Below, piece after piece: positions 1 through 64,000 of a stretch of 64,000 bases of DNA (within the stretch, counting starts at the first letter, position 1; each line of letters begins with the position of its first letter). Source of the stretch: Trichocoleus sp. (GTDB taxonomy: Bacteria; Cyanobacteriota; Cyanobacteriia; Elainellales; Elainellaceae); the NCBI GenBank assembly GCA_036702865.1, contig DATNQD010000074.1, positions 62,001-126,000 of the forward strand, read 5' to 3'. The notes under the pieces are model-generated. The model ran no database searches. It saw only the letters and a list, made by a program, of their open reading frames with translations, and was not told the DNA's origin. The translations under genes and the position numbers were made by a program.

Positions 1-8
1 CATTACGT

Positions 9-602
9 ATGCAACTACAGCAAATTCACCTTCCTCATCAAAATCTTGCAATTAAAACGCTTTTATTAGGACTTACCTTCCTGTTAAGCTCAAATCCATC
101 GCCTGTAGAGGCAGGCCAAACAATAAACACCGCCTTCGCTCCATCGCTAGTGGCTCAAACAACCCCCAGTTCAACGGCTCGCCAGCGCCTTGTTCAGGTC
201 TTTTTTCCTCGCTTTCCTCAAGCAGGCAATGATTTTACACAGGTGGCTCCTGTTAGGCGATCGACCTCATCCAGTAGCGTGGCACGTTTTGCGATCGAAC
301 AACTAATTGCCGGACCCACAACCGCTGAACAACAGCAGGGATTGCGACCTGTCATTCGCTTGAGCGGAGCCTCAAATTGCAGCAGCAACTTTACACTGAA
401 TCTGGCGAACCAAACTGCTCAACTCAAGTTTTGTCGGCAAGTTGTTTCGGGTGGCATTGGAGATGATGCGCGGGCAAAAAGCGCGATCGAAGCAACCCTG
501 AAGCAGTTTGCATCAATTCAGCGAGTCATCATTCTCAACGCAGATGGCAGTTGCTTTGGGGATCAGAGTGGCGAAAATCGCTGTCTTCGATCGGCTCAGT
601 AA
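9..602 (+). CDS. Secreted GerMN-domain protein
   Basis: The 197-residue product starts with a hydrophobic segment (about residues 15-30) ending near an Ala-rich site around residue 35, which fits an export signal. From about residue 60 to 175 it resembles the GerMN domain: a VQVFF strand, a segment RFAIEQLIAGPT typical of the family, then alternating strands ending in a VIILNADGSC turn. GerMN proteins are exported and probably bind cell-wall or other extracytoplasmic ligands; cyanobacterial members have no settled function. Four cysteines in the C-terminal half could form disulfides. The ATG lies only 9 bases from the window edge, so the upstream promoter cannot be judged. It converges on the TspO-like gene with 3 bases between the stops. 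Confidence 0.75.
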   Translation: MQLQQIHLPHQNLAIKTLLLGLTFLLSSNPSPVEAGQTINTAFAPSLVAQTTPSSTARQRLVQVFFPRFPQAGNDFTQVAPVRRSTSSSSVARFAIEQLIAGPTTAEQQQGLRPVIRLSGASNCSSNFTLNLANQTAQLKFCRQVVSGGIGDDARAKSAIEATLKQFASIQRVIILNADGSCFGDQSGENRCLRSAQ

Positions 603-605
603 TCT

Positions 606-1364
606 TCATTCCAGTCGCTCAAGGGTGCGAGCCTGAGTTCGACGCAAGCCCAACAAAATCACTAGCCCGATCGCACTGACAATCGCTGTACCGCTGATTG
701 CGGGGTTGCCAAACTGCCGGACTGCAACGGCGACATAAGCCCAAACGAATACGAGCGTAAAGGCAATATCGGCTCGTTTGAACGCGACGATCGCTCCCAA
801 AACAGCTCCGACAATCAGCATAATCACTGTCCAACCCGTATCGCCAATTCCCCATCCATTCCAGCCTGCTGCATAAAGCGCAGAGGCAATATTAACGATC
901 GTTGCAACTGAAATCCAGCTGAGGTAAATACTAAAGGGGATCTGCGCCATCCATCGTCGATCGCGTGAGGCTGACGTTTTGCCAATTTCCAGTTGCAGGT
1001 AAGCTCCAATTAATGACAACAGAATGATCAGCATCGCCAGCACTGAAACAGCAAACAAACGAAGCGTGAAGAGATAGATCCAGGCAATTTGCGCCAAGCA
1101 AGCTACGATGAGCAAAAGGTTTACGCGCCGAATCATCGGATTTTGACGTTGAGCGGGTCGTAATTGATAAACTCCATAGGCAATTAATCCGAGATAAATG
1201 ATGCCCCAAATTGCAAAGGCATAATTTGCAGGTGTAATCTGTACACCCTGAAGAATTGTGTTTGCAATCTCGCCTACGTTTAATCCCTGAGGCGGGAAGA
1301 AATTGGACAGGCTATTCACAATCAGCGTTCCGAGAATCGCGACTAGGGTTACAATCGGCAGCAT
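606..1364 (-). CDS. TspO/MBR-like tryptophan-rich membrane protein
   Basis: A 252-residue, strongly hydrophobic protein with about seven to eight membrane-spanning stretches. The N-terminal third carries the family-like stretch ITPANYAFAIWGIIYLGLIA and several conserved Trp and Tyr residues. Proteins of this type are labelled tryptophan-rich sensory proteins, related to TspO, which handles tetrapyrroles and stress signals. This protein is longer than classical five-helix TspO (about 160 residues), so a direct TspO function is not certain. The start is an ATG at 1364. It is convergent with the GerMN gene and no co-transcribed partner is visible. Confidence 0.75.
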   Translation of the reverse strand: MLPIVTLVAILGTLIVNSLSNFFPPQGLNVGEIANTILQGVQITPANYAFAIWGIIYLGLIAYGVYQLRPAQRQNPMIRRVNLLLIVACLAQIAWIYLFTLRLFAVSVLAMLIILLSLIGAYLQLEIGKTSASRDRRWMAQIPFSIYLSWISVATIVNIASALYAAGWNGWGIGDTGWTVIMLIVGAVLGAIVAFKRADIAFTLVFVWAYVAVAVRQFGNPAISGTAIVSAIGLVILLGLRRTQARTLERLE

Positions 1365-1997
1365 CGTTTTATTTTAGAGGCTTTCCTTTAACAGTTATTT
1401 CTTAAACAAGGATTTGACTCTAATCCTATCCATTACCGTACATTTTGGAACTGTGCTTTTACTCCTGCAACAGATGGAGTTTCTAACACAAAGATTTGCT
1501 TTGCCATCAACTAAAACCATGGCTCCAAATTCGGACAATTCTATCGCAATGGTTTACTTCAATCCCTCAACAGTCTCCCCGCTTCTCAATGAATTTGAGA
1601 TTTCAGTACAGTTGGGAAAATTTTTTGCGCGGCTATCAAGCGATACAGCCCAAGTGCTTTGAACAACTACAGAAATCGACCAGGAGTACGTCGCCGCATT
1701 TGATATTGGGCTGCAAATGGCTTAAGTTCTGTTAAACACAAATTTCTGTTAAGAGCAGTGATGTGACGTAATCCGTCGCAGATTGTTGTGCTATGTCACA
1801 TTTGCCCCAGCTCAAATCAGGTAAGGTTGCAATATCTCCAAACTTGGGCATTCTATATAGGAATAGAGGGAACGATCGACCTCGATCCACCAGTTAGCCC
1901 CGCTGACCCTCGCTAGACTAGAACTGCCAAACTCAGGCTAGGCGAGTCGGCATCCCCCTCGATGATCCTTCATCATCTCGATTCCAAGGAACTAGCC
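1365..1997. other. Intergenic region, no supported gene
   Basis: This spacer contains two overlapping plus-strand reading frames (1414-1662 and 1496-1735) in different frames. Neither has a recognisable domain or a good ribosome binding site, so they look like chance frames or decayed coding DNA. Otherwise I see only promoter space for the divergent TspO-like and HD-domain genes. Confidence 0.4.
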
Positions 1998-2843
1998 ATG
2001 TTTAATGCCACAGAACTGCTAATTGATGACTTTGTTCGCCAACTCAAAGAAGGCTACCACCGGACGTATGGTGGCTGGAAGCACGACTATGAGGACATCA
2101 TTGGCTGGGTTGGCGCAATGGCTTTGGAGAATATCGCGAACAGTGATGCGCTCTATCACAACGTTGAACACACAATCCTGGTGACGCTCGTAGGACAAGA
2201 AATTCTGCGCGGTCGGCATATTCGACAGGGGGGCGTGTCTTGTGAGGACTGGCTACACTTCATTATTTCGCTGGTCTGTCATGATATCGGCTATGTGAAA
2301 GGTGTTTGCCGAGAAGACCGAGAAGGGTGGTATGACACAGGCAGAGATGGAAATCTCGTTCATTTGCCGCCGGGTTCATCGGATGCCGGCCTCACCCCCT
2401 ATCATGTCGATCGCGCCAAGCTATTCATCGAAGAGCGGTTTGGGGGACATAGCCTGATTGATGCAGAGCGAGTCAAGCAAAACATCGAGCTAACCCGCTT
2501 CCCGGTTCCTAATGCAGAAGACCATCAAGACACAATCAACTATCCTGGGCTGATTCGTGCCTCTGATTTGATTGGGCAACTGAGCGATCCCCGCTATCTG
2601 AAGAAAATCGGTGCCCTGTTCTATGAGTTTGAAGAGACGGGCGTTAATAAAGCGTTGGGATATCGGCATCCGGGCGACCTTCGCAAAAACTATCCCAAGT
2701 TCTACTGGAACGGCGTTTTCCCCTATGTGAAGGACGGGCTACGCTACCTGGAACTCACGCAGCAGGGGAAGCAAGTCATCGCAAACCTCTACTCCAACGT
2801 CTTTGTGGTCGAACATGAACCGATGGGCGTAGGCGAAGAGTAA
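1998..2843 (+). CDS. HD-domain metal-dependent phosphohydrolase family protein
   Basis: With the ATG at 1998 the protein has 281 residues. An upstream ATG at 1962 is in frame, but AAGGA sits about 8 bases before 1998, so the shorter start is preferred. His54 and His58 (HNVEHT) and His95-Asp96 (VCHDIGY) match the H...HD metal ligands of the HD superfamily, which hydrolyses phosphate esters, often of nucleotides. A later Asp in IRASDLIGQL could complete the site. No second domain (GGDEF, EAL, PAS) is attached. The substrate cannot be told from the sequence. The gene stands alone, followed by the GHL10 gene after about 120 bases. Confidence 0.75.
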   Translation: MFNATELLIDDFVRQLKEGYHRTYGGWKHDYEDIIGWVGAMALENIANSDALYHNVEHTILVTLVGQEILRGRHIRQGGVSCEDWLHFIISLVCHDIGYVKGVCREDREGWYDTGRDGNLVHLPPGSSDAGLTPYHVDRAKLFIEERFGGHSLIDAERVKQNIELTRFPVPNAEDHQDTINYPGLIRASDLIGQLSDPRYLKKIGALFYEFEETGVNKALGYRHPGDLRKNYPKFYWNGVFPYVKDGLRYLELTQQGKQVIANLYSNVFVVEHEPMGVGEE

Positions 2844-2962
2844 CCTCTGCCTTTGATGAAGTTTTTGTAAATCTGATTCTGTATTCTGTTCTACAGTTCA
2901 CTTCGCAAAAAGATTGCGCTAGGGTACTCTCTGGATCGTTTTGCTCAGAGGAGTGTTTTGCT

Positions 2963-5794
2963 GTGGTTGACTGTCACCCTCAGCCGTTGGGTTCTCAAAG
3001 ATGCGTTGTTGCTCAGGCATCAAAACAAATGGTTCCCTTCTGGCGCTGTTCTTTGGTTGGAACACTCACAGGCATCCTTTTTACCCTTCCATTGAGTTCG
3101 ATCGCCCTTGCTGCTGCGCCTGCACCCCAATCCGCACCCGCCCCAAGCCAAGCGCAAGCCTCGCCAACGGTAGCCGTCGTTCAAAGCCCTGAAAATGCTC
3201 CCTACTGGCAAGCCATTCTCGATCGCCTGCAACAGGCTGGAACCCCCTATGAGGTAATTCGTTGGGAAACGGTTCAACGAACGGTGGAGCCTCGTCAAGC
3301 AACCGTTTTGTTTCTGCCGAATGTTGAAACTATTTCAGCCACTCAGGTGCTTGCCATTCAAGACTGGCTCAACCGGGGCGGCAGAATCATCGTGACAGGG
3401 GCAATCGGTCGCCAATCCTCTCCAGGAGTTCAGCAGGCACTGCGATCGTTGCTTGGCGCTTACTGGGAGGCTGCCTTACCTGACAGAAGTACTCTACAAC
3501 CCCTCGTTACAGCAACTCATCGCTGGCTTCGCTCAGGTGCGACCGAGCAACCGATCGCAGGTGGATCTTTAATTTCAACGAGTTTGATCAGTCAACCGGT
3601 GGCAACCTGGAATTCCTCGGCAGGCAGTTCTACTCGCGCAGGTCAAACAGGAAGCCGAACGGCGATCGTCGCGACGCAACAAACGACTTTCTTGGGCTGG
3701 AACTGGGGCAACCCTGATATTAGCTCGATCGACTTTGACGGCAGTTGGATCAAAGCAGCAGTCGATCGCTTTCAAAATCTTCCCCCCCTCCTCGCCGCAT
3801 CGACTCCCCCCAGACCTATCCCCTCACCTTCATCCCCCGTCGCTCGTTCACCTGAGAATCCCAGCAGCAGATATTCCCCATCCCCAAATTCCCAACCTTC
3901 ACCTGCGATCCCTCGCCCATCCTCCATTCCTGAGTCTCCAACCGCTGACCCGGCTGAACAAGTTGCCCCTCCCGGACTTCCTGTCGAACCCAATAATCAA
4001 CGGATCACGCTGATGGAAGCCACGGCGATGAAGCAAGAGCTGACCAACCTGATTGGACGGTTTGAAAGTGCCCTATTAGCAGCGGAGTCTGCCACCAGCT
4101 CGACTGATCTTCAGGTCACAACTCGTCGGACGACATCCACGCAGGAGAGCCTGACTGCGAGCGTCGATCGCACCCTCCCTCTGGCAAATCCAACTTCTCC
4201 CTCAGCCGCTATCTTGCAGCAAGCCAGACAAGGATTAACCGAATTTTCAGCAAGGCTCCAGCAACAAAATTATGCAGGCGCAAGGCAACAGTGGCTCGAA
4301 ACAAGACAACTGCTCTGGCAAAACTTCCCCACCGATCGCCCCTTCGCCCAGTCCGAGATTCGCGCCATGTGGATGGATCGAGAAACGATCGTGCGGGCAG
4401 GCTCGCGACAAGGATTAGCGCGGATTTTTGACCAGTTGAAAGCGGCTGGCATCAATACCGTCTTCTTTGAAACGGTGAACGCGGGCTATCCCATTTATCC
4501 CAGTCGGGTTGCACCAGAGCAGAACCCCTTAACACGCCAATGGGACCCTTTAGCGGCGGCTGTGGATTTGGCGCATGAGCGGGGCATGGAGCTTCATGCC
4601 TGGGTCTGGACATTTGCAGCAGGTAATCGCCCCCATAATGCAATTTTGGGTCTACCGTCTGACTATCCAGGTCCAATCATTGCTGCTCATCCTGATTGGG
4701 CAAACTATGACAATCGCGGCAATCTTATCCCGATCGGGCAGGGCAAGCCTTTTCTTGATCCGGCAAATCCAGCCGTTCGCCAATACCTCTTAAGCTTGTT
4801 TGAGGAGATTGTGACCCAATATCAGGTGGACGGGCTACAGCTCGACTACATCCGCTACCCGTTTCAAGACCCTGGAGCTGGACGGACTTATGGCTATGGC
4901 TTAGCAGCAAGGCAGCAGTTTCAGAATTTGACAGGGGTTGATCCACTGACGCTTTCACCCCAATCCCCCCAATGGCAGCAGTGGACAGAGTTCCGCGCGA
5001 ACCAGGTTAGTTCTTTTGTGGCTGAAGTCTCAAAATTGGTGCATCGTCGCCCAAATCTCATCCTTTCGACCTCGGTTTTTGCATTACCAGAGCATGAGCG
5101 AGTTCAGGACATCCAGCAATCTTGGGAAACCTGGGCAAGAAATGGCCATGTAGACATGATTGTTTTGATGAGCTATGCGCTAGATACCAATCGGCTGGAA
5201 CATCTGGCAATGCCCTGGATAGATGGCGAGATTAACTTAGGTTCAACGCTGGTTTTACCAGGAATTCGACTGCTCAATCTCCCAACCGAGATGGTGCTGG
5301 ATCAAATGCAGGCACTCCGCGATGCTTCAGCAGGAGGGTATGCCCTCTTCGCGACGGATAACCTGGCTGCCCCGCTGCAAACTATCCTCAACCGCACCCA
5401 GGGAGCAGACCGATCGCCCAGTTCCATCCCTTACCGCCAACCCTTTACGGCCGCTGCCGATCGCTTTACTGCCCTGCGTCGAGAATGGAGCTATTTGCTC
5501 AGCCAGGGACAACTCTGGATGCGCGAACCGGAACTGGCAGTCTGGCGAACTCAAGCAGATGCCGTTACCCAAGCCTTGAATCAGCTTGCTGCTCATCCCG
5601 ATCGTCAATCTCTAGCGCAAGCCAGAACTGCACTTCAAACATTTCGATCGCAGTTTGACGACTGGATGTATCTTCAGGCGCTCAATCAAAACTATCGCGT
5701 CCATACCTGGGAAAATCGGCTGGCAGTTTTGGAAAAGCTCTTAGACTACGGAGAGCAAACGGTTTTGCTCAGGCAGGCGGCAAGACCAGAATAA
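2963..5794 (+). CDS. Secreted GHL10/DUF187 glycoside-hydrolase-like protein
   Basis: A 943-residue protein with a GTG start at 2963, preceded by GAGGAG. A signal-like hydrophobic stretch lies near residues 30-50. Residues about 70-180 form an alpha/beta region resembling a class-I-amidotransferase-like fold. A Pro/Ser-rich linker follows (about 275-340). The core, from about residue 465 (EIRAMWMDRETI) to 760, is the GHL10 family (formerly DUF187), a TIM-barrel related to glycoside hydrolases; it includes FFETVNAGYPIYPS, ELHAWVWTFAAGN and DGLQLDYIRYP near residue 622. The C-terminal 130 residues are helical. It probably acts on an extracellular or periplasmic glycan, but the substrate is unknown. 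Its neighbours give no pathway hint. Confidence 0.85.
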   Translation: MVDCHPQPLGSQRCVVAQASKQMVPFWRCSLVGTLTGILFTLPLSSIALAAAPAPQSAPAPSQAQASPTVAVVQSPENAPYWQAILDRLQQAGTPYEVIRWETVQRTVEPRQATVLFLPNVETISATQVLAIQDWLNRGGRIIVTGAIGRQSSPGVQQALRSLLGAYWEAALPDRSTLQPLVTATHRWLRSGATEQPIAGGSLISTSLISQPVATWNSSAGSSTRAGQTGSRTAIVATQQTTFLGWNWGNPDISSIDFDGSWIKAAVDRFQNLPPLLAASTPPRPIPSPSSPVARSPENPSSRYSPSPNSQPSPAIPRPSSIPESPTADPAEQVAPPGLPVEPNNQRITLMEATAMKQELTNLIGRFESALLAAESATSSTDLQVTTRRTTSTQESLTASVDRTLPLANPTSPSAAILQQARQGLTEFSARLQQQNYAGARQQWLETRQLLWQNFPTDRPFAQSEIRAMWMDRETIVRAGSRQGLARIFDQLKAAGINTVFFETVNAGYPIYPSRVAPEQNPLTRQWDPLAAAVDLAHERGMELHAWVWTFAAGNRPHNAILGLPSDYPGPIIAAHPDWANYDNRGNLIPIGQGKPFLDPANPAVRQYLLSLFEEIVTQYQVDGLQLDYIRYPFQDPGAGRTYGYGLAARQQFQNLTGVDPLTLSPQSPQWQQWTEFRANQVSSFVAEVSKLVHRRPNLILSTSVFALPEHERVQDIQQSWETWARNGHVDMIVLMSYALDTNRLEHLAMPWIDGEINLGSTLVLPGIRLLNLPTEMVLDQMQALRDASAGGYALFATDNLAAPLQTILNRTQGADRSPSSIPYRQPFTAAADRFTALRREWSYLLSQGQLWMREPELAVWRTQADAVTQALNQLAAHPDRQSLAQARTALQTFRSQFDDWMYLQALNQNYRVHTWENRLAVLEKLLDYGEQTVLLRQAARPE

Positions 5795-5972
5795 TTGCCA
5801 GCAGAAATAATTTCAAACGAACAGGCTCCAACAGTCTCAAAGTAGAACAGGCTAAGCTAAGAGCAAAGAGAACCGACCCAATCCAACTATCCTATTAAGA
5901 AATATAAAAAGCACTTAGACTTTTCAGTCATTTTCATTATTTTTTAATTATTCCTTCTGCTGTGTCACCCGT

Positions 5973-6488
5973 ATGGAGCTTGATGAGTTTCTCCATTGCT
6001 ATCGGTCAGGACAGCGCAATTTTCGCGCCAAAAATCTACGCCATCTGCAACTAAAAGATCATCAACTTGCTGAAATTGATCTGAGATATGCGGATCTGCG
6101 AGGCGCAAACTTACAAGGTGCTGATTTGACAGGCGCAGTTTTGACAGGTGCCATTTTGAGCGAAGCGAATTTAGCTGGAGCAAACTTGACGCGAGCGATC
6201 GTCAATCAAGCAAAGCTCATTCGGGCAAACCTCAGCCATGCTTACCTCAAGTGCACCAGCTTTGAGTATGCAAATTTAATCATGGCAAATCTCAATCATG
6301 CAAAATGCCATCAGGTTAATTTTAGGGAAGCTAACCTGACAAGAGCTGACTTTTGCGGTGCAAACAACTTGATCGAGGCAACCTTTACGGGTGCAATTTT
6401 TAGCTTTACAACCCTGCCAGATGGCACTTTGCAGAACTACTTAATCTATGCAGAAAAGTCAGATTTAGGGCTGACCTGCAAGCTATAA
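5973..6488 (+). CDS. Pentapeptide-repeat protein
   Basis: A 171-residue protein built largely of A(D/N)LXX pentapeptides, seen as runs such as ADLRGANLQGADLTGAVLTG between about residues 25 and 150. Such repeats fold into a right-handed quadrilateral beta-helix. There is no signal peptide or membrane segment, so it is probably cytosolic. Cyanobacteria carry many such proteins, mostly of unknown role; this one lacks any kinase or peptidase domain. It is convergent with proB (58 bases between stops). Confidence 0.85.
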   Translation: MELDEFLHCYRSGQRNFRAKNLRHLQLKDHQLAEIDLRYADLRGANLQGADLTGAVLTGAILSEANLAGANLTRAIVNQAKLIRANLSHAYLKCTSFEYANLIMANLNHAKCHQVNFREANLTRADFCGANNLIEATFTGAIFSFTTLPDGTLQNYLIYAEKSDLGLTCKL

Positions 6489-6545
6489 CAAGCGTTTGCT
6501 CAGGAGAATTTCAATCTCCTAGCAGCAATAAAATCACCGTAGTGT

Positions 6546-7658
6546 TCAAAGACTCAGCACCAAATTGTCTCGGTGAACTACAGTTTCAGCACCGCGATAG
6601 CCCAAAATTTTGGGAATTTCCTCAGAGTGACAGCCTCGAATTTTTTGCAGTTCTACACTGCTGTAATTGACGATGCCTCGTCCAATTTCCTGCCCGGCAT
6701 AATCCAAAATCTGCACCGCTTCTTGGGGTTGAAACTCGCCCTCAACCTGACGAATTCCGGCAGCCAAGAGCGATTTACCTGCATCTCGGATCGCAGTGAC
6801 CGCGCCAGCATCAAGGTATAGTTTGCCTGCAGGAACCAGACCATGAGCAATCCAGCGTTTTCGAGCCGTAAACGGATTTGCCTGTGGCTCAAATCTTGTC
6901 CCTATTGCCTCGCCTTGCAGAATTTTAAGAATGTTTTGCGGCGATCGTCCTTCCATAATAACGGTGCGAATTCCGGCAGTGGTCGCAATCCGGGCAGCCG
7001 CAATTTTTGTGATCATGCCGCCAGTCCCCCAAGCTGTCCCTCGATCGCCCACTTCCACATTGAGGGCTTCTAGCTGATCAAGATCATCCACCACAAGAAT
7101 CGGTTGAGCATCTGGATTGGCGCGGGGATCAGCAGAATAAAGGCGATCGACATCGGTGAGCAGAAACAGCCAATCGGCTCCGACCAAACTGGCAACCCGG
7201 GCAGACAGGGTATCATTGTCGCCAAATTTCAGTTCATCGACTGCCAACGTATCGTTCTCGTTCACGATCGGGATGACGCCCAGCTTCAGCAATTGACGAA
7301 AGGTGCGGTAAGCGTTGACATAGCGACCCCGCTGCATCAGGTCAGTTCGCGTCAGCAAAACCTGGGCGATCGGCTGCTGGAGGGAGCTAAACAAGTCATC
7401 ATAAACCCGCATCAGGCGACCCTGCCCCACGGCTGCCACCGCTTGTTTCATGGCGATCGTTCGAGGACGTTCCGTTAGCCCCAGACGGGCACAGCCCACC
7501 CCCACTGCCCCAGACGAAACCAAAATCACATGATGCCCCTGCTGCCGTAGCTGACTGAGGGCTTCAACGAGTTGGGCGATTGTTGCCAATGCTAAATAGC
7601 CTGTATCGGGCTGCGTCAGGCTAGAAGTTCCAATTTTGATAACGAGCGTTTGCGACAT
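6546..7658 (-). CDS. proB: Glutamate 5-kinase
   Basis: Catalyses ATP-dependent phosphorylation of glutamate to gamma-glutamyl phosphate, the first step of proline synthesis, in the cytosol. The amino-acid-kinase domain spans about residues 1-240: [10 protein letters not shown] at the N-terminus, [26 protein letters not shown], and [16 protein letters not shown] domain follows (about 275-355), giving the normal full-length bacterial architecture of about 370 residues. The ATG at 7658 is preferred over an in-frame GTG at 7664 two codons upstream. proA is not next to it. PUA-containing forms are usually feedback-inhibited by proline. Confidence 0.95.
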
Positions 7659-7664
7659 TGCCAC

Positions 7665-8168
7665 TGAAATTGGGCGGTGAGATTCCGAACCTTCGATTTT
7701 AAACGGTTTTCGACAGCTTATTCAGTTCAAAGCTGAAGCTTGGCTGATAGGTAGCTCAATTGGATTGGACTCAATCTTCAAGCAATATCCAGATATCGAG
7801 AAGAGACTGACTATTTCACAACTTCTCATGAAGTTTCAACAATTGCACCAGATTTTCTCGGATTGCCTCTTCGAAGATATGAAATAATTCTTTGGAATCA
7901 GTCGATCGACACTAAAAAATAGTGAAGCAGCTTATTTGATTAGGCAGATCTACTAAACAGAGCGATGGGTTCCCCGATTCAATTAAAGGGTGAGCGTTAG
8001 CCATTGTTAGGATGGCATGAAGCTCAACTTAAATTTGTGGGAAATCTAACTTCTGAGATTGTTTGTCGAATCTTTAACCAAATTGGTGAAGGATAGACCT
8101 GAGCAGAACTGCTTAAGCCAGTCTTCCGCCGATTGTCAATGTCACGATGTAGGGTAGGAAATAGAAGC
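7665..8168. other. Intergenic region between proB and gmd
   Basis: About 500 bases of moderately AT-rich DNA between divergently transcribed genes. I see no gene, convincing hairpin or repeat; it presumably holds both promoters. Confidence 0.4.
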
Positions 8169-9248
8169 ATGACAGAGCGAAAACGTGCACTGATTACGGG
8201 AATTACAGGTCAAGATGGATCATATCTCAGTGAGCTTCTGCTCGAGAAAGGATATGAGGTTCATGGCATTATCCGTCGTACCTCTACCTTCAATACCGAT
8301 CGGATTGATCATATCTACGCTGACCCCCACGAAGAAGGCGCTCGGTTATTTCTACACTACGGCGACCTGACGGATGGCACAACACTTCGCCGCATCATTG
8401 AAGAAGTCGAACCCGCAGAGATTTATAATTTGGGCGCTCAGTCTCACGTTCGGGTGAGTTTTGATTCACCTGAATATACGGCTGATGCCGTCGGCATGGG
8501 AGTGTTGCGGATTCTGGAAGCAATCCGTGACTACCAGCATCGGACTGGCAATGTCGTTCGCTTCTACCAGGCAGGCTCTTCGGAAATGTATGGCAAAGTT
8601 CAGGAAGTGCCACAAAAGGAAAACACGCCCTTCTACCCCCGGAGCCCCTATGCCTGTGCCAAAGTTTATGGGCATTGGCAAACCATAAACTACCGCGAAT
8701 CGTATAACCTGTTCGCTTGTAACGGCATTCTGTTCAACCATGAATCCCCCCGTCGCGGCGAAACCTTTGTGACCCGCAAAATTACTAGAGCCATTGCTCG
8801 CATTGTGGCTGGACAGCAGAAAAAGCTGTTTATGGGCAACCTGGATTCTAAGCGGGACTGGGGCTATGCCAAAGATTACGTTCGAGCCATGTGGCTGATG
8901 TTGCAGCAAGAGCAGCCGGATGATTATGTTGTGGCAACGGGCGAAACCCATTCCATCCACGAATTTTTGGATATTGCCTTTGGTTATGTCAATCTCGACT
9001 GGCACGACTATGTTGAGTTTGATGAACGGTATCTGCGTCCGGCGGAAGTGGATCTGCTGATCGGTGACCCGACCAAAGCAAAGGAAAAGCTGGGATGGGA
9101 ACCCTCAGTCACATTTGAACAGCTGGTTTACTTGATGGTCGAAGCGGATCTGAAGGCAATGGGTCTTGTTCCCCTGAGTGGGCACACGCTCCGATCGGTG
9201 CTGGATCAGGCAACCGTGCGGCAAGGCGTTGGCAGCATGATGGCTTAA
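8169..9248 (+). CDS. gmd: GDP-mannose 4,6-dehydratase
   Basis: Converts GDP-D-mannose to GDP-4-keto-6-deoxy-D-mannose with NADP(H), the first committed step toward GDP-L-fucose. The Rossmann motif [14 protein letters not shown] is at the N-terminus, followed by [14 protein letters not shown], the catalytic Tyr-Lys motif in [15 protein letters not shown] and the family segment [16 protein letters not shown]. Length (359 residues) is normal. The ATG at 8169 is favoured because the extra 12 upstream codons of the longer frame look unlike the family. The next gene, fcl, starts 57 bases downstream and takes the product of this enzyme, so the two very likely form an operon feeding surface polysaccharide synthesis. 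Confidence 0.96.
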
Positions 9249-10256
<1,008 letters not shown>

Positions 10257-10468
10257 GATTAAGAGCAGGCTATCCAATTAGTCTATTCATTCTGGCGATT
10301 GCGGCCGTGAAATTGAATCCTTTCGCTTCAACTCTCTAGATCTAGCAGTGCTTGTGGTCTGGGGAGTTTTTGTTGGAAAAGCGAGAATCGTCCCTGCGAT
10401 GGAGGTTGGTAGAGGCTTGATTGCGAACAATGAAGCAATAGAAGTTGCGTGAAAAAAAGAAATCATCT

Positions 10469-10654
10469 ATGAAAATCCTGAAGTACCTGCTGGCAATTGT
10501 GATTCCCCCACTGGGCATTCTGTTTACCTACGGCGTTAGTATGACTCTGGCAATCAACATTCTGCTGACATTGTTGGGCTGGCTTCCAGGCAGCATCCAC
10601 GCCATTTGGGCAATCTCCAAGCATGAAGAAAAATTTGGTAGCGGAGTTGCTTGA
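10469..10654 (+). CDS. Pmp3/YqaE-family small membrane protein
   Basis: A 61-residue protein with two hydrophobic helices (about residues 4-24 and 30-50) and the family signature LAIVIPPLGILF followed by LLTLLGWLPGSIHAIW. Pmp3/YqaE proteins are plasma-membrane proteolipids linked to salt and low-temperature stress and membrane potential. An in-frame TTG at 10445 would add eight charged residues; the ATG at 10469 gives the usual family length. The gene stands alone between fcl and lipA. Confidence 0.9.
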   Translation: MKILKYLLAIVIPPLGILFTYGVSMTLAINILLTLLGWLPGSIHAIWAISKHEEKFGSGVA

Positions 10655-10796
10655 CGAACATTGGTTGAATCTGGCTCATTGCTGTAATTTAGTGTGACTC
10701 TGTCTTCTTATGGGGCGGAGTCATTCGCTTTAGGGGACAATCGCTTGCTGTTAAGATGAACTTGTCTAAATCTAGCGATCGAAACTCAGGAACAGC

Positions 10797-11681
10797 GTGG
10801 TAGTTAAGCCAGATTGGTTAAGAGTCAAGGCTCCACAGTGGGAGCGAGTCGGTGGGGTTAAAGAAGTCCTGCGCGATTTGGGGCTGAATACGGTCTGTGA
10901 AGAGGCTTCCTGCCCCAACATTGGTGAATGCTTCAATGCGGGAACTGCTACGTTTTTGATTATGGGTCCTGCCTGCACCAGGGCTTGCCCTTACTGCGAT
11001 ATTGACTTTGAGAAGAAGCCCAAAGCCCTCGACCCGACAGAACCCGATCGACTGGGGGAGGCTGTCCGAAGAATGGCGCTGAACCATGTGGTGATTACGT
11101 CAGTCAACCGGGATGATTTATCCGATGGTGGTGCATCACAGTTCATCAAGTGCATTGAAGCAGTGCGATCGGTTTCGCCTCAAACGACGATCGAAGTCCT
11201 AATTCCTGATCTTTGCGCTAACTGGGAAGCATTAAGTCTGCTTTTGTCTGCTAAACCAGAAGTCCTGAATCACAATACGGAAACGATTCCTCGCCTCTAC
11301 CGTAAAGTGCGCCCACAAGGAAACTACGACCGATCGCTAGAGCTACTGCGTCGATCGCGGCAAATTGCACCCTCGGTCTACACCAAATCTGGAATTATGG
11401 TGGGCTTGGGCGAAACTGATGCTGAGGTACGTCAGACCATGGAAGATCTGCGATCGGTGGACTGCGATATTTTGACGATCGGGCAATATCTCCAGCCGAG
11501 CCAGAAGCACTTAGGGGTACAAGAATTCGTCACGCCAGAGCAGTTTGACCAGTGGCGACAGTTTGGCGAATCGCTAGGCTTCTTGCAGGTTGTTTCTTCT
11601 CCCCTGACTCGCAGTTCCTACCATGCCGAACAAGTCCGGGAACTAATGACCCAAAACCCTCGCCAAACTGAAAACTCCTGA
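10797..11681 (+). CDS. lipA: Lipoyl synthase
   Basis: A radical SAM enzyme that inserts two sulfurs into octanoyl groups on E2 and H proteins to make lipoyl cofactors. Both cluster motifs are present: the auxiliary-cluster cysteines in [12 protein letters not shown] and the SAM-cluster [11 protein letters not shown]. The C-terminal segment ends with SSYHAEQV, which carries the conserved Ser-Ser-Tyr. It has 294 residues, the normal length. The start is a GTG at 10797 with AGGA about 7 bases upstream. It converges on the phosphoribulokinase-family gene with only 13 bases between the stops and no visible terminator. lipB is not adjacent. Confidence 0.96.
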
Positions 11682-11694
11682 CCCCTGATACCTG

Positions 11695-12636
11695 CTACTC
11701 GATATGCAGTGCCTTCAGCATGTGATAGGTCGTGAGAAGTTGGGTGATTGCCAGCGGATAGCTTTGCAGCGTCTCTCCGGTTGTGCCGACAACCTTACCG
11801 ATCGTCGGGTCATCTTCACCATCTAAGCTACAGAATTTTGATAGATAGGGCACTTCATTACAGAACGTCCGTTCCAACTCGCGCACCTGTTGTGCTGTAG
11901 CATGGCCATCAATTTCGAGCACATCGACTGGCTTGCCCATATCGCGATCGAGTTCGAGTCGTACAGCTGAACCGAGATTACTGCCATCCGGGACAATCTT
12001 ACAAAAGTCTGGGTGAGGAATCGTCGGACGCAAAACTAAACGAACGTTTAGCAGCAAGTCATCTCGGGGTGTACCGCCATTGGAGGGATAAAAGCTAACA
12101 ATAACGTCTGCCCATTGCCGCTGCGGACGAATAAAATCCTCTGAGTCAGATTCTCGCTTCCGCATCTGCTCCATGACTTGCTCTTCGGTATAGCCCCGCT
12201 TTCGCGTGTCGCGCTTGACTTTCCAAAAAGTCCGCAATTCTTCCGGCGGAGCCAGATACACCTTGACATCGTAGCTGTCTCGCATACCCCTTGTTGAGTA
12301 GCCCAACAACCCTTCCACGATGACAAACTTGGCAGGCTTGATATATTCGGGTGGATCAAACGTACCGGAAGTGTGATTGTAGATGGGTTTCAGGATTGGC
12401 TGCCCGGTGCGAAGCAAAATTAAATGCTGCTGAATAATATCTAGATAGTTGCAGTCTGGATGGAGGGCTGAAATGCCTAGCTCTGCTCGTTGCTGGCGAT
12501 CGTAGCGATGGTAATCATCGGTGCAAATCACCGTTACATTCTCTTCTCCCAACACTTGAGCAATTCCACGAGTCAGCGTTGTTTTGCCTGCAGCACTATC
12601 ACCGACAATGCCAAGAATAATCGGACGTTGGGTCAT
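11695..12636 (-). CDS. Divergent phosphoribulokinase-family kinase
   Basis: A 313-residue P-loop kinase of the phosphoribulokinase/uridine kinase family. Walker A is GDSAAGKTTL (residues 12-21); the catalytic DDYHRYDR begins at Asp40; KPIYNHTSGTFDPPEYI and VIVEGLLGY follow as in phosphoribulokinase. It differs from the usual cyanobacterial Calvin-cycle enzyme: the P-loop Cys used for thioredoxin control is replaced by Ala, while Cys38 before the DDYH motif remains. Similar shorter forms are annotated as phosphoribulokinase in other bacteria. It could be a second, redox-insensitive enzyme or a kinase for another sugar or nucleoside. It is transcribed away from the parvulin gene and converges on lipA. 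Confidence 0.75.
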   Translation of the reverse strand: MTQRPIILGIVGDSAAGKTTLTRGIAQVLGEENVTVICTDDYHRYDRQQRAELGISALHPDCNYLDIIQQHLILLRTGQPILKPIYNHTSGTFDPPEYIKPAKFVIVEGLLGYSTRGMRDSYDVKVYLAPPEELRTFWKVKRDTRKRGYTEEQVMEQMRKRESDSEDFIRPQRQWADVIVSFYPSNGGTPRDDLLLNVRLVLRPTIPHPDFCKIVPDGSNLGSAVRLELDRDMGKPVDVLEIDGHATAQQVRELERTFCNEVPYLSKFCSLDGEDDPTIGKVVGTTGETLQSYPLAITQLLTTYHMLKALHIE

Positions 12637-13028
12637 AGTTCCTCCAGGAATGCAGCGGTAGAGAGAAGTTTTGGATGGGAATCAAGTTTCCCTATTCTAG
12701 AGGGAATGGGATCATGCAATGGTGAAGTTTTCTAGCAATGGAAGCGTTGCCGACAGGGGGCTGCTCTAGCCTGTTTTTTGTGAGATCTACTGATTCACTT
12801 GATCTTCACTTGATCGTCTGGCAACCCTAGCATTTGAGCAATTTGTCTAGCAGACATTCTCTGCCCCCTGAGAGTTTGAACTTCGCGTCTCCGGATTTCC
12901 CTTCTCCGTGTTTTCCTCATGCCCCATCTCTCCATCTCGCTTTCCCGCACTTTCACGTAACCATTCTTTTAAGTTTGAGTGAACCCCTTTTTAATTTGGG
13001 CATAATGAGGGTGCTGGAGTCTTAATGG
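12637..13028. other. Intergenic region between two divergent genes
   Basis: About 390 bases that presumably hold promoters for the kinase gene and for the parvulin-ABC exporter pair. A plus-strand frame at 12834-13025 is low-complexity and has no recognisable features, so I do not call it. No hairpin or repeat stands out. Confidence 0.4.
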
Positions 13029-13796
13029 ATGAAAATGACATCCGAAACTTTTCTAACAATTGATGAGCAGCCCATTACAATCGGGCAAATTTTTCGCTAC
13101 TTGCAGGCGAGCCGGAAGCTGGATGGCTTTATTGGCGATATTGTGCGTCAATTTGTGATTGAGCGAGAGCTACAGGCTCAAAGTCAGCAGGCAATGAGTT
13201 CAGTGGCGATCGAACAAGCGGTGATTGACTTCCGATTGCAAAATCAACTGACTGATCCAAACCAATTTCAACAATGGCTGACAGAGCATGGGTTGACCTA
13301 TGAAGCATTTCACGCCCAGCTCGGTATGAATTCTCGGCTGAAAAAGCTGAAAGAGGACATAGCCGCGCCGAAGCTGCAGGAGTACTTTATTGAACGCAAA
13401 GTATTTCTCGATCGTGTCGTGCTTTCCCGAATCATTGTGGCGGATAAGGAACTGGCGGAAGAATTAAAGAGTCAGCTTGAGGAGGGTGCTAGTTTTGAGC
13501 AGCTTGCCAGAGATTACTCCCTCACAGACGATCGCGTTATGAACGGCATGGTGGGTCCAGTCAGTCGAGGCACAATGCCCGATTTGCTCCGCGCTGCTGT
13601 CGATCTGGCACAGGCAGGAGATATTGTTGGGCCACTTGGCATGGAAGAACGCTGGGGGCTGTTCCGCGTGGAGTCAGTCATTTCGGCTTCTCTGGATGAC
13701 CCCCAAATCCGCCAGAGCTTGGAAGATGAGCTATTTGAACAATGGCTCGCTGAAAAGATGCAAACCTTACCAATTAAGATTCAGGTGAGTGCATGA
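13029..13796 (+). CDS. PpiC/parvulin-type peptidylprolyl isomerase family protein
   Basis: A 255-residue protein with a helical N-terminal SurA-like part (about 1-125) and a parvulin-type domain (about 130-230) seen as LSRIIVADKELAEEL, EEGASFEQLARDYS and a later GPVSRGTMPDLLRAAV. There is no signal peptide, so it probably works in the cytosol. Its stop overlaps the start of the ABC exporter in an ATGA junction (13793-13796), showing translational coupling. Parvulin-like proteins commonly sit next to peptidase-domain ABC exporters in cyanobacteria, where they are thought to help present or fold the exported polypeptide; that role is inferred here. Confidence 0.85.
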   Translation: MKMTSETFLTIDEQPITIGQIFRYLQASRKLDGFIGDIVRQFVIERELQAQSQQAMSSVAIEQAVIDFRLQNQLTDPNQFQQWLTEHGLTYEAFHAQLGMNSRLKKLKEDIAAPKLQEYFIERKVFLDRVVLSRIIVADKELAEELKSQLEEGASFEQLARDYSLTDDRVMNGMVGPVSRGTMPDLLRAAVDLAQAGDIVGPLGMEERWGLFRVESVISASLDDPQIRQSLEDELFEQWLAEKMQTLPIKIQVSA

Positions 13797-16321
13797 TCAC
13801 CAATGATTTGCTTGCCAACCTTAGCTGGGATAATCCGCCCCTCTCCTGGCTCACGTCTGAACAGCAATTGAAGCTGAAAGATCAGGCAAAACTCCGCACC
13901 TCTGCCCTAGGTGAAGTGATTTGGTCAACTGAAACACCGGGGCATCAATTTGTGGTGCTGGCGGGAAATGTGCGGTTAGTGCCCACAGAGGGTAGCCCTA
14001 TCCTATTGAAGGCAGGCGATTGGTTTGGCGATTTGCTACACCTGGCCGATCAATGGAAAGCGAGAGCAGCCAGCAAAGAAGTGGTTGTGGCAGAGTGGGA
14101 TACTGAAACCTGGGAACCGATCGCCTCGATGGAACTGGGGCAATTTTGGGCTTCGGTTCGATCGCGCTATCAGCCCAACTACTCGACAGCTCCTCAGCCG
14201 GTTTCGGGTTATCCCTTTGTTGCCGGACTGAATACGGCAGCCGCCGCAATCACCATGATTGCCCAACATCTGGAAACCCCAGTGCAGCTGGACTGGATTC
14301 AGCGACAGTTGCGGGGCCAACGCCCTAAAAACGTAGTGGATGGGGCAGAGAAAGCCGGGCTACAACTGCGGCGATTATTAATTGGCAACTGGAATGACTT
14401 GAGGCAGATCAAATTTCCTGCCCTGTTGCAATGGCAGCAGCCCGGACATTGGGTTGTGGCGTATCAGGTCAGGGGCGATCGGCTGATTGTGGGTGACCCG
14501 ATGAACCCGGGACGAACCTGTGAGAGTGTGCCCCGGGCACTCGTTGAGGAATCCTGGGATGGACAACTCTGGCAAGCGGAACTGATCCATAAACAAGAGC
14601 AGTTCAACTTAAGCTGGTTTTTGCCTGCGGTCTGGAAATTCCGCAATTTGCTGGTTGAGGTGTTAATTGCCTCTTTCACACTGCAACTGTTGGGTTTGGT
14701 GACGCCGATTATTACTCAGGTCGTCATCGATAAGGTGATGGTGCAGGAAAGCCTCGCCACTCTAGATGTGATGGCAGTCGCGCTCTTGTGGGCAGCCGTC
14801 TTCGAGGCGATTTTGGGCATCCTGCGGATGTTCATTTTCACCCACACAACCAATCGTTTGGATATGGCGCTGTCGGCGCAACTGTTCCGGCATTTGCTGC
14901 GCTTGCCGCTAGCTTATTTTGAGGCGCGACGAGTTGGGGATACAGTGGCGCGGGTGCAGGAGCTTGAGGAAATCCGGCAATTCCTGACCAGTACGGCGTT
15001 AACAGTAGTTTTAGACAGCATCTTCTCAGTGATTTACCTGGGGATGATGTTCTACTACAGTCCGACTTTAACAGGGGTCGCCCTGGCAGTCATTCCGCTG
15101 TTTGCCATCCTGACGCTGGTTGCCACGCCGATTCTGCGAAACTGGCTAAACGAAACTTTCAACCGCAGTGCAGATAGTCAGTCGTTTCTGGTGGAAACCG
15201 TCACCGGGATTCATTCTGTAAAAGCCCATGCTGCCGAAAAAGTATCGCGCGATCGATGGGAAGGGCTTTACGCTCGGTTTATTCGCACAGGATTTAAAGC
15301 CTCGACCACTGCCAATATCAGTAACCACATTGGTGATTTTCTCACCAGTTTGTCAGCACTGTTGATTCTCTGGTTTGGGGCACAGTTGGTAATCAAACAA
15401 CAATTAACGATCGGTCAACTTGTCGCTTTTCAGATGCTCTCTGGTCGGGTGACAGGTCCTCTGCTGCGATTGGTGCAATTGTGGCAAAGCCTTCAGGAAG
15501 TGCTGCTGGCGGTCGATCGGATTGGCGATATCCTCAATGTCCCTCCAGAAGCAGAACCCGGCACAGGTTTAGTGCTGCCTGGGCTGCGAGGTCAGGTGAA
15601 TTTTGATCAGATCTTTTTCCGCTACAAAGATACGCAAGAACCTATTCTGCGCGGCATTTCGTTTGATGTAGAACCGGGGATGTTTGTCGGCATTGTTGGG
15701 CGTAGTGGTTCAGGGAAGAGTACGCTCTCAAAGCTAATTCAGCGACTTTATCAGCCAGAGGGCGGGCGAATCTTGATTGATGGGTTTGACATCAAGAGTG
15801 CCGATCTCGCATCGCTACGTCCCCAGATTGCGGTGGTGCTGCAGGAAGATTTCCTGTTCAATGGCACCGTTTTGGAGAACATTACATTGGGCAACCCCGA
15901 TGTCACAGCAGAACAGGTTGTGGAAGCGGCTCGGCTGGCAGTGGCACATGATTTTATTTGTGACCTACCAGATGGCTATGAAACCAACGTTGGTGAACGA
16001 GGCACTTCGCTTTCAGGTGGACAGCGGCAGCGCATTACGCTCGCAAGACTCTTCCTTTCCGATGCGCCAATCCTGATTCTTGATGAAGCAACCAGCAGTT
16101 TGGATGCGGAAACCGAACAGCAGGTACTCGAAAACCTGAAGCGCGTCTCTCAGGGTCGCACAATGTTTTTGATTGCTCACCGCTTTGCGCCACTCAAGCG
16201 AGCCGATTTAATTTTAACGATGGAGAAAGGCGTTATTGTCGAACGCGGCACCCATGATGCGCTGCTGAACCAAAAAGGGTTGTACTGGTCACTTTATCAG
16301 CGGCAGCAAGCTTCGGTGTAA
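13793..16321 (+). CDS. ABC exporter with cNMP-binding-like and degenerate C39 domains
   Basis: An 842-residue type I secretion-like ABC protein. Residues about 1-120 resemble a cyclic-nucleotide-binding fold (GEVIWSTETPGHQFVVLAGN, LKAGDWFGDLLHL). Residues about 140-265 align with the C39 bacteriocin peptidase domain, but the catalytic DCG is NTA (Asn147-Thr148-Ala149). His219 and Asp235 remain, so it is predicted to bind rather than cut cargo, as in HlyB. The transmembrane domain (about 280-565) precedes the nucleotide-binding domain with Walker A GRSGSGKST (near 634), LSGGQRQR and LILDEATSSLD. It is coupled to the upstream parvulin gene. No HlyD adaptor or outer-membrane partner follows, so these must be encoded elsewhere. 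A strong terminator ends the unit. Confidence 0.9.
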   Translation: MITNDLLANLSWDNPPLSWLTSEQQLKLKDQAKLRTSALGEVIWSTETPGHQFVVLAGNVRLVPTEGSPILLKAGDWFGDLLHLADQWKARAASKEVVVAEWDTETWEPIASMELGQFWASVRSRYQPNYSTAPQPVSGYPFVAGLNTAAAAITMIAQHLETPVQLDWIQRQLRGQRPKNVVDGAEKAGLQLRRLLIGNWNDLRQIKFPALLQWQQPGHWVVAYQVRGDRLIVGDPMNPGRTCESVPRALVEESWDGQLWQAELIHKQEQFNLSWFLPAVWKFRNLLVEVLIASFTLQLLGLVTPIITQVVIDKVMVQESLATLDVMAVALLWAAVFEAILGILRMFIFTHTTNRLDMALSAQLFRHLLRLPLAYFEARRVGDTVARVQELEEIRQFLTSTALTVVLDSIFSVIYLGMMFYYSPTLTGVALAVIPLFAILTLVATPILRNWLNETFNRSADSQSFLVETVTGIHSVKAHAAEKVSRDRWEGLYARFIRTGFKASTTANISNHIGDFLTSLSALLILWFGAQLVIKQQLTIGQLVAFQMLSGRVTGPLLRLVQLWQSLQEVLLAVDRIGDILNVPPEAEPGTGLVLPGLRGQVNFDQIFFRYKDTQEPILRGISFDVEPGMFVGIVGRSGSGKSTLSKLIQRLYQPEGGRILIDGFDIKSADLASLRPQIAVVLQEDFLFNGTVLENITLGNPDVTAEQVVEAARLAVAHDFICDLPDGYETNVGERGTSLSGGQRQRITLARLFLSDAPILILDEATSSLDAETEQQVLENLKRVSQGRTMFLIAHRFAPLKRADLILTMEKGVIVERGTHDALLNQKGLYWSLYQRQQASV

Positions 16322-16354
16322 TTATTCATTTTGGTGACTCGATTTCATGATTTT

Positions 16355-16404
16355 CCCGATCGCTTCTCAAGGTCAAAATTGATCAATGAGCGATCGGGAT
16401 TTTT
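16355..16404 (+). terminator. Rho-independent terminator after the ABC exporter
   Basis: A perfect 10-bp stem, CCCGATCGCT (16355-16364) with AGCGATCGGG (16389-16398), is followed by ATTTTTG. It lies 33 bases after the exporter stop. The stem arms contain HIP1-like GATCGC cores. Confidence 0.8.
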
Positions 16405-16587
16405 GTCTTCATCAGTTGCAGTGATAGATCTATGTCTTACCTGCCTCTCAGCCTCTTCTCAGCCTAATTTCAGATTATGAAAAATATTAGACAGATGATT
16501 TGCGATTGCAAGGTCTTTTAGTTTTGTAGTGACCCTTGCCCCTTTGCACTAACACTCTTTTCATACGAGTACTAATGTGTTTACTGA

Positions 16588-17934
16588 TCACACAGGCAGC
16601 CCCTTCTCATAAGCTAGTTCGCCAGCGATGAAGGTTGCTTGAACGGCACGATCGTCTCCTAAAATCATCATGCCAAACACTGCCTCTGCTAAGTCTTCGA
16701 TCGACTCTGCTGAAGCGTGAGAATTCCGAATTGCCATCAGCGGTGTAGCTTGCAGGTTAAGCACAATAAAATCGGCTTCTTTACCTGGATTAAAATTGCC
16801 GAGCTTATCCTCCAGGCAAAGGGCTTTGGCACCCCCTAGTGTAGACAAAAAGAGTGCTTGAAAGGAGGAGAGCGATCGTCCCTGGAGTTGAGCAACTTTA
16901 TAGGCTTCTGCCGCAGTTTGCAAAATTGAGAAACTGGTTCCTGCCCCCACATCTGTCCCTAAACCAACCTTGACCGGAGATGTAGCAGATTTTGCTTGAT
17001 GGAGTTTAAACAATCCACTGCCAAGAAATAAATTTGATGTTGGGCAAAATGAAATTGCTGATTTTGCTTCAGAAAGCCGTTGAAACTCAGCATCAGTCAG
17101 TTGAACTCCGTGAGCAAAGATCGATCGTTCACCCACCAATCCTGCCTGATCATAAACATCTAGATATCCCTGAGAGTCAGGAAAGAGTGATTTGATTAAT
17201 TCAACTTCTTTAACATTTTCAGAAAGGTGAGTATGCAGATAAACGTCGGGAAATTCTTGCAAAAGCTTTCCGGCTAAGCGAAGCTGCTCCATTGTCGAAG
17301 TAACAGCAAAACGAGGAGTAATCGCATACAACAAACGGCGATGGTGATGCCACTTTTGAATCAGCTTTTTGCTGTCTTCATAGGCAGTTTCAGGGCTGTC
17401 CTGCAAAAAATCTGGAGCATTTCGATCCATCAATACTTTTCCGGCAATCATCCTCAGATTTCGATCGCTGGCTGCTTCAAAGAAGGCATCTACTGACTGT
17501 GGATAAACTGTTGTAAAGACAAGCGCAGTTGTCGTACCGTTTTTAATCAACTCATCTAGAAAAAGCGAGGCAACTTTTTGGGCGTATGTCTTGTCTTTAA
17601 ACTTTCCCTCAGTTGGAAATGTGTATTTATTAAGCCATTCTAAAAGCTGCTCTCCATGGGCAGCAATCATTTCAAGTTGGGAATAGTGAATGTGAGTATC
17701 AATAAACCCCGGCATAATGAGGCGATCGGGGTAGGAGATTTGAGGGACAGCAGCATACTGTTCATGCAACCTGTTATAGGGACCAAATTCCAGAATCTTG
17801 CCGTCTGCAACAACGAGTAGCCCATCAGGGATATAGCGAACACTACTCTCTTCACTGCAATGAAACGGATCAGCAATAAAATCTAGAAAGGAGCCGCGAA
17901 TCACCTGCATCGATCGATTACTCGTAGATGTCAT
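16588..17934 (-). CDS. guaD: Guanine deaminase
   Basis: An amidohydrolase that deaminates guanine to xanthine and ammonia in purine catabolism. Metal and active-site motifs are all visible: PGFIDTHIHYSQ (the HxH pair), the segment LHTHLSEN, SIFAHGVQL and GLGTDVGAGTSFS with the catalytic Asp. The C-terminal GKEADFIVLNLQ is typical of the composite domain. Length is normal (448 residues). The reading frame extends up to 18003, but the family N-terminus (RGSFLDFIADPF) begins shortly after the ATG at 17934. Another ATG is at 17910. No purine transporter or xanthine dehydrogenase gene is nearby. Confidence 0.93.
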   Translation of the reverse strand: MTSTSNRSMQVIRGSFLDFIADPFHCSEESSVRYIPDGLLVVADGKILEFGPYNRLHEQYAAVPQISYPDRLIMPGFIDTHIHYSQLEMIAAHGEQLLEWLNKYTFPTEGKFKDKTYAQKVASLFLDELIKNGTTTALVFTTVYPQSVDAFFEAASDRNLRMIAGKVLMDRNAPDFLQDSPETAYEDSKKLIQKWHHHRRLLYAITPRFAVTSTMEQLRLAGKLLQEFPDVYLHTHLSENVKEVELIKSLFPDSQGYLDVYDQAGLVGERSIFAHGVQLTDAEFQRLSEAKSAISFCPTSNLFLGSGLFKLHQAKSATSPVKVGLGTDVGAGTSFSILQTAAEAYKVAQLQGRSLSSFQALFLSTLGGAKALCLEDKLGNFNPGKEADFIVLNLQATPLMAIRNSHASAESIEDLAEAVFGMMILGDDRAVQATFIAGELAYEKGLPV

Positions 17935-18264
17935 AAGCCTAAGCAAATAGTTCTCATTCAATTTGATTGAGCAAGCACTTTTTTGAAGTATTTCAATATA
18001 CACTCTTTTTTAAGAAACCATAACCATATCATTGAATCAGTATATTTCCTGTTTTACTAATCACTGCTTTCGTCCTATCCCTACAACAGAATGGCGTCTT
18101 TCTAAAGATAACTTCTAGGGCTAACTACAAACTAAATGTAACCTCGTATCCAACAGAATTCAGTTAAATAATTGAGCTGAATCAATGTAAGGCAATTTTT
18201 GTCTGCAACACAGTATGAACCTTCGAGACTTGTTGACAGATTAATGGGGGATTTGGCGATCGAT

Positions 18265-21200
18265 TCATTCTTTAATATTGCCCTCGAACAAGTAGAGCAG
18301 TTGATTAAATTGAAAATCGTAAATGAGCTGCTGTAAAGCCTGGGCTAAAAAAGACAGGGATGCCGGAATTTCCGTCAAGAGCTGCTGCATTTCTTGAGTA
18401 TCTCCAACACAAACTGCCAGATACATTTCAGTTATCCAGCGATCGGGCATTTGGGTAATTACCTCAGCTAATGAGGCTTGATCAAACGAGAGACGAGCAG
18501 TTTGAGCCAGCTCCTGATAAACGTATTGCACCCCCAGATGTTCACTGAGTTTCTCCAGTAGAACGTCTTCCTGACAAGGTTTAGCAACAAAATCATCACA
18601 GCCTGCCTCCAGGATTTGCTGTCGCTCCTCCTCAAGAACACTGGCAGAAAGCGCAATGATTTTACAGGGATGGGGGATAGATTGACCGGCTTCTGCCCGA
18701 TGATGTGCCTGGTTGATCTGCCTTTCTTCTGAGCGAATTTGACGTGTGGTTTCATAGCCATCCATGCCCTTCATCCGTAAATCCATCCAAATTAAATGCG
18801 GTGCATCCCTTCTCCAGAGATCGATCGCCGCCTGTCCACTCGCAGCAGTTTTCACTTCAAACCCAATCGAGCGCAACAGATCCACCAGGAACGATCGACT
18901 CGTTTCAATATCGTCAACCACTAAAAGGCGATAGGGGGGTTGGTTGGGCACTAGTCCAATCACTCGGCGGCGGCTCGAATCAGCACCAACACCAGACTCT
19001 AGAGCTTCAACTAAAATTTCAAAACGAAAAATGCTGCCTGCTCCCAACTCGCTTTGGATCGTGATTTCGCCTCCCATCAGTTCAATGTAACGGCGGCAAA
19101 TGAGCAAGCCCAAACCCGCACCCATACCGGAGAAGCGCCCGCTGGCAGACTGGACAAAGGCATCAAAGAGGTTATCTAACTCTTCTGGCGCAATGCCAAC
19201 GCCTGTATCTTCCACTTCAAAACGTAAAAAACAAAAGTTCCTGCCTGTGCAGGGTGGAATTTCAGGGGAGGGGTTCAGCAACGTGCCATCTCCAGGCATC
19301 ACTCGCAGCGTGATATTGCCTCGATCGGTAAATTTAATGGCGTTGTCCAGCAGATTGGTGAGCACTTGTCGCAGTTTGCGTTCATCCGTTTGGACATAGC
19401 GCGGCACATTGGTATCTCGATCGAACTGAAGCTGGAGTTTTTTCGGCTGAATTCTAAATTGCAGTGTTTCTCGCAAGCGTTCTAGCAATTCGTATAGGTC
19501 AAATGAGCTTGAATTGAGGGTAATGCGGTCGGCTTCAATTTTCGAGATTGACAAAACACCTTCAATCAACTGCAATAGATATTCTCCATTACGATTAATC
19601 GTTTCAATATATTCTTGCTGGACAATTGAAGGCTGGGGCGATCGCCGCATTAACTGAGCAAAGCCCAGGATCGCATTGAGCGGTGTTCGCAGTTCATGAC
19701 TCATGTTTGCCAAAAACAGGCTCTTTGCCCGACTTGCTGCCTCAGCCGCCTCTTTTGCCTGCTGTAGCTCGATCGACTGCTGCTGAACTTGAGCCAAAAG
19801 CCCTGCCTGCTGAATGGCAACGGCTAACTGAGTGCTAACTTGCACCACAATATTGACTTCTTGCTCTTGCCAGGTACGCGGTGACGCATTTTGGTAGGCT
19901 GCTAACAAGCCCCAAAGCGTATCTCCCTGAAAGATTGGTGCTGTCACATAGGCCTTCACCTGAAACTGTTCCAGGAGGTTGACATAACAGTTCTCAAAGT
20001 TCTCCTGATGAATATCATTGACAACTAGGAATCTTGACCCTTGAGCATATTTCCCTTCTTCAGTTTTTTGTAAACAGATATCAGATAGGCTTGCGCCGAC
20101 ATTACTCATTTTTCTGATCACACAGCGTTCACCACTGACCGCATCAACCGTTGAAATTACTTTATTCTGCTGTTGCTCAAGCAACGAAACCCAATCCTGG
20201 CTCATTGATTCTGCAACAAATTTACCGCTCCAATCAGGATTGAATTGATAGATCACAACTCGATCGCATCGTAAAACCTGACGAAGTTCCTGCACTGTTG
20301 CACTAAAAATTTGTTGAATATTCAACGTCTGTCGCATTCGTTCAACAATCCGAGCAGTTGCACGTTCGCGTTCCAGGCTTTGCCACAATTGCTCTTCGGT
20401 CTGTTTGCGATGGGTAATATCTCGAATCATCAACAAAACGATTTCATCTGTACAGGGAACCACTCGCACTTCTTCATTTTGAAGCTTTTTACCTATTTTA
20501 ATTTGCTGCTCATAAATTTGTACTTCTTTCGTCAGGAGTGCTTGATGAATTGCCTGAATTTTGCGGTGAGCAATCTCTGCTGGTAGGAGATCAAGCATTG
20601 ATTTACCAATACGGTCAATTTCTTGTTCGACGAGATCAATGCTTGGTTTAGGTGAGGGCTGCGTTAAGTAAACTCCGACTGAATTCACCAAAACAACCAG
20701 ATCGGGCATTGCTGCTAAAATTGCCTGATTCTGCGCCTCGCTTTGCTGAAGGGCTGCTTCAGTTCGTTTTCGCTGCGTAATATCTTGAACTTGACCAATC
20801 AGATAGAGCGGATTTTGTGCCCGATCGCGCACCAACGAAATGCTTAATAAGCCCCAAATGATTTGTCCATCTTTGCGAATGTATCGTTTTTCCAAATTGT
20901 AGTGCGTGATCTCCCTCGCTAAAAGCTGTTGCAGTAAATCCAAATCTGCCTTGAAATCATCTGGATGAGAAATCTCCTGAAAGCCCATTGCCTGAAGCTC
21001 TGCTCTGGAGTAGCCCAAAATTTGGCAATAAAAGTCATTCACCTGCAAAATTTGCCCATCTAGTGAAGTAATACTCATCCCCACAGCGGTATTGTCAAAG
21101 GCAAGCCGGAACCGTTCTTCACTTTGGCGAAGCTGTTCTTCTGCCTGCTGTCGATCGGCTCTCATTCGCTTGCGCTCAGTAATATCTTTGCCAGTAATCA

Positions 21201-22425
21201 AAATGCGAGGCTGCCCATCCAGCTCAATCTGTTTTAGTGAAATGAGACAGGTTCTAATCGTGGCAGACTTGTGGCAATAGCTCAACTCAAATCCATCCAC
21301 TGCACCCAAGCATTCCATCTGCCGCTGAATCACCTTAATCTGTGTCCAGCCAGCAATTAAACCAACGTCTTGTATGGTTCGTCCAATGACTTCCTCTGGT
21401 AAAAATCCAGTCATTTTGACAAAGCTATCATTGACCTCAACAAATCGCCCTTTGAGTTCTGCGGTAACAATTACGATCGCATCAGGGCTATCCCAAAATA
21501 TCTTGGTATATTTTGCTTCCGATGCTTGTAACGCAGTTTTTACGCGATCGAACGTCTGTTGTAGCTGTCCAATCGTACGATTAAACCATTGAGAAATAAT
21601 TGATAATTCAGCGATCGAACTGTCTTCTGCAAGTGCCTGTTGCGGTTCCCCATTCGCTAAAGTTTGAGCTGAAGTTTGGCTTGCCCCGCTCATTTTTTGT
21701 ACAGGTTTAACAATCCGTTGAGCCAGTAATAAACCTAAGAGAGAAGACAGGCTCAGCGCCACGAAACAGAACAGCAGGGTTACTCGATTGTTTGCGTTAA
21801 TTTGAGCTGTAAATTCTGCTTTGGGCACAACAGTGACAATCCGCCAGTCTAATTGATAGTCCCCTCGATAAGGAGTCACCTGGACAAACTGTCGTTGTTG
21901 ACCGCTGCTCCAGATTAGCTGCATTGGGTTATGGAGATGCTGAAAGTCACCGAGTGGGTTGAGGAGGTGTTGAACTGTCGATCGAGTTTGAGGATTGGAG
22001 CTATTAAGAGTGGAGAGCCATTGCGGTTGTTCTCCCTGTTGCAGGTAGGGTTGTTCCCGAGTAGATGTAGCAACTAAATTCTCCGATCGCTCCAGGATTA
22101 TCTGCCCTGATGTCGCAAAATGAATCTGGTTTAGCAGAGAACTAATCTCAGCCAGTTTGACATTCGCACCAACAACTCCCGGTAATTCCCCAGTAGCGAG
22201 ATAAACCGGAGCAACTGCTGCGAGATCAAGCTGTGCTGTTTGCAGGTAGGCATTTAGCCGATCATTCGCTCGTTCGCTTACCCCTGCTGTCGTTCGACTT
22301 GCCAGTTCTTGAATCACCTGCTGTCCATAGCGCCAGGAGCAATAGCCCGTTAGCTCAACTGCACCAAGGATTTGCATCACAAGCAGCACAGCCAGCACAA
22401 ATCGCAGCGGGACTTTCTTCAGCAT
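18265..22425 (-). CDS. Membrane-bound PAS/GAF hybrid sensor histidine kinase
   Basis: A 1386-residue hybrid kinase. It has TM1 (about 9-30), a Cache-like extracytoplasmic region, TM2 (about 217-237), a HAMP linker, and three PAS domains (about 305-420, 440-560, 565-690). These are followed by a GAF domain (about 705-890), HisKA with phospho-acceptor His910 ([11 protein letters not shown]), an HATPase domain ([30 protein letters not shown]), a receiver ([22 protein letters not shown]) and a 70-residue tail. The GAF has Cys784 in DICL, where DXCF cysteines lie, and Cys813 followed by Tyr, where the canonical bilin Cys-His lies. It may therefore bind a bilin. A partner regulator is not adjacent. 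Confidence 0.93.
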
Positions 22426-22712
22426 AAATTGGTGCAGGACTGCAAAAGAGATAGGTTTCTTCGATCGTTTCTAATCACTAGCCTGCCCACTTCTCGCAAG
22501 AATCGATAAGAACAAGCCGAACACAAGGAGGTTAACGCTTTCAGAAGCTTAGAATCTTAAGAATTTGCGTAATTGCACTACGGCAACAGCACCCCTTGTT
22601 AACAAGTTATGTAGAAGTACGAAATACTTCCTATGTTAAGGGAGGTAACTAATAGAGAAGGAAACAACTTAAGAAAACACAAATTTTTACGCTGCCAGAG
22701 AAGGAGACTTCT

Positions 22713-23171
22713 ATGGACTTTCAATTTCCCAAAACCTGGTTAGAGCTAGAGCAGATCGTCAACGAAGGAACGCTCGACCAACTTCCAGTGGAACATAAGC
22801 GCAGCCATGAATTGACAGAGACCTACGAGCAAGACCGTCGAGCCATTTCCAGAGAGCAAGCACTTCAAAACATCTATGCTGAGGTAAATGCGGCTCGTAC
22901 TGTCCTGCCTGATGGAGCGGAAGTTGCGCTGACCTATAACAAATACCCCTACGATTTGCTGCTCAGGCATCTTCCCGGCGTTACGCATAAGCTACTGTGG
23001 TTTAAAGGCAACCTATCACCTGAGCAAGCAAAAAGCTATCTGCACTCTCTAGGTAAAGCCTGCTGCCTCTACGAAAATCCGGTTGCACTGAAGTCAATTC
23101 CAGAAATTAGTCATTTTCAGGTTTTTTTGCTCGACAACGTTGAAACGCTATCTTTTCCTCGGGCTGCATAA
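22713..23171 (+). CDS. DUF3605-like conserved protein
   Basis: A 152-residue soluble protein with a good ribosome binding site (AAGGAGA about 6 bases before the ATG). The central YNKYPYDLLLRHLPGVTHKLLWFKG resembles the conserved core of DUF3605 proteins found in fungi and cyanobacteria; the assignment is from memory of that motif. No catalytic residues can be named, and there is no signal peptide or membrane segment. The upstream spacer is about 290 bases and the gene appears monocistronic. Confidence 0.7.
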   Translation: MDFQFPKTWLELEQIVNEGTLDQLPVEHKRSHELTETYEQDRRAISREQALQNIYAEVNAARTVLPDGAEVALTYNKYPYDLLLRHLPGVTHKLLWFKGNLSPEQAKSYLHSLGKACCLYENPVALKSIPEISHFQVFLLDNVETLSFPRAA

Positions 23172-23284
23172 ACAACGAAGCTATCAAGCTCGATCGACCA
23201 TCGTTTGGCAACACTGCTGACATACGAATGTCATAATTTTTGTTCACAATAAGAGTATTGACAGCATCACAGCCATTATCAACA

Positions 23285-23779
23285 ATGTCTCCCAGCAGCT
23301 TGTTTCATCGCACCGCGATTGCCACTTCTCTCACCACAGCCGCAGCAATCGGTAGCTTAGTTGCCGCTCCGGTTCTTTCTCATGCGCCTAAGCCAGTTGA
23401 GCATCGACAAATCTACCGGACTGCGGCTAATTCAACTCAGCTTGACTCAATCCGGGCAATCGATCAGTTAGGCATCAATCGAGAAGCAGTTTTGGGCGTT
23501 GCCTTCCTAGGCAGTGCTGCGATCGGTATGGGTCTTACCGCAATTCAGGAGCGAAATCGTCCGACTCGTTCTAATTCCATCAGTGCAACGAAAAGTACAG
23601 CGAATTTGCAGAGTGCCAGCCCAAAACTACAACAGCAACTGTTGCGACTATTGCATGAGGATAGAAGAGCCGCAGCCCGCTTGACTCATCAAGCCCAAAT
23701 TAAGTATCCGGGTCACTCCGCCAATTGGTACATCGAGAAAGTGATCTATGACTTGGAGCGCGATCGAGGCAGAGTGTAA
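23285..23779 (+). CDS. Hypothetical protein with N-terminal signal-like segment
   Basis: Unrecognised 164-residue protein from the ATG at 23285; the frame also reads upstream to a TTG at 23240. It has an Ala-rich hydrophobic N-terminus (about residues 10-35) resembling a signal peptide, a second short hydrophobic segment (AVLGVAFLGSAAIGMGLTAI, about 70-90) and a basic, helical C-terminus (LLRLLHEDRRAAARLTHQA). It could be an exported or inner-membrane protein with a cytoplasmic tail. The neighbours are unrelated. Confidence 0.6.
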   Translation: MSPSSLFHRTAIATSLTTAAAIGSLVAAPVLSHAPKPVEHRQIYRTAANSTQLDSIRAIDQLGINREAVLGVAFLGSAAIGMGLTAIQERNRPTRSNSISATKSTANLQSASPKLQQQLLRLLHEDRRAAARLTHQAQIKYPGHSANWYIEKVIYDLERDRGRV

Positions 23780-23848
23780 AAAATCTTGTACTGGACTAGC
23801 TCATCTCAATTGGCTTATCCCAACTGAGCTACTGGTGGCGGTTTAAAA

Positions 23849-23902
23849 CAAAAAAGCCACCGGACGGCACAACGTTACTATCACGATGTGCCCGGCACTT
23901 TA
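23849..23902 (-). terminator. Rho-independent terminator after rpsU
   Basis: On the minus strand a long GC-rich hairpin (arms around GCCGGGCACA and TGTGCCGTCCGGTGGC) is followed by TTTTTTG. It lies just beyond rpsU and probably ends the rbp-rpsU transcript. Confidence 0.7.
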
Positions 23903-23967
23903 ATTACAGCGAGGTACGCTCAGATCGGGGATCAGAACTTAACTGGCTGCTTGATGGCTTTTCAATC

Positions 23968-24156
23968 TCAGGACTTGGAGCGGAAACGACGCTTCTTCCG
24001 TCGGGCGATTGCCTTGCGTTTTGCTTTTTCCAGGGGTGTTTCAAAGTGACGGTTTTTCTTCATATCTGCGAAGATATCAGCTTTAGAAACCTGGCGCTTG
24101 AAACGGCGTAGTGCTGATTCAATGCCTTCGTTCTCACCCACGATCACTTGCGTCAT
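23968..24156 (-). CDS. rpsU: 30S ribosomal protein S21 (bS21)
   Basis: A 62-residue, very basic protein with the bS21 pattern: [20 protein letters not shown] near the N-terminus, then [22 protein letters not shown] and a poly-basic tail. It binds the small ribosomal subunit near the platform and helps initiation. An AGGAGG-like site precedes the ATG. It lies 147 bases downstream of the RNA-binding protein gene on the same strand, an order known from other cyanobacteria, with a terminator-like hairpin between the two genes. Confidence 0.95.
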
Positions 24157-24227
24157 TCCAATTCCTCCTTGAATGGAACCTATTCATTATGATGAACGGC
24201 TGTACAAACAATACCAACTTGACGAGC

Positions 24228-24276
24228 AAAAAAGCTTCTGGTAGAACAAAGAAGTCCTCTCTATCTACCAGAAGCT
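24228..24276 (-). terminator. Intergenic terminator/attenuator between rbp and rpsU
   Basis: A perfect 13-bp stem (AGCTTCTGGTAGA at 24233-24245 with TCTACCAGAAGCT at 24264-24276) is followed on the minus strand by TTTTTTG. It should end most rbp transcripts before rpsU, leaving rpsU to read-through or its own promoter. Confidence 0.8.
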
Positions 24277-24303
24277 CCTTATTTTAAAGGTTTAAGTTAC
24301 AAT

Positions 24304-24618
24304 TTAGTAGCGACGATCGGTACGCTTCCGGTTATTTCCCCCCCAACCGCCACCGCCACCACCAGCGGGACGCTCTTCGCGAGGTTTCGCCTTATTTACC
24401 TTCAAGTCGCGCCCCATCCATTCAGCGCCGTCTAATGCATCGATTGCGGCTGTCTCTTCATCATCAGAAGCCATTTCGACAAATCCAAAGCCGCGCATCC
24501 GCCCAGTTTCCCGGTCAATAGGCAACTGCACACGCTTTACAGTACCGTACTCGGAGAATACGTTGACGATATCCTCTTCAGTTACCTGGTAGGACAGGTT
24601 GCCAACATAGATTGACAT
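24304..24618 (-). CDS. RRM-type glycine-rich RNA-binding protein
   Basis: A 104-residue cyanobacterial Rbp protein. One RRM fills residues 1-80, with RNP2 IYVGNLSY and RNP1 RGFGFVEM, followed by a Gly-rich tail (GGGGGGWGGNN) and a basic end. Such proteins bind RNA; members with Gly-rich tails are typically cold-inducible and affect mRNA stability or localisation. More than 200 bases upstream are free of genes, which would allow a long 5' leader as described for cold-regulated rbp genes; no element in it could be defined by eye. It precedes rpsU, separated by a terminator-like hairpin. Confidence 0.93.
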   Translation of the reverse strand: MSIYVGNLSYQVTEEDIVNVFSEYGTVKRVQLPIDRETGRMRGFGFVEMASDDEETAAIDALDGAEWMGRDLKVNKAKPREERPAGGGGGGWGGNNRKRTDRRY

Positions 24619-25261
24619 AAACTACTCCATGTAAACGCAATGCAGAGAATTAAATAATCAGAGAGTTGTCTGTCAACCTGTACAAGCACAACTAAACACC
24701 GAATATCAAATCTCCCCCCATAATCGTAGCTTGGAACCGAAGAAATGGTCAATGAAGGCTGCAAAAAATGCAGTTTAAGCCAGACCGTCTCTCACATGAA
24801 ACGATCGCCATAGGGCAAGATGCTTTATTAAGAATAGCATTGACTAGGTAATCCCTGACATCTTCAAAGTTGAGGCAGCGACCAAACAGATATTACGGCT
24901 TCAGTCAATGGGCTTGGTATCCTACATTTTTCCATGTTTATTTAACAACTTCATTGAGCTTTACTGTCGGAGACTTGTTTAAGTTAGAAATAAAACTTAA
25001 TTTCTTGTACTTAGCAATTGTTCAATTCTAGCTTGACATTTTGAACTCTGCCCTATGCAGCAGCAGTGAAACGTTATTTCTGGATGAAGAGAAGCACGCC
25101 ACTAAAACTCCTCCCCGTGGGGAAAGCCTTCTCTCTCTCCAGGTAGTCTATTCTGATGCAGGGAAATTGATAGTCTAATTAGCAGGAAAAGACAACTCGT
25201 TAAAAACGATTTGTAATATCAGCAGTTTAATTTTAGCGGCCTTATTTAAGGAGACATAGCA
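24619..25261. other. Intergenic region with a folded element near 25087-25134
   Basis: This holds the rbp leader and the promoter of the following stress-protein gene. Near 25087-25134 an outer stem, AGAGAAG (25087-25093) with CTTCTCT (25128-25134), encloses a short TCCCC-GT-GGGGA hairpin. No coding sequence is visible. The element could be a small RNA, a terminator relic or a mobile-element end; I cannot decide. Confidence 0.35.
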
Positions 25262-25534
25262 ATGAATATTTTGGCTTGGATTGTTCTTGGATTGATTGCA
25301 GGTGCACTGGCTAAAGCAGTTTATCCGGGTCGTCAGGGTGGGGGTATTCTGGGCACAATGCTATTAGGCATCATTGGTGCCTTTGTCGGCGGTAGCCTCT
25401 ATAACCTATTTACAACTGGTTCAATTGCCTTGACTGCTTCTGCACTGAGTATTGGTGGTGTTGTGGTTGCGGTGCTTGGTGCGATCGTGGCACTGTTTGT
25501 TTACTATGCGCTGACCCGCAGCAATGCTTACTAA
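25262..25534 (+). CDS. GlsB/YeaQ/YmgE-family stress membrane protein
   Basis: A 90-residue membrane protein with three hydrophobic, Gly-rich helices. The N-terminal ILAWIVLGLIAGALAKAVYPG and GILGTMLLGIIGAFVGG match the transglycosylase-associated / GlsB-YeaQ family, which is induced by general stress; its molecular role is unknown. A strong AAGGAGA site precedes the ATG. It is monocistronic, ended by an intrinsic terminator about 33 bases downstream. Confidence 0.93.
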   Translation: MNILAWIVLGLIAGALAKAVYPGRQGGGILGTMLLGIIGAFVGGSLYNLFTTGSIALTASALSIGGVVVAVLGAIVALFVYYALTRSNAY

Positions 25535-25566
25535 AAAGTAGTGAAAGAATAAGAGTGAATCTGATA

Positions 25567-25594
25567 AAAGCCTCTGCCGATGCGGGGGCTTTTT
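25567..25594 (+). terminator. Rho-independent terminator after the GlsB-like gene
   Basis: AAAGCCTCTGC pairs imperfectly with GCGGGGGCTTT around a CGAT loop, followed by a T run. It is short, GC-rich and well placed after the stop. Confidence 0.85.
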
Positions 25595-25631
25595 CACATC
25601 AAACGAATCTCCAATACGACTCTATCAAGCT

Positions 25632-25668
25632 CACTATTAATAAACTCACTATTAATACACTATTAATA
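25632..25668. repeat. Three copies of CACTATTAATA
   Basis: The 11-mer CACTATTAATA occurs exactly at 25632-25642, 25647-25657 and 25658-25668, about 180 bases before the protease start. It may be a cluster of protein-binding sites or simple AT-rich repetition. Confidence 0.6.
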
Positions 25669-25848
25669 TTGGAGTACTGGCTTAAGAATCACCCTGTTGC
25701 AAAGTAGTTGTCACACAACCGACACATCGAGCAGCTATGTTATAACTGGTCAATCCTGACTCGAATCGGGGAAGCTGACTCAAAAGCTTAATTAAGACAC
25801 CCCTCATTTGAGTTGTTGGCAATACGGTTCTTTCACAGCTTTCTCTCT

Positions 25849-27150
25849 ATGACCTCATTGCACCGTCCTGTGTGGTTCAACAAGCTAATCTCTACCCGTC
25901 GATCTAAAGTAGCGCTGGCTTTTGGTGTAACGTTCACTGCGATCGGCATTCCAGCCGTTGCCGCTTATGCCGCTCTCCAAAATAATCCTAAAGCAGTTCT
26001 AGACCAGGCATGGCAAATTGTTGACCAGGATTATGTTGATCCGAGTTTTAATCAGGTGAACTGGCAGTCAGTTCGTCATGACCTGCTTTCTAAATCCTAT
26101 ACTTCGCGTGAAGCAGCCTATGTTGCCCTGCGTGATGCTCTGAAGCAATTAAATGATCCCTACACCCGCTTCATGGACCCGAAAGAATTCCAGGCATTCA
26201 GGAACGAAACAAACGGGGAATTGACAGGGGTTGGAATGCAGTTAACGGTTGATAAGGAGACTCAAGTTCTCACCGTTGTCAAACCGATCGAAAATTCACC
26301 TGCTTTACGAGCGGGGATTCAGGCAGGCGATAAAATCTTGCAAATTGATGGCAAGAGTACTACGGGAATGACGGTTGAAACGGCAGCTGGTCTGATCCGG
26401 GGAGAGCCAAATACTCAAGTCCGAATTCAGATTCAGCATCAGGATGCAACTCCTTACGAAGTGAATTTGACTCGCGCCAGAATTCAGGTTCCAGTGGTGC
26501 AATCTGCGGTACGAACTGAGAGTCAGCAGCGAATTGGCTACATCCGGTTGGGCGAATTTAGTGCACATGCTGCGGATGAGATGAAGAAGGCAATCGAGCA
26601 GCTTGAAGGCCAGAAAGTTGATAAGTTTGTTTTAGATCTGCGCGGCAATCCGGGGGGCAGATTAGATCAGGCGATCGAAATTGCGCGGATGTGGCTGAAT
26701 GACGGGGGAATTGTCCGGACTGTGAATCGTCAGGGTGAGTCAAACACGATTGAAGCAAATCATACTGCTTTGACAGAGTTGCCTCTAGCAGTTCTCGTTG
26801 ATGGGAATTCCGCCAGCGCCAGTGAAATTCTCGCCGGAGCTTTGAAGGATGACAATCGGGCAGTGGTCGTTGGTTCGCAAACGTTTGGGAAAGCATTAGT
26901 GCAGTCGGTCAATCCTCTGCTGGATGGGTCAGGGCTAAATGTGACGATCGCCCATTACTTCACACCCGCAGGGCTGGACATTAACCATAAAGGCATCACT
27001 CCGGATGTCGTGGCTAACCTCACGGATGAACAGAAAAAAGAGCTGTTCTCAAATCCGGATCGCTTAGGCACATCTCAAGACCCGCAATATCTCCAGGCGA
27101 TTGGGCAACTCACTCGATCGGTTGCGGCAGTCTCGACTCCAGGGCAGTAG
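25849..27150 (+). CDS. C-terminal processing peptidase, S41 family
   Basis: A 433-residue exported serine peptidase. A hydrophobic N-terminal segment (about 20-45) acts as signal or anchor. The N-terminal helical region with FMDPKEFQ is followed by a PDZ domain (about 105-190, GVGMQL, GIQAGDKILQIDG) and the S41 catalytic domain: YIRLGEF, LRGNPGG, the catalytic Ser in DGNSASASEI and the catalytic Lys in TFGKALVQ. In cyanobacteria one paralogue (CtpA) processes the D1 protein of photosystem II; others have unclear targets, and I cannot say which paralogue this is. The ATG at 25849 is chosen over a TTG at 25813. Confidence 0.92.
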   Translation: MTSLHRPVWFNKLISTRRSKVALAFGVTFTAIGIPAVAAYAALQNNPKAVLDQAWQIVDQDYVDPSFNQVNWQSVRHDLLSKSYTSREAAYVALRDALKQLNDPYTRFMDPKEFQAFRNETNGELTGVGMQLTVDKETQVLTVVKPIENSPALRAGIQAGDKILQIDGKSTTGMTVETAAGLIRGEPNTQVRIQIQHQDATPYEVNLTRARIQVPVVQSAVRTESQQRIGYIRLGEFSAHAADEMKKAIEQLEGQKVDKFVLDLRGNPGGRLDQAIEIARMWLNDGGIVRTVNRQGESNTIEANHTALTELPLAVLVDGNSASASEILAGALKDDNRAVVVGSQTFGKALVQSVNPLLDGSGLNVTIAHYFTPAGLDINHKGITPDVVANLTDEQKKELFSNPDRLGTSQDPQYLQAIGQLTRSVAAVSTPGQ

Positions 27151-27606
27151 GGCAGCCGATAATGCTGAATGAAGACTGAATTACTAAGTAGTTACATTCT
27201 CAGAACCCCCCCTAAATTCTTCAATTCGGGGGGCTTTGAACGGCTAGAGAATTCATCTTCGATTCAGTAATGCTGGGTCGCCAAGACCGATGACAGCAGA
27301 GATTTGTGTTGTCCAAAGCATTGTGCAACGGAGGCTTTTGTCACGGCATGGCTCTCACTTCTCGATCGCAGGTACAACTGGACAGCCCTGCGGCGGACAT
27401 TTGCTGTGAGGATGCTAAATTTATACAGAATTCACGATTGGAATTTTGCCCAATCTTTGTCTTAAGCGAGAATATGACTCACTGACAGGATACTGGGAAT
27501 TGCTGATCGAACCACTGAAGGGTAATGATTGAGGTACAGCGATCGGTAGAACAATTATCTCATCTAGCTTTCTGAAACAGGGGATAATTCAGATTATTCT
27601 CATTAG
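27151..27606. other. Intergenic region
   Basis: About 450 bases without a supported gene. It contains one copy of an interspersed palindromic repeat (27206-27240) and presumably the promoter of the MEKHLA gene. Confidence 0.5.
27206..27240. repeat. Interspersed palindromic repeat, copy 1
   Basis: CCCCCCCTAAATTCTTCAAT followed by TCGGGGGGCTTTGAA forms a hairpin with C-run and G-run arms. Related copies occur at 39512-39543 and 56755-56797, each in a spacer close behind a gene end. Confidence 0.75.
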
Positions 27607-28098
27607 ATGAACATTGCGCTGATGCCGCTTCCCAAACCCGATCGCCAAAACCAGTTTCTGGCAGATCATGCCAAATTGCTACTCGATAGTTTTGCAAGTT
27701 TAACGGGAAAGGCACTGATTGATCCAACCCTTTCGGCGATCGAGCAAGCACAGCAGCTTTTTGAAGCTCCCTTTGCTGTTCTTTCTCACAACACCGCTCC
27801 TGACCCGATTTTTACCTACGGCAACCAGATGGCGCTTCAGATTTTTGGTCTGACCTGGGAAGAACTGACGCAAATGCCCTCTCGTCTTTCCACCGAACCG
27901 ATCCATCAAGCCGAGCGACAGCACCTTCTGACCATGGCGATTCGGCAGGGCTATGTTGATGACTATGGCGGAGTGCGGATAACAAAAACAGGACGACGGT
28001 TTTTAGTAGAGCAAGCGACCGTTTGGAATTTGCTTGACGAAGCCGGGCATCTCCTGGGGCAGGCAACTCTGTTTAGCCACTGGATTTTTTTAGATTAA
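27607..28098 (+). CDS. MEKHLA-domain protein
   Basis: A 163-residue protein matching the MEKHLA domain, a PAS-like fold seen alone in cyanobacteria and at the end of plant HD-ZIP III proteins. Typical pieces are APFAVLSHNTAPDPIFTYGN, ALQIFGLTWEELTQMPSR, GYVDDYGGVRI and the tail QATLFSHWIFL. PAS-like domains usually bind small ligands or partners. Its last 26 bases overlap the end of the convergent hybrid-kinase gene. No fused output domain is present. Confidence 0.9.
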   Translation: MNIALMPLPKPDRQNQFLADHAKLLLDSFASLTGKALIDPTLSAIEQAQQLFEAPFAVLSHNTAPDPIFTYGNQMALQIFGLTWEELTQMPSRLSTEPIHQAERQHLLTMAIRQGYVDDYGGVRITKTGRRFLVEQATVWNLLDEAGHLLGQATLFSHWIFLD

Positions 28099-30205
28099 TG
28101 CGGCTGGCTCGGGAACGGGCAGGGTGACTAATTTCAGTGCGATTTGTTGCTGGTTCGATCGCTGGCTTAGATGGCTGAATTAATGCGGCGGCGGCAGTCA
28201 CCAGCTCAGAGGGACCGATCGGCTTCGCTAAATGCATCTGAAATCCGGCAGCCAGAACTTGAAGCTGGTCTTCATGCCGCGCATAAGCCGTCAGTGCAAT
28301 GGCTGGAATTTGCCGACCTGTTTTTTGCTCCAGCATTCGCAGTTTTCGGACAAACTGATAACCATCTTCTTCAGGTAAGCCAATGTCACTAATGAGAAGG
28401 TGGGGATGGAACTGTTCGAGGCAGGCGATCGCTTCATTTGCAGAGGCAACAGCAGCCACAGTTGCGCCCGCTTCCTCCAGAATCATGGCAATAAAGTCGC
28501 GGGTGTCAATGTTGTCTTCCACTACTAGAACTTGGGCTTGGTCAAGCGAAGGCAATCCCTCTTGAGGACTGATACCTGCCTGGGATAGTGTTGGTTCACT
28601 TATAGCAGGAGCCAACGTCACTAGCGGCAAATAAACGGTAAACGTTGCGCCCTGGCCTTCTCCTTCACTATAGGCACAGATTTCGCCTTGATGTAAGTCG
28701 ATCAGATGTCGGGCGATCGCCAGCCCTAGCCCTAACCCGCTGTAAGACCGAGCCGTGGTACTGTCTGCCTGCCGAAAACGATCGAACACATGGGGCAGAA
28801 AGTCGGGCGTGATACCGATTCCAGTATCAATGACCTGAAGCTGAGCGCAGGCTTGAGTTGAGCCATTAGCCGTCTTAACGCGATCGACCCGATCGAGGCG
28901 CACTTCGATCTGTCCACCTTCTGGCGTGAACTTAATCGCATTTGACAGCAGATTCCAGATAACCTGACGCAGCCGTTCTGGATCAGCAGAAACCGTTTGA
29001 GCCGACGCACTCAAGTTTTTGCTTAACTGAACTGATTTAGCCTCTGCTAACGGATGAACTGATTCAAGGACGCTGTCCACCAGGGCAATGAGATCAACAT
29101 TCTGAATCGCGAGGCGCAGTTTGCCTCGAATAATCTGTGAGACGTCTAGAATATCGGCAATTAGTTGGGCTTGGGCTTTTGCATTGCGTTCGATCGTCTC
29201 TAGCGCTCGCGTTTTCGTTTCCTCGCTTAACTCGCGAGTGAGCAGCATTTGTGACCAGCCCAGAATCGAGTTGAGTGGCGTTCGCAGTTCATGAGAAACG
29301 ATCGCCAAAAACTCATCCTTCATCCGGTTTGCGGCTTCTGCCTGCTGCCTGGCGGCTTGCTCTCGGAGAAACTGTTCTCGCACAGCATCGGCTTGCTTGC
29401 GCTGCGTAATATCCTCGACCGTTCCTACGTGACCAATGAGATCACCGCTGTCTGAGAACATGGGAGACGATCGAATATGCGTCCAGCAGACGTTTCCATC
29501 CGGGTTTTGAAAGCGATATTCAAAGGCAGTTTCTTGCTGTTGCTGCGTATAGTTTCGCCAGTCTGCAACTGCCCGATCTTGATCTTCGGGGTGCAAAAAC
29601 TGCATCCACCCTTCCCCTAAACTTTCCTCCAGGGTAAACCCACAAATTGCCTGACAGCGAGGATTGGCATAGGTGCATTTTCCATCAATATCGAGCAAAA
29701 AAATCCCGACTGGGGAGCAGGCACTGAGCGATCGAAACCGTTCTTCACTTTGTCTCAGTTCAGCATTGATGTTGCTGAGTTGGGATGCCTGTCGCTTCAC
29801 CTCAGCAGTTTTTTTGAACAGATCCACAAACACTGCCACTTTAGAAGTGAGGATGGTTGGATCAAGCGGCTTGAACAGATAATCCACCGCGCCCAAAGCG
29901 TAGCCCTTAAAGATCAGAGCATCATTGGTATTGAAAGCAGTCAGGAAAATAATGGGCGTATGGCGCGATCGATTCCGCTGGCGGATCAGGGTTGCTGTCT
30001 CAAACCCATCCATTCCTGGCATTTGTACATCAAGCAGAATGACGGCAAAGTCTTGGTTGAGCAAACATCGTAAAGCTTCTTCTCCTGAATGTGCCCGGAC
30101 AAGATTCTGTTCCAGATTACCTAGCACTGCTTCCAGCGCAATCAAATTCTCAGTATGATCGTCTACCAGAAGAATGTTTACTTTAGGCTCAGTTTGCATA
30201 ACCAT
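28073..30205 (-). CDS. REC-PAS-kinase-REC hybrid histidine kinase
   Basis: A 710-residue soluble signalling protein with no membrane segment. In order: receiver (about 8-125; LLVDDHTENLI, LLDVQMPGMDG, KPLD), PAS with PAC (about 155-270), HisKA with the phospho-acceptor in [16 protein letters not shown], HATPase (NLLSNAIKF, VIDTGIGITPDF, GLGLGLAIARHL) and a C-terminal receiver (about 560-680; VVEDNIDTRDF, ISDIGLPEEDG, KPIG). The N-terminal receiver suggests it is controlled by an upstream kinase, possibly the giant kinase encoded in the same minus-strand array. Its 3' end overlaps the convergent MEKHLA gene by 26 bases. Confidence 0.93.
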   Translation of the reverse strand: MVMQTEPKVNILLVDDHTENLIALEAVLGNLEQNLVRAHSGEEALRCLLNQDFAVILLDVQMPGMDGFETATLIRQRNRSRHTPIIFLTAFNTNDALIFKGYALGAVDYLFKPLDPTILTSKVAVFVDLFKKTAEVKRQASQLSNINAELRQSEERFRSLSACSPVGIFLLDIDGKCTYANPRCQAICGFTLEESLGEGWMQFLHPEDQDRAVADWRNYTQQQQETAFEYRFQNPDGNVCWTHIRSSPMFSDSGDLIGHVGTVEDITQRKQADAVREQFLREQAARQQAEAANRMKDEFLAIVSHELRTPLNSILGWSQMLLTRELSEETKTRALETIERNAKAQAQLIADILDVSQIIRGKLRLAIQNVDLIALVDSVLESVHPLAEAKSVQLSKNLSASAQTVSADPERLRQVIWNLLSNAIKFTPEGGQIEVRLDRVDRVKTANGSTQACAQLQVIDTGIGITPDFLPHVFDRFRQADSTTARSYSGLGLGLAIARHLIDLHQGEICAYSEGEGQGATFTVYLPLVTLAPAISEPTLSQAGISPQEGLPSLDQAQVLVVEDNIDTRDFIAMILEEAGATVAAVASANEAIACLEQFHPHLLISDIGLPEEDGYQFVRKLRMLEQKTGRQIPAIALTAYARHEDQLQVLAAGFQMHLAKPIGPSELVTAAAALIQPSKPAIEPATNRTEISHPARSRASRINLKKSSG

Positions 30206-30480
30206 GAATCAGGAAAAAGGAGATGAAAGGTAGGGCTGAGAATTGTGGATGCGCATATAAAGATAATGAATAGACTGAACGCAGAGCAAATGGATAACAA
30301 GCAAAAGTTGTAGATGATATAGCGATGTTATACCAGTTTAGTCAATTGTATCTTAAGCTAACATCTGCGAGTAGAAAGCGGCTCAAGTTACCAACTCCCT
30401 ACGATATAGTGCTAATTTCAGCTATTTCCTGGGGTTTAGATGAACGGCAAGAAACATTCAAGACATACAGCTTAATATTA

Positions 30481-31308
30481 TTACTCTATCTTGCGGTAGA
30501 TTCTTCTTTCCATATCTAAATCCTCGTAGAATTGTTCGTAAGCTGTTGTCTTTAAAATTTCACTTTGCCCTAAAGCAAGAACCCCAAACTTATTTAAACT
30601 CTTGTACAGTAATCGATGAACTCGTTCCTGAAGAAATGGATCGAAGTAAATTAATACGTTGCGACACAAGATCAGATCAAACTTATTAAATAATCGATCT
30701 GTTGCTAAATTGTGTAGAGAAAAGACAATATTTTCTCGCAAGAATGAACGAAAAATTATGCTGTTATAAGCAGCCGTATAGTATTCTGAAAACGATCGGT
30801 TCCCACCTGCCTGCAAATATAACTGAGTATACCCCTGCATCAGGTTGAGCGAACAGATGCCGCTTCTAGCTTTTCGCAACACCTTCTCGTTGATATCGGT
30901 TGCATAGATACGACAGCGATCGTATAGCCCTTCCTCATGCAGCAGAATTGCCATGGAATAAACTTCTTCGCCCGTTGAGCACCCCGCGTGCCAGATCCGA
31001 ATGAATGGGTAGGTGTGAAAGAGCGGCAATACTTTTGTGCGAAGGCTGAGGAAAAAGTCGGGGTCACGAAACATCGAGGTGACGTTAACCGATATGCCCA
31101 ACAGTAACCGCTCCATGCAGGAACGATCTCGTAACACCTTCTCTTGCAGACTGGAAACACTATCTAGCCGTTCAGACCGAATAACGTTCCAGATCCGCCT
31201 TTTGAGCGAGGTCATTGCATAGTTACGAAAATCGAACCCGTAGTAGCGGTAAATTTCCTCCAGCAACAGTTGAATTTCAATGTTTTCAACGTCTTCCTTC
31301 ATGTACAT
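30481..31308 (-). CDS. cheR: CheR-type protein methyltransferase
   Basis: A SAM-dependent glutamate O-methyltransferase of the CheR family, about 275 residues from the ATG at 31308. The frame reads up to a TTG at 31335. Visible motifs: the N-terminal helical domain, ISVNVTSMFRDPDFF, IWHAGCSTGEEVYSMAILL (SAM binding), IYATDINEKVLRKA and LILCRNVLIYFDPFLQ. CheR methylates chemoreceptors, but no methyl-accepting protein is encoded nearby. It lies between two hybrid kinases on one strand, 45 bases after the large one, so it may modify a kinase-linked partner instead. Confidence 0.92.
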   Translation of the reverse strand: MYMKEDVENIEIQLLLEEIYRYYGFDFRNYAMTSLKRRIWNVIRSERLDSVSSLQEKVLRDRSCMERLLLGISVNVTSMFRDPDFFLSLRTKVLPLFHTYPFIRIWHAGCSTGEEVYSMAILLHEEGLYDRCRIYATDINEKVLRKARSGICSLNLMQGYTQLYLQAGGNRSFSEYYTAAYNSIIFRSFLRENIVFSLHNLATDRLFNKFDLILCRNVLIYFDPFLQERVHRLLYKSLNKFGVLALGQSEILKTTAYEQFYEDLDMERRIYRKIE

Positions 31309-31353
31309 TTTCAGCACATAACCCAACGAGAGCAACTATAGAGTAAGCAGATT

Positions 31354-34300
31354 CTACCGATATAACCAGACTCTCAAGAGAGAAAGCAGTTGCTCATTAT
31401 CAACAGGTTTGGTGATGTAGTCAGACGCTCCAGCTTCAAGACATTTTTCTCGATCGCCCTTCATTGCTTTTGCCGTTAGCGCAATCATGGGTAGTGATGC
31501 AAACTGATCAAGCTGGCGAATTGCCTGCATTGTTTCATAGCCGTCCATTTCCGGCATCATGACATCCATCAAGATCAAATTAATATCAGGATGGTTTTGC
31601 AGGACTGTAATGCCATCTCTGCCGTTCTCAGCATAGATAACCTGCATCTGGTATTGCTCTAGTAGGCTTGTCAGAGCAAAGATGTTCCGCACATCATCAT
31701 CGACGATGAGAACTTTCTTGCCTGCTAAAACAGGATCATTTTGTTGGAGCTGTTCTAGCATGAGCCGCTTTGAATCTGGCAAGTTTGCCTGAACTCGATG
31801 CAGGAATAATGCCGTTTCGTCTAGCAATCGTTCGGGCGATCGAACATCTTTGATGATGATGGTGTCTGAAATTCGCCGCAGCTCTGTTTCCTCCTGGGGC
31901 GTTAGTTCTTGGGCAGTGTAAACAATGATCGGCAGATAGCGGTATTCGGGTTGGCGTTTGATGCGCTCAATGAGTTCAAAACCGTTCATGTCAGGCAGAC
32001 CCAGATCCAGCACCACACAATCAAAACGCTTGGCTTTTAACGTTTCGAGTGCTGCTGTTCCACTAGCAACTGCGGTACTGGCAACATCCCCATTCCCAAT
32101 GAGTTCGACGATGCTCAAGCGTTGAATATCGTCATCTTCCACAACCAGCAGATTTTTGACCGGACGCTCGATAAACTCTTTCAAAGCAGAGAGCGCATTG
32201 AGCAGCGCATCACTACTAATGGGTTTTTGGAGGTAAGCAATTGCTCCCTGTTGCAAACTTCGCTGTAGCCCTTCTTCCACTGACATCATGTGAACAGGGA
32301 TATGGCGGGTACTGGCATCATGCTTCAAGCGATCGAGCACCATCCATCCATCCATCACGGGCAGGCGAATATCCAGAATGATTGCGGTTGGCTGGAACTC
32401 TCTTGCCATCGCTAGACCGACATCTCCCCGTTGGGCAACTAATCCCTTAAAGTCTTGCTGCCGCACTAAATCAAGCAGGATTCGAGCAAAATTCACATCA
32501 TCTTCGATAATCAGCAGCGATCGATCTCCCGATTGCAGGATTTCTCGATCGTCCTCAATCTCCACTGGGGCTGAAGGAACAGTCAGCAACTCACTGAATT
32601 TCATTGGATTCGCATTCGCTGTCATTGCTGAAAAGTGAGCACTGCGGCTCGATCGATCACCATCATGGGATGCGCTTCTCGATCTTGGCTCTTGCCCTGA
32701 TGAAGACTTCTCTGTAGCCTGATAGGTTTGGGGCAGATAAAGCGTAAACGTGCTGCCTTGACCCGGTTCACTCGTCAGCCTGATTTCTCCACCCAGCAGA
32801 TAGGCAATTTCACGGCTAATCGACAAGCCTAGACCTGTACCGCCATATTTGCGGCTAGTTGTCCCATCTGCTTGCTGGAAGGCTTCAAAAATGATCTGCT
32901 GTTTCTCCGGCGCAATCCCAATTCCGGTATCTCTGACGGCAAAAGCAATCACGCGATCAGCACGGTTCAGAGCTTCGTTGTTTCGGTTCCATCCCTGTGT
33001 TGCCACACCAACGTTTAAGCAGACCTGTCCTTGTTCTGTGAACTTGAAGGCGTTTGCCAAAAGATTTTTGAGTACCTGTTGTAGGCGTTTGGAATCCGTG
33101 TACATGGCACGCGGCAGCTTCTCGTCAAACTGAATTGCAAACTCCAGTTTCTTGTCTTGAGCGATCTGGGCAAAGGTTCGCTCCATCTGGTTTCGCAAAT
33201 CTGTAAATAACGTCTGATCGACTTCGACCGACATTGTGCCCGATTCAATCTTCGCCAAGTCGAGGATGTCATTGATCAGACCTAGCAGATCATTTCCTGC
33301 CGAGTAAATCGTGCGGGCATATTCGACCTGCTTTGTTGTGAGATTACTATCACTGTTGTCAGACAGTAATCTTGCCAGAATCAGCATACTGTTGAGCGGC
33401 GTTCGCAGTTCGTGAGACATATTTGCCAGAAACTCTGACTTGTACTTCGAGGTGAGCGCCAACTGCTCTGCTTTTTCTTCGAGCGATCGTCTTGCCTGCT
33501 CAATTTCTCGGTTTTTCCGCTCCACTTCTCGATTTTGCAGAGCCAGGAGTTCTGCCTTCTCTTCCAGCTCTTCGTTGGTTTGCTGCAACTGTTCCTGCTG
33601 GTTCTTGAGCAGTTCCTCAGATGCCGTCAAGGATTGAGCTTGCTGTTCAAGCCGCTTATTCGTGTCGGTCAGCTCTTTCTGCTGTGTTTGTAGTTCTTCT
33701 GCCAGGGATTGGGACTGCTTCAGGAGTTCTTCCGTCCGCATACTGGCAGCAATTGTGTTGAGAACGATCGCAATACTTTCAGTCAGTTGATCAAAGAACG
33801 TGAGATGAATTTCGCTGAAGCGACCAAATGAGGCAAGTTCAATCACAGCCGTTACCTGCCCCTCAAACAAAACAGGCAGGACAACCACATTCAGCGGCGA
33901 GGCTTCTCCTAAACCGGAATTAATTTTGATGTAATCATCTGGCACATTCGTCACTAAAATCCGCTCTCTCTCCAGGGCACATTGTCCCACTAAGCCCTCA
34001 CCCAGATAAAAGCGGTTTGCCAGATGCTTGCGCTCACGATAGGCGTAGGTGCTGATTAATTTCAGGAACGATGAGTGATTATCGCCCACTTCCATTAAGT
34101 AGAACACGCCATGTTGAGCCGTGACCAACGGAGCCAGCTCAGACAGAATCAGCTTCGAGACTGTTTCCAGATCCCGTTGTCCTTGCAGCATCCGCGTAAA
34201 CTTCGCCAAATTCGTTTTCAGCCAATCCTGTTCTGTGTTCTTCTGAGTGGTGCCTCGCAGGTTGGAAATCATCTGGTTGATGTTGTCCTTCAAGACAGCC

Positions 34301-37300
34301 ACTTCGCCCTGTGCCTCCACGGCGATCGATCGGGTTAAATCGCCCTTTGTCACCGCAGTTGCCACTTCTGCAATGGCTCGCACCTGAGTCGTGAGGTTGG
34401 CTGCCATCGCGTTCACATTATCTGTCAGATCACGCCAGGTTCCAGATGCCCCCGGAACTTTTGCTTGACCGCCCAGCTTGCCCTCAATCCCCACTTCTCG
34501 CGCAACGGTTGTCACCTGATCTGCAAAGGTTGCCAGGGTATCAATCATCTCGTTGATGGTGTCTGCCAGCGTTTCAATTTCGCCCTTGGCTTCCAGCATC
34601 AGCTTCCGTTTCAAATCCCCATTCGCAACCGCAGTCACAACCTTCGCAATGCCTCGCACCTGTGCCGTGAGGTTGCCTGCCATTGAGTTCACGGAATCCG
34701 TCAGATCTTTCCAGGTTCCAGCAACGCCCTTCACATCTGCCTGACCACCCAAAATTCCCTCAGTTCCCACTTCTCGCGCCACCCGCGTGACCTCCGAGGC
34801 AAAGGAGTTGAGCTGATCCACCATTGTATTGATGGTATCTTTCAGTTCAAGGATTTCCCCCTTCACATCCACCGTGATCTTCTTCGACAAATCGCCATTT
34901 GCAACCGCCTTTGTCACCTCGGCAATGTTCCGCACCTGTGCCGTCAAGTTGCCCGCCATGGAATTCACGTTGTCAGTCAAATCCTTCCAGATCCCAGCAA
35001 CGCCGCGCACGTAAGCTTGCACACCGAGTTTTCCTTCTGATCCAACTTCTCGCGCCACCCGCGTCACTTCTGAAGCAAAGGCACTGAGTTGATCCACCAT
35101 CGTATTGATCGTGTTTTTCAACTCTAAAATTTCGCCTTTCACATCGACTGTGATTTTCTTCGACAAATCTCCGTTTGCTACGGCAGTGGTCACTTCAGCA
35201 ATATTTCGTACCTGTGCTGTTAAGCTACCCGCCATCGAGTTCACGGAATCCGTCAAATCCTTCCAGGTGCCAGCAACCCCCCGCACTTCTGCCTGCACAC
35301 CGAGTTTTCCTTCGGTTCCCACTTCTCGCGCTACCCGCGTTACCTCTGAAGCGAATGAGTTGAGCTGATCCACCATCGTATTGATCGTGTTTTTTAGCTC
35401 TAAAATTTCGCCTTTCACATCCACTGTGATCTTCTTCGACAAATCGCCATTTGCCACGGCAGTTGTGACTGCGGCAATATTCCGCACCTGTGCCGTTAAA
35501 CTGCCTGCCATGAAGTTCACGGAATCCGTCAAATCCTTCCAGGTTCCGGCAACGCCCCGTACATCTGCCTGTACACCGAGTTTTCCTTCTGATCCAACTT
35601 CTCGCGCCACCCGCGTCACTTCTGAAGCAAAGGCACTGAGTTGATCCACCATTGTATTAATCGTGTTTTTCAACTCTAAAATTTCGCCTTTCACTTGTAC
35701 TGTAATCTTCTTAGAAAGATCACCGTTCGCGATCGCCGTTGCCACCTCTGCAATGTTCCGTACCTGTGCTGTCAGGTTACCCGCCATTGAGTTAACATTG
35801 TCTGTCAAATCTTTCCAGGTTCCGGCAACGCCGCGTACTTCTGCCTGTACACCGAGTTTTCCTTCTGATCCAACTTCTCGCGCCACCCGCGTTACTTCTG
35901 AAGCAAAAGAACTCAACTGATCCACCATTGTATTGATCGTATTTTTGAGTTCTAGAATCTCTCCCTTCACATCCACTGTAATTTTCTTCGAGAGATCACC
36001 GTTCGCGATCGCCGTTGCCACCTCTGCAATGTTTCGTACCTGTGCTGTCAGGTTGCCTGCCATGAAGTTTACAGAATCGGTCAAATCCTTCCAGGTGCCA
36101 CCAATGCCAGAAACTTCTGCCTGCACACCGAGTTTTCCTTCTGATCCGACTTCTCGCGCCACCCGCGTTACTTCTGAAGCAAAGGAGTTGAGCTGATCCA
36201 CCATTGTATTAACAGTGTTTTTTAGCTCTAAAATCTCGCCTTTGACATCCACTGTGATCTTCTTCGACAAGTCCCCATTTGCCACAGCAGTGGTCACTTC
36301 AGCAATATTTCGCACCTGTGCTGTCAAGCTACCTGCCATGAAGTTCACGGAATCGGTCAAATCCTTCCAGGTGCCAGCAACCCCCCGCACTTGTGCCTGC
36401 CCACCCAGTTTGCCCTCGGCTCCCACTTCTCGCGCTACCCGCGTTACCTCTGAAGCGAATGAGTTGAGCTGATCCACCATCGTATTGATCGTGTTTTTTA
36501 GCTCTAAAATTTCACCTTTCACATCCACCGTAATTTTCTTCGACAAATCGCCATTTGCCACAGCAGTGGTCACTTCAGCAATATTCCGCACCTGTGCCGT
36601 CAGGTTGCCTGCCATTGAGTTAACAGAATCCGTCAAATCTTTCCAGGTGCCAGCAACGCCAGGAACTTCTGCCTGCACACCCAACTTGCCCTCAGTTCCC
36701 ACTTCTCGCGCCACCCGCGTCACTTCTGAAGCAAAGGAGTTGAGCTGATCCACCATCACATTAATGGTGTCTTTTAGCTCCAGAATTTCGCCTCTAACGT
36801 TAACTGTAATTTTCTTCGACAAATCGCCATTTGCTACAGCAGTGGTCACTTCAGCAATATTCCGCACCTGTGCCGTCAGGTTGCCTGCCATCAAATTCAC
36901 GGAATCCGTCAAATCCTTCCAGGTGCCAGCAACGCCAGGAACTTCTGCCTGCACACCCAACTTGCCCTCAGTTCCCACTTCTCGCGCCACCCGCGTCACT
37001 TCTGAAGCAAAAGAGTTTAACTGACCCACCATCGTATTCACAATTTGTGCCGTTTGTAGGAACTCTCCCCGCAACGGTCTACCTTCAATTTCAGTTGCGA
37101 TCGCCTGAGACAAATCGCCATTTGCTACGGCACGAATTACTCTGGCAGTTTCCGCCGTAGGCTGCACCAGATCGGTAATCAAAGTATTGACCGAATCTAC
37201 ACAAGCCCGCCAAGACCCTTTGACACTACCGATCGAGGCTCGTTCGTGGATTTTGCCCTCCTTCCCAACAACGTCACTGATATGCTCTAATTCTTGTGCC

Positions 37301-37476
37301 ATTCGCTCATTCAAATCGATGATGTCATTGAGCGCGTCTGAAATTTTGCCAGCAATCCCTGTTTGGTCGATCGGCATCCGAGCAGAAAAATTTCCCTTTT
37401 TGACCTCTGCTAGTACTTTCAACAGTTGTTTGAGGTCAAGCTCTTGGGCGTCGTTTGTAGATTGGGTGGTGGGCAT
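31354..37476 (-). CDS. Giant poly-HAMP hybrid histidine kinase with three receivers
   Basis: A soluble kinase of about 2040 residues with no membrane segment. The N-terminal half is a chain of about twelve 92-residue units of the HAMP type ([20 protein letters not shown]... and [13 protein letters not shown]...), eight of them nearly identical. Then come a GAF domain (about 1130-1280), a coiled coil, HisKA with His1356 ([14 protein letters not shown]), HATPase ([26 protein letters not shown]) and three receivers ([30 protein letters not shown]). The layout matches fungal group III (Nik1-like) osmosensing kinases and their bacterial relatives. The ATG at 37476 has AGGAAA upstream; a GTG lies one codon before. 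It heads an array with cheR and another hybrid kinase. Confidence 0.95.
34660..36867 (-). repeat. Eight tandem 276-bp HAMP-coding units
   Basis: Within the giant kinase gene the codons for VRNIAEV recur at exact 276-bp steps from 36867 down to the more diverged unit beginning at 34659. That is eight units of 92 codons, with weaker units on both sides. DNA identity between units is high, pointing to recent duplication or gene conversion. Confidence 0.9.
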
Positions 37477-37479
37477 CAC

Positions 37480-37881
37480 TGGTTTCCTTTCAGCATTTCA
37501 ACGGCTAAAGACTTAGCGAATGTCGTCTAACTTAGACTAGCTCAACTTTTCAGCGATCGGAGAAGTGACCCGATCGATCAAATTGAGCACAGACTAAGTT
37601 TAGAAGAGAATCCGCTCACAAGGGCTTGGGCGAGTTTGGTTTACCGCCATTATCCATTGCAAGCAGGAGCACAGGCTCTCTATCTTAAGATGGAGGTGTT
37701 GAGAATAGTTCCCTATCGTAAGATAGATGAGGAGTTGAGCAAACTACCCATATCGAAACAAATTGAATGATCGATGACCTTTGGCTCTCGCTGTAGCATG
37801 GTAAGTGAGCGTCACCCTCGGTGCTTTCGTTCAAGGCTTACACCCAAAGACTTAAACAGAGAATAATAGAGAGGAAATCCT
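37480..37881. other. Intergenic region with two related imperfect palindromes
   Basis: A 400-base spacer between divergent genes. CTATCTTAAGATGGAG (from 37680) and CTATCGTAAGATAGA (from 37713) are related, each with an internal palindrome, about 33 bases apart. They could be regulator sites. No gene is visible. Confidence 0.4.
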
Positions 37882-38214
37882 TTGCAAGAGCAGCCTACTC
37901 CTCATCAACCCGCAAATCTCAATATCGATCTTGAGACCTTAGTGAAGGCGATCGTGAATGCAGTGGTTGCAGCCTATCAATCTGAGCGGTTAGAAGATGC
38001 ATTGCTGATCCGGGAACAGCTACACCGCCTGCCAGATTATTTGGTTACAGAGATCCTAAACGCAACGATGCTTCAGCTTGTCCAGCTTGATCCAAACCTT
38101 TGTCGCTGGTTCATTCTTGACATCTTCTTGAAAGATGCTGATCCAGAAGGCAAAGCAGACGTTGCTGAACGGATTAATCTCCTGCTTGCAGACCTACAAG
38201 CCAATCAGCAATAA
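37882..38214 (+). CDS. Small hypothetical helical protein
   Basis: Unrecognised 110-residue acidic, mostly helical protein without signal or membrane segments. The start is a TTG at 37882, supported by GAGAGGAAA about 8 bases upstream; no ATG is available near the N-terminus. It contains LVKAIVNAVVAAYQSERLED and ends in a polar tail. It is divergent from the giant kinase gene, so the two may share a regulatory region. No function can be proposed. Confidence 0.6.
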   Translation: MQEQPTPHQPANLNIDLETLVKAIVNAVVAAYQSERLEDALLIREQLHRLPDYLVTEILNATMLQLVQLDPNLCRWFILDIFLKDADPEGKADVAERINLLLADLQANQQ

Positions 38215-38327
38215 ATTTCATCCCATTAGTGGATTATTGGAACCGATCGATTGATTGCCTTTGATTGCCTCGGTCAGAGACATAGCCCGAAAACTAGACC
38301 TATTCTATTTTTATCCGTTAACGCACT

Positions 38328-38380
38328 ACAAAAACTGTCCCTCCGATCGCCTCAGGTAAGGCTATTGATCAGAGGGACTT
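38328..38380 (-). terminator. Rho-independent terminator for the secreted low-complexity protein gene
   Basis: On the minus strand GTCCCTC (complement of 38372-38378) pairs with GAGGGAC (complement of 38337-38343), followed by AGTTTTTG. The loop is long (28 bases). Confidence 0.6.
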
Positions 38381-38428
38381 ATTCGATCGACCAATCCAGC
38401 TTTTTTTAGTAGCCGCTAACTATCTGTC

Positions 38429-39238
38429 TCAGAAGCTGCTTATTCCAGGAGTAATGGTTTGACCCGGTACACCACCCGGAGAAACAGAATTCGTCGCTGC
38501 ATTTGGGACAACAGTGGTGCCACCCGAATTGGTGGATGAATTATTTCCGGTGGTTGTGCCGCTGGGACTGGTGGATGAATTATTCCCAAAACCAGATTGA
38601 TTTGTTCCAGACTGATTAATGCCAGACTGGTTTACTCCAAACTGGTTTGTTCCAGATTGATTAATGCCGTTTGTTCCAGTGGAATTGTTGATCGGACTAT
38701 TCACAACACCCCTTGCCCCTTGATTGCCAAACGTCCCCGCTCCTCCGTTTGTTGGGGCAGCATTGGAGTTAGGAGCAGTCGTTCCATTCAAGTTTCCCGT
38801 TGTGCCCTGCGTTCTCACAGTCCCAGGATTGGCGATCGTTCCCGTTCCCTGAGCTGGCGTATTGTTAATCACTGTGCCTGAACCGTTTAAGCCCGTATTT
38901 CCAACTGCATTCGCAGGGCGATTATTGATTTGTCCTGAACCGTTTAAGTTCGTGTTTCCAACTGCATCCGCAGGACGACTATTGAGCTGCCCTGAAGTCG
39001 TAGGAGTGGGAGCCGTAATCGTTACAGGAGAGGCGGGAATCGGAATCGGCTGGACGCGAATCGGTTGAATTGGGATAGTTTGAACCGGAACACTTTGGAT
39101 GGTCGTTCCAGAATTTGGGGTTGCTGAGGAACCGCCTGTTGTAGTGGTTTGGGCTGAAGCAGGTACGATCGTTAACACAACAGAACCAACTGCTACGGCA
39201 CTCAATCCGATCGCCTGATAAAGAGAGAAAAGCCGCAT
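38429..39238 (-). CDS. Secreted Asn/Gly/Ser/Thr-rich low-complexity protein
   Basis: A 269-residue protein with a clear signal peptide (residues 1-30, ending ASAQ). The mature part has no folded domain that I recognise. It has a Pro-Ile-Gln/Val rich stretch (about 50-75), two copies of an 18-residue unit containing RPA(D/N)AVGNT(N/G)LNGSG, then a five-residue repeat of the form NQSG(T/I) around residues 190-220, and a Ser/Asn/Gly tail. Such composition suits an extracellular, flexible or adhesive polypeptide. The five-residue period does not match the curlin QxGxxN spacing. It is monocistronic with its own terminator. Confidence 0.75.
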   Translation of the reverse strand: MRLFSLYQAIGLSAVAVGSVVLTIVPASAQTTTTGGSSATPNSGTTIQSVPVQTIPIQPIRVQPIPIPASPVTITAPTPTTSGQLNSRPADAVGNTNLNGSGQINNRPANAVGNTGLNGSGTVINNTPAQGTGTIANPGTVRTQGTTGNLNGTTAPNSNAAPTNGGAGTFGNQGARGVVNSPINNSTGTNGINQSGTNQFGVNQSGINQSGTNQSGFGNNSSTSPSGTTTGNNSSTNSGGTTVVPNAATNSVSPGGVPGQTITPGISSF

Positions 39239-39511
39239 AAAAACTCCTTAGATGATGTTGGGTTCGATCGAAAGTGCAAAGGTCAATTGCTAGAAGTACG
39301 ATGATGCTAGCAGTACGATGAGGTCACAAGCAGAGGTGGATGAAATTCGATAGTCAGCAAGTCACTTTTTACGGTAATGGCATAGAACAATTGTCAGACT
39401 TTGTCAAAAGACAGAAATCTGTTTTATCAAAAGGCTTAAGTCTACTTTCCTGAAGGATTGCAGGCGTTACTGAATCAAAGGGTGAATGATGCCAACTTGC
39501 TGAACAAATTG

Positions 39512-39543
39512 CCCCCTAAATTCTCAATTCTGGAGGACTTTGC
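39512..39543. repeat. Interspersed palindromic repeat, copy 2
   Basis: CCCCCTAAATTCTCAATTC followed by TGGAGGACTTTGC. It is related to copies at 27206-27240 and 56755-56797 and lies 8 bases beyond the end of the minus-strand gene that follows. Confidence 0.75.
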
Positions 39544-39551
39544 ATCAAGGC

Positions 39552-40043
39552 TCACAAGCCTAGCGTCTCTTTCAGCTTTGCCAGGGCGATCGCTTCCTTA
39601 TTGCTCACTTTAGGACTACCCGTTCCAAACAGACCCGCACCCGCAGCATTTGCCACGCGATCGGCACAAGCATAAATGAAGGCTTTGTACTCCTGCACTT
39701 CCTGAGGGGTTGCCTTATCAACAAGGACAGCTAATGCTTGTTCAATCTTTCTAATTGCTGTATTGACCGCAAAAGCAGGCTGCATTTCCTCAGAGTTAAC
39801 CTGAACTCTAAAATTCTCTTGCTCCCGCAACTGCTCCACGGCGGAATCTGAGAAAAGCGCTTGAATGATGCCATTGTTGGGATATTTTGCTGCCGCTCCA
39901 ACCACTTCTTGAGCCATTGCCTTCGCCTCGATCGCCGTTGAAATAATGCCAACATCGACAATTGAGACAGCCATGCCGCTAGTCATAACAGCAGCACCGA
40001 GTTTACTCAGTTCTTCGGCTGTATAGTCCGCTGTCCCAGTCAT
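39552..40043 (-). CDS. Conserved hypothetical protein
   Basis: A 163-residue soluble protein. The N-terminal YTAEELSKLGAAVMTSGMAVSIVDVGIIS, an Ala-rich middle, and a C-terminal segment ending VSNKEAIALAKLKETLGL resemble a widespread bacterial family without a known role, remembered by pattern only. It is largely helical, without cysteine-based or catalytic motifs. The ATG at 40043 is the only good start. A palindromic repeat follows its 3' end. It is isolated from neighbouring operons. Confidence 0.7.
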   Translation of the reverse strand: MTGTADYTAEELSKLGAAVMTSGMAVSIVDVGIISTAIEAKAMAQEVVGAAAKYPNNGIIQALFSDSAVEQLREQENFRVQVNSEEMQPAFAVNTAIRKIEQALAVLVDKATPQEVQEYKAFIYACADRVANAAGAGLFGTGSPKVSNKEAIALAKLKETLGL

Positions 40044-40805
40044 TCATTTGCTCCTTCGGGGAGAAAGTGCGATCGATATTATCTTACAGCAGGAAGCAAG
40101 AGATGGAGGACAGGCAGCGCGCATCTGTCGAAAAATGATGGGTGAAAAATTACTGCAGCAGCCCAGTAAGAAAGAAAGCTTAATTCTATGCCACTCAGCG
40201 CAAGCCTTTTGGGAGAACTTTACTAAACTGAAGAATGCTCCAAAAATTTATTTCTTAGCATCACCAGCTTGATAGCTATCCTTTAAAGAACTACCAATCT
40301 AATGATGAATTAATGAGAAAAACTGACTGAAAAATATTGCTTTCAATCTGGAATGATGGGGATATATTAAGCAGTTTTCAACGAAAGTATGCCCCTGCTA
40401 TCTACGCCAGATTGAGCTTTAATTAGTTCAAAAAACGCAATCAATAGGAATATATATTTCTTAATAAATTTCTATATCTATCAGTAGAGGCAGGCATAAT
40501 GCAAGCCTGGTAAATCTATAAATCAGGTAAAGTTTGTATCCTTGAGATTCAGTCCCTAATTTTTGTTCGATCGGTTCTTCTCTACATTGAAATTCAACGA
40601 TTGCAAGAATCGCTTCAATCCGAATCCATCTTCCAAAGCTACAAACTTTTATAGTTATCAGGTTGACTCCTACGCAACTTCTCAGTTGTAGAAGCGATCG
40701 AGGTTTATCTGAAATCCGTGCAACGGTCACAAGTGGTTTGTGGGCGTTATTTGTTTTTGAACCCCTTATTTAAGGGACAGTTGATTCTTTCAATGGTGAT
40801 GATCT
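40044..40805. other. Long intergenic region
   Basis: About 760 AT-rich bases. A plus-strand frame (40048-40272) and a minus-strand frame (40461-40730) are open but lack ribosome binding sites, known domains or typical codon use, so neither is called. The right end must contain the promoter for the ABC importer genes. Confidence 0.4.
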
Positions 40806-42131
40806 ATGTCTGTTCATTCATCGATTCAGAACGTACAGCGATCGTTTCAACAAGGGCTATGGCGGCGCTGGCGGTTTATTAGTCTGGCGATTGCCGTTTG
40901 CTTCGGCATTATTTTCCATAGCATCATTGCCCTGTCGCAGCCGCCAGTTCACATCACAATGCTTGCTTCTGCGCTTGATGCAGCCCAAGAGCACCACATT
41001 ATTGAGGCATTTGAGGCAAAAAATCCCGATATCAAAGTCGATGTGGTTGAAGGGCCAAATGCTTCCAACTTGATTGAAGATCTTTATACTTCTTCTTTTC
41101 TGCTTGGTGGATCACCCTATGATTTGGTGATGATGGACATCGTCTGGCTGCCCAAATTCGCTGCCGCAGGATGGTTGATGGATCTGTCCGATCGAGTCAC
41201 GCAAAATGACCTGCAAGACTTTTTACCTGCCACTGTGGAAGGCAGTCGCTACAATGGCAAGCTTTATCGAATGCCCGTTCGCACTGATTCAGGGCTGCTT
41301 TACTATCGGGAAGATTTATTGCAGCAGGCAGGCGCAAAACCCCCAGAAACCTTTAGTGATTTGATCAACATTTCGCAGCAGCTCCAAAAGTCAGATACGG
41401 TTGATTGGGGCTATGTCTGGCAGGGACGACAGTATGAAGGGCTATCTGCCATGTTTGTGGAAGTGCTGGAAGGTTCGGGTGGCTTCTGGATCAATCCCAA
41501 AACCCTGGAAGTCGGGCTCGATCGCCCTGAAACGCTGGAAGCCATTCGCTTCTTGAAAACCACAATTGAACAAGGTGTTTCGCCTCCGGGTGTTACCACT
41601 TATCAGGAAGAAGAAGCAAGGCGGGTGTTCCAAAATGGACAAGCAGCGTTTATGCGAAACTGGCCCTATGCGCTTCCCCTAGCAAACGCTGAAGATTCTC
41701 CCCTTAAGGGCAAGGTCGGTATTAAGCCAATGGTTCATGCTCCCAATGGAAAGAGTGCAGGAAGTCTTGGGGGTTGGGGCGTGGGAATTGCCAAAACGAC
41801 AGCACATCCAGAAGCAGCATGGCAATTTGCTCAATACTATGCCAGCACCGAAGCGCAGCGTAATCTAGTTCTCAAGAATGGCTATCTGCCGACTCGTCGA
41901 TCGCTCTATAACGATCCGCAAATTGTCCAAGCGTACAGCTATTTCCCAGATATGCTAGAGGTCGCAGAGAGTGCCGTTCTTCGTCCTCCAGTGGCGCAGT
42001 ATGCTCAAGCATCAGACATCCTGCAGCGATACCTGAGTGCCGCTTTGACGGGTCGCACTGACCCCAAACAGGCAATGCAATCTGCCGCTGATGAAACGCG
42101 CACGCTGCTCAAACGCTACTCGGCATCCTAA
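40806..42131 (+). CDS. Sugar-type ABC transporter substrate-binding protein
   Basis: A 441-residue family-1 extracellular solute-binding protein. A basic N-terminus and one hydrophobic segment (about 22-45) direct export. The binding core includes ITMLASALDAAQEHHIIEAF, SPYDLVMMDIVWLPKFAAAGW, MPVRTDSGLLYYREDLL and GGWGVGIAKTTAHPEAAWQF, the last being characteristic of maltose/trehalose/glucosylglycerol binders. It is followed at short distance by two permeases and an ATPase, giving a complete importer. In cyanobacteria this set often takes up compatible solutes such as glucosylglycerol, sucrose or trehalose; the actual ligand is not resolved. Confidence 0.92.
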   Translation: MSVHSSIQNVQRSFQQGLWRRWRFISLAIAVCFGIIFHSIIALSQPPVHITMLASALDAAQEHHIIEAFEAKNPDIKVDVVEGPNASNLIEDLYTSSFLLGGSPYDLVMMDIVWLPKFAAAGWLMDLSDRVTQNDLQDFLPATVEGSRYNGKLYRMPVRTDSGLLYYREDLLQQAGAKPPETFSDLINISQQLQKSDTVDWGYVWQGRQYEGLSAMFVEVLEGSGGFWINPKTLEVGLDRPETLEAIRFLKTTIEQGVSPPGVTTYQEEEARRVFQNGQAAFMRNWPYALPLANAEDSPLKGKVGIKPMVHAPNGKSAGSLGGWGVGIAKTTAHPEAAWQFAQYYASTEAQRNLVLKNGYLPTRRSLYNDPQIVQAYSYFPDMLEVAESAVLRPPVAQYAQASDILQRYLSAALTGRTDPKQAMQSAADETRTLLKRYSAS

Positions 42132-42147
42132 GGAGGAACAGCAACTC

Positions 42148-43050
42148 ATGACGGATACGATTCGGACAAGAGAACAGCGAACGGGATGGCTGCTGCTGAT
42201 TCCGGCGTTGCTAGTACTGCTGCTGGTCTATGCTTACCCGATCGCCCGATCGCTCTGGCTCAGCTTGTTTACCCAAAACCTGGGAACGCAATTGCAGCCT
42301 GTCTTCAGCGGATTAGACAACTACGGGCGGATGGCGCAGGATGGTCGCTTCTGGCAAAGCATTATGAACACGACCGTCTTTACGATTAGTTCGCTGATTT
42401 TCGAACTGATTTTGGGAATGTGTGTCGCGCTGGTACTCAACCAGGCATTTCGGGGGCGAAGTGCAGTACGGACGATCGCCATCATTCCCTGGGCATTGCC
42501 CACTGCACTCATCGGCACAACTTGGGCATGGATTTTTAATGCAGAGTTTGGCGTTTGGAATGACATGCTGCTGCGCTTGGGGTTGATTGATCAGGGCATC
42601 AACTGGCTCGGTAACCCGACGCTGGCAATGATGTCTGTGATTGCGGCTGATGTTTGGAAAACGACTCCATTCATCAGCATTCTGTTGTTAGCGGGTTTGC
42701 AATCCATTCCCGGGGATTTGTATGAGGCGCATGCGATCGATGGTGCGTCAGCCTGGCAAAGCTTCCGGCAAATTACCCTGCCGCTGTTGATGCCTCAAAT
42801 TCTGATCGCTTCCCTTTTTCGATTTGCCCAAGCCTTTGGCATCTTTGACCTGATTGCGGTGATGACGGGCGGCGGTCCCGGTGGCGCAACCGAAACGGTA
42901 TCAATCTACATCTATGCCACCATCATGCGCTATTTAGATTTCGGCTATGGTTCAGCCCTGGTGGTGATTACCTTCCTGGTACTGATTCTGGCAGTTGCCC
43001 TGGCTGCTTTCTTGCTGTCTAAAACTCGTACTGCCCTGAGAGGAGGATAA
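42148..43050 (+). CDS. Sugar ABC transporter permease (MalF type)
   Basis: A 300-residue inner-membrane protein with six predicted helices. The ATG at 42148 has a strong AGGAGGA site; the frame extends upstream to 42091 inside the preceding gene, but that start has no support. The cytoplasmic EAA loop is visible as YEAHAIDGASAWQSFRQITLPLL, which docks on the ATPase. The sequence LLLIPALLVLLLVYAYPI begins the first helix. It forms a heterodimer with the next gene's product. Confidence 0.92.
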   Translation: MTDTIRTREQRTGWLLLIPALLVLLLVYAYPIARSLWLSLFTQNLGTQLQPVFSGLDNYGRMAQDGRFWQSIMNTTVFTISSLIFELILGMCVALVLNQAFRGRSAVRTIAIIPWALPTALIGTTWAWIFNAEFGVWNDMLLRLGLIDQGINWLGNPTLAMMSVIAADVWKTTPFISILLLAGLQSIPGDLYEAHAIDGASAWQSFRQITLPLLMPQILIASLFRFAQAFGIFDLIAVMTGGGPGGATETVSIYIYATIMRYLDFGYGSALVVITFLVLILAVALAAFLLSKTRTALRGG

Positions 43051-43053
43051 CGA

Positions 43054-43932
43054 ATGGCTGTTGCACACCCCCCCGCTCAGACAAGAGAAAACAGGGGCAA
43101 ATCGCTTTCAACCAAACAAATTTTGCTGCCGATCGCGGTTGTCTTTGTGGTGCTGTTCAGTCTAGCGCCGATTCTCTGGCAGGTCTTGACCTCGATCAAA
43201 GTCAACCCTGATATTGCCGCAATTCCTAACGTCTATTTCCCGACAAGATATACGCTTCAGCACTATGTTGAAATCTTCCGCCGCCAACCGTTTTTGAGCT
43301 ATATGCTCAATAGTGCGTTTGTTTCGATTTCATCAACACTGTTATGTTTAGCGTTAGGGACACCAGCCGCTTATGCATTAGCGCGTTTGAAACTGAGAGG
43401 TGAACGATTTATCCTCGCAGGTGTTCTCATCGTGACACTGTTTCCCTACATTCTGCTGTTCATTGGGCTATTAGAAATTGTGCGAGCTTTTGGGCTGGCA
43501 AATAACTATCTGGCGTTAATCATTCCCTATACAGCGATCAACATCCCGCTGACCATTCTGGTGATGCGAAGCTTCTTCCAACAGTTGCCCCGCGACCTGG
43601 AAGACTCTGCCAAAGTGGATGGCTATAACACCTGGCAAATGCTGGTGCAAATTCTGCTGCCGCTCACCACGCCTGCTCTTGTCACGACCGGAATTCTGGC
43701 ATTCATCTCTGCCTGGAACGAATTCATTTTTGCGCTGACGTTTATCACGCGAGAATCGATGAAAACAGTTCCTGTGGCAGTCGCTCAACTGAGTGGTACA
43801 GCCGTTTTTGAAATTCCCTATGGCGCATTGGCAGCTGCAACGGTGGTTGGAACATTGCCATTAGTGCTATTGGTGCTGCTGTTCCAGCGACGAATTGTGC
43901 AAGGCTTAACGGCTGGCGCAGTGAAGGGCTAA
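43054..43932 (+). CDS. Sugar ABC transporter permease (MalG type)
   Basis: A 292-residue partner permease beginning 3 bases after the MalF-type gene. Six helices are expected; the EAA loop is LEDSAKVDGYNTWQMLVQI followed by LPLTTPALVTTGILAFI, and SAWNEFIFALTFI follows as in MalG-like proteins. Together with the other three gene products it makes a four-component importer. GGAGGATAACG provides the ribosome binding site before the ATG. Confidence 0.92.
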   Translation: MAVAHPPAQTRENRGKSLSTKQILLPIAVVFVVLFSLAPILWQVLTSIKVNPDIAAIPNVYFPTRYTLQHYVEIFRRQPFLSYMLNSAFVSISSTLLCLALGTPAAYALARLKLRGERFILAGVLIVTLFPYILLFIGLLEIVRAFGLANNYLALIIPYTAINIPLTILVMRSFFQQLPRDLEDSAKVDGYNTWQMLVQILLPLTTPALVTTGILAFISAWNEFIFALTFITRESMKTVPVAVAQLSGTAVFEIPYGALAAATVVGTLPLVLLVLLFQRRIVQGLTAGAVKG

Positions 43933-44001
43933 TCGGACAACGAAGGACAACGACGATCGCTTGCATCACTCTTACTCTTTTAACGAACCCTGAGAAGAAC
44001 C

Positions 44002-45123
44002 ATGGCTAAGCTTGAATTAATCCACCTGAACAAGACTTATACCCCGAAAGTTATCCCGGTTAAAGACCTGAGCTTGAGCGTCGAGAACGACGAATTCTTG
44101 ACCCTATTAGGTCCATCAGGCTGTGGTAAATCCACAACGCTACGGATGATTGCTGGGTTAGAGCAACCGACGCGCGGCGAGATCTTAATTGGTGGCAAGA
44201 ATGTAACCAATCGGGCAGCAGGCGATCGAAACATTGCCATGGTGTTTCAAAGCTATGCACTCTACCCGCATATGACCGTCTACGATAACCTGGCATCAGG
44301 GCTGAAGCTTCGCAAAATGCCTTCTCAGGAAATTCGGCAGCGCATTCATGAAGTCAGCGGCTTCCTGGGTTTAAATGAATTGATGGAGCGTAAACCCGGA
44401 CAACTCTCAGGTGGACAGCGGCAGCGGGTTGCACTTGGTCGGGCATTGGTGCGGCAGCCAGACGTCTTTCTGCTGGATGAACCGTTGAGTAACCTGGATG
44501 CTTTGCTACGAGAGCAGGTTCGGGCAGAGTTAAAGTCGATTTTTGAGTCCCTGCATACCCCGATCGTCTATGTCACTCACGACCAAACCGAGGCAATGAC
44601 CCTTTCCTCAAAGGTAGCCGTCTTAAATGGTGGCATTTTGCAGCAGCTTGATCCGCCTCGTCGCATCTACACCCATCCGGCAAATCGCTTTGTGGCTGGC
44701 TTTATCGGCAGCCCTCAAATGAACCTGTTCGACCTCAAGTGCGATGGACGATTTGCAGTTCTCGGGAATACTCGTCTTCCCTTACCCAGTGGATTTGTGC
44801 CACCACCAGAAATCGTACTGGGAATTCGCCCGGAACATGTACAGCTTGCCGGATCAGAAGAGCGCAATGACTACACGGTTCAAGGTCGAGTCGTTCTATC
44901 TGAAAACCTGGGTATGAGCGAATTAATTAGCGTTAAAGTTCGAGGCGCAGACAATCTGACTCTTCGTGCCCTCATTCCAAGCGACAATCCCTGGAAAGGC
45001 GAACAAATTACGCTTACTCTGCCCCATGAGCATCTTCATTGGTTTAATGCCCAAACTGGCGAACGGCTCCCAGCAGATACGCGACAGCTTTCGAGCGAAC
45101 GAGCAAACTTGAATTCGTTGTAG
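44002..45123 (+). CDS. Sugar ABC transporter ATP-binding protein (MalK/UgpC type)
   Basis: A 373-residue ATPase. Walker A is GPSGCGKST (about residues 37-45), the Q-loop lies in MVFQSYALYPHMT, the signature is LSGGQRQRVALGRAL, Walker B is VFLLDEPLSNLD, and the switch His is in YVTHDQTEAM. The C-terminal third (from about 240) is the TOBE/MOP regulatory domain (LGIRPEHVQL) that marks the CUT1 sugar subfamily. It closes the four-gene importer; in some cyanobacteria the cognate ATPase gene is unlinked, so the full set here is convenient for function assignment. Confidence 0.93.
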   Translation: MAKLELIHLNKTYTPKVIPVKDLSLSVENDEFLTLLGPSGCGKSTTLRMIAGLEQPTRGEILIGGKNVTNRAAGDRNIAMVFQSYALYPHMTVYDNLASGLKLRKMPSQEIRQRIHEVSGFLGLNELMERKPGQLSGGQRQRVALGRALVRQPDVFLLDEPLSNLDALLREQVRAELKSIFESLHTPIVYVTHDQTEAMTLSSKVAVLNGGILQQLDPPRRIYTHPANRFVAGFIGSPQMNLFDLKCDGRFAVLGNTRLPLPSGFVPPPEIVLGIRPEHVQLAGSEERNDYTVQGRVVLSENLGMSELISVKVRGADNLTLRALIPSDNPWKGEQITLTLPHEHLHWFNAQTGERLPADTRQLSSERANLNSL

Positions 45124-45129
45124 CAGGCA

Positions 45130-45310
45130 GTAGGGGACAGGAATCAGCAAGTGTGAGCGGGTGAAGGCTCAGTTCCTACAAGTCTCCTAACACTGGGAGA
45201 TTTAAAGGACAAGAGCAGGTTTACGCTTCCCAAAGAATTACCGTCCAGAGACAGACAACTTAGACCCTAGCTCCCTGTCCCCTACTTATGCCTACTTATG
45301 CCTATTTACG
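45130..45310. repeat. Inverted repeat with 10-bp tandem repeats
   Basis: GTAGGGGACAGG (45130-45141) is perfectly inverted as CCTGTCCCCTAC (45274-45285). Then come CCTACTTATG twice (45281-45300) and a diverged third copy reaching into the end of the radical SAM gene. Confidence 0.7.
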
Positions 45311-46874
45311 CCGCAAACTCCTCAACCTTCTGTGCTTCTAGCGGCACGTAGCTGTCAAGCTGGGCTTCGATCTGATCGCGCACGATCTGGCGGTATTCGA
45401 TGAAATGCTCCAAGTGAGCGCAGTTCAGCAGATAGTGTTTGAAGACACCCGGATTCTTTTGGATGATGCTGAATAGCTGGCTCCAAAACTGCCACCGGGT
45501 CTTACGTTTGATACCCTGCCGCCAACAAATAATAAACAGTGCCCGCAGGTCAGCTAGCTGCGGCAGCTTAAATTTCTTTTTGTTCGGACTAGGATTCATG
45601 TCAATGAAGTGGCGGTAGACTCGCGCTAAATAGCGATCGGGTTCATACAAGTCCCAGAAACAGCGGACATACTCGCGTGCAATCTCTTCGATCGGGCGAG
45701 TCGGCACAAAGTTAATTAGTGTGGTTTGATGCACGCCTGCTTCTTCATCGCCTGCTCGGAGCCGTCCCTCTTTCTCCAGTCGATACCAGAGTGCCGTTTG
45801 GGGAAGAGCTTGCAGCATACTAAATAGCGCCTGCGGAATCGCTGTTGCTTCCACAAAGTCAATAATTCGATCGCCTGCCCCCGACTTTTCGCCATCAAAC
45901 CCAATAATGAAGCCCGCCATGACTCGGATGCCTGCCCGATTGATCGTCTGAACAGACTGAATCAACGAGTGACGAGTGTTTTGGTGTTTTTGGGTCATCG
46001 AGAGGCTATCTGTATCAGGCGTTTCGATTCCCAAAAAGACAGCACTAAAGTTCGCTGCCACCATCAGATCGAGCAATTCTTGATCTTGCGCTAGATCGAT
46101 CGAGGCTTCGGTGGAAAGACCAAACGGATAGCCATGCTCTTTCATCCAGGGGATCAGTTCGCGCAGCATCAGCTTCACGTTGCGCTTGTTGCCAATGAAA
46201 TTATCGTCCACCACAAAGATCGATCGTCGCCAGCCTAAGTCATATAGCGCCTGCAATTCTGCAATGAGCTGAGCCGGAGTTTTGGTGCGCGGCTTACGCC
46301 CATACAGCACAATGATGTCGCAGAATTCGCACTGATAAGGGCAACCTCTGGAAAACTGCACCGACATATCACTGTAGGCATCGAGGTCGAGCAGATCGAA
46401 GCGGGGAATGGGAGTTGTCGTCACGTCGGGCTTTTCGCCGTTAGCACGAAATACGCCAGAGGTTTCGCCCCGCTCTAAAGCTTCAACAAGCAGCGGTAGC
46501 GTAATTTCGCCCTCGTCTAGCACTAAAAAATCGGCTCCGGCTGCCTGGACTGCCTCTGGGGTTGAAGTGACATAGGGACCGCCAACAGCGACTTGCTTGC
46601 CCCGCCGCTTCGCTTCCTCGACCAAATTCAGCATGTCAGGTTTCTGGACAATCATCCCAGAAATGATCACCAGTTCTGCCCAATCCCAATCAGCCTCGGT
46701 TTCAGGACGAACATTGCGATCGACCAGCCGAAACTCCCAATCCTGGGGCAAAATGGCAGCAACAGTCGTCAAGCTCAGCGGTGGCAAAGAAACCTTACGT
46801 CCAATCAGTTCTAGCGCTTTATCAAAAGACCAGAACGACTTGGGAAACAGAGGATGGAGCAATAAAGCACGCAT
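45306..46874 (-). CDS. B12-binding-domain radical SAM protein
   Basis: A 522-residue enzyme. The N-terminal B12-binding domain (about 1-140) contains LHPLFPKSFWSFDKALELIG, VIISGMIVQ and VAVGGPYVT. The radical SAM core has its cluster motif in RGCPYQCEFCDIIVLYGR near residue 180. The C-terminal third is the helical DUF4070-type region. The hopanoid C-2 methylase HpnP belongs to the same broad group, but many members have other or unknown substrates, and no hopanoid gene is adjacent. The reaction is probably a SAM-dependent methylation or rearrangement. It converges on the importer genes. Confidence 0.88.
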   Translation of the reverse strand: MRALLLHPLFPKSFWSFDKALELIGRKVSLPPLSLTTVAAILPQDWEFRLVDRNVRPETEADWDWAELVIISGMIVQKPDMLNLVEEAKRRGKQVAVGGPYVTSTPEAVQAAGADFLVLDEGEITLPLLVEALERGETSGVFRANGEKPDVTTTPIPRFDLLDLDAYSDMSVQFSRGCPYQCEFCDIIVLYGRKPRTKTPAQLIAELQALYDLGWRRSIFVVDDNFIGNKRNVKLMLRELIPWMKEHGYPFGLSTEASIDLAQDQELLDLMVAANFSAVFLGIETPDTDSLSMTQKHQNTRHSLIQSVQTINRAGIRVMAGFIIGFDGEKSGAGDRIIDFVEATAIPQALFSMLQALPQTALWYRLEKEGRLRAGDEEAGVHQTTLINFVPTRPIEEIAREYVRCFWDLYEPDRYLARVYRHFIDMNPSPNKKKFKLPQLADLRALFIICWRQGIKRKTRWQFWSQLFSIIQKNPGVFKHYLLNCAHLEHFIEYRQIVRDQIEAQLDSYVPLEAQKVEEFAA

Positions 46875-47664
46875 AGTTAATCTGTGATTTGATCAGGGTG
46901 ATTGACTTAAATTTAAACTTAATCTAAGTTTTTATTCTCAATCAGGGGGCTAAACCTAGCCTAGAGTCATATTACAAATAAAACTGTAAACTGTTTCTTG
47001 CCAAGGTTGAGCAGAATGAGCTTCAAAAAATTACCTTGTCTCGACGTTTACCCTGGGAAAGAATCAGCAGTGAAAGTCAAAAAGTTAATCATTTATTTTG
47101 CTCTCTTTTCACACCCTCTGACTATTTTTTTCAAAATTGCAGCTGAAATTGAATGGGAATTGGGAGTTTTTTAAATGGATTTTATTGTATTACTCCAGGT
47201 AAAGCTGATTGTGATTGCTCCAAAGTATAACAGGTCAGCAATCGAAAGCAAGGTTTAGCCTTAGACGATCGAAAACAAAGTCTTCTTTTGCTTACCAAAG
47301 CGGTAGCTCTCAAGATTTTCTAAATGTGCTGCTGGCTGTCTTCAAAGTAGCCAAGACTTAATTTTATTAGTCAGAGAGCCGATCGGCAGAAGATTTTTTA
47401 GGAGAAGATACCTGCTCTCGCTTTACTCCAGTTATCCAACCTGAACAGCATTCGCTTCTGTAGAAAGCTGCTGAAAACTACAAACAATTAGTCTTTAGAT
47501 GGATGTTTAATTACGTTCAATTAGAATGAGGCAATCACCACTTAGAATAGAGCCGGGCGATCGACTAAAGCCTTGAGCAACCTGAAGGTATGGCAATACA
47601 CAGGGTTGCAATATCGAAGTACAGTAACATCAAAGGTCTACATCCGATAAGGAGATGAATCACG
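46875..47664. other. Long intergenic region
   Basis: About 790 AT-rich bases upstream of both the radical SAM gene and the BON gene. No supported coding frame, RNA motif or repeat was found on either strand. Confidence 0.45.
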
Positions 47665-48012
47665 ATGGGTTGGCTCGATCGAATCTTTGGCAAGAAACCA
47701 GCAGAATCCGCCCCTGCTTCTGCACCTGCCCCGGCTGCTCCCGCTCCAACTCCTGGCGAAACTATTCCTCCAGAGCGAGTTGGGCTTGACGGTGAATATG
47801 ACCAAAGCGGTCTGGCAAAGCGGGTTGCTCAAGCGTTTGACAATGATGCAACATTAGACGACATCGAAACACTTTGGGTTGCTCAGACGGGTGGAACGGT
47901 TGTTCTGAAGGGGAAAGTGCCCAGTCAAGACTTACTCAGCAAATGTGTTTCGATCGCTCAAGGCGTAAATGGTGCAACTAGCGTTGATACCAGTCAAGTA
48001 ACGATCGGCTAA
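47665..48012 (+). CDS. BON-domain protein
   Basis: A 115-residue protein: a short basic N-terminus (MGWLDRIFGKKP), an Ala/Pro-rich linker (about 13-35) and one BON domain (about 50-113) with LAKRVAQAFDNDATL, GTVVLKGKVPSQDLL and the closing VNGATSVDTSQV. BON domains bind phospholipids or stabilise envelopes; single-domain forms occur in stress responses. No signal peptide is evident, so it may attach to the inner face of membranes. AAGGAGA precedes the ATG. Confidence 0.88.
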   Translation: MGWLDRIFGKKPAESAPASAPAPAAPAPTPGETIPPERVGLDGEYDQSGLAKRVAQAFDNDATLDDIETLWVAQTGGTVVLKGKVPSQDLLSKCVSIAQGVNGATSVDTSQVTIG

Positions 48013-48028
48013 TCTCATTTCAGTCAAA

Positions 48029-48072
48029 GATTGGGGATAGTGCTATAACTTCACTTAAGCCGATCCCCAATC
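48029..48072. terminator. Perfect hairpin between convergent genes
   Basis: GATTGGGGAT (48029-48038) and ATCCCCAATC (48063-48072) form a 10-bp perfect stem between the stops of the BON gene and infC. T runs are weak on both sides, so it may be a weak bidirectional terminator or an RNA-stabilising hairpin. Confidence 0.55.
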
Positions 48073-48103
48073 AACAAATTAGTCGTACAAATTAAATTTT
48101 CGT

Positions 48104-48592
48104 CTAGGCAGGAATGACGTGCAGAATCAGCGATCGCTTGTCCAATGACTGGACTTTGCCTGCTTGATTCAGGTCTTGCACAATACGATCTAGCAGATCA
48201 GCAGCCCGATCGCGGTACTGATGCTCTCGTCCCCGCAACCGAATCAAAAACTTCACTGAATCGCCCTTGCCCAACCACTGAATCGCTTTGTCGATTCTAA
48301 GTTGATAGTCAGCCGTACCCACATTCGGGCGGAGCCGTACTTCTTTAACCGTCGGTCTAGCACTTTGACTCTGACGTTTTTTCTGCTGATACTGAAGTTT
48401 TCCGTAGCTTAGGATCTTCGCAACTGGGGCATCTTTGCCTTCAGAAACGACAACCAGATCCAGCCCTTCATCTTCAGCTAGTCGCAATGCCTCAAAGGTG
48501 TCAACCAACCCACGATTATTATTTTCGTGGTCAATTAAAAAGACTTGAGGCGACTTAATTTGGCGGTTAATCAGTTGTTTCTTGTCTACGAT
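48104..48592 (-). CDS. infC: Translation initiation factor IF-3 with non-canonical AUC start
   Basis: IF-3 binds the 30S subunit and checks start-codon pairing. The product has 162 residues: the N-terminal domain (INRQIKSPQVFLID, ALRLAEDEGLDLVVVS), linker (YGKLQYQQKK) and C-terminal domain (KEVRLRP, IRLRGREHQYRD, LILHVIPA). The first ATG/GTG/TTG codon (TTG at 48508) would cut off 28 family-like residues. Upstream of it the frame stays open to a TGA without any standard start. AGAGGA lies 7 bases before an ATC codon at 48592, the best start. infC genes commonly use rare starts so that IF-3 represses its own translation. The sequence is divergent (Ser replaces Asp/Asn before YGK), so it may be a second IF-3 paralogue. 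Confidence 0.85.
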   Translation of the reverse strand: MVDKKQLINRQIKSPQVFLIDHENNNRGLVDTFEALRLAEDEGLDLVVVSEGKDAPVAKILSYGKLQYQQKKRQSQSARPTVKEVRLRPNVGTADYQLRIDKAIQWLGKGDSVKFLIRLRGREHQYRDRAADLLDRIVQDLNQAGKVQSLDKRSLILHVIPA

Positions 48593-48974
48593 GGTAATTT
48601 CCTCTACAGTTCAACATGCTACTTGTACACATGCTACTAACCTAACACAGCCTCACCCCAACGATCTTGACTTTTGTTAACGGTCAAAGGACGGCTACGA
48701 ACGGCGAGAAGCGTGAATCGTCCGTTGGTAAAACGGCAGTTGTCCGCTTACCATTGGCTCAATTCACTTTTACTGTTTCTTAACGTTTGCCTGCTTGTTG
48801 CTGCGGTCCTCTGTTCCGAAGCAGGCGATCGTCTAGCGACAAAATGTAGTTTCTGATACTTTTTGCTAAGATTCACTTTGGTATCAATGAAACGTGGCAG
48901 CGAGCAGCCGCTTTTTGGTTTCAGAGCAAGATTTTGTGTAGGAGTATTGCATCTGATTCATGGCACGAGCAATT
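48593..48974. other. Promoter region between infC and the guanidine operon
   Basis: About 380 bases between divergent units. A short plus-strand frame (48674-48856) has no domain or ribosome binding site and is not called. Promoters for infC and the riboswitch transcript should lie here. Confidence 0.4.
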
Positions 48975-49088
48975 AGTGGCTTCTAGGGTTCCGATTCAGC
49001 AACTTGCTGAGTGACTGGTCCGAGAGAAGCCGATCGCCCTTCACAATCGTGGCGATTACACGGCGGGAGAAAAGCCCGGGAGAGTATC
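48975..49088 (+). promoter_or_regulatory. Guanidine-I (ykkC type 1) riboswitch
   Basis: All conserved blocks appear in order: CTAGGGTTCCG (48983-48993), ACTGGTCCGAGAG (49014-49026) and ACGGCGGGAGAAAAGCCCGG plus GAGAG (49060-49084). This aptamer binds free guanidinium. It lies directly upstream of a guanidine hydrolase gene, fitting its known gene partners, and its 3' block overlaps an intrinsic terminator, so ligand binding should switch expression on. Confidence 0.95.
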
Positions 49089-49127
49089 GTACAGACTTCG
49101 CTCTGGTACGGCTTTCCTGGTTTTTTT
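49074..49127 (+). terminator. Riboswitch-controlled intrinsic terminator
   Basis: CCGGGAGAG (49076-49084) pairs with CTTTCCTGG (49112-49120) through nine pairs including two G-U. Inside it CGTAC (49088-49092) pairs with GTACG (49106-49110), and seven T residues (49121-49127) follow. The left arm is part of the conserved aptamer, so aptamer and terminator exclude each other. Confidence 0.88.
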
Positions 49128-49161
49128 GCGTTTGTATCTTTTCTATTCCTGGAGTGATTTC

Positions 49162-50355
49162 ATGACCGATCCGCTATTTCAGAGCCCTCAAAACAATCCG
49201 AATGGCGCTCGCTCGACTGAGGCAAATCAAGCGCTAGAACGGGAAACTCATCTGCCCCTGACGGGCTGGCAGCAGGAAGTTGAGCGTGGGTTGGAGTATG
49301 GGTTAGAAGCGGCTGAAAGCATCCGCGATCGATCGATTCCTACTTTTTCCCGAGGCGAACTGCCCCACTATGCCGGGATCAACACCTTCCTCAAAGCGCC
49401 CTACCTCGAAGATGTGCGAAAAGTGGGCGAGTATGATGTAGCGATCGTCGGTGTACCGCATGATTCTGGCACAACTTACCGTCCGGGAACCCGCTTTGGT
49501 CCACAGGGAATTCGCCGCATTTCTGCTCTGTATACACCCTATAACTTTGAACTTGGCGTTGATTTACGCGAACAGATTACGCTCTGCGACGTCGGTGATA
49601 TTTTTACGATTCCTGCCAACAACGAAAAGTCCTTTGATCAGATTTCTAAAGGCATTGCCCATGTTTTTAGCTCTGGTGCATTCCCAATCATTCTGGGCGG
49701 TGATCATTCGATCGGCTTCCCAACGGTGCGGGGCGTTTGTCGGCATCTGGGCGATAAGAAAGTGGGCATCATTCACTTCGATCGCCATGTAGACACGCAG
49801 GAAACCGACCTGGACGAGCGGATGCATACCTGTCCCTGGTTCCACGCGACAAACATGAAAAATGCTCCGGCTAAGAATCTGGTGCAGTTGGGCATTGGGG
49901 GTTGGCAAGTGCCGCGCCAGGGGGTAAAGGTCTGCCGAGAGCGGGCAACGAATATTCTCACTGTGACCGACATTACCGAAATGGGCATTAGTGCTGCGGC
50001 AGAATTTGCTTTAGAGCGTGCCCTGGATGGTACAGACTGCGTGTACATTAGCTTTGATATTGACTGCATTGATGCAGGATTTGTCCCTGGAACTGGATGG
50101 CCCGAACCCGGTGGACTGCTGCCCCGTGAAGCCTTAGCGTTACTGGCTAAGATCGTTCAGCGTGCTCCGGTTTGCGGTTTAGAAGTGGTGGAAGTTTCGC
50201 CACCCTATGACATCAGCGATATTACTTCGCTCATGGCAACGCGCGTCATTTGCGACACAATGGCACATTTAGTGCTTTCTGGGCAGCTACCCCGTAAAGA
50301 AAAACCCACCTACATTTTCCCGGAATCGCAGCCCGAACTGGTTGACTGGACATAG
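49162..50355 (+). CDS. gdmH: Ni-dependent guanidine hydrolase (arginase-fold, Sll1077/GdmH type)
   Basis: Predicted to hydrolyse guanidine to urea and ammonia. The 397-residue protein has the ureohydrolase fold with an N-terminal extension (about 1-80). Metal motifs: GGDHSIGFP, HFDRHVDTQ (Arg where agmatinases have Ala in DAH) and SFDIDCIDAGFVPGTGWPEPGG. Agmatinase-like annotation is common, but the guanidine-I riboswitch upstream and the HypA-like and HypB-like nickel-delivery genes downstream match the described Synechocystis Sll1077-1079 system. The ATG at 49162 follows TGGAGTG; the frame's upstream TTG at 49126 lies inside the terminator and is rejected. Expression should rise with guanidine. 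Confidence 0.93.
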   Translation: MTDPLFQSPQNNPNGARSTEANQALERETHLPLTGWQQEVERGLEYGLEAAESIRDRSIPTFSRGELPHYAGINTFLKAPYLEDVRKVGEYDVAIVGVPHDSGTTYRPGTRFGPQGIRRISALYTPYNFELGVDLREQITLCDVGDIFTIPANNEKSFDQISKGIAHVFSSGAFPIILGGDHSIGFPTVRGVCRHLGDKKVGIIHFDRHVDTQETDLDERMHTCPWFHATNMKNAPAKNLVQLGIGGWQVPRQGVKVCRERATNILTVTDITEMGISAAAEFALERALDGTDCVYISFDIDCIDAGFVPGTGWPEPGGLLPREALALLAKIVQRAPVCGLEVVEVSPPYDISDITSLMATRVICDTMAHLVLSGQLPRKEKPTYIFPESQPELVDWT

Positions 50356-50409
50356 CCCACCCCAAATAACCCGATCGCCCTTTTATTCACTCGCAGACTC
50401 GATCGCCCT

Positions 50410-50775
50410 ATGCATGAAACAGACATGACCAAGGCGCTGATCATCACTCTCCAAAACTGGTGGGATGAGCAGCCGGAAAAACCCCAGATTACGCAGGTTC
50501 ATCTCACCGTCGGACAGTTTACCTGTGTGGAACCTGTCAGCCTCCAGTTTGCCTTTGAGGTGCAGACGCGAGGGACGTTTCTGGATGGCGCAGCACTGGT
50601 GATCCGCGAAACGCCGCTGATCGCTTTCTGCCATCCTTGCCAGCAGGAATATCAGCCCGAAATTGGCGTTCAGTATGCCTGCCCAACCTGCCATTCACCC
50701 ATGGACGATATTCGATCGGGACGAGAACTAAAGATCGATCGCCTAGAATGCAGCACGATGGCGATCGGGTTTTAG
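50410..50775 (+). CDS. HypA-like nickel metallochaperone for the guanidine hydrolase
   Basis: A 121-residue HypA/HybF-family protein. It begins MHET, with the His2 that binds nickel in HypA, and carries the zinc-site pair CHPC and CPTC (about residues 76-96). HypA normally delivers Ni to NiFe hydrogenase or urease. No hydrogenase genes are nearby; its place 54 bases after gdmH and before a HypB-like gene, as in Synechocystis sll1078, points to nickel loading of the guanidine hydrolase (GhaA-type role). It is part of the riboswitch-controlled operon. Confidence 0.9.
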   Translation: MHETDMTKALIITLQNWWDEQPEKPQITQVHLTVGQFTCVEPVSLQFAFEVQTRGTFLDGAALVIRETPLIAFCHPCQQEYQPEIGVQYACPTCHSPMDDIRSGRELKIDRLECSTMAIGF

Positions 50776-50873
50776 CCAATGCTTGAAAAAGCCGAGTCGC
50801 TTCTCAACCAGCCTCATCAGCCAGTTTCTTGAGATACAGCACAGATCCACAAACCAACCATTCGTGAATTCCT

Positions 50874-51572
50874 ATGCACCAAACCTTTGACGCCGCTCTG
50901 GGGATTAATCTACTGCACGCGAATCAGGAAGGAGCTGACCACAATCGCGCCCATTTCGACAGTTGGGGTATCACTTGCCTCAATGTGATGAGCAGTCCGG
51001 GGGCAGGTAAAACGGCTCTGCTTGAGCGCACATTGGCAGCCCTGAATACTGAACTTAAAGTTGCTGTGATTGAAGGCGATATGACGACTGAACTGGATGC
51101 CGATCGCCTGCGGCAGTATGGGGTTCCTGTGATTGCCATCAACACCGGACGTTCCTGTCACCTCGACTCCAAGATGGTGTCTGGCGGCATTCATCGATTA
51201 GCCCATGAGTACAATCCGGCAGAATTTGATTTGGTGCTGGTTGAGAACGTTGGCAATCTCGTTTGTCCAGCAGAATTTGAGGTGGGTGAACATGCCAAAG
51301 TCGCGCTGCTCAGCATTACTGAAGGAGAAGATAAGCCGCTCAAGTATCCGGTCATGTTTCAGGAAGCAGATTGTCTGCTGATTACGAAATTGGATCTTGC
51401 TCCTTATCTAGAAGTGGATATCGAACGCATTGCCGCAAATGTCCGACAGATGAATCCTCACGTCACGATTATTGCCGTATCGGCTAAAACGGGTGAAGGC
51501 TTGGAGCTTTGGTATGACTGGGTGCGGCAGCAGGTGGCTCAGAAACCTGTCTTAATCGCTCATTCGCATTAA
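50874..51572 (+). CDS. HypB-like nickel-insertion GTPase for the guanidine hydrolase
   Basis: A 232-residue SIMIBI-class GTPase. Walker A is [30 protein letters not shown], the metal-site [28 protein letters not shown] and the guanine-specificity TKLDLA all match HypB. A short HSH tail ends the protein; no long N-terminal His-rich store is present. GTP hydrolysis would drive nickel transfer together with the HypA-like protein. It corresponds in position and type to Synechocystis sll1079 (GhaB role). It is last in the three-gene guanidine operon. Confidence 0.92.
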
Positions 51573-51801
51573 TTCACACCTTAACGATTCCCTAGAGGGA
51601 ATGCTGCTCACGTTGTTTCTGATTCTTCTCAAGAACCGTGAATCTTCGTTCCCTCCATACAACATCAAACGATTTCCCAATTGTTCTCTCGATCGTTTCT
51701 CTGATTGTTTACGGTAGTGTTGCCAAACTCTGATGAATGATTAGAAATGGGTGGATAAAAACACCCACCCTAGAGGTTAATCAATCATTTGAAGAATTTT
51801 C

Positions 51802-52572
51802 TTATTGCGGCGATTGTGTTTCGTCCATTGCAGGTGGGCGGTGTTGCTGAAGCTGCTGCCGCTGTTCTGCAGTCAGGATAGTGTCCATCTGCTGACGAGT
51901 GGCTTCCCGGATTTGCTGAATTTGTGTCTGCTGCTCATCAGTTAGATTGAGCGACTCAAACATCTGACCTCTCTCTCCCCGGTTTGCTCTAGCGGCTTCT
52001 AGCTGGGTTTTCTGGGCATCCGTTAAGACATTGCTAATTTGCTCTCGCTCCGATTGTTTAATCTGTTCCATCTGTGCTTGCTGCTCGGAGGTTAGGTTCA
52101 GGTTTGGATGCCGCATTCCTTCTCGTCGAGGATTCTGCTGAAGCTGTTGCCGCTGTTCTGCAGTCAGGATAGCGTCCATCTGCTGACGAGTGGCTTCCCG
52201 GATCTGCTGAATTTGTGTCTGCTGCTCATCAGTTAGATTGAGCGACTCAAACATCTGACCTCTCTCTCCCCGGTTTGCTCTGGCGGCTTCTAGCTGCGTT
52301 TTCTGGGCATCCGTCAAGACATTGCCAATTTGCTCTCGCTCCGATCGTTTAATCTGTTCCATCTGTGCTTGCTGCTCCGAGGTCAGATTGAGCCAGTTTT
52401 GCCGATGGAACGATCGTCCTGCTGATGGGGTTGCCGAAGTGGATGAGGACTGTGCCAGTGCAGCGGGAATCATTCTGCTGGAAAGGGTCAGCACAGCAAC
52501 TCCAGCCAGCAATGAGAGCCATTTAACCGTTGCCTTTTGATTCTTTAGCATTGTTGCAAAATTTAAGTTCAT
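51802..52572 (-). CDS. Spy/CpxP-like exported LTXXQ-repeat protein
   Basis: A 256-residue protein with a signal peptide (about residues 1-40, ending PAALAQ). The mature part has four helical LT-x-x-Q type units (LTSEQQAQMEQI, LTDAQKTQLEAARANRGERG, LTDEQQTQIQQIREATRQQM, LTAEQRQQLQQ), which come as a near-exact duplication with a 97-residue period. Spy and CpxP are periplasmic ATP-independent chaperones of envelope stress with similar motifs; the role here is inferred. TTAGGA precedes the ATG at 52572. Most residues are Gln, Glu, Arg and Ala, giving a charged helical bundle. Confidence 0.82.
   Translation of the reverse strand: MNLNFATMLKNQKATVKWLSLLAGVAVLTLSSRMIPAALAQSSSTSATPSAGRSFHRQNWLNLTSEQQAQMEQIKRSEREQIGNVLTDAQKTQLEAARANRGERGQMFESLNLTDEQQTQIQQIREATRQQMDAILTAEQRQQLQQNPRREGMRHPNLNLTSEQQAQMEQIKQSEREQISNVLTDAQKTQLEAARANRGERGQMFESLNLTDEQQTQIQQIREATRQQMDTILTAEQRQQLQQHRPPAMDETQSPQ
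51849..52391 (-). repeat. Intragenic tandem duplication, 291-bp period
   Basis: Two DNA copies of roughly 240-250 bases (from 51849 and from 52140) are nearly identical and offset by exactly 291 bases (97 codons) within the Spy-like gene. A less conserved stretch of about 40 bases separates them. Confidence 0.88.
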
Positions 52573-52842
52573 TAGAAGTCCTAAGCAGTTTCTAGAAGTA
52601 CAGTCATCGAACAGTGATGGGATTCGATAGTTCTAATCTTAGAAATCGATCGTTGCTTTCTACATGGATCAAACTTCCCAATTGCAGTAGGACTAAAGTC
52701 CTATTCTCAGTTAGGAACTTAGTACTGACGGAATCGACCTAATTCAGGAACAGCCGCCCTGTCAGAGGCGATCGTGCCTGCAATAGACTAGGAGCAGGAT
52801 TTGCTACTTCAGCACTAAAACTTCACCCGTCTCTTCAACCCA

Positions 52843-54075
52843 ATGCAGCGCCCATCCCTTTTTTCGAATCGTTCCTTTCGCTTGCTGCTCTACCTAGAGT
52901 GGATTTTATTGGGCATCACGCTTTTAGGAGCAATTCGACCTGCACCGCATCGGGAAATCAGCGAGGCAACTCTGCCTTTAACACTGCTGACGCTCCTGGC
53001 ATTTGGGGCAATGGGTTTCAAGCTGCCGATGGAGAGAACTCGCGATAAAGTGCTTTATACAGCGATCGAGTTTGGCTTGCTATTTTTCACATTTCTGCTG
53101 GATGGGCGAACCATCTCTTTTCCGCTCCTTGGTTTAATTATTGTGATTCGGAGCTGCTTAATTTTTGCCCAAACGAATCGGGTAATTGTTGCCGGATTGG
53201 TGCTAGCAACTTTTCTGCTGATGCTCTTTCAGCGAGTTCCAGAACCCCGCCGCCCCCATCGCGTCCCGCCCATCCTCCCTTCCCCGGACTCGTTTGCTCA
53301 TACAATTCTGAGCCTGAGGCTCAACGTTGCCATCACTTTTGGTCTAACACTCCTATTTACCTTACTGCTTGTGAATGCGCTGCTGGCTGAGCGAGAAAGT
53401 CGCAAAAAGCTGCTGATTGCCAATGATCAGTTACGTCAATATGCTCTCCGCATTCAGGATCAAGCAACTTTACAAGAGCGTAACCGCATTGCGCGTGAAA
53501 TCCATGATGCGCTGGGGCATGTCCTCACGGCTCAAAGCATTCAGCTCGAAAATGCAATGCTGTTTTTACCAGCCGGATCAGAGAAAACAAAATCTTTTTT
53601 ACAAGAAGCAAAGCAGCTAGGATCCAGAGCATTACAGGAAGTGAGGCGATCGATCTCCACGCTACGTGCTAACCCCCTTCAGGGACAATCACTCACAACA
53701 GCAATTGATAAAGCAGTACAAGACTTTTATCAAACAACCGGAATCCAGCCAAAGTACCAGATCCAATTATCGCACCCTATTTCTGTTGATATCAGTACAA
53801 CGCTTTACCGCATCATTCAAGAATCACTCACCAATATCTGGAAACACAGCCAAGCAACGCAAGTTCACATTCACTTGGAAGAGCAGGCAGAAACCATTCA
53901 GTTACGGATTGAAGACAACGGGCAAGGATTTGATCCGACGCAAAACACAACTGGTTTCGGGCTACAAGGAATGCGAGAACGCTCGATCGCTTTGGGAGGA
54001 AAGTTTGCGCTTTTTAGTCAGCCACAGCAAGGCTGTCAGATTCTCGTATCGGTTCCGTTACATAAAACCCTATAA
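52843..54075 (+). CDS. NarX/DesK-type membrane histidine kinase
   Basis: A 410-residue kinase. The N-terminal 190 residues form about five or six membrane helices. A short linker leads to the HisKA_3 domain with His221 in REIHDALGHVLTAQS, then the HATPase domain with TLYRIIQESLTNIWKHSQAT (N box), RIEDNGQGFDP and GFGLQGMRERSIALGG. Kinases of this class phosphorylate NarL/DesR-type regulators; none is encoded in this window. No extracytoplasmic sensor domain is present, so membrane state or a partner protein may be sensed. Confidence 0.9.
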   Translation: MQRPSLFSNRSFRLLLYLEWILLGITLLGAIRPAPHREISEATLPLTLLTLLAFGAMGFKLPMERTRDKVLYTAIEFGLLFFTFLLDGRTISFPLLGLIIVIRSCLIFAQTNRVIVAGLVLATFLLMLFQRVPEPRRPHRVPPILPSPDSFAHTILSLRLNVAITFGLTLLFTLLLVNALLAERESRKKLLIANDQLRQYALRIQDQATLQERNRIAREIHDALGHVLTAQSIQLENAMLFLPAGSEKTKSFLQEAKQLGSRALQEVRRSISTLRANPLQGQSLTTAIDKAVQDFYQTTGIQPKYQIQLSHPISVDISTTLYRIIQESLTNIWKHSQATQVHIHLEEQAETIQLRIEDNGQGFDPTQNTTGFGLQGMRERSIALGGKFALFSQPQQGCQILVSVPLHKTL

Positions 54076-54190
54076 CGTCATCACACTCAGGACTGATTTT
54101 GACTTAATTTCATGAATCTTGGTGCAATTGTGACGGTATCTAAAATCTGATCATGGGAACATTACAGGTATTCGATTTTTCCAAGAACCC

Positions 54191-54376
54191 ATGAATGCAA
54201 ATGCCTTTCAGCAAACTCCTGACTGTTTAATTTGCCAGTTCTATACCTGCAATTTGCACCTCCGCTGTACCATTCGCCCTTATGGAGTAGAGTCTGGTCG
54301 CTGTGCAGATTTCGTCCCGGCATCACACCCTCAGCATCCAGAACCACATAAGGAGAAAGCCTGCGACAAGAAGTAA
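54191..54376 (+). CDS. Small Cys-rich protein, DUF6464-like
   Basis: A 61-residue protein with five cysteines in the first 40 residues and one near the end. The pattern CLICQFYTCNLHLRC then IRPYG and GRCADF resembles small cyanobacterial DUF6464 proteins (Cys-x-x-Cys-x-Phe-Tyr ... Cys ... Pro-x-Gly ... Cys-x-Asp-Phe), recalled by pattern only. It may bind a metal. The ribosome binding site is weak. A long hairpin follows the gene. Confidence 0.6.
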   Translation: MNANAFQQTPDCLICQFYTCNLHLRCTIRPYGVESGRCADFVPASHPQHPEPHKEKACDKK

Positions 54377-54384
54377 GCCCTAAG

Positions 54385-54469
54385 GAGCTGGAAGTAGGAG
54401 CAAATTGTGAAGACTGCTACAGGTTTGGATCGATCGCCTTCTCAAGCACCTCCCACTCCCAGCTCTTTT
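54385..54469 (+). terminator. Long imperfect hairpin, possible terminator
   Basis: GAGCTGGAAGTAGGAG (54385-54400) pairs at 14 of 16 positions with CTCCCACTCCCAGCTC (54450-54465), followed by TTTTCC. The loop of 49 bases is unusually long for an intrinsic terminator. Confidence 0.45.
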
Positions 54470-54564
54470 CCTGCCCACTGTTTCCGTTTCCTACCTGTCA
54501 CCTAACTTCACGTCCTGTTACCCTTTATCACAGAGCAGTTTGCAATTTCCCCAAAATGAGATAA

Positions 54565-55620
<1,056 letters not shown>

Positions 55621-56106
55621 CTGATCAAACCTCTCCTTAGCTGACTGATCACCAACTGCCTGTGGGATAGGTGTCTTGACTGTTTAGACCAACGCCAGGA
55701 AGATGCCTACCCCACAAAAGATGCACAGTGATAGCAGGAAGCAGGCAGGATTGATTCAGTGGTTTTTGATTCAGAGACGATCGGTTGCAGCAGACTTCAG
55801 TGCCTTTGCTGCCAACTCGTCGGCTTCAATCGTCGGCTTCAATCGTCAGAATTCTCGCAGGCATCGTAATTAAAACGGCATGGAGATACCTGCTGCATCT
55901 TCTCGGCTACCCATAAAATCGTCTTAACCTCCATCATGCCTCGCCTCAAATTCTAGGTTTAGCCATCCCAACACCCTGAAAAGCCAAATTCTTCGTTACA
56001 TTTTTTCTACATTTTTGAAAATGTTCCGGAGAATATTCCTGTCCACTGATGGATCAGCCGTCCATTTCTTTTAGGTTAGGATGCACCCAGAGACTGAGGC
56101 AAAAAA
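55621..56106. other. Intergenic region with a 13-bp tandem repeat
   Basis: About 490 bases without a supported gene. CGTCGGCTTCAAT occurs twice in tandem, with a partial third copy, at 55818-55847. The right end holds the ribosome binding site (GAGG) of the next gene. Confidence 0.5.
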
Positions 56107-56724
56107 ATGAATCCCTTCAAAGCAATGAATTTCAATGGTTATATGGCTGGGCTGAGAGTATTCATGGGTGGCTTAGCAGTGGCAATTCCACTGATTCCAG
56201 CGGTTACCCTTGCCCAAACATCGCTCGTTAATCCCTGTCCTCGCATCTACTACGAGGAACCTTTCAACAGCAGCAGGGCTGTGCCGCAGGGTTGTCCTCC
56301 TAATGCCGCAACGCAACAACAAAACGGACAAACTGGACAGACAGTTCCCACTACACCTACCCCATTACCTGGCACGATCGCACCCTCCCAATCTGCTCCT
56401 GAGCCTGCTCCTAGTGCAGTGATCTCACCAACCAATGGCGTTGTAAGCCTACAGCTAGTGAATGCAACTAATACGGACGTGACTTATCAGGTGATTGGCG
56501 ACACCAATTCGCGATCGCTCTCAGGCAATAGCCAAATAACCTTACAAGGGTTAAACGTGCCGATCAACATGACGTTTGTACGTCCTGATAGTGGTTTTGT
56601 CAGTGTAACGCCCAGAGAAATTTCTCCTGGAGTTCTCCAAGTCACACTGACCGAGGCTCAGACTGTTGATGAAGGTCAAGGGGCATTGAGCATTGAGCAG
56701 AATGGCAATGTGTATCTGAATTAA
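56107..56724 (+). CDS. Secreted hypothetical protein with Pro/Gln linker
   Basis: Unrecognised 205-residue protein. A signal peptide (about residues 10-37, ending LAQ) precedes a short Cys-containing segment (NPCPRIYYEEPF, GCPPNAATQ), a Pro/Thr/Gln-rich linker (about 75-105) and a C-terminal beta-rich domain (about 110-205; SLQLVNATNTDVTYQVIGD, VTPREISPGVLQVTL). It is probably an envelope or surface protein. No enzyme motif is visible. A palindromic interspersed repeat lies 30 bases downstream. Confidence 0.72.
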   Translation: MNPFKAMNFNGYMAGLRVFMGGLAVAIPLIPAVTLAQTSLVNPCPRIYYEEPFNSSRAVPQGCPPNAATQQQNGQTGQTVPTTPTPLPGTIAPSQSAPEPAPSAVISPTNGVVSLQLVNATNTDVTYQVIGDTNSRSLSGNSQITLQGLNVPINMTFVRPDSGFVSVTPREISPGVLQVTLTEAQTVDEGQGALSIEQNGNVYLN

Positions 56725-56754
56725 TCTGAATTAAGACGGTTAAAGGTTATCTAG

Positions 56755-56797
56755 CTCCCTAAATTCCTAAATCCCCCAAAATTGTGGGGGACTTGAA
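56755..56797. repeat. Interspersed palindromic repeat, copy 3
   Basis: CTCCCTAAATTCCTAAATCC followed by CCCAAAATTGTGGGGGACTTG. Its CCCCCAAAATTGTGGGGG core is palindromic. It is related to the copies at 27206-27240 and 39512-39543. Confidence 0.75.
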
Positions 56798-56825
56798 GAC
56801 TATTACCCCTACTCCCAAACCTGGC

Positions 56826-57404
56826 TTACAGCGTCATCGATCGCAAAAATAGCTGCGTCATATAGTAAGTGTTGCCAATTCGCCAAACGCCAACCCCAGT
56901 TTCTCGATATTCCGAGCGGAGGATGTTTGCGCGATGACCAGGGCTATTCATCCAACCACTTACTGCAATTGAGACTGGCTGTGGAAGGTTAGTGCCTCTA
57001 AATAAGTTTTCACCGACCATGATGTAGTAAACTCCTTCCGCTCTCACTCGCTCTACCACGGTGTCACCCTGTGGGCTGTTGTGGCTGAAGAAATTTTTCT
57101 CTGCCATTTCTTTGCTGTAGCGACGAGCAACGACCGTCAGTTTTTCATTGAAGCGAAGCTCACTTAAACCCTTCTGAAGGCGGATCTGATTGATTTGATC
57201 AATAACTTGTGTCTCCATCGTGGCGGTTGAAGGAGACTGCGAAGGCATGGGTTCTGGCTGGCTTGACTGACCCGGACTGAGGGAATACTCCTGTAAGATT
57301 TCGTTGACAAAACCACAGCTTGAAAGGGTCAGGAGAATAGTAGTTGACGCAATCCAGGGAAGCGATCGTGAATAAAACTTTGAATGTAATTTATTGCGCC
57401 TCAT
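56826..57404 (-). CDS. CAP/SCP-domain lipoprotein
   Basis: About 192 residues from the ATG at 57404; a TTG at 57425 is also in frame. A hydrophobic signal ends in the lipobox LSSC, so the protein is probably lipid-anchored. After a Pro/Ser-rich spacer the CAP domain (about 70-190) shows MAEKNFFSHNSPQGDTV, MVGENLFRGT, SGWMNSPGHRANIL and the closing GIGNTYYM-like strand. Bacterial CAP proteins are secreted and poorly understood, with proposed roles in adhesion or lipid binding. The gene is transcribed alone. Confidence 0.88.
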   Translation of the reverse strand: MRRNKLHSKFYSRSLPWIASTTILLTLSSCGFVNEILQEYSLSPGQSSQPEPMPSQSPSTATMETQVIDQINQIRLQKGLSELRFNEKLTVVARRYSKEMAEKNFFSHNSPQGDTVVERVRAEGVYYIMVGENLFRGTNLPQPVSIAVSGWMNSPGHRANILRSEYRETGVGVWRIGNTYYMTQLFLRSMTL

Positions 57405-57561
57405 TACTGTTTTGATCAAGCCCAATCTTTTCAGCTTTTATTGTAACGATTACTGTAGCGATCGTACCTTAGAGTAAGGCTATGCCAATAGTTAGATGAA
57501 TCTTGCATAAAGATGTGGCTAGAAATAGGGAGTTAATGGTGAACGAATTGGAGAAGAAGAG

Positions 57562-57756
57562 ATGGCAAAACCAAATCCGATTCAAGTGCAAAAAGATCTG
57601 AAGGGAATGGACTATCCTGCCAGCAAGCAAGACTTAATTGATCATGCAAAGAAGCATGGTGCAGACAAAGAAGTTGAGTCACTGCTTAATGAAATTCCTG
57701 ATCAAGATTACGAAACCCCTGCTGAGCTAAGCAAAGCCCTGGGTCAAATCGAGTAA
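57562..57756 (+). CDS. DUF2795-domain protein
   Basis: A 64-residue protein that is almost entirely a DUF2795 domain: QVQKDLKGMDYPASKQDLIDHAKKHGA and ESLLNEIPDQDYETPAEL. The domain is small, helical and of unknown role; members occur widely in stress-related and small standalone proteins. The ATG has GAAGAAGAG upstream. It precedes rtcB by 124 bases on the same strand but need not belong to that operon. Confidence 0.85.
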   Translation: MAKPNPIQVQKDLKGMDYPASKQDLIDHAKKHGADKEVESLLNEIPDQDYETPAELSKALGQIE

Positions 57757-57880
57757 TTGCCACGAAAATTGTTACCCTGTTGCAGATAGTTATTGTGTTA
57801 ATAGATGGGGCGAATCTCTCGCCCTGATTACTTATATTTATTCCTAAAAAATACTATTAAAAACTTGTTTTAGTAATTTT

Positions 57881-59344
57881 ATGAGCGCCTTACAATCCCA
57901 CATTCAAAAAGTTTCTGATACGGTTTGGGAAATTCCGACTTCCTATAAAGATGGAATGCGGGTTCCGGCTCGAATCTACGCAACGGAAAGTTTGATCCGC
58001 GAAATGGATGAAGGCGTATTAGATCAGATTACCAATGTAGCAACGCTACCGGGGATTACGAAATATGCTATGTGTATGCCCGATGGTCATTTTGGCTATG
58101 GCTTCCCGATCGGCGGTGTAGCGGCAATGGATGTCGATCGCGGCGGCATTATTTCCCCAGGCGGCATTGGCTTTGATATCAACTGCGGGATGCGTTTAGT
58201 CACAACCAACCTGACCTATGACGAGGTGAAGCCGCACCTGAAGGAACTGGTTGATCTGCTCTACAAGCGGATTCCAGCCGGAGTTGGCAGTACTGGCTTT
58301 CTAAAAATCTCGCGGAATGAGTTTCGGCAGGTGGTGGAAGAAGGCGCAGGATGGTGTGTGCAAAATGGCTATGGCTGGGAGGAAGACCTGGAGCTGACGG
58401 AGGAGAATGGCTCCTTTCAGGGGGCAGATGCTTCTAAAATTAGCGATCGGGCAATCGATCGGGGCTTTAACCAGATTGGCACTTTAGGGTCGGGCAATCA
58501 TTATCTAGAGATTCAGGTTGCCAAGCCAGAAAATATTTTTGACCCAGAGCTGGCAAAAGCTTTCGGCATCACAATTCCTAATCAAGTAGTGGTCATGTTT
58601 CACTGCGGCAGTCGGGGCTTTGGGCATCAGGTCGCCACAGACTATTTGCAAACTTTCCTGAAAGTCATGGAAAGCAAATATAACATCAAGATTCTCGATC
58701 GCGAGTTGGCTTGCGCTCCGTTTAACTCACGGGAAGGACAGGCATACTTTTCGGCAATGAAGTGCGGTATCAATATGTCGTTTGCCAACCGCCAAGTCAT
58801 CTTGCACCGGATTCGGGAAGCCTTTTCGCAGGTGTTTAAGCGATCGGCTGAAGATCTGGAGATGCGAATGGTCTATGACGTATCTCATAACACTGCCAAG
58901 CTAGAGCGGCATCTTGTCGATGGACAGGAGCGCAATTTGCTGGTGCATCGCAAAGGCTCGACTCGCGCATTTGGACCTGGAATGCCTGATTTGCCCGAGC
59001 GCTACGAGAAAACCGGACAGCCCGTTATTATTGGCGGCAGCATGGAAACTGGGTCTTATTTGCTGGCAGGCGTACCCACAGGTGCAGAAACCTTCTTTAG
59101 CACTGCCCACGGTAGCGGACGGACGATGAGCCGCACTAAAGCCCGTAAGACCTGGCGTGGAGAAGCTTTACAAAAGCAAATGGCGGAGCGAGGAATTTAT
59201 GTCCGCAGTACCTCCTGGTCGGGTTTAGCAGAGGAGGCAGGCGGGGCATATAAAAATATTGATGAAGTGATTGAAGCGACGGAGTTGGCTGGCTTATGCC
59301 ACCGAATTGTGCGCCTTGCGCCGATCGGTAATATTAAAGGATAG
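57881..59344 (+). CDS. rtcB: RtcB RNA ligase
   Basis: A 487-residue GTP- and Mn-dependent ligase that joins RNA 2',3'-cyclic phosphate or 3'-phosphate ends to 5'-OH ends. Metal and guanylation motifs are present: FDINCGMR, GSGNHYLEIQ, FHCGSRGFGHQ, DVSHNTAK and the guanylated-His motif STAHGSGRTMSR. It begins a plus-strand cluster with a 2H phosphoesterase, a COG0523 GTPase and archease; archease is the known turnover partner of RtcB. This strongly suggests an RNA repair or tRNA-processing role. No RtcR regulator is seen. Confidence 0.96.
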   Translation: MSALQSHIQKVSDTVWEIPTSYKDGMRVPARIYATESLIREMDEGVLDQITNVATLPGITKYAMCMPDGHFGYGFPIGGVAAMDVDRGGIISPGGIGFDINCGMRLVTTNLTYDEVKPHLKELVDLLYKRIPAGVGSTGFLKISRNEFRQVVEEGAGWCVQNGYGWEEDLELTEENGSFQGADASKISDRAIDRGFNQIGTLGSGNHYLEIQVAKPENIFDPELAKAFGITIPNQVVVMFHCGSRGFGHQVATDYLQTFLKVMESKYNIKILDRELACAPFNSREGQAYFSAMKCGINMSFANRQVILHRIREAFSQVFKRSAEDLEMRMVYDVSHNTAKLERHLVDGQERNLLVHRKGSTRAFGPGMPDLPERYEKTGQPVIIGGSMETGSYLLAGVPTGAETFFSTAHGSGRTMSRTKARKTWRGEALQKQMAERGIYVRSTSWSGLAEEAGGAYKNIDEVIEATELAGLCHRIVRLAPIGNIKG

Positions 59345-59355
59345 CCATTCTTCTC

Positions 59356-59376
59356 AGGCAGGTGACCTTCCTGCCT
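59356..59376 (+). other. Small hairpin between rtcB and the 2H phosphoesterase gene
   Basis: AGGCAGG (59356-59362) pairs with CCTGCCT (59370-59376) around a 7-base loop, with no T run after it. It could stabilise or separate the two parts of the message. Confidence 0.45.
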
Positions 59377-59438
59377 AGTATAGTAACTGAGTGGGCGTTT
59401 TGCTCAATTACCCCGTTCAAGACTCAGTCTCAATTAAT

Positions 59439-59957
59439 ATGAAGGTTTCATTCTGGTTAATTCCCGCTGAAGAGGATAGAGAGGTTTTGCAGGAGATGAT
59501 CGATCATCTGGCTGAAACCCACGATGCTCCGTTCTTCGCTCCGCACTTGACGCTCTACTCTGGAGAATATGCCGACGATGCCGATTTGAGCGATGTGATT
59601 AGAAGCTCAGCGCAAGGAATTCGGGCAGTGACATTGGCAATCGACGGGCTGCAGCATACTGAAGAGTATCAGAAATCACTCTTTATTCAATTCCGCTCTA
59701 GCAAAATCCTGGCTCAGATTGCAACTGCGCTTCAGCGTCAAGCCAGCAAACGATCGAAGTTTACGCTTGATTTCCATCTCAGTCTGCTCTATGGCTCTCT
59801 GAGTGAAGCTCAAAAGCAGGATATCATCACCAAGCTAGATCTCACGAAGCAACAGATTGTCTTTAATGAAATCTGGGCGATCGCCATTTCTGATCAGGTT
59901 GAAACGACTGAAGATGTCGAAAGCTGGAAAGTCTTATGTTCTGTAAAAATGCGTTAA
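59439..59957 (+). CDS. 2H phosphoesterase / cyclic phosphodiesterase-like protein
   Basis: A 172-residue protein from the ATG at 59439 (the frame reads up to 59391). Two HxS/T motifs, HLTLYSG and HLSLLYG, define the 2H superfamily, which opens 2',3'-cyclic phosphates or acts as 2'-5' RNA ligase. Its place directly after rtcB and ahead of archease suggests it prepares or trims RNA ends for the ligase. The specific reaction is not known. About 95 bases separate it from rtcB. Confidence 0.85.
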   Translation: MKVSFWLIPAEEDREVLQEMIDHLAETHDAPFFAPHLTLYSGEYADDADLSDVIRSSAQGIRAVTLAIDGLQHTEEYQKSLFIQFRSSKILAQIATALQRQASKRSKFTLDFHLSLLYGSLSEAQKQDIITKLDLTKQQIVFNEIWAIAISDQVETTEDVESWKVLCSVKMR

Positions 59958-59989
59958 GCGTGATTTAGCCAACTTGAAATGAGGGAGTT

Positions 59990-60895
59990 ATGCAAGGACG
60001 CACATCCCTAACCCTAATTACAGGACCGCTTGGCAGTGGTAAAACGACGCTGCTCCGGCACATCCTGGCAACTGCTAATCGAAAAATTGCCATTTTGATG
60101 AACGAATTCGGTGAGATTGCGATCGATACCCGGATTCTGCAAGGCAAGAATGTTCAGATGGCAGAATTAGGGGGAGGGTGCGTCTGCTGTTCCCTATTAG
60201 GCGAATTTGAAGCCGCCGTCAATGAAATTATTGAGACGGTCAATCCAGAAATTATCGTTGTCGAAACCACTGGATTAGCCGAACCCGACGCTCTGGTGTT
60301 TGATATTCAGGAAAGCGTGCCTCAGGTACGATTGGATGGCGTCATTACCGTTATTGATGCCGATTCGCTGGTACGTTATCCCCAAATCGGTCACACGACG
60401 CGCATCCAAATTGAAGCCGCAGATACCATTTTGCTTAACAAAATCGATCTGGTTGTCGAGACAGACTTAGCCACGATCGAACCCAAACTGTACAACCTCA
60501 ACGACACCGCCACTATCATCCCCATCATCCGGGGTCAAATCGATCCCGACCTAATCTTCGGCATCGGACGCACCGAAACCAAGCCTCAGCCCCTTCATCA
60601 CGTTCACCAACTCGAATTTGACTCCTTCAGTTACAGTTCTCCCCTCTTGTTCGATCGCACCCTGTTTGAGTCATTTGCCGATTCGCTCAGCCCGATCATC
60701 TATCGCGCCAAAGGCTTTGTCCGCTTCCCCGAAGGAACCTACCTCTTCAACTACGTCACCGGACGCTGGGAACTCGAATCCTTCATGCAAGACATTACCG
60801 AACTCGTCTTCATTGGTAAGCAAGTGATAGAACATCAGCCAGAAATTATCGATCGACTAGAAGCCTGTCGGCTCAAAATTCTTTCTGAATCCTAA
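59990..60895 (+). CDS. COG0523/CobW-family metal-chaperone GTPase
   Basis: A 301-residue G3E GTPase. Walker A is GPLGSGKTTLLRH; the metal-binding CxCC motif is in GGGCVCCSLLGEF; VVETTGLAEPDALVF and LNKIDLV are the switch and specificity motifs. The C-terminal CobW-C domain is present (YRAKGFVRFPE, WELESF). There is no His-rich loop. COG0523 proteins move Zn, Co or Mn to target proteins. Lying between the phosphoesterase and archease genes, it may supply metal to RtcB or its partner; this is inference from position. Confidence 0.9.
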   Translation: MQGRTSLTLITGPLGSGKTTLLRHILATANRKIAILMNEFGEIAIDTRILQGKNVQMAELGGGCVCCSLLGEFEAAVNEIIETVNPEIIVVETTGLAEPDALVFDIQESVPQVRLDGVITVIDADSLVRYPQIGHTTRIQIEAADTILLNKIDLVVETDLATIEPKLYNLNDTATIIPIIRGQIDPDLIFGIGRTETKPQPLHHVHQLEFDSFSYSSPLLFDRTLFESFADSLSPIIYRAKGFVRFPEGTYLFNYVTGRWELESFMQDITELVFIGKQVIEHQPEIIDRLEACRLKILSES

Positions 60896-60913
60896 CTGTA
60901 AACTTTCTGTTTC

Positions 60914-61345
60914 ATGCCCTACGAATTCCTCGAAGATATTGCCATTGCTGACATCGCCTTCCATGCCCGGGGAAACAACTTACCCGAACTCTTTCAGGCA
61001 GCCGGAGATGCCGTAATGAACACCATGATCGAGAATTTGGAGGCGATCGAACCGAGGGAAACGCGCACTTTCAACCTGGAAAATGATGCCCTCGATATGC
61101 TGCTGTTCAACTTTCTAGAAGAGTTTGTTTATTACAAAGACAGCCAGCAACTATTACTGAGAACTCAGACAATCAATATTGAAGAAAAATCAGGTAACTT
61201 CTACTTAAATGCCACTGTACAGGGCGAAGTATTGGATAGCGATCGACACCATCAGGGAGTCGATGTGAAGGCTGTCACACTGCACCGTTTTAAGCTGGAA
61301 CAAACTGAGAACGGCTGGACAGCGCTGGTGATTCTCGATATTTAA
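60914..61345 (+). CDS. Archease
   Basis: A 143-residue archease-family protein: IADIAFHARGNNLPELFQAAGDAV near the N-terminus, LLFNFLEEFVYYKDS in the middle and the conserved ending KAVTLHRFKLEQTENGW with the final strand. Archease speeds guanylation of RtcB and broadens its nucleotide use. It starts 18 bases after the GTPase gene in the same operon as rtcB. This completes a four-gene RNA repair cluster. Confidence 0.93.
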   Translation: MPYEFLEDIAIADIAFHARGNNLPELFQAAGDAVMNTMIENLEAIEPRETRTFNLENDALDMLLFNFLEEFVYYKDSQQLLLRTQTINIEEKSGNFYLNATVQGEVLDSDRHHQGVDVKAVTLHRFKLEQTENGWTALVILDI

Positions 61346-61346
61346 A

Positions 61347-61377
61347 CAAAAAAACCTCCCTACTCGATCAAGGAAGG
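61347..61377 (-). terminator. Rho-independent terminator on the minus strand
   Basis: Read on the minus strand, CCTTCC and GGGAGG form a six-pair stem (one G-T) followed by seven T residues. It lies about 90 bases beyond the minus-strand hypothetical gene, and 2 bases past the archease stop. Confidence 0.7.
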
Positions 61378-61466
61378 AGAGAGAGTCCAAACTTTAGAAA
61401 CTGGGTATCGTCAGGAAATGTAAATCAGGCTAAATTCGATCGTGCCAATTTCCACTCTGCCAATCC

Positions 61467-61688
61467 CTAGGACTCAAGAAGCTCAAAGCTCTGAACCTCC
61501 AAAATCGGACCGATTCCCGCCAAAGACACAACATCCTCGCGCACCTGTCCCTTGACGCGCACCTTCAACCCCATCTGAAGCAAGCCTTGTGGCGCACCCT
61601 TATAGATTTCATATTCTTTGCCCTGACGCGACATCAACGCCCATCGCTCCAGATGCGATTGCCAGATTGTTCCTTCAACAGTCAACAT
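61467..61688 (-). CDS. Small conserved protein, DUF5818-like
   Basis: About 73 residues from the ATG at 61688; the frame continues upstream to 61760, but the extra 24 residues are hydrophobic and unlike the rest. The sequence MLTVEGTIWQSHLERWALMS, then a beta-rich QGLLQMGLKVRVKGQV and GIGPILEVQSFEL, resembles short OB-like cyanobacterial proteins (DUF5818-like, from memory). The function is unknown. It converges on archease. Confidence 0.65.
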   Translation of the reverse strand: MLTVEGTIWQSHLERWALMSRQGKEYEIYKGAPQGLLQMGLKVRVKGQVREDVVSLAGIGPILEVQSFELLES

Positions 61689-61919
61689 GAGGCAGCAAAA
61701 ACCATAAAAAATATTTACATAAACAATAGCGCAGACTATATACTGTCTCACCTCTGTCAAAGGTGATTAGCCTGCGCTGAAGATTATCATTAGCAAACAG
61801 AATTATTGATGGGCAAGGTTTTGCAGCCGATCGATACCCAGCCCCGACGTTAAGGGGTTGCTTCCTTTCAGGCTTTCCTCGCCTACTAACCAACCCCTAC
61901 CAACTGTCACGTATTACGA

Positions 61920-62228
61920 CTAACTCGCTGCCTGAACTGGCTTCTGGCTCGGTACATTATTCCGACCCCAACGCGATTCTGTAGCTGGATCAACTGGGAT
62001 AAACTCAATATGGTTTAAAAGCGTGGTCACAAATGCAAACAGCAAGAACGGTAGAGAGAGCACCAGAATCAGCCCCACTGTTGCTAGAGCATAGATTGGA
62101 CGGCTTGCACCCATTAACGCCATTGCTGCTGCCAAACTAATAAACAGCACCACTAGCCAAACAATAATTTGACCATAAACATCACCAAACGTTAGCGTAC
62201 AAACCACCCGATACTTCTGCATATCCAT
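61920..62228 (-). CDS. Small two-helix membrane protein
   Basis: An unrecognised 102-residue protein with two hydrophobic helices (about residues 20-40 and 46-70), a short polar N-terminus (MDMQKYRVVCTLTFGDVYGQ) and a polar C-terminal tail rich in Pro, Asn and Ser. It is probably in the inner or thylakoid membrane with the tail in the cytoplasm. It lies alone, divergent from the pseudouridine synthase gene. No function can be given. Confidence 0.68.
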   Translation of the reverse strand: MDMQKYRVVCTLTFGDVYGQIIVWLVVLFISLAAAMALMGASRPIYALATVGLILVLSLPFLLFAFVTTLLNHIEFIPVDPATESRWGRNNVPSQKPVQAAS

Positions 62229-62397
62229 AATGATGATTCCCCAGCGATGTGTTTATAAACCTTTAGAATAAAACCCACACTCCTCAATCGTCGCATCACC
62301 TAACTGTTTTTAAAGGGTTGATACATCTCTTCACAAACCCTTGTCTGTTATCTTCCACACGTCCCTGCATCCCATCTCCGCGTTCTTTTTCCCTTCT

Positions 62398-62976
62398 ATG
62401 TCCGATCGCCACCTCATCTTCTTCAAGCCCTATGATGTTCTCTCACAATTTACAGATGAGACATCTACCCAGCGACGCACCCTCAAGGATTTCATCTCCT
62501 TGCCAGATGTTTATCCAATCGGTCGGCTCGATCGAGATAGCGAAGGGCTGCTTCTGCTCACTAACAATGGACGGGTTCAACATCGCCTCATTGACCCCAA
62601 GTTTCAGCATCCTCGTACCTATTGGGTTCAGGTTGAGCGCATCCCCACTGAAGCCGCTTTAGAACAGTTGCGATCGGGCGTTCTGATCCAAAACTACAAA
62701 ACCCGTCCAGCCCAAGTGAAGCTGTTGCCTGCTGAGCCAGAGCTTCCAGATCGAGACCCTCCCATCCGCTTTCGTAAATCTGTGCCAACTGCTTGGCTCG
62801 AAATCACCTTAACTGAGGGCAAAAATCGTCAGGTTCGTCGAATGACCGCCGCAATCGGGTTCCCAACTTTGAGGCTGGTGCGTGTTGCGATCGGCTTACT
62901 GGGACTGCAGGGGCTACAGCCTGGAGAATATCGTGACCTGACAGAACAGGAGCTAACCCTAGCATTCAAAAAATGA
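62398..62976 (+). CDS. rluE: RsuA/RluE-family rRNA pseudouridine synthase
   Basis: A 192-residue pseudouridine synthase without an S4 domain, as in RluE. The N-terminus is [16 protein letters not shown]; the catalytic Asp is in [19 protein letters not shown]; the C-terminal [22 protein letters not shown] is the family signature. RluE modifies 23S rRNA near the peptidyl-transferase region. The ATG at 62398 is chosen; the frame extends upstream to 62341, but the added residues are not family-like. Target specificity is inferred from family shape. Confidence 0.85.
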
Positions 62977-63083
62977 TCTAAAAAAGGCTAGACCAAGTCA
63001 TCCCTGTCTAACCTTCCATAAAAATTGATTTGGCAGCAAAAGAATCCGTCTCTGCAAAAGAATGTTTTTGCCCAGAGCCAGCC

Positions 63084-63296
63084 TTACCCAACTTTCAGCA
63101 ACTCAGGAATGCAATCGAGTGCTTTCATAGACTCGAGCACTTTCCTGGGCTGACGAGCAGCAGCCAGAGCAGTGAGCGTTGACGAAAGGTTAGGCATCTC
63201 CTGATGACAGTGAGGACAAAACCAATACACTCCTCCCCGACGAGCATGACGTAGCAGCGGTTCCGAACAGCAGGGACAGGGATTGTGAGGATTCAT
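63084..63296 (-). CDS. Small zinc-ribbon protein
   Basis: A 70-residue protein with two CxxC knuckles (CPCC at residues 7-10, CPHC about 28-31), forming a likely zinc ribbon, followed by a helical tail. The segment RHARRGGVYWFCPHCHQEMP is typical of a small cyanobacterial family without known function. It may bind nucleic acid or a partner protein. It converges on the pseudouridine synthase gene. Confidence 0.78.
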   Translation of the reverse strand: MNPHNPCPCCSEPLLRHARRGGVYWFCPHCHQEMPNLSSTLTALAAARQPRKVLESMKALDCIPELLKVG

Positions 63297-63814
63297 AATA
63301 GTCTCTAAATTTAAAGGCTGACGGTTGAAAACGGTATTGAAAAGGAAAAGGTTTTGGTGGAAGTCATCATTCCAACCAATTCAGAACCAGAGAACACACA
63401 ACTCAACCAACACAGATAAAAATAATCCAAAGATTTGCAACAGGGTTTGGTTTTATTCCCTGAGTAAAATTAATACGCTCGGAATATTAAGACTTGCTAA
63501 TTTTTTTTGTTTCGTGCATTGATTTATTAAAGGTAAAAGTGAAGCGAAAAGATGATTACAAACTCACCTAACAGAAGCAAATATAGAGCGATCGAGTCAG
63601 CAAAGTGATCTACCCCAGGATTGATCCCCGCTATGAAGCAGTACCAAAAGCCTTAAGAGATATAAATTCTAGCGTACTGTTCCTCTAAAGCGCGATCGCT
63701 GCCATTGCCACAATACTTACTCTTTAATCTATTAAACTTTGAGATTTAAAAGAGTATTTAACCTTACATTTCCTTACTGAAGGTATCGAAATAGAGCACC
63801 AATTTTTATATCAA
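63297..63814. other. AT-rich intergenic region
   Basis: About 520 bases. A plus-strand frame (63325-63522) is Asn/Lys/Phe-rich without a domain or ribosome binding site, and is not called. One HIP1 octamer is present near 63692. Nothing else is seen. Confidence 0.45.
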
Positions 63815-64000
63815 TCATTTTCTTCGCATTTCAACATGAAGCAGTCCTGCCTCATAAAACGGTTCTCCCTGCTGTTGAAACCCAAGTTGTTCATAAAAGT
63901 CTTTTACCTGCATTTGAGCATTGATTTTGGCTTCAGGAACACCTTGCTTTTCCAGAAAATCGAGTGCTCCATTCATCAACTGCTTACCAATTCCCAGCCC
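63815..64000 (-). CDS. GNAT-family N-acetyltransferase, 3' part only
   Basis: The last 61 codons plus stop of a minus-strand gene that continues beyond the window. The translated part starts with GLGIGKQLMNGALDFLEKQG, the acetyl-CoA binding turn of GNAT enzymes, and continues with VKDFYEQLGFQQQGEPFYEA and HVEMRRK, resembling ElaA-like acetyltransferases. The substrate is unknown. Confidence 0.85.
   Translation of the reverse strand, partial: GLGIGKQLMNGALDFLEKQGVPEAKINAQMQVKDFYEQLGFQQQGEPFYEAGLLHVEMRRK

What the first reader, a model, noticed from the sequence alone, without database searches (positions are those of the whole stretch)
48975..51572. Complete riboswitch-controlled guanidine assimilation operon
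A guanidine-I riboswitch, an arginase-fold hydrolase and stand-alone HypA-like and HypB-like proteins lie in order on one strand with no hydrogenase genes nearby. Seen: conserved riboswitch blocks and enzyme motifs. Known: Synechocystis Sll1077-Sll1079 is a Ni-dependent guanidine hydrolase with HypA/B-type helpers. Inference: this organism uses free guanidine as a nitrogen source.
Basis: partly seen in the sequence, partly recalled or inferred. Interest (0 to 1): 0.8.

Follow-up and report, generated by a model that had tools for sequence, protein, structure and literature searches.

The report
Riboswitch-controlled nickel guanidine hydrolase operon
A cyanobacterium carries a short operon that appears to sense guanidine with an RNA switch and to encode a nickel enzyme that splits guanidine into urea and ammonium, plus its two nickel-loading helpers: a known kind of system, found here without the importer that often goes with it and with signs that nitrogen shortage also controls it.

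Summary
A guanidine-I aptamer (91 bits, E 4.5e-15), gdmH, hypA and hypB lie in order on the + strand. GdmH is 88% identical (328/372 aligned) to Synechocystis GdmH and has all four reported guanidine-specificity residues. It is a new member of a known system, found in 87 of 195 cyanobacterial genomes. "Complete" is too strong: the ABC importer found with most relatives is absent from the operon, and no close homologue of its binding protein was found in the genome. Urease is present; NiFe hydrogenase was not found; this HypA is the only one found. Of 130 hydrogenase-less genomes, HypA occurs in 51 of 51 with GdmH and 0 of 79 without. Best reading: transcription needs nitrogen limitation and guanidine together, which favours assimilation over pure detoxification. 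Growth on guanidine is not shown. Side lead: a sodium:solute symporter near gdmH, once with its own riboswitch, may be an alternative importer.

The parts
48846..48859 (+). NtcA-type site GTAGTTTCTGATAC (GTAN8TAC)
   Evidence: exact match; such a site lies within 600 nt upstream of gdmH in 54 of 78 sequences including this window, Markov shuffles give about 3 in each half of the set
48882..48887 (+). -10-like TATCAA, in context TGGTATCAAT, exactly 22 nt after the NtcA-type site
   Evidence: TGNTA at spacing 22 in 36 of 60 sites, at most 4 at any other spacing from 12 to 39
48972..49084 (+). guanidine-I riboswitch aptamer (RF00442)
   Evidence: 91 bits, E 4.5e-15
49076..49127 (+). intrinsic-terminator-like hairpin (49076-49120, with bulges) plus T7 (49121-49127); its 5' arm is the aptamer's 3' strand CCGGGAG, so terminator and aptamer closure should exclude each other
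   Evidence: the simple terminator scan does not list it, probably because the stem has bulges
49151..49154 (+). GGAG, likely ribosome binding site of gdmH
   Evidence: sequence
49162..50355 (+). gdmH, nickel-dependent guanidine hydrolase (arginase fold), 397 aa
50410..50775 (+). hypA-type nickel metallochaperone (GhaA/Sll1078-like), MHE N-terminus and two CxxC motifs
   Evidence: only PF01155 match found in the genome
50874..51572 (+). hypB-type nickel GTPase (GhaB/Sll1079-like)
   Evidence: the only other match in the genome is UreG (28% identity)

Best explanation
This is a gdmH-hypA-hypB operon. Under nitrogen limitation NtcA activates the promoter at about 48846-48887 (inferred from a conserved site). 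RNA polymerase then transcribes a guanidine-I aptamer. Without guanidine, the 3' strand of the aptamer pairs downstream into a terminator (49076-49127) and transcription stops. With guanidine the aptamer closes, the terminator cannot form, and gdmH, hypA and hypB are made (inferred from the fold and from validated relatives). HypA and HypB load nickel into GdmH, which hydrolyses guanidine to urea and ammonium; the genome's urease completes nitrogen release (inferred from homology). No dedicated importer is encoded in the operon, so guanidine must arise inside the cell or enter by another route.
For: Aptamer. 328 of 372 aligned residues identical to Synechocystis GdmH and T105, H222, W313 and E344 all present. 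HypA/HypB over curated cut-offs. Urease alpha and UreG present. No NiFe hydrogenase found and a single HypA found. Across 195 genomes, HypA follows GdmH when hydrogenase is absent: 51/51 against 0/79. NtcA-type site and -10 element with fixed 22-nt spacing recur across loci. Terminator-like hairpin overlapping the aptamer in 26 of 36 sequences including this one, by a loose criterion without a shuffled control. In Synechocystis the homologous operon is repressed by excess ammonium (PMC10094980, passages).
Against: No importer gene in the operon; the best binding-protein match in the genome is 24% identical and the best symporter match 26%. The NCBIfam agmatinase model TIGR01230 scores 175.5 bits, just over its cut-off of 174.3. 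The minimum-energy fold of leader plus terminator is the terminated state and says nothing about ligand switching. In Synechocystis the ammonium repression of this operon depended on the protease Slr1821, and the passages I saw do not name sll1077 as an NtcA target. Single GTAN8TAC sites are common: 7 in the window against 3.65 expected. No expression, binding or growth data were seen for this organism. NtcA itself was not searched for in this genome.
Confidence: 0.88

Rival explanations
1. The hydrolase is an agmatinase of the polyamine pathway, as automatic annotation would say.
For: TIGR01230 agmatinase is passed by 1.2 bits; arginase fold.
Against: 780 and 596 bits to the two guanidinases in the PDB against 135 bits to the highest-ranked agmatinase; guanidine-specificity Thr and Trp present; guanidine riboswitch. 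The genome has a second arginase-family gene whose upstream neighbour reads as AdoMet decarboxylase plus spermidine synthase (my reading of the translation, not a family search), a better polyamine candidate; that gene itself stays below the agmatinase cut-off (165.5 against 174.3).
Confidence: 0.03
2. The operon is there to detoxify guanidine made inside the cell rather than to feed on external guanidine.
For: No linked importer and no close importer homologue found in the genome. In Synechocystis, Sll1077 degrades guanidine, and a species lacking the enzyme cannot mitigate guanidine toxicity (PMC8390497, passages).
Against: NtcA-type promoter architecture recurring across the loci ties expression to nitrogen limitation; urease present. 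The two roles are not exclusive.
Confidence: 0.3
3. HypA/HypB here are left over from a lost hydrogenase or serve urease, not GdmH.
For: HypA/B serve hydrogenase, and in some bacteria urease (recalled). No hydrogenase found in this genome.
Against: In 79 genomes with neither hydrogenase nor GdmH, no HypA over the cut-off was found in any; in 51 with GdmH only it is present in all 51. Leftovers or a urease role would not give that pattern (how many of the 79 have urease was not counted). hypA and hypB lie beside gdmH in most of 80 loci.
Confidence: 0.04

Closest known systems
Synechocystis PCC 6803 sll1077-sll1082 (gdmH, ghaA, ghaB, ABC importer) with guanidine-I riboswitch
   Same: Same aptamer class, same gene order for the first three genes, 88% identical hydrolase, same specificity residues
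   Different: The importer genes sll1080-1082 have no counterpart behind hypB here
Nitrospira inopinata guanidinase with APC permease under guanidine-I riboswitch
   Same: GdmH-type enzyme (596 bits) under the same riboswitch class
   Different: There: permease first and no nickel chaperones nearby (PMC11410670, passages); here: chaperones and no permease
Metformin hydrolase operons (hypA, hypB, two ureohydrolases, hupE)
   Same: Arginase-fold nickel enzyme activated by HypA/B encoded beside it (PMC11399263, passages)
   Different: Heteromeric, different substrate, more distant (138-148 bits)

Membership tests
Guanidine-I riboswitch (RF00442) | Passes the covariance model at the curated score | tested here: met
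   91 against 63 bits, full length
Guanidine-I riboswitch (RF00442) | Ligand-dependent relief of an expression platform | not testable with these tools
   An overlapping terminator is predicted; switching is inferred
Nickel guanidine hydrolase GdmH | Closer to characterised guanidinases than to other ureohydrolases | tested here: met
   780 and 596 bits against 178 for the next protein; by bit score, no tree built
Nickel guanidine hydrolase GdmH | Thr97/Trp305 (Synechocystis) = Thr105/Trp313 (N. inopinata), plus His222 and Glu344 | tested here: met
Nickel guanidine hydrolase GdmH | Nickel dependence and guanidine turnover | not testable with these tools
   Needs an assay; linked HypA/B is indirect support
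Guanidine assimilation operon as in Synechocystis | ABC importer genes in the operon | tested here: not met
   The next gene is on the opposite strand; binding-protein homologue not found at E 1e-60, best match 24% identity
Guanidine assimilation operon as in Synechocystis | Urease in the genome | tested here: met
   Urease alpha subunit and UreG; the other urease genes were not searched for
NtcA-activated (class II) promoter | GTAN8TAC, 22 nt, -10 element (consensus recalled) | tested here: met
   the -10 is TATCAA, not a strict TAN3T; NtcA binding not tested
Agmatinase | TIGR01230 equivalog score | tested here: inconclusive
   175.5 against 174.3, outweighed

The most novel reading that the evidence does not exclude
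Across cyanobacteria the gdmH operon is a two-input gate, NtcA for nitrogen shortage and a guanidine-I riboswitch for the substrate, with interchangeable uptake modules: the known ABC importer, a sodium:solute symporter that I did not find reported and that in one genome has its own guanidine riboswitch, or none as here. HypA/B are kept only for GdmH where hydrogenase is missing, which makes such genomes natural tests of chaperone specificity.
Probability: 0.5. Interest if true: 0.5.

Novelty: new member of a known kind. Interest (0 to 1): 0.3.

Why it matters
The system is known, but this copy sits in a genome in which no NiFe hydrogenase and only one HypA were found, so HypA/B function here can be read as GdmH maturation. 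The comparison also gives a testable control logic (nitrogen status and guanidine together) and a candidate new guanidine importer family. It is a further case where automatic annotation would call a guanidinase an agmatinase.

Tried and rejected
Agmatinase reading: rejected on scores, residues and the presence of a second arginase-family gene. An importer elsewhere in the genome: the six binding-protein matches are 21-26% identical. Two were looked at: one passes the SsuA-family model (L087) and one sits by an amidohydrolase (L086). The guanidine-type binding protein of L003 itself passes the same SsuA-family model, so a guanidine role for one of these is unlikely at that identity but not excluded. 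Symporter match in the own genome: 26% identity. The simple promoter and terminator scans found fewer sites than shuffles did (2 against 3.7 and 2 against 4.0). The binding protein used as importer marker also occurs in 27 GdmH-negative genomes (94 less 67; the script printed 26 because one place, G081, was not typed in), so it is not specific by itself; linkage is the better sign. Linkage counts are lowered by contig breaks: in G043 and G148, HypA and the binding protein sit together on another contig than gdmH. Two of the 20 genomes counted without it have other ABC genes beside gdmH: G006, with its own second riboswitch, and G168. No gene tree was built. Other guanidine riboswitch classes were scanned in the window only, not in the whole genome.

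Full report
What is there. The window lies in a 5.93 Mb genome in 90 contigs (100% complete by the tool's estimate). The 80 best relatives of the hydrolase (575 were confirmed, 80 kept) come from records whose titles name cyanobacteria, except one titled Candidatus Gracilibacteria (L021, 89% identity, probably mis-binned). The guanidine-I aptamer at 48972-49084 scores 91 bits, E 4.5e-15, and is the only RF00442 match reported in the genome. Behind it lie gdmH (ATG 49162-50355), hypA (50410-50775) and hypB (50874-51572) on the same strand. The next gene, Spy-like, is on the other strand.

Enzyme. The protein matches Synechocystis GdmH (7ESR/7OI1) with 780 bits and Nitrospira inopinata guanidinase (9FEK) with 596 bits. 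The next is proclavaminate amidinohydrolase with 178, and the highest-ranked agmatinase has 135. Counting the printed alignment gives 328 of 372 identical. The four residues that PMC11410670 lists as possibly important for guanidine catalysis (passages), Thr105, His222, Trp313 and Glu344, are all present at the same numbers. Against this, the NCBIfam agmatinase model is passed by 1.2 bits, which explains the usual label. The genome has one other arginase-family gene, beside a gene whose translation reads as AdoMet decarboxylase plus spermidine synthase (my reading), so a polyamine role is likely covered there.

Helpers. HypA and HypB pass their curated models. In the genome I found no NiFe hydrogenase large subunit, one HypA, this one, and besides this HypB only UreG at 28% identity. 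Urease alpha is present. I then compared 195 cyanobacterial genomes (joined). GdmH (E up to 1e-100) is in 87 of 195; a few of these are partial or hold stop codons (G004, G007, G009, G027, G131). HypA over its Pfam cut-off is present in 36 of 36 genomes with GdmH and hydrogenase, 51 of 51 with GdmH only, 28 of 29 with hydrogenase only (exception G120), and 0 of 79 with neither. Three weak HypA hits (G012, G015, G069) and five weak hydrogenase hits (G004, G027, G067, G164, G192) with E between 1e-4 and 1e-3 were counted as absent; the remaining 115 and 65 equal the tool's own counts over the cut-offs. Fisher's test in the hydrogenase-less genomes gives p 2e-37, not corrected for kinship; within the window's own family the pattern is 11 of 11 against 0 of 5 (read). 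So in this sample HypA goes with hydrogenase or GdmH. I did not count urease in these genomes. I have not seen this profile in the passages read; Funck 2022, the key paper, is not held.

Importer. In Synechocystis the operon goes on with three ABC importer genes (PMC8390497 and PMC12186494, passages). Among the 80 loci, some cut short by contig ends, tblastn finds hypA in 76 and hypB in 73 (in L017 both lie upstream). Clusters of the binding protein and of the permease are each found in 51 of 80, both in 50 (by tblastn 53 and 52). Of 87 GdmH genomes, 50 have the binding protein within 8 kb, 17 only elsewhere (at least two of these, G043 and G148, through contig breaks) and 20 not at all at E 1e-60, including this one. 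The own genome's best match is 24% identical. "Complete" therefore does not hold. Two of the 20 have other ABC genes beside gdmH: G006, where they have their own riboswitch, and G168. In this genome no second guanidine-I riboswitch was found, and the genes behind hypB that I named, up to 55620, are not transporters.

Control. The leader folds with a hairpin at 49076-49120 followed by T7, whose 5' arm is the aptamer's last strand (z-score -3.3, 0 of 200 shuffles as stable). By a loose criterion (at least 4 of the first nine bases paired near a T run, no shuffled control) the same overlap was found in 26 of 36 sequences, counting this one. Upstream, a GTAN8TAC site at 48846-48859 is followed after 22 nt by TATCAA in the context TGGTATCAAT. 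In itself one such site is weak: the window holds 7 where 3.65 are expected. But in the 300 nt ahead of the aptamer, 26 of 36 sequences have it, against 1.5 in Markov shuffles, 0-4 for five rearranged motifs and 0-5 for five other gap lengths. Among 78 sequences with at least 550 nt upstream (77 of 80 loci and the window), 54 have the site within 600 nt of gdmH (27 of 37 with the aptamer pattern, 27 of 41 without it; the pattern misses some true aptamers), against 2.8 and 3.0 in shuffles. A strict TAN3T stands at spacing 22 in 14 of 60 sites, with 6 at spacing 28 and 5 at 16. TA alone stands at spacing 22 in 43 of 60 and at 28 in 22, and TGNTA at spacing 22 in 36 of 60 and at most 4 at any other spacing tested. 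This is the class II NtcA promoter layout (recalled). Relatedness inflates the counts, but hardly explains the sharp spacing. In Synechocystis, sll1077-1082 is repressed by ammonium, an effect that needed the protease Slr1821 (PMC10094980, passages). A search for NtcA with guanidine riboswitch found one paper, whose passages do not tie the two together. Two likely sources (Itzenhauser 2025, Giner-Lamia 2017) are not held, so I do not claim this is new.

Side finding. A sodium:solute symporter (PF00474 for the L060 copy) of about 500 aa lies within 4 kb of gdmH in 6 of 80 loci, plus a 52-residue fragment in L010. None of the six has the ABC binding protein or permease in the DNA fetched; L010 has both. 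It is downstream of hypB in L052, L060 and L079 (split into two frames in L079) and upstream on the other strand in L032, L056 and L066. In L056 it has its own guanidine-I riboswitch (81 bits). L032, L066 and L079 show no guanidine riboswitch even at E 0.1. Of 36 further stretches fetched, 6 hold it, again without binding protein or permease, and two of these are the same places as L060 and L052. In the 16 loci scanned with Rfam, 12 have the aptamer ahead of gdmH; L032, L066, L079 and L096 do not. A search for guanidine with sodium solute symporter found one unrelated paper, and the 10 papers listed of 353 in a broader search included none that by title and abstract start reports this.

Verdict.

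Noticed in passing
L056:3170-4666 (-) with riboswitch 4816-4932 (-); also L032, L052, L060, L066, L079: Sodium:solute symporter near gdmH where the ABC binding protein is missing, once with its own guanidine-I riboswitch: candidate guanidine importer.
   Followed up: partly
L095:8387-8513 (+) and 7919-8145 (-): Two guanidine-I riboswitches on opposite strands, one for gdmH and one ahead of a more distant ABC set.
   Followed up: partly
195 cyanobacterial genomes: HypA is matched by hydrogenase or GdmH, with one exception: a genome with hydrogenase in which no HypA was found (G120).
   Followed up: partly
L085:1453-2529 (-): Second arginase-family gene in the window's genome, next to a gene that reads as AdoMet decarboxylase plus spermidine synthase; likely a polyamine-pathway ureohydrolase.
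   Followed up: partly
L111:5566-5658 (-), L121:10562-10637 (-): Glutamine riboswitch aptamers (RF01739) near gdmH in two genomes, another nitrogen signal in the neighbourhood.
   Followed up: no
window 48104-48508 (-): IF-3-like reading frame of 134 aa with a TTG start, matching positions 29-156 of the 170-position model; shorter than a full IF-3.
   Followed up: no
window 57881-59344 (+): RtcB-family ORF whose best model is the intein-containing RtcB exception, matched only at its C-terminal part.
   Followed up: no
window 51802-52572 (-): Spy/CpxP-like protein with an internal near-duplicate repeat.
   Followed up: no
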